DNA from: Candidatus Poribacteria bacterium
Lineage (GTDB): Bacteria; Poribacteria; WGA-4E; PCPOR2b
NCBI GenBank assembly: GCA_022822005.1
Contig: JAJECO010000078.1
Span: 1-54,452 of the forward strand
Reading direction: 5' to 3'
DNA: 54,452 nucleotides
Shown: one piece after another, positions 1 to 54,452 of the stretch
How positions within the stretch are numbered: position 1 is the stretch's first letter
How the letters are laid out: every line of letters starts with the position of its first letter
Position numbers and translations under genes: made by a program
Notes under the pieces: model-generated
Told to the model about the DNA's origin: nothing
Seen by the model: only the letters and a program-made list of their open reading frames with translations
The model's database searches: none

Positions 1-116
1 CTCACTCTCATTTTATTATATCAGAGAAAACCGAGGGAATAAAGAAATTAGGGCTGTTCAGTTTTAGGCTTTTTACCCATTTTGTTTGAAAAGTCGGAGT
101 CGCAAAGTTGCTCATA

Positions 117-160
117 GAGCGACGTGTCGGGATTGGGAAATCCCTCCTACAGAAAAACTA
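117..160 (-). repeat. 44-bp dispersed repeat, copy 1
   Basis: The reverse complement of this segment matches 16867-16910 at about 40 of 44 positions by eye, including the shared core CTGTAGGAGGGAT. It abuts a family B element end at 159. Confidence 0.6.
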
Positions 161-300
161 TGGTAAAAATTATAATTACTGATACATTTGAATAATAACC
201 ACTGGTGCTAGTTTGCAGCTGTTGATAACGTCAAACGTGATGCCCCGATAAATCAGGACAGGCTGTGAAACATGAAAACTATTGGCGCTTCGGTGCCTTT

Positions 301-372
301 AGCCCCAGCGGGGCGACATGTTTATAGCACACGGATAAACAAATACCCCAAAGCCCCGGAGGGGCGACATGT
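301..372 (+). repeat. Two copies of a GCCCC-hairpin GGGGCGACATGT repeat
   Basis: Two near-identical units of about 21 bp, at 301-321 and 352-372, each form a small GCCCC/GGGGC hairpin followed by GACATGT. They are separated by about 30 bp of AT-rich sequence. Confidence 0.55.
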
Positions 373-605
373 GCAGCCAAAGGGTAGAACCAATGAGTTA
401 CCCTAATGAATCAATGAACGTTTCAACAATGTGGGGAAGACCCTCTCACTAAATAGCACCAAAGGTTAATATGTATATTTATTTGTATTGTTCACCATAA
501 ATGACCCTATAAAGAAATAAGGATAGGTACTTGGCCAAAGCGGCTCATAGTTTTGACACGAAATGATTTCAACATTCTTGCTTACTTACTCGAAAGGATA
601 ATTGA

Positions 606-1895
606 ATGAAAGTTGTAGATGTAGAACGTATAATCGTTGATGTCCCATTTACGCCACGGCAGCAAAAGATCACGGCACGGGAGGTGTACAACTGGGCAGT
701 TCTGGAACTGTGCAAGGTAACTACGGATACCGGGCATGTGGGTTGGGGCGAAACCGTGATTCACTACACCTGGGCACGGGTGACGGACGCTGCGGTAGAA
801 CGGGTGAAAGGACAGAGCCCCGCAAAAGTGATGAACGACGATTCTCTGGGAGCGGGCTTACAGATGGCGTTATTCGATGTGGTGGGTAAGGTCCTCGAGG
901 TGCCAGCTTACGAACTGATGGGACAACAGGTGCGCGACTGGGTACCGATCTCTTGGTGGTGTATCGATGCCTCTCCTGAAGATTGGGCAGCCGAGGCTGC
1001 AGATGCTGTGGCAAAGGGTTACACCAGCATCAAGCTCAAGCCCCGACCTTGGTGGGATATCGTGGCACAGGTCGATGCGATCGCTCAGGTTGTTCCACCA
1101 CACTTTAAGTTGGACCTCGATGCCAATGGTACTTGGCAGAACGCGGCGGCGGCAATTCCTGTCATCAAGAAACTGGAAAAATACAGCAATGTGGCAATGT
1201 TTGAAACCCCCATCCCGCAAGACGATGTACTTGGGAACATGCAGATCCGTCAGGCGATTAATCGACCAATCGCGATGCACTTCGGATCACCGCCCTACAT
1301 CACGAACATCCGCGAAGGGGTCTGTGATGGATATGTTATCTGCACCGGGAAATCCGGCGTTATGCAACAAGGGATTTTAAGTGCTGAAGCACAGATGCCG
1401 TTCTGGCTGCAGTTGGTGGGCAACGGGTTGACCACGACTTGGGCTGCGCATCTCGGCTCAGTATTGACCCATGCCACTTGGCCCGCGATTACCTGCATAA
1501 ACCTCTATAGCCATCAACTGTTGACAAAGGAGATTGAGGTTGTCGGCGGGTATCACAAGGTACCGGACGGTCCTGGGCTGGGCGTTGAGGTTGACGAAGA
1601 GGCAGTCGAAAAGTATCGCGTCTCCGAAGATACACTCACAGAATTAAGGGAACGTGGTGAAACTTACGATCGACCGAAACCGCGCATCATCAACAGTATC
1701 GTCTACCCCGACGGCAGCTGCATTCACATGGGCTATAGTAGCCAAGGGTATGGTTACTTCAATGCAGGACACGGACCTGCGTATGTAGAGGGTGTGCGTC
1801 TGGAAGCGCAGCCGGACGATGGATCCGAAGCGTGGCAAGATCTGTTTGAACGGGCGCAGCAGCATCCGGTACGGGGCCGTTGGGAGGAGGCATAG
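606..1895 (+). CDS. Enolase-superfamily (mandelate racemase/muconate lactonizing) enzyme, divergent active site
   Basis: A 429-residue member of the enolase superfamily, whose members abstract the proton alpha to a carboxylate on acid sugars and related substrates in the cytoplasm. The capping domain spans about 1-110 and the TIM barrel about 111-340. The KxK acid/base motif (K143, K145), Asp-Ala-Asn metal strand (D172, N174) and E200 are visible. Where the third metal ligand (Asp/Glu) should lie, the sequence reads MHFGSP (H225), as in the paralogue at 27212, and the later barrel Asp-His dyad is not evident. A C-terminal extension (about 341-429) is extra to the family. The ATG follows a GAAAGGA ribosome site. 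It is followed two bases later by a hydrolase gene. The substrate is unknown. Confidence 0.9.
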   Translation: MKVVDVERIIVDVPFTPRQQKITAREVYNWAVLELCKVTTDTGHVGWGETVIHYTWARVTDAAVERVKGQSPAKVMNDDSLGAGLQMALFDVVGKVLEVPAYELMGQQVRDWVPISWWCIDASPEDWAAEAADAVAKGYTSIKLKPRPWWDIVAQVDAIAQVVPPHFKLDLDANGTWQNAAAAIPVIKKLEKYSNVAMFETPIPQDDVLGNMQIRQAINRPIAMHFGSPPYITNIREGVCDGYVICTGKSGVMQQGILSAEAQMPFWLQLVGNGLTTTWAAHLGSVLTHATWPAITCINLYSHQLLTKEIEVVGGYHKVPDGPGLGVEVDEEAVEKYRVSEDTLTELRERGETYDRPKPRIINSIVYPDGSCIHMGYSSQGYGYFNAGHGPAYVEGVRLEAQPDDGSEAWQDLFERAQQHPVRGRWEEA

Positions 1896-1897
1896 GA

Positions 1898-2575
1898 ATG
1901 AGCTACGAAGTCGTTGAATCGAAATTTGTCGCAGCCGAAGAGAAAGGGGAGGTATCGTCGTTACTGATTCGACCCGATAATGCAGAATGGCTGTTGGTGC
2001 TGGGGCATGGTGCCAGTACAAATATGCGGCACGCAACCCTCCAGACCATCGCTGAACGGTTGGCGGACGTTGGCATCGCCACATTCCGTTACAATTTCCC
2101 TTACGCGGAACAAGGAGGAGGCCGAAATTCAAACGCTGTTTGTCAGGAGACTGTTCGTTTGGCGGTCGCAGCGGCGCATACAACGGCGAGCGATCTGTCG
2201 ATTCTTGTCGGTGGGCATTCCTTCAGCGGACGCATGTCGTCAATGGCCGCAGCAGAGGCACCTATAGAGCATGTGTGCGGGTTGGTGTTCTTCGCCTTTC
2301 CCCTGCACCCGTCTGGGAAGCCTTCGACGGACCGCGCAGATCACCTAAACGATGTTACAGTACCGATGCTCCTTCTGTCCGGCACACGGGATAAGTTGGG
2401 TGAACTGGATTTACTGCAATCCACCTGCGAGAGGGTTGGTGACAAGGCGACGCTGCACCTTCTGGACACCGCGGATCACGGATTTAAGATCCTCAAACGC
2501 TCTCGCAATACCGACGAGGATGTGTTCGTGGAGATGGCACGGGTCATCAATGAGTGGGTATCAGCACTGGACTGA
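1898..2575 (+). CDS. Alpha/beta hydrolase, KANL3/Tex30-like
   Basis: A 225-residue single-domain alpha/beta hydrolase. The nucleophile elbow GHSFSG places Ser108, with likely acid D165 (SGTRDK) and base H194 (ADHGFK), so a complete catalytic triad is present. An oxyanion-side GHGAS motif lies near residue 37. There is no signal peptide, so it is probably cytosolic. I chose ATG 1898 because GGAGGAGG at 1883-1890 sits seven bases upstream; an in-frame TTG at 1880 is less likely. It starts two bases after the stop of the enolase-like gene and is probably co-transcribed with it. The substrate is not predictable; an ester or lactone is plausible. Confidence 0.88.
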   Translation: MSYEVVESKFVAAEEKGEVSSLLIRPDNAEWLLVLGHGASTNMRHATLQTIAERLADVGIATFRYNFPYAEQGGGRNSNAVCQETVRLAVAAAHTTASDLSILVGGHSFSGRMSSMAAAEAPIEHVCGLVFFAFPLHPSGKPSTDRADHLNDVTVPMLLLSGTRDKLGELDLLQSTCERVGDKATLHLLDTADHGFKILKRSRNTDEDVFVEMARVINEWVSALD

Positions 2576-2587
2576 ACGCGGCTGCGT

Positions 2588-3409
2588 TTACCGTCCGTGG
2601 ACTGCCCCCAAATCTAACCGTTGGTCAACACTGTCTGAGACTGTGTTCGTCCACGCCACATCGTCGAGACTCTGCAGGCTCATCAGCGCGACATCAACGA
2701 GTGGATTGGAGAGCACGTAATTTAGCAGGAAGCTGTCCAGATCAACTCCCTCCATCTCTGTCGGGAAACACCGCTGCATCAGATTTTGGAAGGCGTTGCT
2801 TGTCGTTGAGCGCATCAACACAACACCCATGCCTTCGGCTTCCGCCTCCGGTATTGTCCCACGATTGCCGAAGATGTCGCAGGTGCTCTGATACATCAGG
2901 TTGTAGTGAACCTGAATCATGTCGAACTCGCCGGACGCGATCATCCGCTCAACGCCAGCTGAAGGACCATCTGCTGAGAACCCAATAAAGCGAATTTTTC
3001 CTTGGTCCCTCAATTTCTGGTACGTCTCCAACCCACCTTGATCCAAGATTAGATCGGCATCGTCCCCCTGATGCCAGCCACCGTGAAACTGCAAGACATC
3101 GATCATATCTGTCCCCAACCGCGTCAAACTTCCTTCTACGTCGGCGAGGATGCCCTGCGGGTCAAAAGCTTCTGTTTTGGTTGCGAGGATAAGCCCATCC
3201 CGCCGCCCCTGAATTGCCTTTCCGATAACGGTTTCGCTGAGTCCGTTCCCGTAGGTAGGCGCTGTGTCGATGTAGTTGAGTCCCACCTCGAAGGCGCGGT
3301 GGAGCATATTGATGAGCGCTCCTTCACCTTGATCGGCGTGCACACGCCCACCGCCGTATCCGATCTCCGACACGCGCAGCTGGGTGCGACCTAATGTTCG
3401 ATATTGCAT
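2588..3409 (-). CDS. Aldo/keto reductase family oxidoreductase
   Basis: A 273-residue NAD(P)H-dependent aldo/keto reductase with the catalytic tetrad in place: D48 and Y53 (DTAPTY), K78 (ATKTE) and H109 (LQFHGG). The (beta/alpha)8 pattern runs over the full length, and the N-terminus (YRTLGRT...VSEIGYGGG) is typical of the family. ATG 3409 gives this N-terminus; an upstream in-frame GTG at 3427 would add six unconvincing residues. It converges with the hydrolase gene (12 bp between them) and follows the ThuA-Gfo/Idh/MocA gene on the same strand after 82 bp, fitting sugar or polyol metabolism. Confidence 0.92.
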   Translation of the reverse strand: MQYRTLGRTQLRVSEIGYGGGRVHADQGEGALINMLHRAFEVGLNYIDTAPTYGNGLSETVIGKAIQGRRDGLILATKTEAFDPQGILADVEGSLTRLGTDMIDVLQFHGGWHQGDDADLILDQGGLETYQKLRDQGKIRFIGFSADGPSAGVERMIASGEFDMIQVHYNLMYQSTCDIFGNRGTIPEAEAEGMGVVLMRSTTSNAFQNLMQRCFPTEMEGVDLDSFLLNYVLSNPLVDVALMSLQSLDDVAWTNTVSDSVDQRLDLGAVHGR

Positions 3410-3491
3410 GGTAAAAATCCCTATCACGATTCAGAGGTGCTCCGATTACGAACAGTTTCGCCTCTGGAATTTTTAGAATGAAACAGATAGA

Positions 3492-5153
3492 CTAAAAGTC
3501 GAACTCAATCTCCGCCAACCGGTTCTCACGGGCGGCGGTTTCACATCCCTCGATACACTGGATAGTTCCCTTCGCCCACTCCGCTGTAATCAGCAGGGGT
3601 GTCCCGGAGAGCAGATGGTCTGAGATGTTCTTGTAATATGCCCCCCAACCGCGGTTGGTCACCGTCGGATAATCGGAAACCATTTTGCGTCCGTCCTCCA
3701 TAATGGAGGTTACAGTTGTTTCGCCTTGGAAGTTACCCACCACAATAGAGCCGTGTGTGCCAACAACTGTCCAGAGCGGTTTGTCAGCTGCATGTAGATT
3801 CGACTGGATGAGTTGTGCTTCTAAGCCGCTGTCGAATCGCACGTACGCCCGGCAGAAATCTTCAACCGAACTGGCTTGCCAATGCCGTTTGAGGAAATTA
3901 CCGTACAGCGTCGCATGTTTATTGATGCGGTTTCCGTTTCGGTCGTGTTGGGGGACTAGTTGCAGAATCTTCTCAAACTGATGTGCCCCCATATCGTACA
4001 ACAACCCGCCGGAAATCTCCTTATGGTCTCGCCACATCTGTCCGGGTGGGCCGTAACCGACCATATTACACTCAATCGAGTACACCTCTCCAATGATACC
4101 CGATTCCACAGCATCACGGAGCGTGAGGATATCTGGATCCCAGTGACGGTTATGATAAACCGAGAGCATGACACCCTTTTCGCGTGCGAGTGCTATTAAC
4201 TCGTCCGCTTCGGAGACATGGACGACAAACGGTTTTTCGGTGATGGTGTGCAGCCCCGCTTCTAACATAGTCTTCGCAACTGGCGCGTGATAGACATGCG
4301 GCACAATCACAATAGCCAGATCGATTTGACCGCTTTCCGCCATCTCCTGTGCATCGGTGAAGGTGGTAATCCCGTCGCCCTGCTCCTCTTTCGCAGCGCG
4401 GAGACGTTCGGGATCTCTGTCGCAGACAGCGGCTAATTCAAATCCGTGGGTCTCTGCAATCATACCGGCGTGATGGCTGCCCATATTGAACAGCGGACCG
4501 TAGCCTACCAGACCGATGCGGATCGGTGGATTGTCCTTCAAGTTGGTCACATAGCGGAGCCCTTTGAGCAATTGATCTTGGAAATCCGTATTGCCAAAAG
4601 CACGGTTGTCGTGACCAAGTGCGGTATAAAATACTTTCCCCTCGCCGTAGTCGCGCACATAGCCGAGCGGATATTTTTCGAGTCGCCACGCCCCGTATTG
4701 AAAATAACGCAGAGGCGCGTCCGTGCGAACCTTCATCTGGTAGCATTCATCTACAATGCGGAACTGCTTGTTGAGACGCGGGAGGATATCGTCAAACCCA
4801 TCTTCTACCGTCACTTCAAACGGCGCTAACGGGTCGTGTTCGATAAATTCCGTGCCAATCAGTTCAATGTAGTCATCATACTGCCCGGTTCCGGCGTTGG
4901 CACCGTGCACCGCAAGCAATCCACCGCCGCCTCTGACATACCCAGTCAACCCACGCTCAACCTCGGGCGTAATTTCACCGCCGCCGATGTATAGCGCGAC
5001 CGCATCAAACGCGGAGGGATCCGTCAATCGGTTGCGATCATCGCTAACCTCCACTTCAAACTGACCGCCATCTTCGACCAATGGCTTAAACATCTCCGCA
5101 AACTCGCTAAATGGGGGATGCGGGCCATTGATAACCAATAAAATTTTCTTCAT
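3492..5153 (-). CDS. ThuA-like domain fused to Gfo/Idh/MocA oxidoreductase
   Basis: A 553-residue two-domain protein. Residues 1 to about 205 form a ThuA-like (class I glutamine amidotransferase-like) domain with GGGLLAVHGAN and GKVFYTALGHDN. From about 212 comes a Rossmann NAD(P)-binding oxidoreductase with GLVGYGPLFNMG, the ITEKPFV catalytic lysine motif, and a Gfo/Idh/MocA C-terminal domain (GGLLYDMGAHQ). ThuA domains are linked to trehalose and glucoside handling, and the second domain oxidises sugars or inositols. Finding both in one chain suggests coupled 3-keto-glycoside metabolism, which is an inference. It lies downstream of dapF and upstream of the aldo/keto reductase on the same strand. 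Confidence 0.92.
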   Translation of the reverse strand: MKKILLVINGPHPPFSEFAEMFKPLVEDGGQFEVEVSDDRNRLTDPSAFDAVALYIGGGEITPEVERGLTGYVRGGGGLLAVHGANAGTGQYDDYIELIGTEFIEHDPLAPFEVTVEDGFDDILPRLNKQFRIVDECYQMKVRTDAPLRYFQYGAWRLEKYPLGYVRDYGEGKVFYTALGHDNRAFGNTDFQDQLLKGLRYVTNLKDNPPIRIGLVGYGPLFNMGSHHAGMIAETHGFELAAVCDRDPERLRAAKEEQGDGITTFTDAQEMAESGQIDLAIVIVPHVYHAPVAKTMLEAGLHTITEKPFVVHVSEADELIALAREKGVMLSVYHNRHWDPDILTLRDAVESGIIGEVYSIECNMVGYGPPGQMWRDHKEISGGLLYDMGAHQFEKILQLVPQHDRNGNRINKHATLYGNFLKRHWQASSVEDFCRAYVRFDSGLEAQLIQSNLHAADKPLWTVVGTHGSIVVGNFQGETTVTSIMEDGRKMVSDYPTVTNRGWGAYYKNISDHLLSGTPLLITAEWAKGTIQCIEGCETAARENRLAEIEFDF

Positions 5154-5185
5154 TTGTCCTCCACCAAAAGGCTACAGCACTTGAC

Positions 5186-5204
5186 GGGCGGGGAAACCCC
5201 GCCC
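5186..5204. repeat. GC-rich hairpin (8-bp stem)
   Basis: A perfect GGGCGGGG/CCCCGCCC inverted repeat with an AAA loop lies between dapF and the ThuA fusion gene. It lacks a T-tract on the transcribed strand, so it looks like a member of the dispersed palindrome population rather than a standard terminator. Confidence 0.5.
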
Positions 5205-5246
5205 CTACGGGAAAACTAATAGATTTTCAATATGTTGCAGTTTGGG

Positions 5247-6074
5247 TTAATACGCCCAAGCATCCTCCGTGAGTTCACCCGAATAGATAATCCGGGCATC
5301 GCCTTCCAGATAGACGTTTTCCGGTCGACCGTTAACCAAGTCAAAATGGATGGTCAACACCGAACCGCTGGCGGTTTTCACGGCGACCGGGGACTGGACT
5401 TTCCCTAACGCAGCAGAGACAACCGCAGCGGCAATAGAGCCTGTGCCACAGGCGAGGGTTTCATCTTCGACGCCGCGTTCATAGGTGCGGATGTCAATCG
5501 CTTGGGAATCTTTGACCCGAAGGAAATTGGCGTTTGTCCCCGCAGGTTTGAAGTCGTCGTGGTAGCGGGTCTGCCTGCCGAGATCGAACACATCAGTTCC
5601 CTCCAAATCTTCAGCAAAGAAGAGGACATGGGGAACCCCACTGTTGGCGAAAGAGATATTATGGACACCATCTTTCAATTGAAGCGGGAAGTTCAATCGC
5701 AGGTCCGTCGGATCACTCATCCGGACCTTGACATCGGTGCCGACAATTTCGGATTCGTAGATCCCTGCTTGCGTCTCAAAGGACATCCGTTCCGAAACGA
5801 TGCCGTTAATATAGGCAAATCTTGAAATACAACGTGCGCCGTTTCCGCAGGTCTCCGCCTCGCCGCCGTCCGCATTAAAGTAACGCATCCGGAAATCGGC
5901 TTTCTCCGTATTTTCGACGAGCAGCACGCCGTCTGCGCCGGCAGACATTCGGCGTTGGCACACCTTTTCGACAAAATCGGTATTTTCGTATTGGACAACG
6001 CCTTCGCGGTTATCGATGATAACGAAGTCGTTGCCTGCACCACTCAGTTTCATGAAGGGTATTTTTTGGGGCAT
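5247..6074 (-). CDS. dapF: Diaminopimelate epimerase
   Basis: A 275-residue DapF, which interconverts LL- and meso-diaminopimelate in lysine and peptidoglycan synthesis. The two catalytic cysteines are present: C76 in AETCGNGARC and C209 in ETLACGTGS. The N-terminus (MKLSGAGNDFVIIDN) is diagnostic, and length is normal for the family. No other lysine-pathway gene is nearby. A good promoter lies at 6110-6138 on this strand, giving a short 5' leader. The downstream ThuA fusion gene is 93 bp away and may be co-transcribed. Confidence 0.97.
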   Translation of the reverse strand: MPQKIPFMKLSGAGNDFVIIDNREGVVQYENTDFVEKVCQRRMSAGADGVLLVENTEKADFRMRYFNADGGEAETCGNGARCISRFAYINGIVSERMSFETQAGIYESEIVGTDVKVRMSDPTDLRLNFPLQLKDGVHNISFANSGVPHVLFFAEDLEGTDVFDLGRQTRYHDDFKPAGTNANFLRVKDSQAIDIRTYERGVEDETLACGTGSIAAAVVSAALGKVQSPVAVKTASGSVLTIHFDLVNGRPENVYLEGDARIIYSGELTEDAWAY

Positions 6075-6109
6075 ATCTGCTCTCCTTTTTCTTAATATGG
6101 ATTTATTGT

Positions 6110-6138
6110 ATCATATTTGCTATCTGTTCACCACACAA
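6110..6138 (-). promoter_or_regulatory. Sigma70-like promoter for dapF
   Basis: On the minus strand, TTGTGT (6133-6138) and TATGAT (6110-6115) are separated by exactly 17 bases, about 35 bases upstream of the dapF ATG. Confidence 0.5.
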
Positions 6139-6365
6139 TGGTTCTATTTATTTGTTAAAACTTTTTTCTCTGACATCCCCCTGACAAATTACAACCACAA
6201 ATTCGATCCTAAAAGTAAGGCGTGTTCCTTGCTCAATGCGCGTCATCACTGGATTTAGGCGTGGCACATTCGCGCTACAATACCGAGGATGGTGAATGTC
6301 ACGTCTTGGTACTACCTGCCACATCGAAAGCGACTTACGAGCACCCCTCAAGATCAACAAAGCCC

Positions 6366-6394
6366 TTGACGAAAGATAGCGAAATTGATAAAAT
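6366..6394 (+). promoter_or_regulatory. Sigma70-like promoter for hicBA
   Basis: TTGACG (6366-6371), a 17-base spacer and TAAAAT (6389-6394) lie about 30 bases before the hicB start. The expected transcription start near 6401 gives a very short leader. Confidence 0.55.
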
Positions 6395-6425
6395 AATGTT
6401 ACTCCCCTCTTGCGAAAGGAAGGTA

Positions 6426-6704
6426 ATGATGGCAAACGTATCAAATAGAGGTTACAAAAAGTCTTTTACGGCTTACATTGGACAGGAGGATGGCTGGTGG
6501 GTTGGTTGGGTCCAGGGTGTCCGCGGTGTTAATTGTCAAGAAAGGACAAGGGAAGAACTGCTCGACTCGATAAGGGAGGTGCTCCCTATAATGTTGGAGT
6601 TAAATAAGGCTCCGCGCTATCGTGATGTTCGTCCCGGATTTGAACCGGTCCCAGTCACTATTGATTTATATGAATCTACGGAAACTCAAGAAGCATTTAC
6701 GTGA
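6426..6704 (+). CDS. hicB: HicB-family antitoxin
   Basis: A 92-residue HicB-type antitoxin. The degenerate RNase-H-like domain is recognisable from the FTAYIGQEDGWWVGWV strand pair followed by CQERTREELLDSIREVL. HicB proteins bind and neutralise HicA and often repress their own promoter. The start is ATG 6426 or 6429, just after AAAGGAAGG; longer in-frame reading toward 6222 lies upstream of the promoter and is rejected. It overlaps hicA by 35 bases. I see no clear C-terminal DNA-binding domain, so the autoregulation mode is uncertain. Confidence 0.85.
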   Translation: MMANVSNRGYKKSFTAYIGQEDGWWVGWVQGVRGVNCQERTREELLDSIREVLPIMLELNKAPRYRDVRPGFEPVPVTIDLYESTETQEAFT

Positions 6705-6870
6705 GAATGATTGCGTTCTGTATAGGGAAGGGGGCAATCATTCTATTTGGAGGCATTTAGAATCTGGTCAATCTACTGCTATACCGAGGCATAAAGAGAT
6801 AGGTAAAGGTCTAGTTGTAGATATATGTAATGACTTGGGTATTCCAAGTCCTTTTGGCAAGAAGAAATAG
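6670..6870 (+). CDS. hicA: HicA-family mRNA interferase toxin
   Basis: A 66-residue HicA toxin, a small double-stranded-RNA-binding-fold RNase that cleaves mRNA. The hallmark GGNHSIWRH holds the catalytic histidine (fourth residue of the motif), and the following AIPRHKEIGKGLVVDICNDLGI matches the family's C-terminal helix. The full family length is present, so this toxin-antitoxin pair looks intact, unlike the other antitoxin loci in this window. The gene overlaps the 3' end of hicB in another frame, with the antitoxin first. It converges with the restriction-modification-like gene, whose stop is 50 bp away. Confidence 0.85.
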   Translation: MNLRKLKKHLRENDCVLYREGGNHSIWRHLESGQSTAIPRHKEIGKGLVVDICNDLGIPSPFGKKK

Positions 6871-6920
6871 GCGGTTCAGGTTGCCTAACCTGCGCCCACA
6901 AGATTTTACAGGGGATTCAG

Positions 6921-9908
6921 TCAACTGTTACGAAAAGGTTTATAGCACGACTGCGACCGCTTCCCGCCGTGGATGCTTGACTCCACACACAATCGCTCAC
7001 GGAGACGATGCAAACCCGCATGAACATCCGGATGCGTTGCTTCAGATATTCCAAGCACTTCCGATAAGAGCCGCCGATCCAACTCCTGACGTACCCCATC
7101 CTCAAACATCTGATTGAACGGAAGCATCCGCTTACGCTTCATTTCTTCAAAGATGCGCTCGGCGTTTTGCAACGCGGCCTGATCCAGTTGACGCACATCC
7201 AACGTCGGCATCGAACGTAAAAGTGTCAAGCGAATTGGGCCTCGACCCTCTTGTACTCTATTACAGCACATCCAGTAGCACAATAACCCCAGTGTTGAGT
7301 TGCCCCACAAGGCAAATGCATAGTCGTACGATGGTTTCTCAAACATGACATTGGGCAGTGAACGAACACCGATAGCAGGCTTCTCTGTGAAGAGCACCGA
7401 TAATGAACTTGCGTTAAACTGTAATCCTATATTTTGGTGGATGCGGCTATTCCTACCTAATATCCGTTGAGCTTTCTCCCAAGAATTGGGGCGAATGATG
7501 CCGTGGGAATCCGGTTCAACCACCATGGCGCGTTGATTATCTGAATTGACATGCCATAGCGCCGGACACAAATCTGTATCAGAGCACCCCACTTCTATAT
7601 CAAACGCTCCTTTTGCTCCTTTAATCATTGTTTCATCAAAGCTGGTCATCGCTATATCACCAACAGAGCAGATCGGAATTTCGAGAGGGTCACGCAGGCC
7701 CGGTAACCAGACGCACCCATTTGCTAAATGGTATGCGGATTGAATCAACGTAAAATCTCTAATACGTGAGGTGCTCCATATTTCTTCTAATGCACAATTT
7801 AAGGCATACCCCACTATCTCATCTCCCACCTTGATAGGATTCCCACCGATGGGTGGGTCTTCAAGCTTTCTAACCTCTCCGAGACGCTGAATCCGCTTGG
7901 CTATTTCAACCGCCTCTAAATGGCTATTTGGTCTGTGGTGCAGACAGACAAAGGTGCCGCGACCTGTGTTTTCTGTCCTCCCTTTGAGGGCAATAACGAG
8001 ACATTCCGGCATTTTTGTGTCCGCTGAGAAAGCACAATCTTCCCTTTTGGCTTTGGCAATAGTGACAACAGCTACGTTGTGATACGTGGTAGCCCATAGG
8101 TTTCGCACTCTCTGCCAGTCCGGAGAAGTCAGTACAGTCAGGGGAAGCACGAATCCCATCGTAGGTGGATATAGGTTCCGATTTATCGGAATGCTCGGAA
8201 CGGCAGAGGTATCTCTACTATTGTTTTTTAGCATTCGATCTGCAAGGTCAACGAAGTAGGAGCCGAGGCCAGCTTTACCATTTGCGATAGACGTTTCTAT
8301 GTTTCGGAGTGATGCTTTCATCGCCTCGCGAACATCTTCAGCCCTATCTCCAAACACAGTTTTTGGCACATCAGGATTATTAGAACTACTGTCTGCTCCC
8401 ACCCGTGTAAAGGGTGGATTGTCAACGATGATATCAAATTCGCCATGCCGAAATTCCGATTCCTGGGTGTCATCGGGATTCAAAGCAACTTGGTGGTCAT
8501 CACCTTGAACCCTCTCGGTGTTTATCAACCCCAATGGCAACGTTGCCTCCGGATTCTCCAGTAAATCCAAAGCCCCTATTGCGTATTTGCCATCCTGCCG
8601 TTGTGTGCCGTATGCCATCGTGTGAATACGGGTTTTTCCAATTTTGACATCGGGATAGGTACTCGCAATAATTGAAGCGGTGAGGTGGCTGGCATTGGGC
8701 ATAATGTCAGCCCCAACGAGGTTATTTTCTACCATTTGCCGGTGAATGTTTTTCCCACTCCCACCCGCTTGTTCATGCAGTGCCACTATCTGCTGGTAAA
8801 GTCCGTTTAACAATGCGCCGGTGCCACAGGCAAAATCGGCAACCTTTGGAAAGGTAGATAGTCCCTCCCCCAAGGCAGGCTGCCTGTCGGGTAAAACAAG
8901 GGCAGAGAGTAGCGCAACGGATTCGGGGCGTGTATAATTTGCCTTGATGAGCCTCCGGTCAACAATCAACCGTTGGAAGACGATGCCCGCTAACTCGTGG
9001 ACCTGTGCGAGTCCTTGTACAATCAGTCTCTGGGCGGTGTTACGCAGGGTCCACAATACTTGCCCGACCAACCTATCATCTGTCGCCAGTACCTCTTTCG
9101 TCAGGCGATAAGCAACATCAAAAATCGGGCGATAGTTGACCTGTCGAATGACATCCCACGCGTTCAAAACTTCATTGATGTTAAGCTGTTCGCCCACCGT
9201 TTGAAGTTGACCGAGGGATGGCACTGTGTCCATTTCCGGGGTTCCAGCAAGGGCACTTTGAAAAACAAAGGCGTTTGTGATAATCAACATCGCCATCCGA
9301 TAGGTCTGGTCACCCGCTTCCTGATAGAGGATTTTCTCAATAGTTTCTTTGATGTGGGGGCGTGTTTCTATAGCAGCAGCGAGGCGGGTTGCAGCTTCAT
9401 TCACACCGTGCTCTAAATCTTCGGCGGCTCGGGCAACCTTAGAAATGGGGATGGCACCGATTCGGAGGGCAGTGGCAACATCGCTAATATTGCCAACAAT
9501 CCAACCGCTATTGGGAAAACGATGGGGCTCGTCAATAGAGTGGAGATCATCAATACTGAATAGGGCGTAATGGAGGTCATCGGCACGTCGGAGTGCGTCA
9601 GTGATTTCAGCACTACTGAATTGTCGGAACCGATAGGGCACCCGTAACGCCATAGCGGTTTTAACCGTCTCAAACGATGCCAAGCATTTTCCGAGCCTCT
9701 GTTTCGCTTGTTCTTCACCATCCAAGTTTGGTGAATTACGATGGTCTACCTTTACTTCTATGACCACCGGCTCTTTGCCGGTTTCTGTTACAGTCATATC
9801 GGGTTGACCTTCACGTAGCAGTGTTTCTTGAGGTTCGATGTTCCAAGCGTTTCCACGCTCTCGTAATATATCCGCTATATAGACCGTGATTGTGTCCTCA
9901 TTCCGCAT
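6921..9908 (-). CDS. Single-chain restriction-modification-like N6-adenine methyltransferase
   Basis: A protein of about 995 residues that appears to combine a nuclease and a DNA methyltransferase. Near the N-terminus, P36-D37 and E51-V-K53 form a PD-(D/E)xK endonuclease signature. A helical region follows, then methyltransferase motif I (DFACGTGALL, about 358-367), a second SAM-pocket segment (GADIMPNASH, about 399) and the adenine-methylase motif NPPF (497-500). The remainder is probably the target-recognition region. This order resembles type IIG/IIL enzymes, where one chain cuts and methylates; a type I-like methylase with an accessory nuclease is the alternative. ATG 9908 is preferred over an in-frame TTG at 9941. 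No separate specificity or helicase gene is adjacent. Confidence 0.82.
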   Translation of the reverse strand: MRNEDTITVYIADILRERGNAWNIEPQETLLREGQPDMTVTETGKEPVVIEVKVDHRNSPNLDGEEQAKQRLGKCLASFETVKTAMALRVPYRFRQFSSAEITDALRRADDLHYALFSIDDLHSIDEPHRFPNSGWIVGNISDVATALRIGAIPISKVARAAEDLEHGVNEAATRLAAAIETRPHIKETIEKILYQEAGDQTYRMAMLIITNAFVFQSALAGTPEMDTVPSLGQLQTVGEQLNINEVLNAWDVIRQVNYRPIFDVAYRLTKEVLATDDRLVGQVLWTLRNTAQRLIVQGLAQVHELAGIVFQRLIVDRRLIKANYTRPESVALLSALVLPDRQPALGEGLSTFPKVADFACGTGALLNGLYQQIVALHEQAGGSGKNIHRQMVENNLVGADIMPNASHLTASIIASTYPDVKIGKTRIHTMAYGTQRQDGKYAIGALDLLENPEATLPLGLINTERVQGDDHQVALNPDDTQESEFRHGEFDIIVDNPPFTRVGADSSSNNPDVPKTVFGDRAEDVREAMKASLRNIETSIANGKAGLGSYFVDLADRMLKNNSRDTSAVPSIPINRNLYPPTMGFVLPLTVLTSPDWQRVRNLWATTYHNVAVVTIAKAKREDCAFSADTKMPECLVIALKGRTENTGRGTFVCLHHRPNSHLEAVEIAKRIQRLGEVRKLEDPPIGGNPIKVGDEIVGYALNCALEEIWSTSRIRDFTLIQSAYHLANGCVWLPGLRDPLEIPICSVGDIAMTSFDETMIKGAKGAFDIEVGCSDTDLCPALWHVNSDNQRAMVVEPDSHGIIRPNSWEKAQRILGRNSRIHQNIGLQFNASSLSVLFTEKPAIGVRSLPNVMFEKPSYDYAFALWGNSTLGLLCYWMCCNRVQEGRGPIRLTLLRSMPTLDVRQLDQAALQNAERIFEEMKRKRMLPFNQMFEDGVRQELDRRLLSEVLGISEATHPDVHAGLHRLRERLCVESSIHGGKRSQSCYKPFRNS

Positions 9909-10025
9909 TTGTATCTCTGTCTTTCTTCCCAGACGGCACAAATGTACAAACTATGGTGATTGCGCTTCTGGTTGCTTGACTGCCGGAGTCTTACTTGAAC
10001 TTCAGTGGTTTATGTCAGCCGTGGG

Positions 10026-10252
10026 TAGGACTTACGCAGTTGAACGTTCAACGTCTTGTAGTTCGGCGATTTATCCTCAATAGACGTGGGAGGGGCATCC
10101 CTGCCCCGATACACTCCATTCATTGTGCCACTACAATAAGGCCTTAGGTTTGTAGTAGGTAGCTTTGAATCCCGATCCTATCGGGGGTGATTTATCGCCC
10201 GTCTGGACGCGCAATGAATTGCGCTACTACAAGCCGAAGTGCGTAACTCCTA
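10026..10252. mobile_element. Family A miniature inverted-repeat element, copy 1
   Basis: About 227 bp bounded by TAGGACTTACGCA (10026-10038) and TGCGTAACTCCTA (10240-10252), a 13-bp terminal inverted repeat with one mismatch. The left 55 bp closely matches the copy at 15247. The interior holds short palindromes such as GCGCAATGAATTGCGC. No transposase is encoded. The right end runs into the DUF433 gene. Confidence 0.75.
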
Positions 10253-10460
10253 TCTGATAATGATTTGCCATTAATTTAGCAGCAAATTGGATACAGGCAT
10301 ACATGTCCTCTCTCTTGAGAGTGGGATACGCTTCAAGGACCTCGTCTATGGAATCGCCTGCACCCAATAACTCCATGATGGTTTGAACGGGAATGCGAGT
10401 TCCAGCAATCACGGGTCGTCCATTACAAATGTCAGGATGAACATCTATTCGGTCTGCCAC
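10227..10460 (-). CDS. DUF433 antitoxin-like protein, 3' end replaced by mobile repeat
   Basis: A 77-residue DUF433 protein with the diagnostic GRPVIAGTRIPVQTIMELLGAG and DEVLEAYPTLKREDM helices. DUF433 proteins commonly act as antitoxins paired with a downstream DUF5615 PIN-like toxin. The GTG start at 10460 follows AAGGAG. The last eight codons (IGVTHFGL) and the stop are the inverted terminal repeat of the family A element, so the native C-terminus was replaced. No toxin gene follows. It may persist as an orphan antitoxin or regulator. Confidence 0.8.
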   Translation of the reverse strand: MADRIDVHPDICNGRPVIAGTRIPVQTIMELLGAGDSIDEVLEAYPTLKREDMYACIQFAAKLMANHYQIGVTHFGL

Positions 10461-10633
10461 AATAATTCTCCTTGATAAGTTGCGTTGACAACCCTCATTT
10501 CACCCCAGAGGGCTGGATGAATTTTTGGCATTCTGAACCAGTGAGTTTCGATGGGTTCATTATATCAGACAGTAGGGAGAAAATGCATGAGATTGTTCGT
10601 GAAGGTGAAATTTAAAAGGTAGGGACGGTATAC

Positions 10634-13303
10634 TTACTGGCTAAACTGCTGGGTGATGAACACCAAATCCAAGATGTTGACAACACCATCGCCATTGGGA
10701 TCTGGGGTGGATTTACCGAGACCGTTGGTAACTTGAATTAAATCCAAGACATCTACTCTTCCATCGTCGTTGACATCGGCAAAGCTTCGGGTCGTGAGAT
10801 AGATTTCACCGTCGAGGTCGGGAAGAATGTGGGTTTGGGACGCGGCGTTGTTTCCCCTATCCGAAACGGGGGTAGCAGATGCAGGCAGCGTGATTGTTTG
10901 GGGTGCCCCACTCCGGTTATAGACCGCCCAACCGTTGGTGAATTCACGGATAAATAAGCCTTCGATGTTCTGATACTGTCGGGCTTTGGGACCGATAGGT
11001 TTTCCCAAATTGGCGTCCCAGAAATCATACCAGTAGTGGTCATGATGATGGTTATGCACTCTGCCCCGGTTATGGATCTCTTGATGTGTCGGTTCAAACA
11101 TGCTCCAGTCGTGCTGATGATCTGGCGATCGGATACCTGTTATGTAAAGCACATAGCCATCGGAATGCGTGAGTCCCATCGTGGTGAATACACGCATCCA
11201 GCGGAGGTTCGTTGGACTATCGGGGGCTTCGCTTTCAACTCCCCAGCCTTCCAAATCGTTTATCCGCGGTTCCCTTAGATTTTCTTCTGCCCAGAGCAGG
11301 GTGCTTTCAATCTCAATAAGACCGCTGTGTGTGTAACCCCTATCATGATCCCGAAGCGTCTCCATAAAGAGACCGTTAATGTAGGAGCCAGCACGGAGAG
11401 GTTTGCTACGGTTCGGATTTACTATTATCAAGAAATCTTCGCCCGCCTCTGCACGGATGCGCTGTATAATATTATCTCTTGCCCTTTGCTCCATTTCAAA
11501 ACCTCGGTATCCCTCAGACCAACCGACGTTGCTATCTGCTAGTACGGCGTGGTTTTCTTTCCACCAATCCAAAAAAATACCATCATATAGCCCACATTTT
11601 GCCACAGCGATAGCTTGCTGGACAATTATATTTTGCATGTCCGGATGTGTAAAATCCACAAGGAACGCAGAATAATCACTTGCTGCCGAAACTCGATTGC
11701 CACCCGCGTCTCTTACCCAATAAGGCCAATCCTCATGATATAAAGCAGTAACAAAGGCATCCCTCATACGAATTTCAAAAAGAAAAAGCATATTAGAATT
11801 TCGGTCAAGTAATATGTCACGTTCCTGAAGTGCGCTATTAACGTTACCTACCAATTGAATTCCTTGGTCTGTCTCTTGCCAATGTAATCCAAATGAAGGG
11901 CTCCAAAATAAATCATGATGTGCAACTCGATCTTCGGGCGATAACGTGGGACGGTTTAAGATGCTATGCCACGCTTTGAAGACAGAAGGAAAGCTTCGAT
12001 TTTGAATCCGTTCCCGAATTGGGAGTCGTGGTAATTCACAAATTTCGTCGTATGTAAAATGAGTTAATGACAAACCATCAAGCAAGCCAAGATTCTTAAC
12101 AAAGTTACCCTCAATATGTAGTTCTTGCAACATGGTTAACGCTGTAAGCGGACTGACATCGACAATCCGATTCGCATTCAACCTCAAGTGTCTCAGCGCC
12201 TTAAGATTGGCAAGCGGACTGACATCGACAATCTCATTCCAGCCGACATTTAACCGTGTCAGCACCGTCAAACCCGCAAGCGGTACAATATCTGAAACCT
12301 GATTGGCAGCCAGATCTAGATAACGCAGCTTCACCAGCTCCCTCAGTGGCGTCAAATCCGAGATACGGTTCCCCCAAACAGACAGATGCACCAGATTGAC
12401 TGCATACTCCAATCCATCGAGCCGTTCAATCCTGCGGCGGCTGGCGGAGAGCCCCGTAAGCCGTGACATATCCTGCCGGGTGACGGGGTCGTTCTTGGGT
12501 AGTTGGAGTTCCTCCCCGATGGCTTCCCTCAGGTTCGGATCGGAGATTTCCACCTCTACAGACATAAGCTCCTGTGACATGTGAAGATCGATATCTATGT
12601 TCTCAATGTTGGACTCAAGGAGTGGACTAAAGTCTCTGATTGGATTGCCAACAAGTTTCAAATCCATCAGATTTTCTAAGTTTGCTAGCGGACTCACATT
12701 TACAATGCGGTTGTGAGATAACGCCAATTCCGTCAACTGCGTTAATCTTGCCAGCGGTGTAATGTCTGAAATCTGATTGCTTTGCAACCACAAATCAGTA
12801 AGTTGTGTGAGTTTTATCAGTGAAGCGATATCCACAATCTGATTATAATGAAGGCGTAGCGACTCCAACTGCGTCAAGTTAGCAAGTGGAGTAATGTCCG
12901 AAATCTGACATCCCCCCAAGTCAAGATTTCTTAATTGGATAAGGTTTGCTGTCGGCAAGAGATCGGAGATTGGATTACTCCAAAGATATAGCGTTTCTAA
13001 ATTGAGGAGTTCAGCAAGGGGGCTAAGGTCTTGAATTTCATTCCCATGGAGCGCTAGCCATGTCAAATTGGTAGCATGTTCCAATCCAGCTAAGTCTTTT
13101 ATTTGGTTCTCACCAGCCCCCAACCTTGTTAATCGCAGCATCTCCTGTTGGGTGAGGGAGATTTCATCAGGAAGATTGAGTTCTTCTCGGATGGCACTCT
13201 CAAGATTTGAGTCGGGGATGTCTATCACTTGGGCAGAAACAGTGCTGCACCAATAAGCAAATATAATAAAACCGCACACACAGCAACGCACTAAGGTCAT
13301 CAT
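10634..13303 (-). CDS. Secreted LRR - glycosidase-like - dockerin protein
   Basis: An 889-residue exported protein. A signal peptide (1-25, ending VSAQ) is followed by two internalin-type LRR blocks (about 26-240 and 251-440), each opened by a cap of the form DIPDSNLESAIREEL. A TIM-barrel glycosidase-like region spans about 455-780 (DGIFLDWWKENHA, NRSKPLRAGSYINGLFMET), resembling hypothetical glycosyl hydrolase families. The C-terminus (about 838-889) carries two dockerin-type calcium loops (DVNDDGRVDVLDL and DPNGDGVVNILDL). Binding, cleavage and docking modules in one chain suggest extracellular polysaccharide or glycoprotein processing. It follows the MEMO gene by 12 bp. No cohesin partner is seen here. 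Confidence 0.85.
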   Translation of the reverse strand: MMTLVRCCVCGFIIFAYWCSTVSAQVIDIPDSNLESAIREELNLPDEISLTQQEMLRLTRLGAGENQIKDLAGLEHATNLTWLALHGNEIQDLSPLAELLNLETLYLWSNPISDLLPTANLIQLRNLDLGGCQISDITPLANLTQLESLRLHYNQIVDIASLIKLTQLTDLWLQSNQISDITPLARLTQLTELALSHNRIVNVSPLANLENLMDLKLVGNPIRDFSPLLESNIENIDIDLHMSQELMSVEVEISDPNLREAIGEELQLPKNDPVTRQDMSRLTGLSASRRRIERLDGLEYAVNLVHLSVWGNRISDLTPLRELVKLRYLDLAANQVSDIVPLAGLTVLTRLNVGWNEIVDVSPLANLKALRHLRLNANRIVDVSPLTALTMLQELHIEGNFVKNLGLLDGLSLTHFTYDEICELPRLPIRERIQNRSFPSVFKAWHSILNRPTLSPEDRVAHHDLFWSPSFGLHWQETDQGIQLVGNVNSALQERDILLDRNSNMLFLFEIRMRDAFVTALYHEDWPYWVRDAGGNRVSAASDYSAFLVDFTHPDMQNIIVQQAIAVAKCGLYDGIFLDWWKENHAVLADSNVGWSEGYRGFEMEQRARDNIIQRIRAEAGEDFLIIVNPNRSKPLRAGSYINGLFMETLRDHDRGYTHSGLIEIESTLLWAEENLREPRINDLEGWGVESEAPDSPTNLRWMRVFTTMGLTHSDGYVLYITGIRSPDHQHDWSMFEPTHQEIHNRGRVHNHHHDHYWYDFWDANLGKPIGPKARQYQNIEGLFIREFTNGWAVYNRSGAPQTITLPASATPVSDRGNNAASQTHILPDLDGEIYLTTRSFADVNDDGRVDVLDLIQVTNGLGKSTPDPNGDGVVNILDLVFITQQFSQ

Positions 13304-13315
13304 TTATTCTCCAAT

Positions 13316-14200
13316 TTAGCGATAAATCCCCGCCGCCATATATCCAACCACCTGATCCCGCGCCCCGATGGGGACATCGCCAGAGTTCGCCGCTTTCAGG
13401 GTCTCAATCCGGTTCCCGCCCAACGCTTTTGCTACTCGCATCGTGGTATAGATCGCGCCGGTGCTGCACATCATGCAGTGAAAATTGTGGGTAGGGTGGC
13501 GCTGCATGTATTCGTCCATCTGCTCGCGCAGGTAATCGGGATCAAAGTGGTTTATGGCTTCAATGACGACTCGGTCGGATCTTCGCGCTGCTTCGTAGGT
13601 GGGATAGTGGCAGAGATCGGTGCTCCCGATCAGCAGGCAGGATCGGTCAGCCATCACTTCTGCAATCGCTTGACTTAAGGAAATGACATTTTCTGGGGAG
13701 TCATCCTGCAACAAGATGGGAACGATCCGGAAATCGGAGAGGAGGTGCTGTAGAAAGGGGAGCTGCACTTCGAGGCTATGTTCGTCTGCATGAGCGGGTG
13801 GCAAGTCAAGGATGTCGCTGTTCAGGCGCATCATCTCAGCTGCGAGGTCTTCATCAATTGGGATATCGCCAAGCGGTGTGCGGAACACGCCACGCGCATA
13901 AATCGCTGCGGTGCCGATTGGGTAGCGATGGCTCAACCCGAGAAGTACTACCGTATCGAAGGAGTGCCCCACCAACTGTTTGTAGGCGTATCCCGCGACA
14001 TGACCAGAGTAGACGTAGCCGGCATGTGGCGCGATGAGGCCAACGAGTTCGCCATCGGTTTCTGTCAACTCCGCATCATCGATGAATTTCCCCACCTGTG
14101 CGGATAGGATTTGCGGCGAATCTGGGTAGAAAGTACCAGCGACAGCAGGGGAGCGAACGGTATCAGTTTGCGTAGTCTTCCTTTTCCAACTGATACCCAT
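13316..14200 (-). CDS. MEMO1 family protein (AmmeMemoRadiSam protein B-like)
   Basis: A 294-residue MEMO-family protein. Characteristic segments are VRSPAVAGTFYP, GLIAPHAGYVYSG, DEHSLEVQLPF, IGSTDLCHYP and GDVPIGARDQVVGYMA. MEMO proteins share the fold of class III nonhaem iron dioxygenases and carry conserved metal-binding histidines. In bacteria they occur with AMMECR1 and radical-SAM partners, neither of which is present here. The gene lies between the DUF1844 gene (13 bp upstream) and the LRR exoprotein gene (12 bp downstream), so the three probably form one transcript. The biochemical function of the bacterial family is not established. Confidence 0.9.
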   Translation of the reverse strand: MGISWKRKTTQTDTVRSPAVAGTFYPDSPQILSAQVGKFIDDAELTETDGELVGLIAPHAGYVYSGHVAGYAYKQLVGHSFDTVVLLGLSHRYPIGTAAIYARGVFRTPLGDIPIDEDLAAEMMRLNSDILDLPPAHADEHSLEVQLPFLQHLLSDFRIVPILLQDDSPENVISLSQAIAEVMADRSCLLIGSTDLCHYPTYEAARRSDRVVIEAINHFDPDYLREQMDEYMQRHPTHNFHCMMCSTGAIYTTMRVAKALGGNRIETLKAANSGDVPIGARDQVVGYMAAGIYR

Positions 14201-14213
14201 CCGTTTTCTCCTG

Positions 14214-14606
14214 CTATTCAGTTTCTGGCTCTGTTTCTTCTGATGACCCTTCGGTTGAAGATTCGGAGGTTTCCGGTTGCGAAGGAGGTGGAGGATTATT
14301 CGCTAACCGTATATAGGTCATCCGGAGGTTATGGAGGGTATTATCCAGCAGATTGCTTTCGGGTGCTGTTAAGTTGCCCCTTGTTTTCTCTTTGAGGAGC
14401 TCGATTGTGTCGATTGTCCGCTTCGCCATTTCGAGATCTACCAGGACCTCTTTTGTCTCCGGATTTTGATACCCGCCGAGGTAAGTAACCGCGGTCATCC
14501 CAAGCTCTGCAACAAAGGCGGAAAAATCAATAGGCGGCAGTTTAGGTCGGTCCTGTCCGGTGGATTGGGAGGTATCTGAAGTTGATTCGCTTGAGGTCTC
14601 TGCCAT
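14214..14606 (-). CDS. DUF1844 domain protein
   Basis: A 130-residue protein with a central DUF1844 domain (about 30-105: DFSAFVAELGMTAVTYLGG, then ETIELLKEKTRGNL-type helices). Both ends are low-complexity and acidic (Ser/Thr-rich N-terminus, Glu/Pro-rich C-terminus), suggesting disorder. No signal or membrane segment is seen. The function of the family is unknown. It heads a minus-strand group with the MEMO and LRR genes; a family C repeat lies directly upstream. Confidence 0.85.
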   Translation of the reverse strand: MAETSSESTSDTSQSTGQDRPKLPPIDFSAFVAELGMTAVTYLGGYQNPETKEVLVDLEMAKRTIDTIELLKEKTRGNLTAPESNLLDNTLHNLRMTYIRLANNPPPPSQPETSESSTEGSSEETEPETE

Positions 14607-14640
14607 CTGTGCACCTCTTCATCACTACCCTATTACGATT

Positions 14641-14815
14641 CAAGTCGCTACTGACGGGAAACATTGCAAACCGGGAGTACAGGGACTAAATTGAGTTAAT
14701 TTCGCTCGCAGTGGATTGACAAATCCACTGCATATCTGCGAGTATGGCTTGGATATGTCTATCCAAGTCTCGGACTCTCGGAACGGAGCCGAGCAGGTTT
14801 GATAATAGCAGGTTG
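14641..14815. repeat. Family C inverted-repeat element, copy 1
   Basis: About 175 bp from AAGTCGCTA to TAGCAGGTT. It contains two strong hairpins shared with the copies at 31413 and 42900: GCAGTGGATT/AATCCACTGC and GGCTTGGATA/TATCCAAG. Confidence 0.7.
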
Positions 14816-14837
14816 GATTAGTGATAGTAAATATTGC

Positions 14838-15206
14838 TTATTCGTCGAAGATAATGATTTGTGCGGGCAATGATCCAGCTTGATTGTTGTGCTCTGGATT
14901 CTCGTTCATCGCGAGAAAAATTACGCCTTCAGCCGGTGCGGCATTGTCGTATCGCGAACCGACAGCGAACATCATGTCGCCGATCTTTGCGATGAGCGCG
15001 CCGACGTTAGCGCCGGGCATCAGGAATCCTTCTTCAGCGGGTAGATTGGGGATGCCGTCAGCACCACACCAGCAGATGCGATTCTGCGTGTCTGGAGACC
15101 ATGCACCCTGTGCATCAATGACCAGGCGCTGTCCTTTTTTAACGCTAACATATGTCTCTTGCCAGACCGGGCTCGGTCGGGCAGTATGGATAAGGGTTAA
15201 TGCCAT
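14838..15206 (-). CDS. PA-IL/LecA-like carbohydrate-binding protein
   Basis: A 122-residue protein matching the length and beta-sandwich pattern of the Pseudomonas LecA (PA-IL) galactose lectin: VKKGQRLVIDAQGAWSP near the start, GALIAKIGD in the middle and FLAMNENPEHNNQAGS near the end. In LecA the last region supplies calcium and sugar ligands; here several Asn/Asp/Glu residues are kept but not the exact pattern, so sugar specificity is uncertain. There is no signal peptide. It stands alone between a family C and a family A repeat. Confidence 0.75.
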   Translation of the reverse strand: MALTLIHTARPSPVWQETYVSVKKGQRLVIDAQGAWSPDTQNRICWCGADGIPNLPAEEGFLMPGANVGALIAKIGDMMFAVGSRYDNAAPAEGVIFLAMNENPEHNNQAGSLPAQIIIFDE

Positions 15207-15246
15207 AAAAAATCCTTTCTTTCAATTGATTCAGCTTCAGGAAGAA

Positions 15247-15428
15247 TAGGACTTACGCAGTTGAACGTTCAAAACCTTGTAGTTCGGCGATTTATCGCCG
15301 CTAGACACCCTTTTCAACCGTGGTCTCGGAACGGACGCCCGATGAATCGGGCAACTACAATAGACACACCATCAAAAAGTTCGCAGGGAACAATGATCGT
15401 TGTTCCCTACTGAAGTGCGTAAGTCCTA
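15247..15428. mobile_element. Family A miniature inverted-repeat element, copy 2
   Basis: A 182-bp element with perfect 13-bp terminal inverted repeats, TAGGACTTACGCA (15247-15259) and TGCGTAAGTCCTA (15416-15428). The outermost TA on both sides fits a TA target duplication of the IS630/Tc1 kind, which is an inference. The interior carries palindromes CGGCGATTTATCGCCG (15285-15300) and GCCCGATGAATCGGGC. No coding capacity. Confidence 0.8.
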
Positions 15429-15500
15429 CAGAAAATATAAATGAGCGAGAAAGCCAGCCGATGTCCTGACTTCATCGCTCATGTGCGCTCTCGGTTACTA

Positions 15501-16103
15501 TTAACCTTTTTCACGAATCTTGACCGTCATGATCTGGTCGCCTACTGCAATGCTGTCGATCACATCCAGCCCTTTCGTAACCTGCCCAAATAGGGTATAG
15601 TCACTGTCTAATACAACCGTGTCGAGACAGATGAAGAATTGGGTGGCATCCGCTACAGTTGCTCCCTCTGCTTTTGCCATAGCGAGGATTCCCCTCACCG
15701 GTTCGTGATCACTTGTCTCAATCGCTATCGTATCTTCAGTCGGGAAGCGCGACCCGGCTTGAATCAGTTGTCCGGCTACAACGCGATGGAATGTCGCATG
15801 ATTATAATATTCCAATCGCGCATTCTTTAGAAAGTTCTCCACAGTATTAGGCGCATCGTCCGCAAAAAACTCGACCTCAATTGCCCCTTTATCTGTCTCA
15901 ATGACAGCCATAGCGTTGTGGATGTCAATTTTCTTTTTGGCTGTTTGCGTCGTGTCAGCCGATACCGTCGGACGTGCTTTCGGCTTCGGTGGACCCTTCT
16001 GTTCCTGCGAACAGCTTACAAGGTATACGGTAAACAATGCTGCGAGCAGCATCACAGTAAAACGTTCAATGTAGCTTCGTCGGTTATTATTCTGAAGTAA
16101 CAT
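15501..16103 (-). CDS. Lipoprotein peptidyl-prolyl isomerase, cyclophilin type
   Basis: A 200-residue cyclophilin-type PPIase with a lipoprotein signal (hydrophobic stretch about 18-30, lipobox LVSC). The catalytic domain (about 60-198) shows EVEFFADDAPNTVENF, the FHRVVAGQLIQAG active-site strand with its arginine, QFFICLD and TLFGQV. It would assist protein folding at the outer surface of a membrane. The ATG at 16103 follows GGAGG and overlaps the 3' end of the second cyclophilin gene by 17 bases, pointing to translational coupling. Confidence 0.9.
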   Translation of the reverse strand: MLLQNNNRRSYIERFTVMLLAALFTVYLVSCSQEQKGPPKPKARPTVSADTTQTAKKKIDIHNAMAVIETDKGAIEVEFFADDAPNTVENFLKNARLEYYNHATFHRVVAGQLIQAGSRFPTEDTIAIETSDHEPVRGILAMAKAEGATVADATQFFICLDTVVLDSDYTLFGQVTKGLDVIDSIAVGDQIMTVKIREKG

Positions 16104-16665
16104 ATTTTGACTTCGCCTCCAATCGAACTTTTTTCATTACGTCGTCGACCCTTAACAGGTCTACGACCTCCATACCCTGAATAACTTGACCAAACGTTGT
16201 GTACCGGCCGTCTAAATGCGGTTGCGCTATTAGACAGATATAAAACTGACTTCCCGCCGAATTGGGGTTGCCTGTATTTGCCATGGCAATCGTCCCCCGT
16301 TGATGAGGAACTTGGTTCGGGTTGGTATGTTCATCAATGATAGTATAGCCGGGACCACCCGTCCCATCCCCATTCGGGTCGCCTCCCTGAATAATATTCA
16401 GGCCCGGCTTATCCACTCTACGATGAAATGTTAGCCAGTCGTAGAATTTTTTATTAATCAACTTTCTAAAGTTATCAACAGTGGCAGGTGCTGAGTCCGA
16501 ATACAATTCAATTACAATTTTTCCTTTATCCGTTGTTATCACAGCGACCTGCTCCTCTTCCGCCATCATTTCACCACCTCCACTTGAAGCAGCACAGCCG
16601 ATCCAAGCGGATAGTAGGACTAATGTAGCAAATATGGAAGTGGTAATCAGAATACGTTTTCGCAT
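16087..16665 (-). CDS. Lipoprotein peptidyl-prolyl isomerase, cyclophilin type
   Basis: A 192-residue cyclophilin with a lipoprotein signal (MRKRILITTS onward, lipobox IGC). Domain hallmarks are APATVDNFRKL, the FHRRVD catalytic arginine segment, IIQGGDPNGDGTGGPGY, SAGSQFYIC and TTFGQV. It is closer to canonical bacterial cyclophilins than its downstream neighbour. ATG 16665 is chosen because GGAAAGGGG lies just upstream; in-frame ATGs further up (to 16719) lack a ribosome site. The pair is probably one transcript and arose by duplication or recruitment; they differ considerably in sequence. Confidence 0.9.
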   Translation of the reverse strand: MRKRILITTSIFATLVLLSAWIGCAASSGGGEMMAEEEQVAVITTDKGKIVIELYSDSAPATVDNFRKLINKKFYDWLTFHRRVDKPGLNIIQGGDPNGDGTGGPGYTIIDEHTNPNQVPHQRGTIAMANTGNPNSAGSQFYICLIAQPHLDGRYTTFGQVIQGMEVVDLLRVDDVMKKVRLEAKSKYVTSE

Positions 16666-16866
16666 CACTACCCCTTTCCTCATTGTTAAGGACACGGATT
16701 CTACCTCATCGTTCGCCAAAGCAAATCCTGATTACGTATTATTATGAGTAAGGCAGACGTTGATCTGCACGATCTGAGAAGGAACTTCATGCGAATTAAG
16801 CCACATTAGATATTAGCATAGCAAAGATTAACAGAAAAGTCAACACTTTCGTAGGGTAGGGGTATT

Positions 16867-16910
16867 TAGTTTTCCTGTAGGAGGGATCTCCGAATCCCGA
16901 CACGCCGCTC
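16867..16910 (+). repeat. 44-bp dispersed repeat, copy 2
   Basis: Matches the reverse complement of 117-160 at about 40 of 44 positions by eye. It ends nine bases before the -35 box of the next promoter. The rest of 16666-17020 shows no gene. Confidence 0.6.
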
Positions 16911-16918
16911 AAGCTCGC

Positions 16919-16947
16919 TTGACAAAATTGGCATATGGTGATAGGAT
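16919..16947 (+). promoter_or_regulatory. Sigma70-like promoter for PhyH gene
   Basis: TTGACA (16919-16924), a 17-base spacer and TAGGAT (16942-16947) lie about 75 bases before the PhyH start at 17021. Confidence 0.5.
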
Positions 16948-17020
16948 TCGAAAAATCCCGTTTTTAGGCACAGCACGGAATCTGGGATATATACCATAAT
17001 TCGAGGAGGTTTATAACTGA

Positions 17021-17845
17021 ATGGATTTCTTTCAACTGACTGAAGCACAACGCCGGGACATTGATGCAGACGGTTTTCTTATCATTCCGGAAGCGATTGA
17101 CCCCGAAACCGTTGCCCGCGTGACTGAAGCGGGAGACCGATTGATGGAACCGTTCATGGCGGATCCAGAAAGCGTCTATCTACAGCGGCGTGACGGTATC
17201 GTGCAGGAGGAAGCCTTCGACTCGCTTGTCTCCAACTCAAGCACCGTTTCGCGGATCGTTCAGTTGCTCAGTCCCAACATCCATCTCCACACCGCTTCGC
17301 TCATCTACAAAAAGCCCCAGTCTCCCGACACAACGCCTCCTGACCGCGGTTGGCACCGCGACATCGGCATTGCAGAGGACCTCGGACATAAAGACTTGCC
17401 GCGAGTCGGCATAAAGGTGTGCTACTGCCTGACAGATTTTCTGGAGCCGAATTCCGGCATGACGTTGATGGCACGCGGGAGCCATCAGAGTCCCGAGCCG
17501 TTGGCTATTCGCAAGGGAGAACCGGATCCGCCGACCGTGGTCGATCCGTGCTTACGCGCCGGTGATGCTATCTTCTTTGAGAATCGGATCTACCATACTG
17601 CGGCACCCAATCTGAGCCACTCCGTCTCAAAGGTAATAATCTACGGCTATTCCTATCGATGGATGAAGGTGGATATCAATCTCGATCCGCCGGATGAACA
17701 GGTAATCGCACGAGCGGATAACGAGATCGATAAACAGCTTTTAGGTGCGTACAAGAACGTCGACACACCACCGCAAGGCTTGAGAGATTGGGCAACGCGC
17801 TACGGAATCAATCCAGAACCCACACGCTGGGTTGTTGAGGTATAG
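17021..17845 (+). CDS. Phytanoyl-CoA dioxygenase (PhyH) family protein
   Basis: A 274-residue Fe(II)/2-oxoglutarate dioxygenase of the PhyH family. The iron facial triad is H112-x-D114 (WHRD) and H192 (YHTAAPN). Where the family usually carries an arginine that holds 2-oxoglutarate, I read K204, unlike the second PhyH at 42037, which keeps arginine. Members hydroxylate diverse small molecules, and the substrate cannot be read from sequence. GAGGAGG upstream supports the ATG. It is a single-gene unit with its own promoter, ending before a family B repeat. Confidence 0.92.
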   Translation: MDFFQLTEAQRRDIDADGFLIIPEAIDPETVARVTEAGDRLMEPFMADPESVYLQRRDGIVQEEAFDSLVSNSSTVSRIVQLLSPNIHLHTASLIYKKPQSPDTTPPDRGWHRDIGIAEDLGHKDLPRVGIKVCYCLTDFLEPNSGMTLMARGSHQSPEPLAIRKGEPDPPTVVDPCLRAGDAIFFENRIYHTAAPNLSHSVSKVIIYGYSYRWMKVDINLDPPDEQVIARADNEIDKQLLGAYKNVDTPPQGLRDWATRYGINPEPTRWVVEV

Positions 17846-17863
17846 AGAGTTCATGCTGGCATC

Positions 17864-18025
17864 TATGGTACATTTTAGAATTATTTAGACACTCCAAATG
17901 CACAGCCAATCCCCTAAATCCCGCCCCCGATTCCATCGGACTGTACCACTTGTCAGGGGGAGTTTGGAAACTTCGGGAGTGCCAAAGTTATGGATACGTC
18001 TACTTATTTCTCTAATTCCACCATA
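17864..18025. repeat. Family B inverted-repeat element, copy 1
   Basis: About 162 bp with ends TATGGTACAT and ATTCCACCATA. The interior shares AGACACTCCAAATGCACAGCCAA and the GGGGGA core with the copies at 31255, 32691, 49613 and 54192. It abuts the stop codon of the TrpD-like gene at 18028. Confidence 0.7.
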
Positions 18026-18027
18026 TC

Positions 18028-19479
18028 TTAGGGGCGGCTTTTGGCAATATACGCTTTCAGATGTGCTAAAGCGCGTCCACTATCAATCGCTTCCTTTGTC
18101 CTCTCAATAGCTTCATGCGGATCCGAGCAGATGCCCAACAGATAGTCGGTCATCGCCGTATTCAGCACCAACCGGTCATATATCTGCCCCTTCTGACCGG
18201 ATAGCGCCTCCATTCCTGCTGATGCGAACGTTTCAGGGCTTACCGTTTCTACGCGCGGGTTTTTCTCGTAATCGAACCCGAACTCCGACGGGTCGATGTC
18301 CAACGAAAAGTCCTCACGCCGTTCCCCGACACGGCGGAACCCTTGGGAATAATTTATCGCTTGTCGCTCTTCCGTTGAAGGATTCCCCAGCCGTAAGGCG
18401 TAGTGGCTCGTCCCCTCTTCACCTTTGACCACAAGCCCCGCCCGAAAACCACGCTCCCATATCAACTGCAGCAACGGCGTTTCATAGCCAACGTGATAGT
18501 ACCCAATCACCATATAGTTTTCACCGGCAGCGGTGAACAGCTGCTGCGCTTTCTCCGTCGCTGCCCATGGTGGGCGTTTTTTGATATGCACCCGTAACTC
18601 TCGGACACCGTAGGCACCGGGGGCATATTCTCGTTGACTCACGTAAGCAAACCCAACCTCAGGATCTTCGATCAAACCCGCTGCTTCGTCAAGAAAGAGA
18701 TCTGTGCGGGCACCGAGTGCCTGTAGAATCTTCTCTTCCGTGATTCCGCTTTTCGGTGGCATTTCATCCACGCCGTGCAGCACGGTTGGCTCACCCAACG
18801 CAGCACGTACAACCGCGACAAAGAGTGTTGGTCTAAAGTATCGGGTCGCACCATCGAAAGGTTGACCAAAATGCGTCAGCGACTCGACGGAAACATTGCG
18901 AACCTGATTCGGACCGAAAGTTGCATCAAGATAGCCGCGCACCTCATCGTAGCTTTCGAGGTTCATACGCTGACCGATAAGCGCTGCCCCCTTCAGTGCT
19001 CCCTTCACATCCCCATTCAGGATAGCTTTCCCCATTTGGCGCGTTTCGTCGTAGTTCAGGTGACCACCCCTCAAGATTTTTTCGAGGGCTTTTACGACGA
19101 CGGTTTCATCAGGATTTGTATCGGTATGCCCCAACTCCGGTTGCATGATGAACCTAATCTCTGGCGGCATCAATCGTTCCAGGTCCGGGCGATATTTGTC
19201 GAAAGCTGCGATCTCGGCTTCACTCCACTGCGTCTTTTTCGGGAACCCCTTCCGAATCGTCATCGCGGCGAAAAATGCCCCCATCTGCGCATCTGAAACC
19301 GCTTGATCTTCGGGCAATTCTCCTTTGATCGATCGCAGAATGATCTCAAGAATCGCTGACGGTTTGATTGGATCGTCCGGCTTCGCGCCCAACGGTCGAG
19401 TCTGGTGGGGTCCGGTGCAAACTCTTGCCAAGGCTTCCTCGACATCCGTATTGGGTCCGGGATACTGTTTTGTGTACAT
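18028..19479 (-). CDS. TrpD-like (glycosyltransferase family 3) protein with doubled N-terminal domain
   Basis: A 483-residue protein related to anthranilate phosphoribosyltransferase. It is about 140 residues longer than usual and seems to have two copies of the N-terminal helical domain: about 40-80 (IIRSIKGELPEDQ-like, QMGAFFAAMTIRKG) and about 125-190 (ALEKILRGGHLNYDE, ALIGQRM). The catalytic domain keeps HG...PPKSGITEEKILQALG (234-256), but the PRPP-binding GTGGD motif is missing, replaced by THFGQPFDG (202-210). It may therefore not be the tryptophan-pathway enzyme. trpE and trpG are more than 30 kb away. A near-perfect promoter at 19524-19552 drives it, and AAGGAGG precedes the ATG. 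Confidence 0.8.
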   Translation of the reverse strand: MYTKQYPGPNTDVEEALARVCTGPHQTRPLGAKPDDPIKPSAILEIILRSIKGELPEDQAVSDAQMGAFFAAMTIRKGFPKKTQWSEAEIAAFDKYRPDLERLMPPEIRFIMQPELGHTDTNPDETVVVKALEKILRGGHLNYDETRQMGKAILNGDVKGALKGAALIGQRMNLESYDEVRGYLDATFGPNQVRNVSVESLTHFGQPFDGATRYFRPTLFVAVVRAALGEPTVLHGVDEMPPKSGITEEKILQALGARTDLFLDEAAGLIEDPEVGFAYVSQREYAPGAYGVRELRVHIKKRPPWAATEKAQQLFTAAGENYMVIGYYHVGYETPLLQLIWERGFRAGLVVKGEEGTSHYALRLGNPSTEERQAINYSQGFRRVGERREDFSLDIDPSEFGFDYEKNPRVETVSPETFASAGMEALSGQKGQIYDRLVLNTAMTDYLLGICSDPHEAIERTKEAIDSGRALAHLKAYIAKSRP

Positions 19480-19523
19480 TCTGATTTGACCTCCTTCTGT
19501 CGCGCCGGTAAAGGGTACAAGGT

Positions 19524-19552
19524 ATTATACTGAACATCAATAACCGTGTCAA
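19524..19552 (-). promoter_or_regulatory. Consensus sigma70 promoter for TrpD-like gene
   Basis: On the minus strand, TTGACA (19547-19552) and TATAAT (19524-19529) are separated by exactly 17 bases. The predicted start is near 19517, giving a leader of about 38 bases, too short for an attenuator. Confidence 0.75.
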
Positions 19553-19626
19553 ATATGGTTGTGACTGACATCAACTACGCTGGTCTTTTGCTGGTGCACC
19601 CACTCTAATCTCCGTTGGCTTTTGAG

Positions 19627-19655
19627 TTGACTGAAACCGGACTTACTTCTACAAT
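19627..19655 (+). promoter_or_regulatory. Sigma70-like promoter for enolase-family operon
   Basis: TTGACT (19627-19632), a 17-base spacer and TACAAT (19650-19655) lie upstream of 19728 and diverge from the TrpD-like promoter. The two promoters share about 75 bp where a regulator could act on both. Confidence 0.6.
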
Positions 19656-19727
19656 GTAAGGTGCTGGGATTTGTGTTCACTTATGTAACTAGCTGGTACC
19701 GTCATGAAAGGTAAGGTGGATTTAGCA

Positions 19728-20936
19728 ATGATTTCACAACGTATCACCGAAATCAGCGTCACCCCGATTCCCGCCCGTTACCCCCATGAAATTGCTAGAA
19801 ACGCCTACAACTGGGGTCACGGATCAATAGGAATTGAGTGGCTTGTCCGTGCTTGCACGGAGGACGGAGTTGAGGGTATAGCAATCAACAAGGGGCACCT
19901 CGGAGCAATCGGCAGAGACGGTTCGGTGACAGATGCTATGAATCTGCTCAACGAGGTCTTTCTCGGCAAACGGTTGGACGAACTCCTGCACGTATCCGAT
20001 GGCCGTGTCACCGGCCCGACAAAGGAGGCGAAACGAGCATTCCGGGGACAGGGATGGATGAGCATCCTCGCCTACGACTTAGTTGGCAGAGCATTAGGAG
20101 TCTCTTGCGTAGACCTGCTTGGCGGCAAGAAGCGGGACCGCGTAGATGCCTATGACACGACCCTTTACTTCAGCGACCTAAACTTTCCCGAAAAAGGCGC
20201 AGCGATGGTCGCCGAGCAAGCCAGAGAGGGGTTTGACGCCGGGTGGAGGCAGTTCAAGATCAAGACAGGACGGTGCGGTCGCTGGATGAATCCAGAGGCA
20301 GGAGCTCGGCGCGATATTGAGGTTATCCATGCCGTGCGGGAGGCCATTGGACCGGACGCGAAGATATTGACGGACGGCAACTTCGGGTACAGGGACCGCT
20401 TGGATCTACTGGAGACGTTTATCCAAGAGACGCAGCCTGCCGACGTGTTCTGGCTTGAGGAGATGGTCCCTCCGAGCGTCGAAGACTATCGAGCAATCAG
20501 GAACATCCAAGAGAAGGTTGGTTCGGAGGCACTGTTGGTGTGTGGCGAAGTAGACCCCGATCCAATCAGCGATGTGTACGTGGATATGATGGAAGACGGC
20601 TTGATGGATGGCTACCAGCCAGACATCGTCAGACACGGCTTCTCCCGTTGGAACGAGATTGAGGAACAGTTAGATCGGTATGGTGTCAGGTCACAGCCCC
20701 ACTGCTTCCATAATGGTGTATTCGGCACCCGCGCGTCCCTGATCTGGGGAGCGGCTTCCGATTCGTTCATCACCATCGAGGATGAGCGCTGTGCACCGAG
20801 CGTCTACAAGCCCGATGACTTCACCCTTGAGAACGGTTCGTACGCTGTTGCCGACGCACCGGGACTGGGATTAGAGGTCGATGAAGACATATTCCAAAGG
20901 GTGTACGCAGTGAATGAGACGAAGATAGGCGCGTAG
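19728..20936 (+). CDS. Mandelate racemase-subgroup enolase-superfamily enzyme
   Basis: A 402-residue enzyme with a full mandelate-racemase active site. K177-x-K179 (FKIK), D216-x-N218, E244/E245, E274 (CGE), D299 (QPDIV) and H325 (QPH) supply metal ligands, the lysine base and the Asp-His dyad. Enzymes of this type dehydrate or racemise hydroxy acids, typically acid sugars. ATG 19728 is preferred because AAGGTGG precedes it; the in-frame ATG at 19704 lacks a ribosome site. It opens a plus-strand cluster (19728-24846) with gaps of only 32-38 bp. Confidence 0.92.
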   Translation: MISQRITEISVTPIPARYPHEIARNAYNWGHGSIGIEWLVRACTEDGVEGIAINKGHLGAIGRDGSVTDAMNLLNEVFLGKRLDELLHVSDGRVTGPTKEAKRAFRGQGWMSILAYDLVGRALGVSCVDLLGGKKRDRVDAYDTTLYFSDLNFPEKGAAMVAEQAREGFDAGWRQFKIKTGRCGRWMNPEAGARRDIEVIHAVREAIGPDAKILTDGNFGYRDRLDLLETFIQETQPADVFWLEEMVPPSVEDYRAIRNIQEKVGSEALLVCGEVDPDPISDVYVDMMEDGLMDGYQPDIVRHGFSRWNEIEEQLDRYGVRSQPHCFHNGVFGTRASLIWGAASDSFITIEDERCAPSVYKPDDFTLENGSYAVADAPGLGLEVDEDIFQRVYAVNETKIGA

Positions 20937-20974
20937 CTGATGCCACCTAACGAAACCAAACAGGAGACAATTAA

Positions 20975-22150
20975 ATGAAAATCACAGATATAAAATTATC
21001 CGACCCCGTGTACACCAACGTCAAGCAGAGTACCGACGCTACGGTGGTGAACCCCGCGACTCGTGCGAGCTCGCTCGTGGAAATATCCACTGACGAAGGC
21101 GTGACAGGATTCGCCTCGCTTGGCGAACCGCAAATCGGACCTGAAGGTGTGTCATTGAACAAGCTGCTCATTGAACACATGTTCAAACCGTTAGTCGTCG
21201 GTGAGGATCCGCTCGATACCGAGCGGATCTGGGACAAGCTGTACTGGGGCAGCGTACGGTGGGGCAGAAGGGGTGTCACTCTATCGGTAATTGGTGGGAT
21301 AGACATCGCCCTGTGGGACCTAAAAGGCAAGATTCTCAATCAACCTGTCCACAAACTGCTTGGTGCCCACAGGGACACGGTGGCGGCGTACGGAAGCAGC
21401 GTCAGCCTCCTCGCCAGCGAGGAGGAACTCGTTGAGATCTATTCCGGGTTCGTCGAGGTAGGGTTCAAGATGGTGAAGATGAAGGTCGGAAGGAGAAATT
21501 CAAACGAAGATGTGGAGCGGGTCAAGTTGGTGAGGGAGACCATTGGTCCCAATGTAGATCTTGCGCTGGACGTCAACTCTGGCTGGAGCCTCAATGCGGC
21601 GATACGAATGGCGGGGAAGCTGGAAAAGTACAACATTTACTGGCTTGAGGAACCGCTGCCTCCCGATGAATTAGACAATCACGTTAAGCTGGCGGCAGAG
21701 ATCAGCATCCCGATAGCCCTGGGCGAAACGCACGCAACGAAGTGGGAGTTCAGAGAACTGATGGAACGAGGGGCGGTGCAGTTTGTCCAAGCGGACATCG
21801 TCCGGACCGGCGGCGTTACCGAGTGGGTGAAGATAGCCGCCATCGCCGATTCATACGGTCTGCCGATGTGCCCCCATGCGACCACGGAGATCGCAGCATC
21901 GCTGGTAGCAGCAGTGCCAAACGGGCTGTTCGTTGAATGCTTCAGGTTCGCACCACCTCCCAAGGGTTCGTCGGCTGTCATGGACCCGATTCTTCCGAAA
22001 AACGGTGAGATCTCGCCTCCGAAGCAACCCGGCTTCGGGATCGAATACGACGAAGATGTTCTCAGAAACCTACGGGCAAGACCGAAACCGGACCCGGAAG
22101 AACTCTGGTTCGCCACAAAAAGGGGTTGGCAGTGGCCGCCCTATCTGTAG
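20975..22150 (+). CDS. Mandelate racemase-subgroup enolase-superfamily enzyme
   Basis: A 391-residue enzyme with canonical residues: K168-x-K170 (MVKMKVG), D199-x-N201, E225 (WLEEP), E251 (ALGETH), D274 (VQADIVRTGG) and H301 (CPHA). The Lys and the Asp-His dyad on opposite barrel faces are the mandelate racemase/sugar-acid dehydratase arrangement. The capping domain covers about 1-125. ATG 20975 follows AGGAGA. It lies 38 bp after one enolase-family gene and 32 bp before the sulfatase-fold gene, suggesting consecutive steps on a modified sugar acid; the substrate is not predictable. Confidence 0.93.
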   Translation: MKITDIKLSDPVYTNVKQSTDATVVNPATRASSLVEISTDEGVTGFASLGEPQIGPEGVSLNKLLIEHMFKPLVVGEDPLDTERIWDKLYWGSVRWGRRGVTLSVIGGIDIALWDLKGKILNQPVHKLLGAHRDTVAAYGSSVSLLASEEELVEIYSGFVEVGFKMVKMKVGRRNSNEDVERVKLVRETIGPNVDLALDVNSGWSLNAAIRMAGKLEKYNIYWLEEPLPPDELDNHVKLAAEISIPIALGETHATKWEFRELMERGAVQFVQADIVRTGGVTEWVKIAAIADSYGLPMCPHATTEIAASLVAAVPNGLFVECFRFAPPPKGSSAVMDPILPKNGEISPPKQPGFGIEYDEDVLRNLRARPKPDPEELWFATKRGWQWPPYL

Positions 22151-22182
22151 ACAGTACCATTGGACATGTATAGGAGACAGAT

Positions 22183-23664
22183 ATGAACGTCATTTGCATT
22201 GTCAACGATTCGTTACGCGCAGATCACTGCGGTTGCTACGATGACGTGGGCGGTATCAATGCTATTCAATATGATACAGCTGAGGGGATAAAGAAGACAG
22301 CCACCCCTAATCTTGACAGACTTGCGGCGGAAGGCGTACTCTTTTCGCACTGCTATACCGAGAGCTTGCCCACAATACCGACCCGCACCACGTGGTGGAC
22401 GGGACGTGTTGGTTTCCCGTTCCGTCCGTGGCAGCCTTTTCAGGAATCGGATTATCTGCTCGCTGAAGTCCTTTGGAGTCACGGATACACAAGTGCCTTA
22501 GTTACCGACGTGTACCATGGGCACAAACCGGTCTACAACATTGGGCGCGGTTTCGATACAACCGTCTTTGTGCGTGGACAGGAATATGATCCGTGGATTA
22601 TCGACGACCAGACTGTTGACACGGATATTTGGCATCGTCTACGGGGAGATGATACCGATGCACTCTGGGCACCCCGATTCGAGCAGTACATGAAGAACCG
22701 TTCCACATTCCAGACCGAGGAGGATTTTTTCGCCCCGCGTGTGACCCATGAGGCAATCCGTTGGCTCGACGGTATGGTGAACCAACAAGGCAAAAAAGAT
22801 AAGCTCTTCCTTTGGGTGGATTACTTCGACCCACACGAACCGTGGGATCCGCCCGAACCGTTCTGGTCTATGTACAAAGCCGCTGACTACTCCGGACAAG
22901 ACATCATCGATCCGGTAGCTGGTCCCTGTACGAAGATTGGCAGCCCCTTGACCGAGGAACTGACAGCCAAGAGTGAACACGATTATCTCACGCCTGATGA
23001 AATCGTCCGCGTCCGATCGCTCTACGCGGGGGAGGTCACGTTCACCGACAAGTGGGCAGGGATACTGGTCGATTATGTGAGAAATCTGGGATTGCTCGAA
23101 AATACACTAATCGTCTGGCTCAGTGACCACGGCGAACCGTTCGGGGAGCATGGCATTATCCGTAAGGCACGACCGTGGAACTACGAAGAATTGGTGAGGA
23201 TTCCGATGGTGTTTCGTCCCCCGGACTCCATAGGCTCACCCAATAGCGGTGTGATTGACGTGCTTGTTCAGCCGACCGATCTATTTCCCACTATCTTAGA
23301 CATGCTTGGTGTCGGCACAAACCTGACCTTGTCTCGCACAGGTCCACGCCCAACCGAGCAACTCTTCCCACAAGACATGCAACTTGGGACAGAGACGGTT
23401 ACACTGCACGGTCACAGTCTCGCGCCGTTGATTCGCGGTGAGACAGACCGCGTTCGCGACTATGCCTATACAGGTCACCACGGTCGATCATGGTCGATTC
23501 AGAATACGGCATGGCGGTTGCACGTCCCGCTGGAGGGAGATGCCCCCATCGAACTGTACGATCGAACGTCAGATCCGTATGATCAGCATGACGTAGCATC
23601 AGATCACCGGGAGATCGCGGACGATTTGGAGTTGCAATTACGCCGCTGGATAGCACGCCTATGA
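22183..23664 (+). CDS. Sulfatase-family hydrolase with Thr in place of the formylglycine Cys/Ser
   Basis: A 493-residue alkaline-phosphatase-superfamily protein with sulfatase architecture: metal site near N8-D9 and RADHCGCY, TPNLDRLAAEGV, and WLSDHGEPFGEHG late in the chain. The activation motif C/S-x-P-x-R reads T64-I-P-T-R68, followed by the expected TG, so the residue normally converted to formylglycine is threonine. Thr is the nucleophile in related phosphodiesterases and phosphoglycerate mutases, so a phospho- or sulfo-ester hydrolase without formylglycine is possible. There is no signal peptide, so action is cytosolic. AGGAGA precedes the ATG. It sits among enolase-family genes. Confidence 0.88.
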   Translation: MNVICIVNDSLRADHCGCYDDVGGINAIQYDTAEGIKKTATPNLDRLAAEGVLFSHCYTESLPTIPTRTTWWTGRVGFPFRPWQPFQESDYLLAEVLWSHGYTSALVTDVYHGHKPVYNIGRGFDTTVFVRGQEYDPWIIDDQTVDTDIWHRLRGDDTDALWAPRFEQYMKNRSTFQTEEDFFAPRVTHEAIRWLDGMVNQQGKKDKLFLWVDYFDPHEPWDPPEPFWSMYKAADYSGQDIIDPVAGPCTKIGSPLTEELTAKSEHDYLTPDEIVRVRSLYAGEVTFTDKWAGILVDYVRNLGLLENTLIVWLSDHGEPFGEHGIIRKARPWNYEELVRIPMVFRPPDSIGSPNSGVIDVLVQPTDLFPTILDMLGVGTNLTLSRTGPRPTEQLFPQDMQLGTETVTLHGHSLAPLIRGETDRVRDYAYTGHHGRSWSIQNTAWRLHVPLEGDAPIELYDRTSDPYDQHDVASDHREIADDLELQLRRWIARL

Positions 23665-23697
23665 TCTAACGACCCACGATTCAGATAGGAGCATACA

Positions 23698-24846
23698 TTG
23701 AAAGTTATAGATCTAAAAACAATGGTTGTTGAGAACAAACCACCTTATAGCGGTGGTAGATACCTGCTGTTTCTGGAACTCATAACGGACGAGGGTATAT
23801 CCGGACTGGGCGAACGCATCACCGGAAATACCTACTCGCGCAACCTGGTGGATCTTAAGTCGCAGATCCATCTTATAGAGGAGATGGGGCGGGAATTCAT
23901 CATCGGGGAGGACCCGTTCAACATTGAGAGGCTTTGGGATCGAATGTACGCCTCCCGTCACGACTTCCGACACCCAAGCCTGCACGCGACCCCAGTGATA
24001 AGTGCGATTGAGATGGCGTTATGGGACATCGTTGGTAAAGCAACGAGCCAGCCGATCTACAATCTTCTGGGCGGCAAGTACCACGATAAGCTTCGGGCTT
24101 ACGCATACATGCCCGGCGGCGGGTTTCGAGATAATCCCGAACAGGCGGGCGAAGTCGCAGCACAACTGCTCGAAGCGGGCAACACAGCGTGCAAACTCGA
24201 TCCATTCATGCCGGAGTATCCCATACCGCGGGATATTCCGCTGTGGGAGATCGAACACGCAGCGAAGATCTTTGAAAGCATCCGGAACACCGTCGGCAAT
24301 AAGATAGAGGTCGGGATCGGAACCCACGGGCAGCTGACAACCTATAGCGCGCTCCGCGTCGCCGATTATCTTGAACCGTACCGTCCCTTCTGGTTCGAGG
24401 AACCTGTCCCGCCTGAAAACATCGACGAGATGGCAAGGGTGGCTGCTCACACCAGCATCCCAATAGCAACGGGGGAACGGTTGGTTACCAAGTATGAGTT
24501 CTCGCAGCTGCTTGAAAAGCGAGCCGCGCAGATTATTCAGTTAGATGTCGGTCAGTGTGGTGGGATATTGGAAGCGAAGAAGATTGCGATCATCGCTGAG
24601 GCGCACTATGCAGTCATCGCGCCCCACATGGCTTGTGGTCCCATAGCGGCTGCCTCCGCGATTCAGATCGACACCTGTTCCCCGAACTTCCTCATCCAAG
24701 AAGCGAACCAAGGACCGTTTCACAAGAAAATTTTCAAAGAACCGATTGTGTTCGAGAGTGGATACATTATCCCGCCAACCGGACCGGGGTTAGGTGTCGA
24801 ATTGGATGAAGACGTGCTGAAGGGGCATTTAGTCGAATCGCTTTGA
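23698..24846 (+). CDS. Enolase-superfamily enzyme, GTHGQ subtype
   Basis: A 382-residue enzyme of the mandelate racemase/galactonate dehydratase-like branch. K166 lies in CKLDPF, E234 in WFEEP, E260 in ATGERL, D283 in QLDVGQCGG and H310 in APH. At the first metal strand, where D-x-N is usual, the sequence reads GTHGQ (T209, H210), so a ligand is changed. The start is TTG 23698, supported by TAGGAG seven bases upstream and by the MKVIDLK N-terminus. It is 33 bp behind the sulfatase-fold gene and ends the tight part of the cluster. A sugar-acid dehydratase role is inferred. Confidence 0.9.
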   Translation: MKVIDLKTMVVENKPPYSGGRYLLFLELITDEGISGLGERITGNTYSRNLVDLKSQIHLIEEMGREFIIGEDPFNIERLWDRMYASRHDFRHPSLHATPVISAIEMALWDIVGKATSQPIYNLLGGKYHDKLRAYAYMPGGGFRDNPEQAGEVAAQLLEAGNTACKLDPFMPEYPIPRDIPLWEIEHAAKIFESIRNTVGNKIEVGIGTHGQLTTYSALRVADYLEPYRPFWFEEPVPPENIDEMARVAAHTSIPIATGERLVTKYEFSQLLEKRAAQIIQLDVGQCGGILEAKKIAIIAEAHYAVIAPHMACGPIAAASAIQIDTCSPNFLIQEANQGPFHKKIFKEPIVFESGYIIPPTGPGLGVELDEDVLKGHLVESL

Positions 24847-24939
24847 AAACGCTTGGAGCCGGAGTGAGCGGGGTAGGTTAGTTCGTCTGATTGTCCGTTC
24901 TGCGAGTGCAGTAGGGAGAGCGAATCCCGACTTTGCGAA

Positions 24940-24968
24940 TTGACTTTCCTATAGCGGTATGATAGCAT
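24940..24968 (+). promoter_or_regulatory. Sigma70-like promoter for amidohydrolase gene
   Basis: TTGACT (24940-24945), a 17-base spacer and TAGCAT (24963-24968) lie in the 199-bp gap before 25046. The gap has no gene but contains a GAATCCCGA fragment seen in other repeats. Confidence 0.4.
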
Positions 24969-25045
24969 ATCTCCCTAATCTGACCGATTATCATACTACG
25001 CAGAAGGTGACGAAAAAAAATCCAAAATAGAAGGAGTTATTGTTA

Positions 25046-25939
25046 ATGCTTGTTGACATTCACACGAATCTGGGTTGGTATCCCGATCACTATTCCGACG
25101 AATTTGTCGAATTCGCGCTTGCCGCCAAGAAGGCGAAGATGCGGATTACGCCGGACGTCTATTTCGCCGGTGAGGAGGAAGAGGAGAAGAACGCCTTCGA
25201 TTCCACGCCTGAAACCTTACTCGAAGCAACCAAGGATTGCGATAAGGTTGTTGTGTTCGGGTTGAAAGCACCCTTCTGCGGCATCGATATACCGCAGGAA
25301 ATGGTCGCAGATTTTGTTAACCGGCATTCAGATCGCTTTATCGGTTGGTGTTCGGTCGATCCAAACGATGAGGATTGTGTGGACCAACTTGTCTACAACG
25401 TCGAGACACTTGGGCTTCGCGGACTGAAGGTCGCACCTATCTACCAGAACTTTGACCCACAGGATCCGAAACATCTATCGCTTTTCAAAAAAGCCGAAGC
25501 GTTGGACATCCCGACGATTTGGCATCAAGGCACCTCGTTTGTTCGCCCCGGACCGCTGAAATACTCCAACCCAATCTTTCTGGAAGATATCGCAGTCGCC
25601 TGCCCGGATCTTCGCATGATTATCGCGCACATGGGGCATCCGTGGGAGACCGATTGCGTGGTACTGATCCGCAAACACCCCAACCTGTACGCAGACATCT
25701 CCGCACTCCACTACCGTCCGTTACGGCACTATCAAGCGTTCATGGCAGCGCTTGAGTACGGTGTAGAGCATAAACTGATTTTCGGTTCCGATTTCCCCTC
25801 CGCTACGCCAGAGCAGGTAATCGCTGGACAGCATAAGGTGAACGATATCGTCGAAGGAAGTAACTTCCCACGGTTTCCAGAGGAGGCAATCCACGGCATT
25901 ATCTACGAGAATTGGAAACAGTTCATTCAGATCGACTAA
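25046..25939 (+). CDS. Amidohydrolase-2 family metal-dependent hydrolase
   Basis: A 297-residue TIM-barrel amidohydrolase of the amidohydrolase-2 (decarboxylase/lactonase) type. Likely ligands are in IWHQG, IAHMGHPW and the late GSDFP aspartate. The N-terminal H-x-H motif reads DIHTN, keeping one histidine. Relatives hydrolyse lactones or decarboxylate aromatic acids. In a cluster of sugar-acid enzymes, a lactonase is attractive but inferred. ATG 25046 is chosen, with AAGGAG nine bases upstream; an in-frame TTG at 25040 is less likely. Confidence 0.88.
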   Translation: MLVDIHTNLGWYPDHYSDEFVEFALAAKKAKMRITPDVYFAGEEEEEKNAFDSTPETLLEATKDCDKVVVFGLKAPFCGIDIPQEMVADFVNRHSDRFIGWCSVDPNDEDCVDQLVYNVETLGLRGLKVAPIYQNFDPQDPKHLSLFKKAEALDIPTIWHQGTSFVRPGPLKYSNPIFLEDIAVACPDLRMIIAHMGHPWETDCVVLIRKHPNLYADISALHYRPLRHYQAFMAALEYGVEHKLIFGSDFPSATPEQVIAGQHKVNDIVEGSNFPRFPEEAIHGIIYENWKQFIQID

Positions 25940-26039
25940 TGTCGGACGGAAGATAATCTGGCTGTGGGCTTCGTATTAGCCTATCCACTGTACGCCACCT
26001 ATTCAATACAGTTACGCCCTACACAAACAGAGGCTCCCC

Positions 26040-27161
26040 ATGAGAATTACACAGATTGAACCGATCCCCGTCCGAGTTCCCCTGAAGGCGGGATTGACAA
26101 CAAAGACCGCTCACGGCGAACATATCGACTCGCCTTACGTCATCGTTCGCATTCACACCGATACGGACTTAGTCGGTCTGGGCGAAGCAACGGTCGCCCC
26201 TCGTTGGAGCGGTGAAACCAGTCGCGGCTGTGTCGCGGCCATCGAGGAACTGATTGCCCCTGCGCTGGTCGGTGCTGACCCTACCCAGATTAATTCACTG
26301 CGGGCTATTATGGACAAAGAGATCAAGCTCAACCCGTTCACAAAGGCAGCGATTGAGATGGGGTTGTGGGATTTGGCGGGAAAAGCAGCGGGGGTTCCTG
26401 TTTATCAGCTGCTTGGCGGACGAGTCCGTGACGAAATCCCGATCAAGATGGTGGTCGGTGCGTTCGAGGTCCCCCAAGCGGTCAGTCTGGCGGAACGCTT
26501 CCTCGATTGGGGGGTACGTTGTCTGAAGGTCAAGGTAGGACTCGATCCAGAAACGGATCTGCAGCGCGTCAAAGCGGTGCGAGAGGTCGCCGGTCCAACG
26601 ATCCCGATCGGTATTGACGTCAATTGCGGCTGGAGCTTGGACACCGCGCGTCGTATGCTCCCCAAACTTGAACCCTACGATATGCTCTTCGCGGAGCAGC
26701 CCATCTCTCCCGATGATCCGATATCGCTCGCGCAACTCAGGGAAGCGACACAGATTCCAATCATGGCAGATGAGAGCGTCTTCACACTTGCGGATGCGTG
26801 GCTGTTAGCCAATGCACGCGCCGCTGATATCTTCAGCGTGTATCCGGGTAAGCACGGTGGACTGAGCGCTACCCTTGAAATCATGCATGTCGCAAAAGCT
26901 GCTGGCGCAGTTGGAAGTATCGGCAGCAACCTGGAGTTGGGGGTTGGGAGTGCTGCAATGGCGCACGTCGCAGCCGCTATGCCCACCATCGACAGCGAAA
27001 CCTATCCCGCAGACCTGATTGGACCACTTTATCATGAGGCAGATCTGCTGCAAACCTCACTTACCCTTGGACCCGAAGTTGCTCGCGTCCCCGACGGTCC
27101 TGGGCTGGGGGTGGAGTTGGATGAAGACCAGTTAGCGCACTGGCGAGATAAAAACGCATAA
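26040..27161 (+). CDS. Muconate lactonizing-subgroup enolase-superfamily enzyme
   Basis: A 373-residue enzyme with muconate-lactonizing-type residues: K163-x-K165 (CLKVKVG), D193-x-N195, E219 (FAEQP), D244 (MADES) and K271 in the sixth-strand VYPGKHGG. The lysine pair on opposite faces marks the branch containing cycloisomerases, o-succinylbenzoate synthase and dipeptide epimerases, so this gene is functionally distinct from the mandelate-racemase types beside it. No muconate or menaquinone genes are nearby. The ribosome site is weak (AGAGGCT). The next gene starts 50 bp later. Confidence 0.92.
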   Translation: MRITQIEPIPVRVPLKAGLTTKTAHGEHIDSPYVIVRIHTDTDLVGLGEATVAPRWSGETSRGCVAAIEELIAPALVGADPTQINSLRAIMDKEIKLNPFTKAAIEMGLWDLAGKAAGVPVYQLLGGRVRDEIPIKMVVGAFEVPQAVSLAERFLDWGVRCLKVKVGLDPETDLQRVKAVREVAGPTIPIGIDVNCGWSLDTARRMLPKLEPYDMLFAEQPISPDDPISLAQLREATQIPIMADESVFTLADAWLLANARAADIFSVYPGKHGGLSATLEIMHVAKAAGAVGSIGSNLELGVGSAAMAHVAAAMPTIDSETYPADLIGPLYHEADLLQTSLTLGPEVARVPDGPGLGVELDEDQLAHWRDKNA

Positions 27162-27211
27162 CATAACAGCCACAACGGTTTATAAAAACGAAAAGAGTGA
27201 AAGGAAAGACT

Positions 27212-28288
27212 GTGAAAATTACCCAAATTGAGCAGATCCCTGTGGAAATTCCCTATATGGAGCGTGTCCGAGATCACCTTCAGAAAGGTTGGAACTTTGG
27301 GAACCGCGCCACAGATGATGAGTTGAACGCAAACAGAAGTGAGCATGAAAGACTGTGGCGCGAATCGTCGCCGCCTACCGTGGAAACATCGATCTATCGT
27401 GTGCATACGAACGAGGGGCTCGTGGGAATCGGCGAAGGTGCGGGTATCGCCGAGGAGAAGATCCAGACGTATTTGGGTAAAAGTCCTTTTGAATTTATCA
27501 TGGACGATAGCGCGGGACCTCTTCAGATCGCTTTTTACGACCTGATGGGGCAGACGGTCGGTCTTCCGATGGCACGGATGTTTGGTCCTTCTCAGCCAAC
27601 TGCGCCGATCGCATATTGGTCGCAATGTTTCCCACCGGAGGTATTACAGGAGGAGGTAAAAATCGCTTTAGAAGGCGGTTTCTGTGTGCATAAGTTCAAA
27701 CGCCGCGCCCATACGGACGTAGTGGAACAGGTCCAAGCCATCGCGGAGGTCGCGCCAGAGAATTATGAACTCACAATTGACGCTAACACCACCTTTGGAA
27801 CGGTGGAACGCACCATCGACTTCGGTCGGCGGTTGAAAGCGTATCCCCACGTCAAATGCTTGGAATCGCCCATCGTTCAGGACGATGTTGAGGGGTATCT
27901 GCGGATCAAGAAAGAACTCGATCTCCCGTTGGCAATCCACTTCGGCTCGCCGGACCCAACGATTTCACTCCCTTCGCCTGCCTACGACTATTACGTGGTG
28001 GGTGGCTGGCGCGCTGGCATTCTACGATGTGCCAACATCGCCTCCGCTGCGAACATGCCGTTCTGGCTCCAGATGGGATTTACAGGTGTCTCCGCGATCT
28101 TTATGGTACATCTGGCTGCCGCACTGCCGAATGCGTCGTTGAGTCATGTTTCGCTTTATATACTGCTGGAGCACTCGCTTCTCGCTGAACCGCTGGATAT
28201 TCGGGAGGGACAGGCGAAGGTTCCGGAGAGACCGGGGTTGGGCATAGGCCTCGATATGGACGCGGTTGAACGGTATCGGGTCGGTTAG
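27212..28288 (+). CDS. Enolase-superfamily enzyme, divergent active site (paralogue of 606)
   Basis: A 358-residue protein sharing the peculiarities of the gene at 606. K161-x-K163 (HKFK), D190-x-N192 (IDANTTF) and E218 (LESP) are kept. The third metal-ligand position reads IHFGSPDP (H243), and PFWLQMG stands where a catalytic histidine loop is normal. The second copy shows that these changes are conserved rather than random decay. GTG 27212 with AAAGGA upstream gives the N-terminus MKITQIEQIP, matching the adjacent paralogue; GTG 27197 would overlap the ribosome site. It lacks the C-terminal extension of the first copy. Confidence 0.88.
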   Translation: MKITQIEQIPVEIPYMERVRDHLQKGWNFGNRATDDELNANRSEHERLWRESSPPTVETSIYRVHTNEGLVGIGEGAGIAEEKIQTYLGKSPFEFIMDDSAGPLQIAFYDLMGQTVGLPMARMFGPSQPTAPIAYWSQCFPPEVLQEEVKIALEGGFCVHKFKRRAHTDVVEQVQAIAEVAPENYELTIDANTTFGTVERTIDFGRRLKAYPHVKCLESPIVQDDVEGYLRIKKELDLPLAIHFGSPDPTISLPSPAYDYYVVGGWRAGILRCANIASAANMPFWLQMGFTGVSAIFMVHLAAALPNASLSHVSLYILLEHSLLAEPLDIREGQAKVPERPGLGIGLDMDAVERYRVG

Positions 28289-28311
28289 GGCATATTAACA
28301 TTTGGCAGCAC

Positions 28312-28347
28312 GTAGGTTGGGTTGAACAGGATACTGTGAAACCCAAC
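28312..28347. repeat. GTAGGTTGGGTT ... AACCCAAC inverted repeat
   Basis: GTAGGTTGGGTT (28312-28323) is followed after about 16 bases by AACCCAAC (28340-28347), forming a short palindromic element in the 219-bp gap before the second LRR gene. Nothing else is recognised in that gap. Confidence 0.45.
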
Positions 28348-28507
28348 AATATTCCGTAAAAAAACAAAAGCGGTCGCCATCCTGCTGAAGGACTGTCGCC
28401 AAGCAGTTGGGAAAGGACTCAACCGAGTTGGTCAAAGGTTGTGTTGGGTGAAGATAGAGGCATCGAGCTGTATCCATTTCTTGGATTACATTGACGGGAG
28501 GTCAAAA

Positions 28508-30631
28508 ATGAAAGTTTTTGCAACACTCACGCTGCTGATTTTGTTCCTGTTCTCCCCCTGCACATCAGATGCACTTACCCTTGCAGCTCCACCATGGGAC
28601 TACAATATAGCAAATCTGGTGAAGCACACCGATCTGGTTGTCCTCGGTAAAGTCACAGACATGAGGTTGATACCGCAAGAATACTCAACGTCCATCACCC
28701 TAAACGTGGAGTCTGTGATAAAAGGCGATTCAGCTGTCGGGGACCGCCTTCTGAGATTTACGGTTCGGGGGAACGCTGGCATAAAAAAACACAAAGGCAA
28801 GCGCATAAACTGGCACATACCGGGTCACCTCGAATTTAAACTAGGTGAGCGGCTCTTGCTCTTTATGGGGGAATCTCATGGCAGCTATCGCATCCTTCGA
28901 CCTGGTGGTAAAATAATAGTAAGGGATAATAAGGTCTATATCCCCTACACATATAAAGCAAATCGTTATAGTGATTACCATAACGAAATGAGGGAGAGAA
29001 AAGTTAGGCGGTCTGTAGAACTCCCGATAGATTTAGTTGTTAAGGTTGCTAAGGCGTCTATCAAGGATTATGACGCGATAATGGAAATAGAGGCAGATGT
29101 GGCGACGGCGGTTTCCCTTACAGAGGAAGAGGCTCGCCCTAGCCTCTCTGTGGAACTGTTGAAACGACTTGAAGAAACAGCTAATCGGATACTTGAAAAA
29201 GGAGAGGCTGGCGATGAATTGTCTGGTACCCGGCAGCGCGAAACCATTGAGGGCAAAAGCTTAGAGTCCTCTATTACGATTGAATCCGACAACTCAATTG
29301 ATATTCCCGATCCCAACCTCCGCACTGCGATTGAGAGGGAGCTGGGCAGAACTTCCATTGCTCCCATCACGGCAGCAGATATGGAGAGTTTGACCACGCT
29401 TGATGCCGATAGAGCTGACATCAGTGATTTGACAGGGCTTGAAGCGGCAATCAACCTGACAAGGTTGATACTTTCCCGCAACAACCTATCAGACCTATCA
29501 GCGTTGTCGGAGTTGACTAACCTGACAGAACTGAATCTTTCAGGTAACTCAGTATCAGATCTCTCAGCGCTGGCGGGGCTGACCAACCTAACACGGTTGA
29601 CACTTTCCCGCAACAACCTATCAGACCTATCAGTGTTGCCGAAGTTGACCAATCTGACACGACTGTCACTTCGCGACACCGGCATCTCTGACATATCAGT
29701 GCTGTCGGGATTGACCAATCTGACACACCTGTGGCTTCACAACAACAGTATCTCTGACATATCAGCGGTATCAGGATTGACCAACTTGACAAAACTGTGG
29801 GTTGGCGACAACAACTTATCGGATATTTCACCAGTGTTGGGATTGACGAACCTGACAGAACTGGTGCTTAGGAAGAACAGCATCTCGGATATTTCACCAG
29901 TGTTGGGATTGACGAACCTGACAGAACTAGAGCTTGGGAAGAATAACATATCTGACATATCAGCGTTGTCAGGGTTGACGAACCTGACACGGTTGACTCT
30001 TCACTACAACAGCCTATCGGATGTTTCAGCATTGTCTGGCTTGACCAACCTGAACCTGCTGGGGCTTTGGGACAACAACATATCGGATCTCTCACCGTTA
30101 GTTTCAAATGCAGGATTGGGACGTAGAGATACGGTTGATGTGGATGAAAACCCCCTGAGTGCCGAGTCCACTAACGCGCATATCCCCACCCTCTTGGGAA
30201 AGGGGGTTGATGTTCGGGTTGACAAACCGGTGGATATCTACGACCGCAACCTCCGCGCTAAAATTAAGACTACGCTCGGCACAGCGGCAGGAGAAACCGT
30301 CAAGCGAGCGGATATGGCGATGTTGACCACACTTCATGCCTCTTTCGCCAAGATAAGCACGCTAACAGGGCTTGAATATGCAACTAACCTGACACATCTG
30401 TATCTTGAGGACAACCGCATCTCGAACCTATCAGCATTGTCGGAATTGACCAACCTACTAGTCGTGCATCTTAACAATAATAACATCGAGGATATTTCAC
30501 CTCTCGTCGCAAATATGGGATTAGGAAATGGAGATTCAGTTGATGTCCGGGGCAACCCCCTGAACGCCGAATCCATCAACACCCACATTCCCACCCTCCA
30601 GAACAGAGGGATTACGGTCCATTTTGAGTGA
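28508..30631 (+). CDS. Secreted internalin-type leucine-rich repeat protein
   Basis: A 707-residue exported protein: signal peptide (about 1-24), an N-terminal domain (about 25-150) with LVVLGKVTDM and a GERLLLFMGES segment, a charged linker, then two LRR blocks. Each block begins with a cap resembling DIPDPNLRTAIEREL and has 22-residue repeats of the form LTNLTRLxLxxNxISDIS. The first block has about 11 repeats and the second about three. The caps match those of the LRR-glycosidase protein at 10634. Such repeats usually mediate protein binding outside the cell. ATG 28508 follows GGAGG. No anchor or dockerin is seen. Confidence 0.88.
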   Translation: MKVFATLTLLILFLFSPCTSDALTLAAPPWDYNIANLVKHTDLVVLGKVTDMRLIPQEYSTSITLNVESVIKGDSAVGDRLLRFTVRGNAGIKKHKGKRINWHIPGHLEFKLGERLLLFMGESHGSYRILRPGGKIIVRDNKVYIPYTYKANRYSDYHNEMRERKVRRSVELPIDLVVKVAKASIKDYDAIMEIEADVATAVSLTEEEARPSLSVELLKRLEETANRILEKGEAGDELSGTRQRETIEGKSLESSITIESDNSIDIPDPNLRTAIERELGRTSIAPITAADMESLTTLDADRADISDLTGLEAAINLTRLILSRNNLSDLSALSELTNLTELNLSGNSVSDLSALAGLTNLTRLTLSRNNLSDLSVLPKLTNLTRLSLRDTGISDISVLSGLTNLTHLWLHNNSISDISAVSGLTNLTKLWVGDNNLSDISPVLGLTNLTELVLRKNSISDISPVLGLTNLTELELGKNNISDISALSGLTNLTRLTLHYNSLSDVSALSGLTNLNLLGLWDNNISDLSPLVSNAGLGRRDTVDVDENPLSAESTNAHIPTLLGKGVDVRVDKPVDIYDRNLRAKIKTTLGTAAGETVKRADMAMLTTLHASFAKISTLTGLEYATNLTHLYLEDNRISNLSALSELTNLLVVHLNNNNIEDISPLVANMGLGNGDSVDVRGNPLNAESINTHIPTLQNRGITVHFE

Positions 30632-30796
30632 ATATTTTAGATTTGATCGCGGTTGTTATTCAGATTGGTAACGATTCTGCTGTAAAATGATAGTAGAAGC
30701 ACTAGTGCTTTTATTACGCAAGTGAGGTGTTCTAACCTCGCCTGTTCATGTTGTATCGTTAATTATAAAATCCACTATGAAACGGAGAAACAAATT

Positions 30797-31225
30797 ATGA
30801 GTGTGATCCCAACTGTCGCATTCCAAATTCTCGGTCCAAACGAGGAGGCAGCGGAGGGTTCGGCCCACGGTTTGTGGTTTAAGGTCAAATCGGATCCCCT
30901 ACCAACAGACGACCTTGTCGTGGGTTTGAAAGTCCGCTCGTCTAACGGAGCAGTTAAACAATTCGGTGCAATCATGATCCTGAAACATGAAAGCCACTCC
31001 GCAGATTTCATCTACAAAACAGTGGAAGGTGAGCGTGATGTGTGGCTGGAAATCGAACCTTTTGAGGCGCTCACCAAATTAGAATTGCCTATTTTAACAA
31101 ACGAAGGGTATGTTATAGAGGCAGGGCGTGACTTTCCGGAGTACAGCGTAGGCAGCTTATCAAAAATGGTGCCTTACCAGTGCAACGGCCCTGATCGATG
31201 CTTGTGGACAGATGAGAACCGCTGA
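30797..31225 (+). CDS. Hypothetical protein
   Basis: A 142-residue protein that I do not recognise. It has no signal peptide or membrane segment. Alternating hydrophobic strands (VAFQILGPNEEAAEG, LVVGLKVRSSNG, AIMILKHESHSADFIYKT) suggest an all-beta fold. The tail has two cysteines (YQCNGPDRCLW). ATG 30797 follows GGAGAAA; the reading frame open further upstream lacks a start context. It stands alone between the LRR gene and repeat elements. Confidence 0.7.
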   Translation: MSVIPTVAFQILGPNEEAAEGSAHGLWFKVKSDPLPTDDLVVGLKVRSSNGAVKQFGAIMILKHESHSADFIYKTVEGERDVWLEIEPFEALTKLELPILTNEGYVIEAGRDFPEYSVGSLSKMVPYQCNGPDRCLWTDENR

Positions 31226-31254
31226 AACAGGGTTCAAGTGCATCAGAATTGACT

Positions 31255-31409
31255 TATAGTAGATTTTAGAATTACTGATACACTTTCAATGCACAACCAA
31301 CCCCCTAAATCCCCACCCCCCTAGCCCCCCTTGTCAGGGGGACTTCGGAAACTTCGAGCGGGTCGGAGTTATTGGTAAATGTCTCCTTATTTCCCGTGTT
31401 TATTATAAT
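31255..31409. repeat. Family B inverted-repeat element, copy 2
   Basis: Starts TATAGTAGATTTTAGAATTACTG and contains the CAATGCACA, CCCCCTAAATCC and TCAGGGGGACTT segments shared with other family B copies. The right end is degenerate and abuts a family C element. Confidence 0.6.
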
Positions 31410-31412
31410 TAC

Positions 31413-31570
31413 CTAAGTCGCTAGTTATAAGAAAACGGTTCAAACCGGGCGAATAAACGCTAAAGTCATCCCATCACCGCTCGCAGTGGATTGACAAACC
31501 CACTGCATATTTACAAAGATGGCTTGGATATGCCTATCCAAGCCGAGCAGACTGGACAACTAGCAACCTG
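31413..31570. repeat. Family C inverted-repeat element, copy 2
   Basis: About 158 bp from CTAAGTCGCTAG to CTAGCAACC, with the paired hairpins GCAGTGGATT/CCCACTGC and GGCTTGGATA/TATCCAAGCC. Together with the family B copy it fills the 417-bp gap between genes. Confidence 0.7.
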
Positions 31571-31642
31571 CGTTATAATTTGTCAAATGTCAACAGAGTC
31601 TATCAACATGAGTGAACTTATTCTCACCAAAGGAACAAACAA

Positions 31643-32668
31643 ATGGATTTAACAAAAAAAAGGAAACGAATCAACTGGAATTGCCTTGTGATTATCGGGC
31701 TTATCGTCTCACTAAGTTTTGCCATACCCAACGCCAACGCACAAAAACGCAAATTTCTCAGTGTGGGCACAGCACCGCCGGGTGGAGCGTTTTTCGTTGT
31801 CGGTGGTGCAATCGCGCAGGTCGTCAGCAACCATACAAAAGACATGAAGTGGGAGGTGTCCGCGGAAGCGACCAAAGGCACACAGGAAAATATCCGGCGT
31901 CTCGCTAAGAGTGAATTAGAATTTGCGCTCGCCAACGCCGCCATCTCCTATTTCGCAGTACGCGGGGAAGGTGCGTGGAAAGGGGAGCAACCCATCCGGA
32001 CGGTGATGACCCTTGCTCCCAATGTCGCCCTTTTTATTACCCCACAATCCTCCGGTGTAAAGAACCTGTCGGATCTAAAGGGAAAACGCGCGGTAGTGGG
32101 TCCAGCAGGTGCGGGATTTGAGTATTTTCTGCAGCCGATTCTGGGGGCACACGGTGTGAGCTACGAAGATTTTACGCCACTCCACAACACCCAAGCGGGT
32201 GCTGTTGATATGCTCGCAGACGGTTCCGCTGCCGCTGCGTTCTTGGGTGGGGCAGTCCCGACCGCATCGATTACACGAGCCAGTGCGTCTCAGAACATCT
32301 TTTTTATTCCGTTTGATGACACGGCGAAACAGGAGTTGTTTGAAAATTATCCGTTTTTTAACGCGGTTGTTATCCCGTCGGGGACATATCGGGGACAAGA
32401 TGAACCGTTCCACGGCATGAATGTCGGTGCCATGCACTTGATAACCGCTGCTAACTTGGATGCAGACACAGTCTACCAGTTCACCAAAATCCTTTACGAG
32501 CAGCGCGCCGAAGTTGTGAAGATACACCCTGCAGGTAAGGCGATTAACCCGAAAAATGTTGTGAAGGATACCGGGACGCCGTTCCACCCCGGTGCAATCC
32601 GTTACTACAAAGAGGTTGGGATCTGGCACGACGAAGGCTCAGCACCCACCGAATCTTCAGAAAATTAG
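31643..32668 (+). CDS. TAXI-family TRAP transporter solute-binding protein
   Basis: A 341-residue periplasmic binding protein of the TAXI type, with a signal peptide (about 1-35, ending ANAQ). Hallmarks are SVGTAPPGGAFFVVGGAIAQ, ATKGTQENIRRL and LSDLKGKRAVVGPAGAGFEY. TAXI proteins deliver carboxylates such as glutamate to a fused TRAP membrane protein. No TRAP permease gene is in the window, so it is an orphan here. Upstream CAAAGGAAC supports the ATG. Confidence 0.92.
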   Translation: MDLTKKRKRINWNCLVIIGLIVSLSFAIPNANAQKRKFLSVGTAPPGGAFFVVGGAIAQVVSNHTKDMKWEVSAEATKGTQENIRRLAKSELEFALANAAISYFAVRGEGAWKGEQPIRTVMTLAPNVALFITPQSSGVKNLSDLKGKRAVVGPAGAGFEYFLQPILGAHGVSYEDFTPLHNTQAGAVDMLADGSAAAAFLGGAVPTASITRASASQNIFFIPFDDTAKQELFENYPFFNAVVIPSGTYRGQDEPFHGMNVGAMHLITAANLDADTVYQFTKILYEQRAEVVKIHPAGKAINPKNVVKDTGTPFHPGAIRYYKEVGIWHDEGSAPTESSEN

Positions 32669-32690
32669 TTCCTACTGACATTTGACAAAT

Positions 32691-32809
32691 TATGGCAGAT
32701 TTTAGATCTACTTAGACACTCCCAATGCACAGCCAACCCCCTAAATCCCCCTTATCAGGGGGACTTGGGAAACTGCGCGAATGTCTACTTATTTTTCTAA
32801 TTCACCGTA
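32691..32809. repeat. Family B inverted-repeat element, copy 3
   Basis: A 119-bp copy with ends TATGGCAGAT and ATTCACCGTA and interior ACACTCCCAATGCACAGCC. The in-frame extension of the downstream gene through this element is therefore not coding. Confidence 0.7.
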
Positions 32810-32835
32810 AATTGCTACAGTGGAGGTTGTGGTCT

Positions 32836-34113
32836 GTGCAATTCGGTATATTCTACGAACATCAGATTCCGCGCCCATGGAACGATGGCGATGAATTGAA
32901 GCTGTTTCAAGACGCCCTCGATCAGGTCGAACTCGCAGATCGGCTCGGTTACGATTATGTGTGGGAGGTTGAACACCATTTCCTTGAGGAATACTCCCAC
33001 TCCTCTGCACCCGAAGTGTTCCTCGCCGCGTGCAGTCAGCGGACCAAGCAGATTCGGCTCGGTCACGGCATTGTGCTGATGCCGCCCGCATACAACCATC
33101 CCGCCCGGGTCGCCGAACGGATTGCGACGCTCGATCTCGTCTCAAATGGACGTGTGGAGTGGGGTACAGGCGAATCCGCCTCGCATATAGAGCTCGGCGG
33201 TTTCAGGGTTGAGCCTGAACAGAAACGTGAGATGTGGGAGGAGTGCACCCGCGAAGCCGCTAAGATGATGGTGCAAACACCTTACGCCGGTTTTGAGGGC
33301 AAGTATTTTTCGATGCCGTCCCGCAATGTTTTGCCAAAGCCGGTGCAGAAGCCGCACCCACCTATCTGGGTTGCCTGCCCCAGTCGGGATACCATGCGAT
33401 ACGCAGCGCGGAACGGCATGGGCGCTTTAACGTTCGCGTTCGTCCATCCAGATGATGCTAAGTTTTGGGTCGAGGAATATTACGAAATCGCCGAGAAGGA
33501 GTGCCAGCCGATCGGTCAAGCGGTGAATCTGAGTGTCGCAATGGTGAGTGGTTTTTCGTGCCATGAGGATGAAGAGACCGCCATCGAGCGAGGGCTTGAT
33601 GGGCTACGGTTTTTCACGCACGGGCTTTCACACTATTATGTCGGCGGGTCCCATGTCCCCGGTCATACGGACGTTTGGAAATCGTTTAGGGAAACTCCAG
33701 AGCCACCCCGTGAGGCGAGAGGCGGAATCGGTACGCCGGACCAACTCCGCGAACATCTGCTAAAATACGAGGCGATGGGGGTCGATCAGGTAGTCTTCAT
33801 TCAGCAGGCAGGTCGGAACCGTCACGAACATATCTGCGAAGCCCTTGAACTGCTCGCATCGCGTGTCATGCCCGAATTCAAAGAGCGTGACGAGTTACAC
33901 AGGAAGCAAAAACTTGAGAGAATCGCTCCTATCATTGAGGCCGCCGAGTCGCGTATCCCACCGCTCACAGAGCTCGACGAGATCCCCACCGTCACCGCTT
34001 ATCCCGCACTAAAGAAACAACTCGAAGGTGAGCCGCCTGAAGAGGCGGAGATGTCGGAAGATGGAAAGGCGTTTCTTCTCGCTATTGAGGGTGGGCAGCG
34101 CACGAAAAAGTAG
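32836..34113 (+). CDS. Luciferase-like (LLM class) flavin-dependent oxidoreductase
   Basis: A 425-residue bacterial-luciferase-fold monooxygenase using reduced FMN or F420. Hallmarks are the N-terminal QFGIFYEHQIP strand, YDYVWEVEHHFLEEYS, GHGIVLMPPAYNHPARVAERIATLDLVSNGRVEWGTG-type segments, and KPVQKPHPPIWVA. GTG 32836 gives the expected N-terminus and has GGAGG nine bases upstream; the reading frame open to 32725 crosses a family B repeat. The C-terminus (about 360-425) is a charged extension. It converges with the creatininase-like gene. The substrate is unknown. Confidence 0.9.
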   Translation: MQFGIFYEHQIPRPWNDGDELKLFQDALDQVELADRLGYDYVWEVEHHFLEEYSHSSAPEVFLAACSQRTKQIRLGHGIVLMPPAYNHPARVAERIATLDLVSNGRVEWGTGESASHIELGGFRVEPEQKREMWEECTREAAKMMVQTPYAGFEGKYFSMPSRNVLPKPVQKPHPPIWVACPSRDTMRYAARNGMGALTFAFVHPDDAKFWVEEYYEIAEKECQPIGQAVNLSVAMVSGFSCHEDEETAIERGLDGLRFFTHGLSHYYVGGSHVPGHTDVWKSFRETPEPPREARGGIGTPDQLREHLLKYEAMGVDQVVFIQQAGRNRHEHICEALELLASRVMPEFKERDELHRKQKLERIAPIIEAAESRIPPLTELDEIPTVTAYPALKKQLEGEPPEEAEMSEDGKAFLLAIEGGQRTKK

Positions 34114-34200
34114 GGGGAAGCATTTGCATCAGATTCATCCACCTTTGAGGGTGATGATACGAAGCGAACGGTTTCGCATCAGCGACACACAACTGCACTC

Positions 34201-34950
34201 CTACCCTCGTTCATCTAAGGAACTAATGACCTCCGACAGATGCGCAACCAGACGCGAAATACCTGTCTCTCCCCTCTCTTCAGAGGCTGTCCGCGCCTCC
34301 TCACCCATCTGCCCAAATGACGGATCATTTGGGTCAAAGCAGACGCCGGGATGGCGATTTTCGACCGGAGGAACTTCGCCCTTGGGCCAAACTGATGCAT
34401 CCCGACCCGAATGCAGAGCGCTCATATCGATGAACTCCGGGAACAAACAGAGCCCGTAAGAGGTCTCCTCCCGCGCTGCGTGATCGCCGTGGAGTTTCAC
34501 CGCTTCTCCGCAGATTGACATTTCCGTGCCCCAGAAAATAGAGGTGTTGGGATGTGCCTGTTGGATCGGTGGGATATGTTTGTCCAGTATCCCCTGCCAA
34601 GGGTAGTGTCCTGCGAGCAGAACGATAATCCGAAACCCGAATTTGATCAATTGTTTGGTGGTGTTGACCAGAATCGAAGCGGTCGCTTCCTCCGGCTGAT
34701 AGTGCGTCCAGAGGAAATCCCCGTGACCGCCATTTGCACCCCACCACATCGTCGGTAGGATGACTCCGCCCGTGTTTTCAGCAATCCGAATGCAGATGCG
34801 TTCCGCTTTAAGGCCATCATATCCGACAGGCAGATGCCATCCGTGATGCTCGATAAGACCCAGGGGCCAGAAAGCGATTGGGGTTGCTTCAATACAGTCC
34901 GCCAGTTCGTCGGGACGAAGTTCTTGATAGCGTCTCCATTTTGGCTGCAC
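34201..34950 (-). CDS. Creatininase-family amidohydrolase
   Basis: A 249-residue creatininase-family protein. The metal motif EHHGWHLPVGYD supplies Glu, His and Asp ligands, GGHGDF and LLAGHYPWQ correspond to later active-site segments, and a GTEMSI strand follows. Relatives include creatinine amidohydrolase and enzymes of riboflavin/F420 and mycofactocin pathways, so the substrate is open. I chose GTG 34950 because GGATAGGAGGAT lies just upstream of it, whereas ATG 34980 has no ribosome site. It follows the MBL-fold gene by 45 bp on the same strand. Confidence 0.88.
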   Translation of the reverse strand: MQPKWRRYQELRPDELADCIEATPIAFWPLGLIEHHGWHLPVGYDGLKAERICIRIAENTGGVILPTMWWGANGGHGDFLWTHYQPEEATASILVNTTKQLIKFGFRIIVLLAGHYPWQGILDKHIPPIQQAHPNTSIFWGTEMSICGEAVKLHGDHAAREETSYGLCLFPEFIDMSALHSGRDASVWPKGEVPPVENRHPGVCFDPNDPSFGQMGEEARTASEERGETGISRLVAHLSEVISSLDERG

Positions 34951-34995
34951 CGTTAATCCTCCTATCCTCGCTCGCGTCATGAGAATGTGGCGGTT

Positions 34996-35637
34996 TTACA
35001 AGTTCGTGTCGAGAAATCGCTGTAACGCCGCTTTCGCCTGATGCCTGATTGGAGTACCGTGTGCAAAACAGATAGCGTCGAAGGGATATGCCGTCAGCCC
35101 CATCAACGAATTTCGCGCTTTTTCACGATCCGAAATCGCTTCAAGTTGATTGGTAAAGATACCGATTTCGCCCTCAGGGACACCAATATCTGCCCGTCCG
35201 CCACACACCGCATCTCCCACGATGAGAAGTCCCTTCTCTTGCTCCACCAAAAATGCGGTCTCCTCTGTCCAACCAACGTGGGGAATATGAATCACTTGGA
35301 TAGCAGCCCACAACCGATCTCCACCCTCAAAAGTGCCGTCTATCGTCGTTTCCGCTTCCGACAATCCAAGCGCATTGAGATAAATTTCACAGCCCCATCG
35401 CTCTCGGAAAGTCTCCCCTGCCCTGAGATGCCAACTGCAAGTTAGGAGGATATGGGTTGGCGTACCAATCTCCTCAATCTGTCGGATCTCCGTATCGGTC
35501 AAAGGAAGTGGATCCACCAACGCCAAAACGTCTGCCCGATCTATACGAATCGCATAGCTGTTCCAATCGTAGGTTGCTTCAGATTTACCGTGGCGTTCAA
35601 TCCAGTAATAGACATCACCATACAGATGTCGGAGCAT
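34996..35637 (-). CDS. Metallo-beta-lactamase-fold protein lacking the HxHxDH motif
   Basis: A 213-residue MBL-fold protein: early strands with LALVDPLPLTD, the position of the metal motif at T66-CSWHLR, then GLLIVGDAV (conserved Asp) and FAHGTPI (conserved His). The HxHxDH zinc motif is replaced, leaving one histidine (H70), so canonical dinuclear hydrolysis is unlikely. It may be a binding protein or use a different metal site. It sits between hflX (33 bp away) and the creatininase-like gene, with the same orientation. Confidence 0.82.
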   Translation of the reverse strand: MLRHLYGDVYYWIERHGKSEATYDWNSYAIRIDRADVLALVDPLPLTDTEIRQIEEIGTPTHILLTCSWHLRAGETFRERWGCEIYLNALGLSEAETTIDGTFEGGDRLWAAIQVIHIPHVGWTEETAFLVEQEKGLLIVGDAVCGGRADIGVPEGEIGIFTNQLEAISDREKARNSLMGLTAYPFDAICFAHGTPIRHQAKAALQRFLDTNL

Positions 35638-35670
35638 CTTTTATACTATTCTATGAATTGATCTGGAGAT

Positions 35671-36996
35671 TTAATACGATAGCGTCGAATTTGTGGTGAG
35701 GCGTTCTAAAGCTTTCAAGTGACGTTGTGGGAGCTTCGCTTTGACCCGAATTGACTCACCCTGATAGTCCGTATCGAATACTTCACCGTGCTTATACAGA
35801 TAATCCAACGCCTTCCCGTCTTGATAGGAGAGCGCAAGCGACATGTCCATATCGTGAGTTGAGAAGCGTTCAGCGAGCAGGTCTTTTAGGGCTTCCAATC
35901 CCGCCCCGTTCTGCGCCGATATTGCGAGGCTATCGGGATATTTGCTCCGGAATAGTTGGGCATGCCCTTCCTCCTCCAGCAGATCTGTTTTGTTGAACAG
36001 CATAAGCGTTGGTCTTTCAAAGGCGCCCAACTCTTTAAGCACCTCATCGACAGCATCGATCTGGCTCTCCGCTTCCGGATGGGACACATCGACAACATGG
36101 AGCAGCAGGTCAGCCTCCGCAACCTCCTCCAACGTCGCCTTGAATGCAGCCACCAAGTGGTGCGGTAGCTTTTTGAGAAAACCGACCGTATCGCTCAATA
36201 GAACGTGTTTGTTATCCGGCAAATCGAGTAAGCGGGTGGTTGGATCTAACGTCGCAAACAGTTTATCTTCAGCCAGCCGATCTTCACTCGTCAAAGCGTT
36301 AAAAAGTGTTGATTTCCCTGCGTTGGTGTAGCCGACGAGTGAGACATTAATCATCTCCTGTCGCTGCTTGCGCTGCACACGCCGATGTTTCTCAACCTTT
36401 TGGAGCGCTTTTTTGACACGCGAGATTTGTGTGCGGACCAACCGTCGGTCAATCTGAAGTTGGGTCTCACCGGGTCCACGTACCGCGCCACCCGCCCGTC
36501 CGGCGGCCACCCCTGCTGTGCCGCCCGCGCCCGTACCGAGTCGAGAAAGGTGCGTCCACATTCGTGTCAAACGCGGCAACGCATATTGTAGCTGGGCGAG
36601 GTCAACCTGTAATTTGGCGGCGTTGGTCTGTGCACGTTGTGCGAAGATCTGTAGAATCAAGCTTGTCCGATCGACAACGACGCTATCAAGAACCTTTTCT
36701 AAGTTACGAGTTTGTGCCGGTGTGAGGTCGTTATCAAAAATTACTGCCTCCACCCTGAGTTCACTGACCAGCGCCTCCAACTCTTCCAGCTTTCCACGCC
36801 CGATGAAATAGGCGGGATCGGGCGTTTCTTTCGGCTGTATGATCTCGGCAAGCACCTCCATTCCCGCCGTCTCTGCAAGTCGTCTCAGTTCTTCCAGCGA
36901 GCTTTCCGCATCACTCTGCAATTCATCCTTCAACTTAACCTCAACCAAGAACGCTCGCGTTGGGGAAGTTGTCATGGTATCGTGTGTTTCGTGCAT
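35671..36996 (-). CDS. hflX: Ribosome-associated GTPase HflX
   Basis: A 441-residue HflX, a GTPase that binds 50S subunits and can split stalled or hibernating ribosomes. The N-terminal HflX domain (about 20-200) includes PDPAYFIGRGKLEEL, VDRTSLILQIFAQRA and a glycine-rich GRAGGAVRGPGETQLQIDRR. The G domain has the P-loop GYTNAGKST, switch DTVGFLKKLP and specificity motif NKTD. ATG 36996 follows AAAGGA; the TTG six codons upstream is less likely. It is the third gene of a minus-strand series. Confidence 0.96.
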   Translation of the reverse strand: MHETHDTMTTSPTRAFLVEVKLKDELQSDAESSLEELRRLAETAGMEVLAEIIQPKETPDPAYFIGRGKLEELEALVSELRVEAVIFDNDLTPAQTRNLEKVLDSVVVDRTSLILQIFAQRAQTNAAKLQVDLAQLQYALPRLTRMWTHLSRLGTGAGGTAGVAAGRAGGAVRGPGETQLQIDRRLVRTQISRVKKALQKVEKHRRVQRKQRQEMINVSLVGYTNAGKSTLFNALTSEDRLAEDKLFATLDPTTRLLDLPDNKHVLLSDTVGFLKKLPHHLVAAFKATLEEVAEADLLLHVVDVSHPEAESQIDAVDEVLKELGAFERPTLMLFNKTDLLEEEGHAQLFRSKYPDSLAISAQNGAGLEALKDLLAERFSTHDMDMSLALSYQDGKALDYLYKHGEVFDTDYQGESIRVKAKLPQRHLKALERLTTNSTLSY

Positions 36997-37165
36997 ATCG
37001 TTTCCTTTCCGCAATCAAATGTAATGCGTTAAATCCAGATGCCCGGTGTTTCTTCGAAATTCTTCTCATCAATTTATCGGGCCCGTGGAGAGGAAGTGCA
37101 TCGTAAAATTAGCAGAGGCGTAGCGTCAAAAAGGAGCACTGGGTAAAAGTTGGCTTGCCGCGGTT

Positions 37166-37753
37166 TCATCCTGCAAATTGAGCGGATTGGCTGAGAAAAG
37201 TCTGAAGCAGCGCCTCCGGTGTCAGATCAGAGGTGTCAATCTGGATCTTGTTCGGAATCAGAGACGCATCGAACTCCTGTTGGAAACGGTCCAGAAGTGT
37301 CGGAATATCCTCTTTCTTGATGAGGGAATACTCGTGAGGATCCGTCTCCATCCGCTTTTGAATCACTTGGGGACTGGCTGTCAAATGCACCAAGATTGCG
37401 TTTTGCGGCATCTCTTCCTCGTACTCGCGTATCTCACTCGCTACACCACCGGGATAGTAGTAGAGGGGACCATAAATCGCTTCCTCAATATGGAAACCAC
37501 CCAACAAGATATGGTCAAGACGGTGCAACAAGCGGATATGATAGACGAGTTGCATCCGTTGGAATCGCTCTTTGAGCGCGGGAGAGAGATGTACCATTGT
37601 CTCTCTATCTTCAGGGGCGAGATGTTGCCGGTCTGGGATGGTAAAGTGATCATCAAGGTGATGGTTGATATCTCGCTCATGTCCCCAGTCCATAATGCCC
37701 TCAATTAACGTCGTAACGCCGCTGTACTCACAGCCAACTACAATAACACGCAT
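37166..37753 (-). CDS. P-loop NTPase-like protein with altered Walker A
   Basis: A 195-residue protein with a nucleoside-kinase-like layout: VIVVGCEYSGVTTL at the N-terminus, a lid-like histidine-rich segment (about 28-45), and ILVHLTASPQVIQKRM, as in kinases where an arginine helix follows the fourth strand. The Walker A reads G7-CEYS-G12-V13-T-T, with valine where the catalytic lysine should be, so ordinary kinase activity is doubtful. ATG 37753 follows GGAGGAAAG. It lies between the TPR lipoprotein and hflX genes. Its function is unknown; a sulfotransferase-like or nucleotide-binding role is possible. Confidence 0.75.
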   Translation of the reverse strand: MRVIVVGCEYSGVTTLIEGIMDWGHERDINHHLDDHFTIPDRQHLAPEDRETMVHLSPALKERFQRMQLVYHIRLLHRLDHILLGGFHIEEAIYGPLYYYPGGVASEIREYEEEMPQNAILVHLTASPQVIQKRMETDPHEYSLIKKEDIPTLLDRFQQEFDASLIPNKIQIDTSDLTPEALLQTFLSQSAQFAG

Positions 37754-37960
37754 ACTTTCCTCCGATACCCCAAAGGGCTGATTCATTCACAAAGAAGTCG
37801 CTATAGACCCTTTTTGCATCCCCCACGTTTCCAAAAGAGCAATCCACGTAAAGCTTATTTAGGACGGGTCAACCTGTTTTTTCCACGCTTTACGTATTAC
37901 GCATTACTTTTTAGAACCGATCCGAGAACGCAGAGAAGTTAGTAGCAACTTATTGCCTAT

Positions 37961-38901
37961 TCATTCCAGTTCTCTCATACGGTCTTCTATCTCAGGTATA
38001 AGTTCCTGCAGGTCAGGGTTGGTACGAGCGAGATGGAGCGCCCGCCTGTACTGAGTTATAGCATCCCCATCATCCCCTCGTTCGGCGTAGATGATTCCCA
38101 AATTGTAGTATGCTTTTGCATCGCCCGGATTGACGTTTGCTGCCCTCTCGAACGCATCAACTGCTTCATCAAATCTGCCTTGCGCTTTGTAGGCATTTCC
38201 CAGATTGTTGTGCAGATTCGCTAAACTCGGGCTAATGCGGGTCGCTGCTTCAAAGTGGGTTATGGCTTCGTCGAATCGGTTCAGATTATAAAGAGAGATC
38301 CCCATATTATGATGCGATAGAGCGTCGTGAGGACTTATCGCGACAGCTTTTTTGTACGCATCCACCGCTTGGTCGAACTTGCGCTGTCCTTTGTAGCAGT
38401 TTCCGAGATAGTAGTAAGCGTATGCATTATCCGGATTGAGATGAATCGCCTCCTCAAAGGCGACAATAGCGTCCTCAAATTTCCCCTGTTCCATGTAGGA
38501 GCGTCCCAGATTGTGATGTGCTTGTACATTATCCGGAGAAATGCTGATCACCTCTTTAAGTTCTTCTATCGCAGCCGCATTGTTGTCCTTGATACGATAA
38601 ACGAGTCCTAAACTGTTACGTGCCTCCACAAAATCGGGTTGGATACCGATTGCGTTCTTGTACGCCATTTCCGCTTCATCAATCTGTCCCTGGCGATAAT
38701 AGGCGTTTCCCAAGTTATAATGTGCTTCTGCAAAGTCGGAATCAATCTCAATCGCTTTTTTGTATGCTAATATCGCTTCATTAAATTTACCTTCTTCTTG
38801 ATATGCATTTCCCCGATTATAATGCGCTGCCACTTCTTCATCATGACAGGAAATGAGAAAAACAGTTGCCCCAATCAGGCAAATTGCAAGGATGTATTTC
38901 A
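37961..38901 (-). CDS. TPR-repeat lipoprotein
   Basis: A 313-residue lipoprotein with signal and lipobox (VFLISC, Cys about 19) followed by eight consecutive 34-residue TPR units covering nearly the whole chain, with typical motifs such as AHYNLGNAYYRQGQIDEAEMA. TPR superhelices bind partner proteins, here on the periplasmic side. ATG 38901 is chosen over TTG 38908 because AGGAG is seven bases before it. A good promoter lies upstream (39045-39073). Confidence 0.92.
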
Positions 38902-39044
38902 TTCTCAATTCTCCTCATATCCCAAAGTTTTGAACGGGTTGGCACCCGTCAACAAATCGTAAAACTAACTCCGTGATGCCCTAACTGAAACTTCCCCCCG
39001 GTCAATCCGATTTTCGTCTTGATTTTTCTCCGGTTTTGCGGTAA

Positions 39045-39073
39045 AGTGTAGCATCGTTAGTGTGCCATGTCAA
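39045..39073 (-). promoter_or_regulatory. Sigma70-like promoter for TPR lipoprotein gene
   Basis: On the minus strand, TTGACA (39068-39073) and TACACT (39045-39050) are separated by 17 bases. The predicted 5' leader of about 135 bases holds no obvious structure. Confidence 0.6.
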
Positions 39074-39174
39074 TAGAGAAAGACTCCCGGTTTCTGTTGG
39101 ATTGCTGATCCCAACGGAGTCGGTAACCCGCACGAAGTTTCAGGCTTATCCTTGACTCACAATCGAAAGAACAG

Positions 39175-40929
39175 ATGATGAACAGCACAACGAACTCGCT
39201 TGATCCCATTACATCAGAACTGATTAAAAATGCGCTTGACGCGTTGGTAGATGAGATGGCACTGACGTTGGTACGCACGGCATATTCATCCAATCTGAAG
39301 AACGCGATGGATCTGTCTGCAGCGGTGTGTGATGCAGAGGGACAACTGATCGCACAAGGCTTGACATTGCCGCTGCATCTCGGCTCTGTGCCTGAATTTA
39401 TGCGGGCGGTCATTGCTAAGTTTGGGGGGCAGATGCGTGACGGCGACATATACATCACCAACGACCCTTACGAGGGCGGCTCACATCTGCCTGATATGTA
39501 TCTGTGCAAACCCATCTTTCTCGACGATCCGTCTCCTATCGCTTTCGTTGTTTGCATCGCGCATCACACCGACATCGGGGGCAAAACGCCGGGCGGAAAC
39601 GGCTGTGATGCAACAGAACTTTACCAGGAAGGCTTGTGTATCCCACTGCTTAAGCTTTACAACGAGGGCGAGGCGAATCAAACAGTCTTTGACTTCATCG
39701 CCCGCAATGTACGCATTCCACGTCAGGTTCTTGGCGATTTACGGGCGGAATTGGCGTGTCTGCATGTCGGTCAAGAGGGTGTGCGGGGGCTATTTGAGAA
39801 ATATGGCGCTGCGCAACTCTCAGCCTATTTCGCAGAGTTGCTCAGCTATGCAGAGCGAACCGCAAAAGCAGAGATTGCTGCGCTACCTGATGGCACTTAT
39901 TCGTTTACGGACTACTTGGACGACGACGGTATTGATCCTGACCCAATTCCGATTGCGGTTACCATTACCATTAACGGAGACCACATGACCGTTGACTTCA
40001 CAGGCTCATCGCCACAGGTCAGAGGTGGTATCAACTGTCCGCTCTCATTTACGCAATCGACCGCCTATGCCTGTGTGCGCTGCTTGATGGGAGCAGATGT
40101 TCCGAACAATGCCGGTTACTTCCGCCCAATTATAGTCATAGCACCAGAGGGCACGATCGTTAATCCGTTAGCACCGGGTCCCGTCGCTGCACGCGGTTTG
40201 ACCGGTTTTCGCATCGCCAATGTTGTCTTCGGCGCACTCGCCCAAGCAGCACCCGACCGAGTACCAGCCTGTGAGATCGGAGGCGATACCGGTGTCAGCA
40301 TCGGCGGCTACGAACGCGTCGTGCAGGATGGAAAAACGGAACTGCACGGGTTTGTGTTTCTTGAGTTTCTCTACGGCTCATGGGGAGGACGTTTCAATCA
40401 AGATGGGATTGACGGTGTGGCGAGCAGCGTGGTCAACTTTTCCAACAATCCTGCCGAAGTGTTGGAAGCCGAGCTGCCACTTCGGATTGAGAGCTACAGC
40501 TATCTTCCCGATACAGGCGGCGCGGGGATTTACCGAGGGGGGCTAAGTCTGGTCAGAGACTTTTGTCTACTGGCTGAAGAAGCGACGCTACAGATTCGCG
40601 CGGACCGCACAAAATATCAACCCTACGGTCTGCAAGGAGGAGGCGCAGGTGCTCCGTCACAAAATATCTTGAATCCTGAAGGCGAGGCTTCCGAACTGCC
40701 TCCCAAACCTACGTTGACTATCCAGCGCGGTGATGTTTTCCGTCACATCGCGGCAGGGGCAGGCGGATGGGGCAACCCTTTAGAGCGCGATTCGCAAGCG
40801 GTGCTGACAGATGTTCTCGAAGAAAAAGTTACGCTCGCACATGCACGTGATACCTACGGCGTGGTCATCAACCCGCAGACGTGGGAGGTAGATGAAGCTG
40901 CTACACAGCAATTGCGAGCAGCGGAGTAA
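39175..40929 (+). CDS. Hydantoinase B/oxoprolinase family protein
   Basis: A 584-residue HyuB-type subunit. Diagnostic segments are DPITSELIKNALDALVDEM, NDPYEGGSHLPDMYL, HHTDIGGKTPGG and the C-terminal IRADRTKYQPYGLQGG. HyuB normally works with HyuA in ATP-dependent opening of hydantoins, oxoproline or in acetone-carboxylase-like reactions. No hyuA is in the window, so either the partner is elsewhere or this subunit acts alone. The ATG at 39175 (or 39178) follows GAAAGAA. The next gene starts 39 bp later and may be co-transcribed. Confidence 0.93.
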   Translation: MMNSTTNSLDPITSELIKNALDALVDEMALTLVRTAYSSNLKNAMDLSAAVCDAEGQLIAQGLTLPLHLGSVPEFMRAVIAKFGGQMRDGDIYITNDPYEGGSHLPDMYLCKPIFLDDPSPIAFVVCIAHHTDIGGKTPGGNGCDATELYQEGLCIPLLKLYNEGEANQTVFDFIARNVRIPRQVLGDLRAELACLHVGQEGVRGLFEKYGAAQLSAYFAELLSYAERTAKAEIAALPDGTYSFTDYLDDDGIDPDPIPIAVTITINGDHMTVDFTGSSPQVRGGINCPLSFTQSTAYACVRCLMGADVPNNAGYFRPIIVIAPEGTIVNPLAPGPVAARGLTGFRIANVVFGALAQAAPDRVPACEIGGDTGVSIGGYERVVQDGKTELHGFVFLEFLYGSWGGRFNQDGIDGVASSVVNFSNNPAEVLEAELPLRIESYSYLPDTGGAGIYRGGLSLVRDFCLLAEEATLQIRADRTKYQPYGLQGGGAGAPSQNILNPEGEASELPPKPTLTIQRGDVFRHIAAGAGGWGNPLERDSQAVLTDVLEEKVTLAHARDTYGVVINPQTWEVDEAATQQLRAAE

Positions 40930-40968
40930 TTTTACAACCATAAGATTGTTCTATGAAAGGAGTCCGTA

Positions 40969-42024
40969 ATGGCAAAGCAATATCGTGCCTGTTTAGTTGG
41001 ATGCGGTCGAATGGGTGCCACAATTGACGATGAAATGGAAGGACGCCCGGAACGTTTTCTCTGGATCCCCTACTCCCACGCAGCTGCAGCTGTGGCGTGT
41101 GATCGCACGGATCTGGTGGCGGTATCAGACGTAATCGCCGAGAAGGGGGAAGCCGCTCGCCAACGCTATGGAGCGCAACACGCGTACACCGACTACCGCG
41201 AAATGATTGAAAAGGAACAACCGGACATCGTTTGTGTTGCTACCCGCCCGCCGCAACGTGCCGAGGTTGCAATCTTTGCCGCTGAAAATGGTGTGAAAGG
41301 TATCTACGCCGAAAAGCCGCTCTGCTGCTCGATGGAGGAAGCCGACGCGATGGTAGATGCCGTTGAAAGGAATGGCACCAAATTCAACTATGGGACGCAA
41401 CGGCGCTTCATGCCGTTTTATCGTAAGATGCGTGAACTGATCGACGCAGGCGAAATCGGTGATGTCCAGTGCGTTATCGCCCAATATGGCGCCACCTCTG
41501 CGTTGTGGGGGCTGACCCACGCCGCCGATATGCTGCTATATCTCGCAGGCGATGTGGAGATTGATTTCGTCCAAGGTTCGATTATTTGCGATCCGGAAGA
41601 TTGGGACGGAAATCGTCTCAATACCGATCCCGCCATCGCAGGCGGCTATGTCCGTTTCTCCAACGGGGTCCACGGTTACAATACAGCGGGCACCGGTCCT
41701 GAGTTTGAGGTGTGCGGCACAAAGGGCAAAATGCGCACCATTAATAACGGCATGGTCTGTCAATTTCGTAAAGCATCGGATACCTCTCGCCTCTTAGAGG
41801 AGATGCCCTTTCCGGAAGTCCCCCGCGAAAGCGGCACCGAGATGGGCATTAAGAACCTCGCAGAAGCGTTAGATACTGGAGAGGAGACACAGGGACCGAT
41901 TCAACTCGCACGTCGTAGCCAAGAGATGCTGATGGGGATGATCGAGTCTGACCGTCTCGGCGGGATGCGTGTGCCGTTACCGATGACCAACCGTGGACTC
42001 TATGTGGGTCGCCCGGACTGGTAG
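40969..42024 (+). CDS. Gfo/Idh/MocA family oxidoreductase
   Basis: A 351-residue NAD(P)-dependent oxidoreductase. The Rossmann motif is CLVGCGRMGA and the catalytic-lysine motif YAEKPLCCS is intact. The C-terminal half is the family alpha/beta domain with an N-Y-G-T-Q-R-R-F loop. AAAGGAG precedes the ATG. It is 12 bp from the PhyH gene downstream, so the two are almost certainly one operon, acting on a common substrate, perhaps a sugar or cyclitol. Confidence 0.92.
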   Translation: MAKQYRACLVGCGRMGATIDDEMEGRPERFLWIPYSHAAAAVACDRTDLVAVSDVIAEKGEAARQRYGAQHAYTDYREMIEKEQPDIVCVATRPPQRAEVAIFAAENGVKGIYAEKPLCCSMEEADAMVDAVERNGTKFNYGTQRRFMPFYRKMRELIDAGEIGDVQCVIAQYGATSALWGLTHAADMLLYLAGDVEIDFVQGSIICDPEDWDGNRLNTDPAIAGGYVRFSNGVHGYNTAGTGPEFEVCGTKGKMRTINNGMVCQFRKASDTSRLLEEMPFPEVPRESGTEMGIKNLAEALDTGEETQGPIQLARRSQEMLMGMIESDRLGGMRVPLPMTNRGLYVGRPDW

Positions 42025-42036
42025 GAGGCAACTGCC

Positions 42037-42843
42037 ATGAGCTTGGATCAAGCGTTGCAACATCTGAAGATGGATGGATGGTGTGTCATGGAGGGCATCA
42101 TCCCAGAAAATGAGGTTGATGCTGTGCGCGAGAGCGTTGAGCGAACAACCGGCGTGCATGGCAATCCCGATGCCCCTGACGCTATTGGTCATGTGCCGGG
42201 GTTCATCCGCTACGATCAATCGATTGCTCCGTACTTGGCTGACCGGCGTATGCTTGCTCTGGTCGAAGCGCTGTTAGGACCCCATGTGCGGGTATCCTTT
42301 ACGACCGGCACGATCAACTATCCGGGAAATGCGCGCGGCGGATGGCACGGAGATTGGCCCTTTAATCAGAACAACGCGGGACACATCCCTGCCCCCTATC
42401 CCGACGCGACGATGCACATCACGACGCTGTGGATGCTATCACCGTTCACCCGTGAAAACGGGGGCACTCTTATCGTTCCCGGCAGCCACCGGTCAAACAA
42501 CAACCCGACCGGAAACAACGGCGTTGACCCGAACGTTCCCTATCCGACCGAAATGCAGGCAACAGGACCAGCAGGCAGTGTGCTTGTGATGGATAGCCGC
42601 ATGTGGCATGCCACCGCCCCCAATCATACGGATAAACCGCGGACCTCGGTGGTGGTGCGCTACGCGCCGTGGTGGCTCAACTTGGATGTGCTGATGGACG
42701 GTTCCGATGAGCGCACCCGGATTGTAGACGAGACCGGTGGAAAGGAGAACAACGTGCCACCCATCCCGCCGGAGGTTTACAACGCTTTCCCCAGCAACGT
42801 AAAACCGCTGTTCCGGCATTGGGTGCGAGAGGATACGCTGTAA
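42037..42843 (+). CDS. Phytanoyl-CoA dioxygenase (PhyH) family protein
   Basis: A 268-residue Fe(II)/2-oxoglutarate dioxygenase. The facial triad is H104-x-D106 (WHGD) and H191 (MWHATAPN), and the 2-oxoglutarate arginine is R202. NGGTLIVPGSH is a family hallmark. All catalytic residues are present, in contrast to the PhyH at 17021. AGGAGGCAACTGCC precedes the ATG. Coupled to the oxidoreductase gene upstream. Confidence 0.93.
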   Translation: MSLDQALQHLKMDGWCVMEGIIPENEVDAVRESVERTTGVHGNPDAPDAIGHVPGFIRYDQSIAPYLADRRMLALVEALLGPHVRVSFTTGTINYPGNARGGWHGDWPFNQNNAGHIPAPYPDATMHITTLWMLSPFTRENGGTLIVPGSHRSNNNPTGNNGVDPNVPYPTEMQATGPAGSVLVMDSRMWHATAPNHTDKPRTSVVVRYAPWWLNLDVLMDGSDERTRIVDETGGKENNVPPIPPEVYNAFPSNVKPLFRHWVREDTL

Positions 42844-42899
42844 ACCTACTCTGTAGGCGATTTTCGGAAATAGACTGATTCTTGACCTAAACTGTAAGA

Positions 42900-43064
42900 T
42901 AACGCAAGTTGCTAGTCGTCCAACCCGCTCGGCTTGGATAGACATATCCAAGCCATCTTTGCGCGTATGCAGTGGATTTGTCAATCCACTGCGAGCGGTC
43001 ATTGATTCAATTTGGCTTTCACTCGCTCGGTTTTCAACGTTTTCTATAACTAGCAACTTAGGTT
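42900..43064. repeat. Family C inverted-repeat element, copy 3
   Basis: About 165 bp, with the outer inverted repeat AAGTTGCTAGT (42906-42916) and ACTAGCAACTT (43049-43059), and both inner hairpins, in opposite orientation to the other copies. The rest of the 271-bp gap shows no gene. Confidence 0.75.
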
Positions 43065-43114
43065 AAGATAACAACTCTATTGATAAAGTGAGATCACCGA
43101 GGAGGTAGTAAACT

Positions 43115-43366
43115 ATGGAACCTAAAAAACTAAAAACGATAGCGGTGGACAGTATTATCACATCCGATGATGAAATTCTTTCTGGCACACCTGTGTTTAA
43201 AAGCACTCGCGTTCCCATCAAAAACCTGATTGACTATTTGGAAGCTGGCAATAGCCTTGACGAGTTCCTAGATGATTTTCCTTCTGTAAGTCGTGACCAA
43301 GCTACCCAAACGTTGGAATTAGCAAAAGAGATGCTGCTAACGCAAGCATATGCGAATTCTCATTGA
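43115..43366 (+). CDS. DUF433 antitoxin-like protein, partner truncated
   Basis: An 83-residue DUF433 protein: GTPVFKSTRVPIKNLIDYLEAG and the LDEFLDDFPSVSRDQA helix are diagnostic. GAGGAGG precedes the ATG. Members act as antitoxins for DUF5615 PIN-like nucleases. The expected toxin start codon overlaps this gene's 3' end, but the toxin frame stops after 11 codons, leaving an orphan antitoxin. Confidence 0.85.
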   Translation: MEPKKLKTIAVDSIITSDDEILSGTPVFKSTRVPIKNLIDYLEAGNSLDEFLDDFPSVSRDQATQTLELAKEMLLTQAYANSH

Positions 43367-43385
43367 CGATCGAAAAATAGCCTAA
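43350..43385 (+). pseudogene. Remnant of DUF5615 PIN-like toxin (first 11 codons)
   Basis: ATG 43350 opens a frame MRILIDDRKIA followed by TAA. MRILIDE/D is the typical N-terminus of DUF5615 toxins, and the overlap with the antitoxin stop is the normal arrangement. The rest of the toxin is absent; the ADH gene starts 17 bases later. The call rests on a short match plus gene order. Confidence 0.5.
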
Positions 43386-43402
43386 CTACCGGAGGAAAAG
43401 CG

Positions 43403-44494
43403 ATGAAAGCTGCAGTTCTATATGGACTGAACCAACAGGTTGTCGTCGAAGATATTGAGATGGAAGGTCCCAAAGCGGGAGAAATTGTCGTCAAGATTGC
43501 AGCGACTGGGGTTTGTCATAGCTGCTATCACGCGGTCACCGGCATGTTGAGCATCCCGTTCCCCGCGGTGTTGGGAGATGAAGGTGCCGGTGTTGTTGAG
43601 GAGGTCGGTCCCGGCGTTACGTTAGTGAAACCGGGTGATCATGTGATTCTCTCATGGGTGCCATCGTGCGGTCACTGTAGCTACTGTGCACAAGGGTACG
43701 GCAACCTCTGCATGACAGCGAGACGCGGGGGGCGTGGAAACCTTCTTGACGGCACGACGCGTTACAAAAAGAACGGGGTGTCGATCCACCATTTCGGGAT
43801 GGTCGCTTCCTTTGCCGAATACAGCGTAATCCCACAAGAGTGTGCTATCCCCATTGACAAAGACATCCCGCTGGATACGGCTGCCCTCATCGGCTGTAGC
43901 GTCACAACGGGGGTTTGTGCAGCGACTAATACCGCGCAAGTCCGTCCGGGTAGCAGCGTTGTGCTTTTTGGTGCGGGCGGCATCGGCTTAAACGTCGTTC
44001 AAGGGGCATCCATCGCGGGTGCTGAGAAAATTATCGTGGTTGATCTGGTGGATGCAAAGTTGGAAATGGCGCGTCAGTTCGGTGCCACGCACACAATCAA
44101 CGCCAGTGATATTGATCCCATTCCAGAGATCCAAGCCTTAACGGATGGCTTAGGCGCGGATTATGCCTTTGAGGCGATCGGCACACGCACCACCTATGAG
44201 CAAACGGTGCAGGCAATACGAAATAGAGGAAAGGCTATTTGGGTGGGTGCTCCACCGCTCGAACCGCTCTCGCTTGATGCAGGGATTGTGTTCTGGGGAG
44301 AAAAAACGATCATGGGCAGCAACTACGGTTCGGCACGTCCCCGCTACGACATGCCGCGTCTCCTCGCACTTTATCGTGCCGGTCTGCTAAAGTTGGACGA
44401 ACTGATTACCCGAATCTATCAATTAGAAGAGGTGAATAAGGCGTTTAGCGATATGCTCAATGGGGAGGTCGCGCGCGGACTCATCCGCTTCTGA
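43403..44494 (+). CDS. Zinc-dependent medium-chain alcohol dehydrogenase
   Basis: A 363-residue MDR alcohol dehydrogenase. The structural zinc cysteines C89, C92, C95 and C103 are complete. The NAD(P) site is LFGAGGIGLN. At the catalytic zinc, C38 and C154 (GCSVTTG) are present, but the usual GHE reads GDE (D59-E60), so one histidine ligand is aspartate, and the usual Ser/Thr-Asp after C38 reads HSC. Activity is likely but with altered metal chemistry. GGAGGAAAAG precedes the ATG. Confidence 0.92.
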   Translation: MKAAVLYGLNQQVVVEDIEMEGPKAGEIVVKIAATGVCHSCYHAVTGMLSIPFPAVLGDEGAGVVEEVGPGVTLVKPGDHVILSWVPSCGHCSYCAQGYGNLCMTARRGGRGNLLDGTTRYKKNGVSIHHFGMVASFAEYSVIPQECAIPIDKDIPLDTAALIGCSVTTGVCAATNTAQVRPGSSVVLFGAGGIGLNVVQGASIAGAEKIIVVDLVDAKLEMARQFGATHTINASDIDPIPEIQALTDGLGADYAFEAIGTRTTYEQTVQAIRNRGKAIWVGAPPLEPLSLDAGIVFWGEKTIMGSNYGSARPRYDMPRLLALYRAGLLKLDELITRIYQLEEVNKAFSDMLNGEVARGLIRF

Positions 44495-44589
44495 TCCGGT
44501 GTATAATAGAACGAGTATGTGTAGGAAATGTGGTTCTCACCACAGACCATGCGATGCAAATGTTAGCGAACTGAAAGGAAACACGCTGT

Positions 44590-45603
44590 ATGAACAACGA
44601 TGCAGATCAACGAAAGATTAATTGGTATAGACCGCAGATTGACCGTGAAGTGTTTAGGTCCCTGAACCAACGCAGCGACTGGAAAGGCATGCTTCAAACC
44701 CTCGGTCACCTTGGGTTGCTTGCGCTGACAGGAACCGGTGCCTTTTACGCCGCAGCGAACCTACCCCTACCGGTACTGCTGGTGATTCTATTTCTCCATG
44801 GAACTATGTGGGCATTCCTCCTGAATGGATTCCATGAACTGGTTCACAACTCGGTTTTTAAGACGAGATTCTTGAATGTTTTCTTCCTACGAATCTTCAG
44901 CTTTCTTGGCGCGTATAACCACGTTCGGTTTTGGGCGAGCCACTCCGAACATCACAAATATACCCTGCACCCTCCGGACGATTATGAGGTCGTGTTCCCA
45001 GTAAAGTTGACATTTACCAACTTCCTCAAAAGTGCGGTCATAAACCCATGGGGGTTCTACGCCCGGTGGAAGTCGATTATTCGGCTCAGTCTTGGTAAGC
45101 TGGATGATCATGAAAAAACAGTCATGTTCCCTGAGTCGGATATGGAGAAACGACGGGAGTTATTCAACTGGGCTCGCACCCAACTTGTGGGTCACACTCT
45201 GATTGTTGGTGTCTCACTCTACTTCGGTCTCTGGTTGGTGCCGATCCTTATCACGTTGGCTCCCGCATACGGTGGCTGGCTCCTTTTCCTCTGTAACACC
45301 ACTCAGCATGTGGGACTTACAGATAATGTGCCGGATTTCCGTCTCTGCTGCCGGACTATTACCCTGAATCCGTTGGTTCAGTTTCTGTACTGGCACATGA
45401 ATTTTCACATAGAACACCACATGTATGCCGCAGTCCCGTGCTACAACCTCGGTAAACTGCATAGGCTAATCAGGCATGAACTCCCGCATTGTCCGGTCGG
45501 TCTCTATCAAACATGGAAAGAGATTATTACAATCCTGAAGATACAGGAGACGGATCCGGAATATCAGTACACGCCTGAATTGCCGTTACCATCAGACGCT
45601 TGA
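44590..45603 (+). CDS. Membrane fatty acid desaturase/hydroxylase-type protein
   Basis: A 337-residue integral membrane diiron desaturase. Histidine boxes are H82ELVH86, H118SEHH122, QHVG and HIEHH, matching the eight-histidine pattern. Hydrophobic segments lie around 35-80, 95-110 and 200-245. Such enzymes introduce double bonds into or hydroxylate acyl or carotenoid chains. GAAAGG lies upstream of the ATG. The next gene begins 22 bp downstream. A TATAAT at 44502-44507 has no matching -35 box. Confidence 0.9.
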   Translation: MNNDADQRKINWYRPQIDREVFRSLNQRSDWKGMLQTLGHLGLLALTGTGAFYAAANLPLPVLLVILFLHGTMWAFLLNGFHELVHNSVFKTRFLNVFFLRIFSFLGAYNHVRFWASHSEHHKYTLHPPDDYEVVFPVKLTFTNFLKSAVINPWGFYARWKSIIRLSLGKLDDHEKTVMFPESDMEKRRELFNWARTQLVGHTLIVGVSLYFGLWLVPILITLAPAYGGWLLFLCNTTQHVGLTDNVPDFRLCCRTITLNPLVQFLYWHMNFHIEHHMYAAVPCYNLGKLHRLIRHELPHCPVGLYQTWKEIITILKIQETDPEYQYTPELPLPSDA

Positions 45604-45625
45604 CCTTAACTTGTGAGAGGACCTA

Positions 45626-47209
45626 ATGGACGACATCCTTAAAGAATGCTATAAATACTATGTAGATCTCCGCGAGGAGATGGATCGGTGGCTGAAGCAG
45701 AGTATGACACTTGACCCACCCGGACCAAACGGCGGCGGTGAAGATGAAGCCAATTACGCCCTGGCGTGGTTTCCTCATTATCTTGTGACCGGCGACAAGA
45801 CGGTTTTGAAACATTTCCACGACCTGAAATCCGCATTGGCGGGTTGGATTGAACGCGAGTGTCTGCACGGCTACGAACCAGAGGCAGAGGCGCATCACGG
45901 CACGGAGCCGTTTCTGTTATTCCTGCCGCGATACATAGATCTTGTGCCGGACGATCAGGAAGCGCGTTCGATGTTGACCGATGCCGCCGAGCATATCGGG
46001 AATTGGGTGGCGGAGATCCCCCCGTGGTACGATTATCACCGTGATAACTTTTTCGGCTACTACATTGGAAGTCGAACAGTCCATAACGACGCGGATGCGG
46101 CGTATGAGTTAGCCGAGCACTTCCGATTCATCCATATCGCCATCGCAGCATATCGAATCACAGGAGAGGAACGTTACCTCGATTGGTCGCTGCGATACGG
46201 CAGGAAGCGGGCAGAGCGGCTCATCGCTGCTGAATCCCCAATGCCGTTGCTCTGGGATTTGGATGGAAATGGCGTGGGCGAAGCGGAAGTTGAAGAGAAA
46301 AAGCTGCACAAAATAGCCGCCCACAGCACCCACCATCTCTCAAGCGATCCGTTGGCGGGAATCGAAAATCTGCTCGCCTCTGGAGCGATCTATGCGTTGG
46401 GAGATCTCTACCATCTGTCAGAGGACACGATTTTCAGAGATGCTGCAAAGCGAATTGTCGAGCCACTCGTTGAGTCTGTACTTGACCCGTACCACGACCC
46501 CGCTGCCGCTGCAATCAGTTACTATCGCAGGACATTTGAGGATACTACTTTTGATCAGCCTCTTCGCGCTCAGCTAGCTGCTGGGATGCCTCCTTCACCG
46601 GAACACCTTGCGCTCATCTTTCCGCAGGAGGTCCGGCGACGGGAGCATGGGGTAGGTCGTCGAGCAGATATGGCGTATTGGGGGGAATGGTCCGACGACG
46701 GTTCGGTGCAGCCGATTCAGGAGCCATCGACAGCAGCGATGACCCTTGCTTACCAACTCAGCGGTAACCCGGAGTTTGCAATGCGGGCATTCCGAAGCGC
46801 ATCAAGGCGTCTGAAGATCGCACGAAGAGTGCTTCGCGGCGGCAGGGAACACGCGGATATGGGCGGTGCTGTCTGCTCAGTCGCAGCGGGACACGGCCGG
46901 AATTGGGGACACGGAGCTGTCACCTCGTGCTACGGTACGTTGTTGCTCGGTACGCGTGAAGTCCAGAGCGCGGTTGTACCGATGTTGGAAGTACAGACGG
47001 ACGCCGGTGAGCGGTGCCTACCTCACAATCTCCTGTCACTGACACGACCGCCTATGGAGGGCTACGGCGATGTGGTATTTTATAATGGGGGCGATTCAAC
47101 GTTATCTTTTTCTTGGCGCGCGACAGTGCAACCGGATTCAGATTCCGATTGGCATGACTTACAGATTGAATCAGGAAAGCTCGAGCGGGTGAGTTTGAGT
47201 GGAACATAG
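45626..47209 (+). CDS. Predicted alpha/alpha-barrel protein, glycoside hydrolase-like
   Basis: A 527-residue cytosolic protein rich in paired helices, with an alpha/alpha-toroid pattern (for example HFRFIHIAIAAYRITGEERYLDWSL and ASGAIYALGDLYHLSEDTIF), resembling unsaturated-glucuronyl-hydrolase and arabinofuranosidase-type folds. The C-terminal 110 residues look beta-rich. No catalytic pair can be assigned with confidence. GAGAGG precedes the ATG. Its closeness to the desaturase gene may be co-transcription without shared function. Confidence 0.7.
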   Translation: MDDILKECYKYYVDLREEMDRWLKQSMTLDPPGPNGGGEDEANYALAWFPHYLVTGDKTVLKHFHDLKSALAGWIERECLHGYEPEAEAHHGTEPFLLFLPRYIDLVPDDQEARSMLTDAAEHIGNWVAEIPPWYDYHRDNFFGYYIGSRTVHNDADAAYELAEHFRFIHIAIAAYRITGEERYLDWSLRYGRKRAERLIAAESPMPLLWDLDGNGVGEAEVEEKKLHKIAAHSTHHLSSDPLAGIENLLASGAIYALGDLYHLSEDTIFRDAAKRIVEPLVESVLDPYHDPAAAAISYYRRTFEDTTFDQPLRAQLAAGMPPSPEHLALIFPQEVRRREHGVGRRADMAYWGEWSDDGSVQPIQEPSTAAMTLAYQLSGNPEFAMRAFRSASRRLKIARRVLRGGREHADMGGAVCSVAAGHGRNWGHGAVTSCYGTLLLGTREVQSAVVPMLEVQTDAGERCLPHNLLSLTRPPMEGYGDVVFYNGGDSTLSFSWRATVQPDSDSDWHDLQIESGKLERVSLSGT

Positions 47210-47410
47210 TTTGCTCTTTCCAATCTACCTTTTGTAAGGTAGCAAGCACTAAGGAGATACAGGATCGGAACGGCAAAATATCAGCGCTGTTATCGCTTAG
47301 GAGGAACCGATTTCTGCCTTCCATTCCACGCACGTCCCATTTCTCTCTTGTTATTCACCCTAACTTCTGGTAAGATGGTAGCAACATTTCATAGATATGG
47401 AGGACTGAAC

Positions 47411-48673
47411 ATGGCATTACCAAATATGGTGCGTATAAAACAACATTTCGATGCCCCTGTCGTCGCAGATCTACCCGCAGCAGTTAAAGAAGAATTGGAT
47501 CAGATCGGCACAGCGTCAATTGTCGGCAAAGGGGATAGTGTCGCTATCGGCGGCGGCAGCCGCGGGGTTGCAAACATTGCCGTCGTCATTAAAGCAACAG
47601 CGGATTACCTCAAGGACATCGGTGCAAAACCGTTTGTTGTGCCAGCGATGGGAAGCCACGGCGGTGCAACTGCAGAAGGACAACGAGCGGTATTAGAGCA
47701 TTACGGCGTGACCGAAGAGACAGTCGGGGTACCGATCAAGGCAACGATGGAGGTTGTTGAAATCGGTCAAACCGCTGATGAGTTGCCGGTATTCCTTGAT
47801 ACCCACGCCGCTAACGCGGATCACATTGTCCCAATCAATCGGATCAAAGCACACACCGATTTCAGAGGCACGGTTGAGAGCGGCACCCTGAAGATGTTGA
47901 CGATCGGGTTCGGCAAGCAGCACGGTGCGAATATGTACCACCGCGCCTTCTTCCACTACGGATTTGAGCATATTATCCGGACGGTTACCGGCTTGCTTAT
48001 AGATGCCGGAAGGGTTGGTTTTGGCGTTGGACTGGTCGAAAACGCACACGAACAGACAGCGAAAGTTGCCGCGATGCGCGCCGATGAGATCATGCGCCGC
48101 GAACGCGAACTCCTCGTCGAGTCCAAGTCGTTGATGGGACGCCTGCCGTTTGATGCTTTCGATCTCTTAATTGTGGATTGGATGGGCAAGAACATCAGCG
48201 GAACCGGCATGGATACGAACATCATCGGTCGCATGATGCAGATCCTTGAGCCAGAACCAGAAAAGCCCGCGATTGTGCGAATCTTTGTCCGAGATCTGAC
48301 CGACGATAGCGACGGCAACGCAACAGGCGTTGGGTTGGCAGATTTCACCACGACACGCCTTGTGGAAAAGATGGATCGGCACGCGACGTACATGAACGGC
48401 ATCACCGGGATGGGACCGCAGAAGTCGAAAACGCCCTTCTACTATGATACAGACAGAGAGGCTATTGAGATCGCGCTGAACACAGTAGGATTGACGCCAC
48501 CTGAAGAATCAAAAGTAGTGCGAATTGAAAGCACCCTCGGTCTGGGGGAAGTGGATATCTCCGAAGCGCTGCTCGAAGATGCAAAACTCCGCACCGATCT
48601 GGAGGTTACCGGCGAACTGGAGCCACTCGCGTTTAACGCCGACGGCAATCTTCCGGCTTTTCATGAAGAATAA
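47411..48673 (+). CDS. LarA-like (DUF2088) protein
   Basis: A 420-residue protein related to the nickel-pincer lactate racemase family. Hallmarks are AIGGGSRGVANI, VPAMGSHGGATAEGQ and the active-site strand NRIKAHTDFRG..SGTLKMLTIGFGKQHGA, which contains Lys and His residues seen in LarA. Family members racemise or epimerise hydroxy acids, which would fit the sugar-acid theme. No larB, larC or larE cofactor genes are visible. ATG 47411 follows GGAGG. The preceding 201-bp gap has only a 7-bp hairpin (47225-47242). Confidence 0.85.
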   Translation: MALPNMVRIKQHFDAPVVADLPAAVKEELDQIGTASIVGKGDSVAIGGGSRGVANIAVVIKATADYLKDIGAKPFVVPAMGSHGGATAEGQRAVLEHYGVTEETVGVPIKATMEVVEIGQTADELPVFLDTHAANADHIVPINRIKAHTDFRGTVESGTLKMLTIGFGKQHGANMYHRAFFHYGFEHIIRTVTGLLIDAGRVGFGVGLVENAHEQTAKVAAMRADEIMRRERELLVESKSLMGRLPFDAFDLLIVDWMGKNISGTGMDTNIIGRMMQILEPEPEKPAIVRIFVRDLTDDSDGNATGVGLADFTTTRLVEKMDRHATYMNGITGMGPQKSKTPFYYDTDREAIEIALNTVGLTPPEESKVVRIESTLGLGEVDISEALLEDAKLRTDLEVTGELEPLAFNADGNLPAFHEE

Positions 48674-48697
48674 TACGTCCTCTATCAGGAAGCTATT

Positions 48698-48916
48698 ATG
48701 ACCACCGCTGAGAGGATTCACGAACAAATTCAGAAGTTACCTGAACCGTTGCAAGTAGAAGCACTGGATTTTATTGAATTTCTAATGCAGCGTCAAAGTA
48801 TGCGAAAAGAGGATTTGGATTGGTCTCATCTTTCATTAGCCACCGCGATGCGTGATATTGAAGACGATGAGGACCCAGTCTATAATGAATCGGATCTGAA
48901 GGAGAGGTGGGTGTGA
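48698..48916 (+). CDS. DUF2281 antitoxin-like protein, partner truncated
   Basis: A 72-residue DUF2281 protein: MTTAERIHEQIQKLPEPLQVEALDFIEFLM is the family N-terminal helix pair (given here only in outline), and the C-terminus has WSHLSLATAMRDIEDDED. Members are commonly antitoxins beside a MazF/PemK-like toxin. Here the toxin start overlaps the stop codon by four bases, but the toxin frame ends after 16 codons. Confidence 0.8.
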   Translation: MTTAERIHEQIQKLPEPLQVEALDFIEFLMQRQSMRKEDLDWSHLSLATAMRDIEDDEDPVYNESDLKERWV

Positions 48917-48963
48917 AAAGGGCGGGACAGATTGTCCCCTTTAATTTTTCACAGACTCATTAA
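48913..48963 (+). pseudogene. Remnant of MazF/PemK-like toxin (first 16 codons)
   Basis: GTG 48913 opens VKRAGQIVPFNFSQTH then TAA. The pattern KR-x-GQIV-x-F-x-F-x-QT is the usual N-terminal strand of PemK/MazF toxins of this kind, and the four-base overlap with the antitoxin gene is the normal arrangement. The remainder is missing before ubiX at 49015. Confidence 0.5.
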
Positions 48964-49014
48964 GGGGCACATCGGCTTTTCACATATTACACCTTACGAA
49001 GTCGGGAGGATTGG

Positions 49015-49611
49015 TTGAAACGTATAATTGTCGGGATAACGGGGGCAAGTGCCGTCATCTACGGTGTGCGCCTGCTCGACCTCCTCACCCAATTCGACGA
49101 GTATGAAATCCACTTGACGATTTCCGATTCAGGGGTAAGGGCGTTGTGGGAAGAACTACAGATCCGCGTGAATCTGGACGACTTCCATCTTGAATCCCTA
49201 ATCGGACATTCGTCAGATCGGGTGATTTATCACCATCAGTCCGACATCGGCGCGTCAATTGCCAGCGGATCTTTTCGCACTGTGGGTATGGTCGTTGCGC
49301 CGTGCAGCATGGGAACAATCGGCGCAATAGCGGCGGGCATTTCCCGAAACCTCATTCAGCGTGCCGCCGACGTCTGTATCAAGGAGCATCGCAAACTGGT
49401 CCTTGTGCCTCGTGAGACACCGCTCAGTCCTATCCATCTCGAAAATATGCTCAAACTCTCCCGACTTGGTGTGGTGGTACTGCCTGCAATGCCCGGTTTT
49501 TACCACTTCCCCAAGACGGTTGATGATATGATAAATTTTGTCATCACGAAGACCCTTGATCAGTTTGACATTGATACAAATCTCATCCAACGGTGGAAGG
49601 AAAACCCTTAA
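49015..49611 (+). CDS. ubiX: Flavin prenyltransferase UbiX
   Basis: A 198-residue UbiX/Pad1 enzyme that prenylates FMN to make the cofactor of UbiD-type decarboxylases. The signature segments are IIVGITGASAVIYGVRLL, DIGASIASGSF, VVAPCSMGTIGAIAAGISRNLIQRAADV and LVPRETPLSPIHLENM (all read in the N-to-C order expected). The TTG start at 49015 follows GGGAGG. No ubiD partner is in the window. Confidence 0.96.
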   Translation: MKRIIVGITGASAVIYGVRLLDLLTQFDEYEIHLTISDSGVRALWEELQIRVNLDDFHLESLIGHSSDRVIYHHQSDIGASIASGSFRTVGMVVAPCSMGTIGAIAAGISRNLIQRAADVCIKEHRKLVLVPRETPLSPIHLENMLKLSRLGVVVLPAMPGFYHFPKTVDDMINFVITKTLDQFDIDTNLIQRWKENP

Positions 49612-49612
49612 T

Positions 49613-49750
49613 TATGGTAAATCAGAGAAATAAGTAGACATTTACCAACAAATCCGACCTTCGCAAAGTTTCCAAAGTCCCCCTGACAAGGGGGATTTAG
49701 GGGGTTGGATGTGCATTGGGAGTGTCTAAGTGATTCCAAAATCCACCATA
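49613..49750. repeat. Family B inverted-repeat element, copy 4
   Basis: A 138-bp copy with ends TATGGTAAAT and ATCCACCATA, in opposite orientation to copies 1-3, with the GACAAGGGGGATTTAGGGGG core. Confidence 0.75.
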
Positions 49751-49770
49751 GGTGGAATCAGGAGTAGACC

Positions 49771-50583
49771 ATGAAACTGGCCATCTGTAACGAAATGTTT
49801 GAGGATTGGGGGATTGAAGATGTTTTTCTGTGTGCTGCCGAACTCGGCTACGATGCGGTGGAGCTTGCACCTTTCACGCTTGCGGAATCGGTGGTGGACA
49901 TCAGTCAAACCGAAAGAGATCGCATCCGAAAAGCGGCGGAGACCGCGAAAGTCGAAATCGCTGGGCTTCACTGGCTACTGGTCTCACCAAAGGGATTGCA
50001 CGTCAACCACCCCGATGCAGAGATCCGCGAGAAAACACGGGACTATTTTCTCGCCCTGATCGCGTGTTGTGCGGATCTGGATGGGAAGATCATGGTCATC
50101 GGTTCGCCCAATGAACGTAACATACTCGATCCACTGACACCAGAGCAGGCGTGGAGCTATGCACAGGAAACCTTCACCGCGTGCGCCGAGTTTGCCCAAG
50201 AACGGGATGTCATCTTGTGCATGGAACCGTTGACAAGTGAAGCGACAAATTTTATCAATACACCGACGGCGGCGGTAGAAATGGTCAGAGCGGTCGATAA
50301 TCCGAATTTCCAGATCATCCTTGATGTAACAAGTACAGCCGCTGAAAATCTGGACATGCCCACACAGATCCGGGAATACGCCGAACATGTAGCACATTTC
50401 CACACCAATGATGATAATGGATACCTACCCGGTTCCGGCAATGTGGATTATCCACCGATCATTGAGGCGTTGAAAGAGATTAATTACACCGGTTATCTTT
50501 CGACTGAGGTCTTCAACTTTGAGCCAGATCCAGAGACAATTGCGCGCCAAAGTATTGAATTCTTGCAGCCGCTGGTGAGGTGA
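49771..50583 (+). CDS. Sugar phosphate isomerase/epimerase (xylose isomerase-like TIM barrel)
   Basis: A 270-residue AP-endonuclease-2/xylose-isomerase-like TIM barrel. Likely metal ligands are in LCMEPL, ILDVTS, HFHTNDD and the late STEVF. These enzymes isomerise or epimerise keto-sugars and cyclitols. AATCAGGAGTAG precedes the ATG. It stands alone between a family B element and the attenuator region, so it fits the general sugar metabolism of the window without a specific partner. Confidence 0.9.
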   Translation: MKLAICNEMFEDWGIEDVFLCAAELGYDAVELAPFTLAESVVDISQTERDRIRKAAETAKVEIAGLHWLLVSPKGLHVNHPDAEIREKTRDYFLALIACCADLDGKIMVIGSPNERNILDPLTPEQAWSYAQETFTACAEFAQERDVILCMEPLTSEATNFINTPTAAVEMVRAVDNPNFQIILDVTSTAAENLDMPTQIREYAEHVAHFHTNDDNGYLPGSGNVDYPPIIEALKEINYTGYLSTEVFNFEPDPETIARQSIEFLQPLVR

Positions 50584-50604
50584 CAACATCACATCGGAAT
50601 TTTC

Positions 50605-50634
50605 TTGACACCGAAACTGGGCGTATGATATGCT
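50605..50634 (+). promoter_or_regulatory. Sigma70 promoter of the hisI-trpEG operon
   Basis: TTGACA (50605-50610), an 18-base spacer and TATGCT (50629-50634). Transcription would begin near 50641, about 30 bases before the leader ATG. Confidence 0.75.
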
Positions 50635-50670
50635 TTAAGTATCCTAATAATTAGGAAGTTGAAAGGTACT

Positions 50671-50769
50671 ATGCAAACCCTTAACCGACAACCACAGTTT
50701 CAAATTGCATCTCATCATTGGCATTGGTGGCATTGTGTTGAGGGGAGCAGTGTGCCTTTGCTGAGATAA
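50671..50769 (+). CDS. Leader peptide with clustered His and Trp codons
   Basis: A 32-codon ORF from ATG 50671 to TAA 50769, preceded by GAAAGG. Codons 15-21 (50713-50733) read His-His-Trp-His-Trp-Trp-His, using CAT four times and TGG three times. Both residues are rare in ordinary proteins, so this density is the hallmark of an attenuation leader. The ribosome would pause here when either charged tRNA is scarce. The downstream genes make histidine (hisI) and tryptophan (trpE, trpG). The peptide itself need have no function. Confidence 0.85.
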
Positions 50770-50811
50770 ACGTTTGGACTCATATCTAGCAACCGAGAGC
50801 CGTAGGCATAC
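50750..50811 (+). promoter_or_regulatory. Putative antiterminator pairing
   Basis: GTGTGCCT (50750-50757) can pair with AGGCATAC (50804-50811) over eight bases with one G-U. The pairing can continue, with a mismatch and bulge, through 50758-50762 and 50798-50803. It would sequester the 5' arm of the terminator. A ribosome stalled on codons 15-21 would leave 50750-50762 free, while one reaching the stop at 50767 would cover it. Confidence 0.6.
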
Positions 50812-50837
50812 GAACCCCGTTGTCTACGGCTTTTTTT
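50798..50837 (+). terminator. Intrinsic terminator (attenuator)
   Basis: AGCCGTAG (50798-50805) pairs perfectly with CTACGGCT (50824-50831), extendable by three more pairs inward, and a run of seven T follows (50831-50837). It lies 29 bases after the leader stop codon and before hisI. Confidence 0.85.
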
Positions 50838-50850
50838 ATGCCTATTTTCT

Positions 50851-50921
50851 TAGGACCACACAGCCAACCGTAGGCGGGGCATCTTGCCCCGCACCAACCG
50901 TGCTGAAATGCGTAAGTCCTA
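50851..50921. mobile_element. Possible short family A element between attenuator and hisI
   Basis: A right terminal repeat TGCGTAAGTCCTA (50909-50921) is exact. The left end TAGGACCACACAG is only a partial match to TAGGACTTACGCAG. A GCGGGGCATCTTGCCCCGC hairpin lies inside. It sits 3' of the attenuator and 5' of the hisI ribosome site. Confidence 0.45.
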
Positions 50922-50944
50922 TTTTCTGTGAAGCAAGGAGAAAA

Positions 50945-51325
50945 ATGGAAATCCTAAATCAACTCAAAACCGATCAGACCGGTCTCATTCCTGCCATTAT
51001 ACAGGACGACGAAAACAAAGAGATTCTCATGGTTGGCTACATGAACCACGAGGCAGTGCGGAAGACATTAGAGTCAGGACGTGTCTGCTTCTGGAGCCGC
51101 TCCCGCCAAGAATACTGGATCAAGGGGGAGACTTCAGGGCACACCCAAACCGTGCGATCGGTTGCTCTTGATTGCGATGGTGATGCGCTGCTGATAAAAG
51201 TCGAACAGAAAGGCGGAGCGTGCCATGTCGGCTACCGTTCCTGCTTCTTTCGGGAAGTCTCCCCCGACGGCAACTCTACAAGTATTGTTGGCAAAAAGGT
51301 TTTTGATCCAGATGCAGTATATTGA
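50945..51325 (+). CDS. hisI: Phosphoribosyl-AMP cyclohydrolase
   Basis: A 126-residue HisI, which opens the purine ring of phosphoribosyl-AMP in histidine synthesis. The zinc/magnesium motif [13 protein letters not shown] followed by [13 protein letters not shown] provides the conserved aspartates and cysteines, and [15 protein letters not shown] is typical. It is a monofunctional HisI without HisE. ATG 50945 follows AAGGAG; the longer open frame to 50774 crosses the terminator and repeat. It is the first structural gene of the operon, 20 bp before trpE. Confidence 0.96.
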
Positions 51326-51345
51326 CAGATGTTAAGGAGACTCCC

Positions 51346-52830
51346 ATGTATTACCCAAGCTTAGAAGATTTTCGAGAAAAAGCGCAACACGGAAACTTGA
51401 TTCCCGTCTATAAAACGATGCTGGCGGATATGGAAACGCCTGTATCCGCGTTTTACAAAATTGGAGAGAGTGACTACGCGTTTCTGTTGGAGAGCGTTGA
51501 AGGTGGTGAACATGTCGCTCGGTATTCGTTTCTCGGCAGCGATCCATCGATCCTACTTAGGGGCAAAGGCAATACAGTCCGGATTGATGACCTCCGCACC
51601 GGAGAAACAGTTGAACAGGAAACCGAAGACCCGTTGAGGGCGCTTGAAGCGTTGATGACTCGCTACCAGCCCGTTGAGGTGGAGGGATTGCCGCAGTTTC
51701 ACGGTGGGGCGGTCGGTTACCTAAACTACGATATGGTGCGTTTCGTTGAGGATCTCCCCGACACCACCGAAGACGATCGGGAGCTACCCGATTGCTATTT
51801 CATGGTGACCGACACGCTCTTGGTGTTTGACCATGTGAACCATCAGATCAAGGTGGTCGCCAATGCCCACATCAACGGCGATGTCGACCAAGCCTACGAA
51901 GGTGCACTTGATCGGATCGACGAACTAATCGCTCAACTCAAGCAGCCGTTGTTGATGAATTATACCAATAAGCCGGTTGCAAATCCCAGCGATGTGCCTG
52001 TTACTTCAAACTTTACGAAGGAAGATTACCAAGAGGTTGTTCTTCGTGCGAAGGAGTATATCGCGGCAGGAGATATCATTCAGGTTGTGCCATCGCAGCG
52101 CTTTAGCGTGCCGATATCGGTCGATACATTCGATGCCTATCGTGCTTTACGCACCGTGAATCCATCGCCTTATATGTTCTACCTCAAATTAGGTGAACTC
52201 CAGATTGCTGGTGCCTCACCTGAGATGATGGTGCGCGTTGAAGACGGTATTGCGGAGATGCGTCCAATCGCAGGGACCCGTCCACGCGGAGCAACCCCAA
52301 CCGAAGATGAAGCGTTGGGGATGGAACTCCTCGCAGATCCGAAGGAACGGGCGGAGCACGTCATGCTGGTTGACCTTGGACGCAACGATTTGGGACGTGT
52401 CTGCGAATACCACACTGTGCGGGTGAGTGAGATGATGGAGGTTGAACGCTACTCACACGTAATGCACATCGTCTCGCATGTTATCGGAGAATTGCGGGAG
52501 GGGCAGACCCCCTACGATGTGATTCGTGCCTGCTTGCCCGCTGGGACGCTATCCGGCGCCCCCAAGATCCGGGCGATGGAGATTATTGATGAACTTGAGC
52601 CGACACGGCGAGGTCCTTATGGCGGCGCTGTCGGTTACTTCAGTTTCTCCGGTAGCGCGGATACAGCGATCACGATTCGGACGCTCGTTGTCAAAGATGG
52701 TATCGCCTACGTCCAAGCGGGTGGCGGTGTTGTCGCAGACTCTATACCGGAAACAGAATACGAGGAAACAGTCAATAAGGCACGAGCGGTGCTGAGAGCC
52801 ATTGAAATCGCTGAGGCGGGATTGGAGTAG
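51346..52830 (+). CDS. trpE: Anthranilate synthase component I
   Basis: A 494-residue TrpE that converts chorismate to anthranilate using ammonia from TrpG. The tryptophan feedback-site motif LLES (47-50) is present, so enzyme inhibition by Trp is probably retained besides attenuation. The chorismate-binding domain shows IAGTRPRGATPTEDEA, LVDLGRNDLGRV and PAGTLSGAPKIRAMEI. ATG 51346 follows AAGGAGA; an in-frame TTG at 51322 overlapping the hisI stop is unlikely. Followed by trpG after 36 bp. Confidence 0.97.
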   Translation: MYYPSLEDFREKAQHGNLIPVYKTMLADMETPVSAFYKIGESDYAFLLESVEGGEHVARYSFLGSDPSILLRGKGNTVRIDDLRTGETVEQETEDPLRALEALMTRYQPVEVEGLPQFHGGAVGYLNYDMVRFVEDLPDTTEDDRELPDCYFMVTDTLLVFDHVNHQIKVVANAHINGDVDQAYEGALDRIDELIAQLKQPLLMNYTNKPVANPSDVPVTSNFTKEDYQEVVLRAKEYIAAGDIIQVVPSQRFSVPISVDTFDAYRALRTVNPSPYMFYLKLGELQIAGASPEMMVRVEDGIAEMRPIAGTRPRGATPTEDEALGMELLADPKERAEHVMLVDLGRNDLGRVCEYHTVRVSEMMEVERYSHVMHIVSHVIGELREGQTPYDVIRACLPAGTLSGAPKIRAMEIIDELEPTRRGPYGGAVGYFSFSGSADTAITIRTLVVKDGIAYVQAGGGVVADSIPETEYEETVNKARAVLRAIEIAEAGLE

Positions 52831-52866
52831 ATTAGAGATCTACAGAAACGGTTAGGAGAAGAACCG

Positions 52867-53430
52867 ATGATACTCATGATTGACAACTACGATTCATTCA
52901 CCTATAACCTTGTACAATATCTCGGCGAGTTGGGGGCAGATCTGGTCGTGCATCGCAACGACAAGATTACGCTTGACGAGATCGAAGCGCTTGCGCCTGA
53001 GAAGATTGTCATATCGCCGGGCCCCTGCACACCACGGGAGGCGGGTATTTCCTGTGATCTGATCCGTCACTATGCGGGGCGTGTGCCCCTGCTTGGCGTC
53101 TGTTTGGGGCATCAGTGTATCGGCGATGTTTTTGGCGGCGACGTCGTCCGCGCTGGTCGCCTGATGCACGGTAAAACATCGCTGATTCACCATAACGGCG
53201 AGCAGATTTTCGACGACCTCGACAACCCGTTTGAAGCGACGCGCTACCATTCCCTTATTGTGAAAAAGGAGACGCTCCCGGACTGCCTTGAACTCACCGC
53301 GTGGACAGCCCAAGACGAAATTATGGGATTTCGGCACAAGGACTATCCGATCTGGGGGGTGCAGTTCCACCCGGAATCAATCTTGACCAGCGAAGGGAAA
53401 AAACTGTTGGGGAATTTTTTGCAGGGGTGA
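52867..53430 (+). CDS. trpG: Anthranilate synthase component II (glutamine amidotransferase)
   Basis: A 187-residue class I glutamine amidotransferase. The catalytic triad is C79 (GVCLGHQ), H168 and E170 (FHPES), with the oxyanion PGPCTP loop. It hydrolyses glutamine and feeds ammonia to TrpE. As in many bacteria it may also serve aminodeoxychorismate synthase, since no separate pabA is seen. TAGGAGAAG precedes the ATG. The methyltransferase gene starts five bases after its stop. Confidence 0.95.
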
Positions 53431-53435
53431 ACGTG

Positions 53436-54059
53436 ATGGGGGGTAAGGATTATTTTGATCAGGTTGCGGATCAGTGGGAAAACCTCCAAGCGAGTTTCTA
53501 TTCGGAGAAAGTCAGAGACCGGGCGCTTGCTACCGCTGCCGTGAAATCGGGTGCTACCGCTGCTGATATTGGCTGCGGTAGCGGTTTCATCACTGAAGGG
53601 TTAATTCGTGCTGGGTTGCATGTGATCGCCATCGATCAGTCCGAACCGATGCTTGCAGCAATGAAAAGGAAGTTCGCTGCCATCGCCGAGGTTGACTACC
53701 GTTGTGGGGAGGCGGAGCAGTTACCGATTACCGACGACGCTGTGGATTACGCTTTCGCCAATATGTATCTCCATCACCTCGAAAGGCCGCCGGTAGCAGT
53801 CAAGGAGATGACGCGGATTCTGAAGCCGGGCGGGACACTAGTGATTACCGATCTAGATAGCCATACCTCTGAATTTCTGAGAGATGAACATCACGATCGG
53901 TGGCTGGGTTTCGACAGAGGGGATATTCGACAATGGTTTACGGAAGCAGGACTTGGGCGTGTGGTTGTGGACTGTGTGAGGGAAGAGTGCTGCGCTCAAT
54001 CCGACAGTGGGAGCCAGTCTGTTAGCGTCAGCATATTCGTGGCGTCGGGTGAGAAATAA
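53436..54059 (+). CDS. Class I SAM-dependent methyltransferase
   Basis: A 207-residue UbiE/Methyltransf_11-type enzyme with motif I ADIGCGSGFITEG, the acidic end of strand 2 (IAIDQSEPM), YAFANMYLHHLE and ILKPGGTLVITDLD. The substrate is unknown. ATG 53436 follows AGGGGTG; the longer open frame overlaps trpG. Only five bases separate it from trpG, so it should be governed by the same His/Trp attenuator. A methylation step tied to tryptophan-derived compounds is possible but unsupported. Confidence 0.88.
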   Translation: MGGKDYFDQVADQWENLQASFYSEKVRDRALATAAVKSGATAADIGCGSGFITEGLIRAGLHVIAIDQSEPMLAAMKRKFAAIAEVDYRCGEAEQLPITDDAVDYAFANMYLHHLERPPVAVKEMTRILKPGGTLVITDLDSHTSEFLRDEHHDRWLGFDRGDIRQWFTEAGLGRVVVDCVREECCAQSDSGSQSVSVSIFVASGEK

Positions 54060-54452
54060 ATACCAAGCAAAGCCCTAAAATCCGGTGTATCGCTCGTCAT
54101 CAAATGACGCTTTGAACCGAGCACGTAAAGTAGGAGGCACATTGCTTTGAATCCCGCCTGTCCCGATGTATCGGGGATTCATCGGGGCGCCGTGTGCCGT
54201 AACTCCGTGAAGTTCCAAAGTCCCCCTGATAAGTGGTACATCCCGCCTGTCCCGATTCATCGAGGATAAAATCGGGGGCGGGGTTTAGGGGGTTGTACAT
54301 TGGAAGTATCTAAGTAATTTGAGGGGTGTGCATCATTATTGTCTGAATCAGGATTTTAAGGATTTAAGGATTTTCAGGTTTCTTAATCCCGATTTATCGG
54401 GGATAGAAACCGGAACGTGAAACGGAACTATTTTAAGACGGGACAGGGTGCA
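54060..54452. repeat. Gene-free right end with family B copy and palindromes
   Basis: No gene is seen in the last 393 bases. A diverged family B element occupies about 54192-54322 (CCAAAGTCCCCCTGATAAG ... GTACATTGGAAGTATCTAAGT). Short palindromes of the type CCCGATxxATCGGG occur at about 54162, 54250 and 54388. The first ones lie within a repeated CCCGCCTGTCCCGAT segment. Confidence 0.6.

Follow-up and report, generated by a model that had tools for sequence, protein, structure and literature searches.

The hisI-trpE-trpG operon of Candidatus Poribacteria is preceded by a leader that is very likely a ribosome-mediated transcription attenuator with two kinds of control codon, His and Trp, interleaved in one block. 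Its role as an attenuator is well supported; that it senses both amino acids is what we infer, and the operon is probably turned on when either of them runs short. The sequence comparisons establish the predicted promoter, the leader ORF, the terminator, the overlapping antiterminator and the operon order, together with their conservation. The DNA analysed was one stretch of 54,452 nt, here called the window, and its nearest named loci belong to Candidatus Poribacteria. It carries the following features.

50605-50634, + strand: sigma-70-like promoter TTGACA-18-TATGCT (10/12 matches; TTGACA recurs 5′ of the leader in relatives)
50671-50769, + strand: leader ORF, 32 codons and TAA (direct reading; length and frame conserved in relatives)
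50713-50733, + strand: control codons His-His-Trp-His-Trp-Trp-His (HHWHWWH, codons 15-21; reading, relatives, simulation)
50742-50757, + strand: region 2 (GGGG and GTGTGCCT), 5′ side of the antiterminator (pairing analysis)
50797-50837, + strand: intrinsic terminator, hairpin and seven T (hairpin energy)
50804-50818, + strand: region 3 (AGGCATAC and CCCC), 3′ side of the antiterminator, common to the 5′ arm and loop of the terminator (pairing analysis)
50945-51325, + strand: hisI, phosphoribosyl-AMP cyclohydrolase (NF000768, 178.9 bits, cut-off 126; PF01502)
51346-52830, + strand: trpE, anthranilate synthase component I (TIGR00564, 601.9 bits, cut-off 517.7; Pfam)
52867-53430, + strand: trpG, amidotransferase of anthranilate or aminodeoxychorismate synthase (TIGR00566 and NF005799, both above cut-off)

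The consensus-type promoter, the 32-codon ORF with HHWHWWH at codons 15-21 and the terminator with seven T claimed in a first-pass annotation of this DNA are all present in the window, and its assignment of hisI, trpE and trpG 3′ of the terminator agrees with the NCBIfam and Pfam models, which are curated and scored above cut-off. Direct reading placed the promoter-like elements, TTGACA and TATGCT with 18-nt spacing, at 50605-50634. The leader ATG is preceded by GAAAGG, and the stop TAA occupies 50767-50769; this short translatable ORF lies between the promoter and the first gene. An intrinsic terminator stands ahead of that gene, its stem spanning about 50797-50832 and its seven T 50831-50837, with an energy of about -18 to -22 kcal/mol; a simple scan of the window did not list a terminator at ~50797-50837. 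HHWHWWH is the sole heptapeptide with 7/7 His or Trp in the six frames of the window. Among 200 simulated first-order Markov windows, none contained such a heptapeptide and 0.25% of strands contained one with at least 6/7. The His and Trp codons, specifying the end products of both pathways, lie 5′ of hisI and trpEG. hisI and trpE are separated by 20 nt, trpE and trpG by 36 nt. Past the terminator and ahead of hisI comes a palindrome-bearing stretch (50848-50924, with GCGGGGCATCTTGCCCCGC at 50874-50892) that resembles a small mobile or repetitive element; it is missing in two relatives (G004 and G005).

We gathered the upstream regions of hisI from relatives, 81 loci in all, and found a homologous leader 5′ of hisI at 71 of them. 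The other ten comprise three loci cut by a contig end (L011, L014 and L180; for two of these genomes the leader is on another contig, at L112 and L140), three in which hisI lies apart from trpE (G011, G014 and G083) and four joined operons with no recognisable leader (G016, G046, G068 and G074). The check proposed in the first-pass annotation, whether relatives keep the His/Trp leader and the terminator, came out positive at 71 of the 75 Poribacteria loci that have enough sequence 5′ of hisI and in which hisI adjoins trpE (where the contig reaches that far), and a terminator was found in all leaders scored. In 88 relatives CAYTGGCAYTGGYGG occurred mostly once per genome, 5′ of hisI; four other matches to it were inspected and were unrelated. 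A TTGACA element lies 55-75 nt 5′ of the leader ATG in many relatives. No cultured member is known to us of the class in which the leader is conserved.

The geometry of the leader is conserved as well. The leader of most relatives starts 15 codons upstream of the core, and its stop lies 48 or 54 nt past the core start. Among 63 aligned leaders with the standard core, the His codons were kept in 54/63 and, for the inner one, 61/63, and the Trp codons in 61/63, 63/63 and 61/63. Class-level relatives have an altered order of residues and retain both His and Trp (HICWWPWW in G078, WRHWHWR in G080, GHWHWGWCVW in G077, RWWWHWRGH in G081 and HHHWCWWH in G075); the weakest leader, that of G073, has one Trp and three His. 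Upstream of the core and within it, the length changes seen come in multiples of three, and past the core the frame is free, the same GTGTGC being read as GSVR in some leaders and as ECAR in others. A frame kept up to the core and free after it would follow if codons count as far as the core and RNA pairing counts beyond it. In the leader regions L145 and L147 (G061 and G065) a similar insertion, bearing an inverted repeat, lies in frame inside the His/Trp core, and the leader stays open.

Attenuation requires an antiterminator that overlaps the terminator; none was described in the first-pass annotation, and our analysis found one. The last leader codons contain GTGTGCCT (50750-50757), whose pairing partner is AGGCATAC (50804-50811) in the 5′ arm of the terminator, with GGGG:CCCC alongside, and this pairing and the terminator are mutually exclusive. 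A comparable helix could be drawn in nearly all of the 71 leaders, with median energies of -15.7 kcal/mol for the antiterminator and -15.3 kcal/mol for the terminator, and in distant families it persists with other bases, as in GGAGCGUGCCC:GGGCAUGCUCC of G078. The antiterminator was unconvincing in two leaders, L021 and L022 (G067 and G041), whose stop falls at core+30, that is, before region 2; for G030 the script chose the wrong hairpin. Since the MAFFT alignment shifts GTGTGC by about two columns between families, pairing was judged per sequence; a second alignment, in which the stretch for L015 is wrong, was set aside. GTGTGC is also common to the 14 representatives, which made a partner-swap test among them uninformative, and permutation within and across clades was used in its place. 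Permuted partners paired less well than the native ones over the full set of lineages (p = 0.0002, n = 62), when family f3 was left out (p = 0.0008) and in genus g6 by itself (p = 0.009), but permutation within genus g8 and within g1-g5 gave no antiterminator covariation; the pairing signal is present across lineages and absent from two of the three clades examined singly. With shuffled region 2 as the reference, z had a median of -2.0 and lay below -2 in only 34 of 71 leaders. The protective 1:2 hairpin, clear in the window (P 0.94), exceeded P 0.5 in 31 of 68 leaders and so is not general; this, the missing covariation within g8 and g1-g5 and the four joined operons with no recognisable leader count against the attenuator reading.

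From this arrangement the following mechanism can be proposed. A ribosome would follow RNA polymerase through the leader and, when charged tRNA-His or tRNA-Trp is scarce, would stall within the block of seven interleaved codons (50713-50733). With the A site on codons 15-21 its front edge is expected at ~50725-50745, 5′ of GTGTGCCT, so that GTGTGCCT:AGGCATAC could form, the terminator would be blocked and hisI-trpE-trpG would be transcribed. When both amino acids are plentiful, the ribosome would reach the TAA at 50767, covering ~50749-50779 and with it GTGTGCCT, and the terminator would form. Since both codon types stand in one block ahead of one switch, and a stall at any His or Trp codon of that block would lead to antitermination, running short of just one of the two amino acids should be enough. 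Geometry and conservation together thus point to a putative OR-type response to His or Trp shortage.

The order hisI-trpE is found also in Verrucomicrobiota (L045 and relatives), and leaders lie 5′ of hisI there too (L239-L282), with peptides such as MTNYWHWWHI, VNFAHWWWHI, VKLSLHWWR, MILTAHHWWPC and MSLPAIHWWHW. By a strict criterion, at least 23 of the 50 Verrucomicrobiota loci with trpE downstream of hisI have a His/Trp leader, and several more have a single HW pair. The 19 Verrucomicrobiota loci without trpE downstream of hisI gave no convincing leader and one weak hit (L301), and near Verrucomicrobiota trpE genes apart from hisI no Trp-only or other such leader was found. The RNA differs from that of Poribacteria in having a long hairpin with the HW codons in its 5′ arm. 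At many loci GGUCGUCGCC could pair either within the long hairpin or with CGAUGAUU of the terminator, although the script did not find the 2:3 pairing everywhere. Linkage of hisI to trpE and recoding of the leader seem to go together in evolution. We consider the chances evenly balanced that His-or-Trp two-input attenuators originated independently in Poribacteria and in Verrucomicrobiota, in both with hisI at the head of a trpE operon; hisI-trpEG would then be a point of control across pathways, governed by a single block of interleaved codons.

A Trp-only attenuator, in which the CAT codons are kept for pairing with region 2 (the 1:2 hairpin) and not for sensing His, would account for the near invariance of CAT at the core His codons and for the pairing of core GGCAU with region 2 GUGUGCC, predicted in the family of the window and, with P 0.94, in the window itself. 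CAT greatly outnumbers CAC at these codons, so a constraint on nucleotides may act on top of that on codons. Many f3 leaders without the predicted pairing, however, still keep their His codons; in five leaders CAC replaces CAT at the inner His. His amounts to 286 of 2237 leader codons (12.8%), further His codons stand outside the pairing region, class-level leaders keep His at other positions, and the Verrucomicrobiota leaders, of independent sequence, also join His with Trp 5′ of hisI. We therefore regard a Trp-only attenuator as improbable. Still less probable is a nascent-chain arrest peptide of the TnaC type, which would sense a free ligand through its peptide sequence and not through slow decoding: HWHWW is strongly conserved as a peptide within the order, but distant relatives differ freely in how many His and Trp they have and in which order, and the remaining peptide is unconserved between families, which fits codon-based stalling. 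Short ORFs often arise by chance, but a chance ORF with no regulatory role ahead of an ordinary terminator has a negligible probability given the simulation, the overlapping antiterminator and the association of the leader with hisI-trpE linkage, and is already refuted by conservation in 71 loci.

The reading as a two-codon attenuator raises the question of why hisI, a middle step, shares control with anthranilate synthase. A single isomerase serving both pathways (PriA) was considered and ruled out: 20 of 21 genomes had trpF (PF00697), and the genome of the window encodes hisA and hisF separately, so a shared isomerase does not explain the his-trp link. The most plausible link would be the shared precursor PRPP. 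A wider regulon was likewise rejected, as the sampled hisG, hisD, trpD, trpF, hisA and hisF loci had no conserved His/Trp leader and the other core-pattern matches inspected were due to chance. The genome of the window (G000) had no match to hisD (PF00815), perhaps through an assembly gap, and nine relatives had one each. It also carries two adjoining trpD-like genes (PF00591; G000:C54:155281-157103), a tandem present in G002, G004 and G005 too.

If the dual response is true, the leader would act as a natural OR gate, a single leader peptide tying together two amino acid pathways with only PRPP in common, and it would be one kept across a bacterial class and with a parallel in another phylum. 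That leader peptides mediate attenuation is textbook knowledge, and leaders with codons for several amino acids are known for thr (Thr/Ile) and ilv (Ile/Val/Leu), each within one branched pathway. These mixed-codon leaders qualify the earlier statement, which set the His/Trp leader beside classical trp and his leaders with runs of one amino acid's codons. Its author knew of no described leader with interleaved His and Trp codons of this kind; in the open-access literature searched we found no description of one, and an earlier mention in subscription papers is possible.

The enterobacterial trpL attenuator (RF00513) resembles the Poribacteria leader in its short ORF, Trp codons, terminator, overlapping antiterminator and downstream trpE, but has Trp codons only and trpE as the first gene. 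The enterobacterial hisL attenuator (RF00514) shares the His codons, the switching logic and a his gene at the head of the operon, but has a His-only run and precedes the full his operon. Neither covariance model (Trp_leader, His_leader) matched the leader in the window, where the search up to E = 10 returned one unrelated chance hit. In Corynebacterium and Streptomyces, attenuators predicted by comparison lie before trp operons, as here, with UGG repeats as the only regulatory codons described and no mention of hisI (PMC1262725). Firmicutes his leaders, 5′ of his operons, have 3-5 consecutive His codons and combine a leader peptide, terminator and antiterminator as in Poribacteria (PMC9413887). 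The leaders of thrABC (Thr/Ile) and ilvGMEDA (Ile/Val/Leu) likewise read more than one amino acid through one leader; the amino acids sensed there belong to one branched pathway, whereas His and Trp do not and have PRPP in common.
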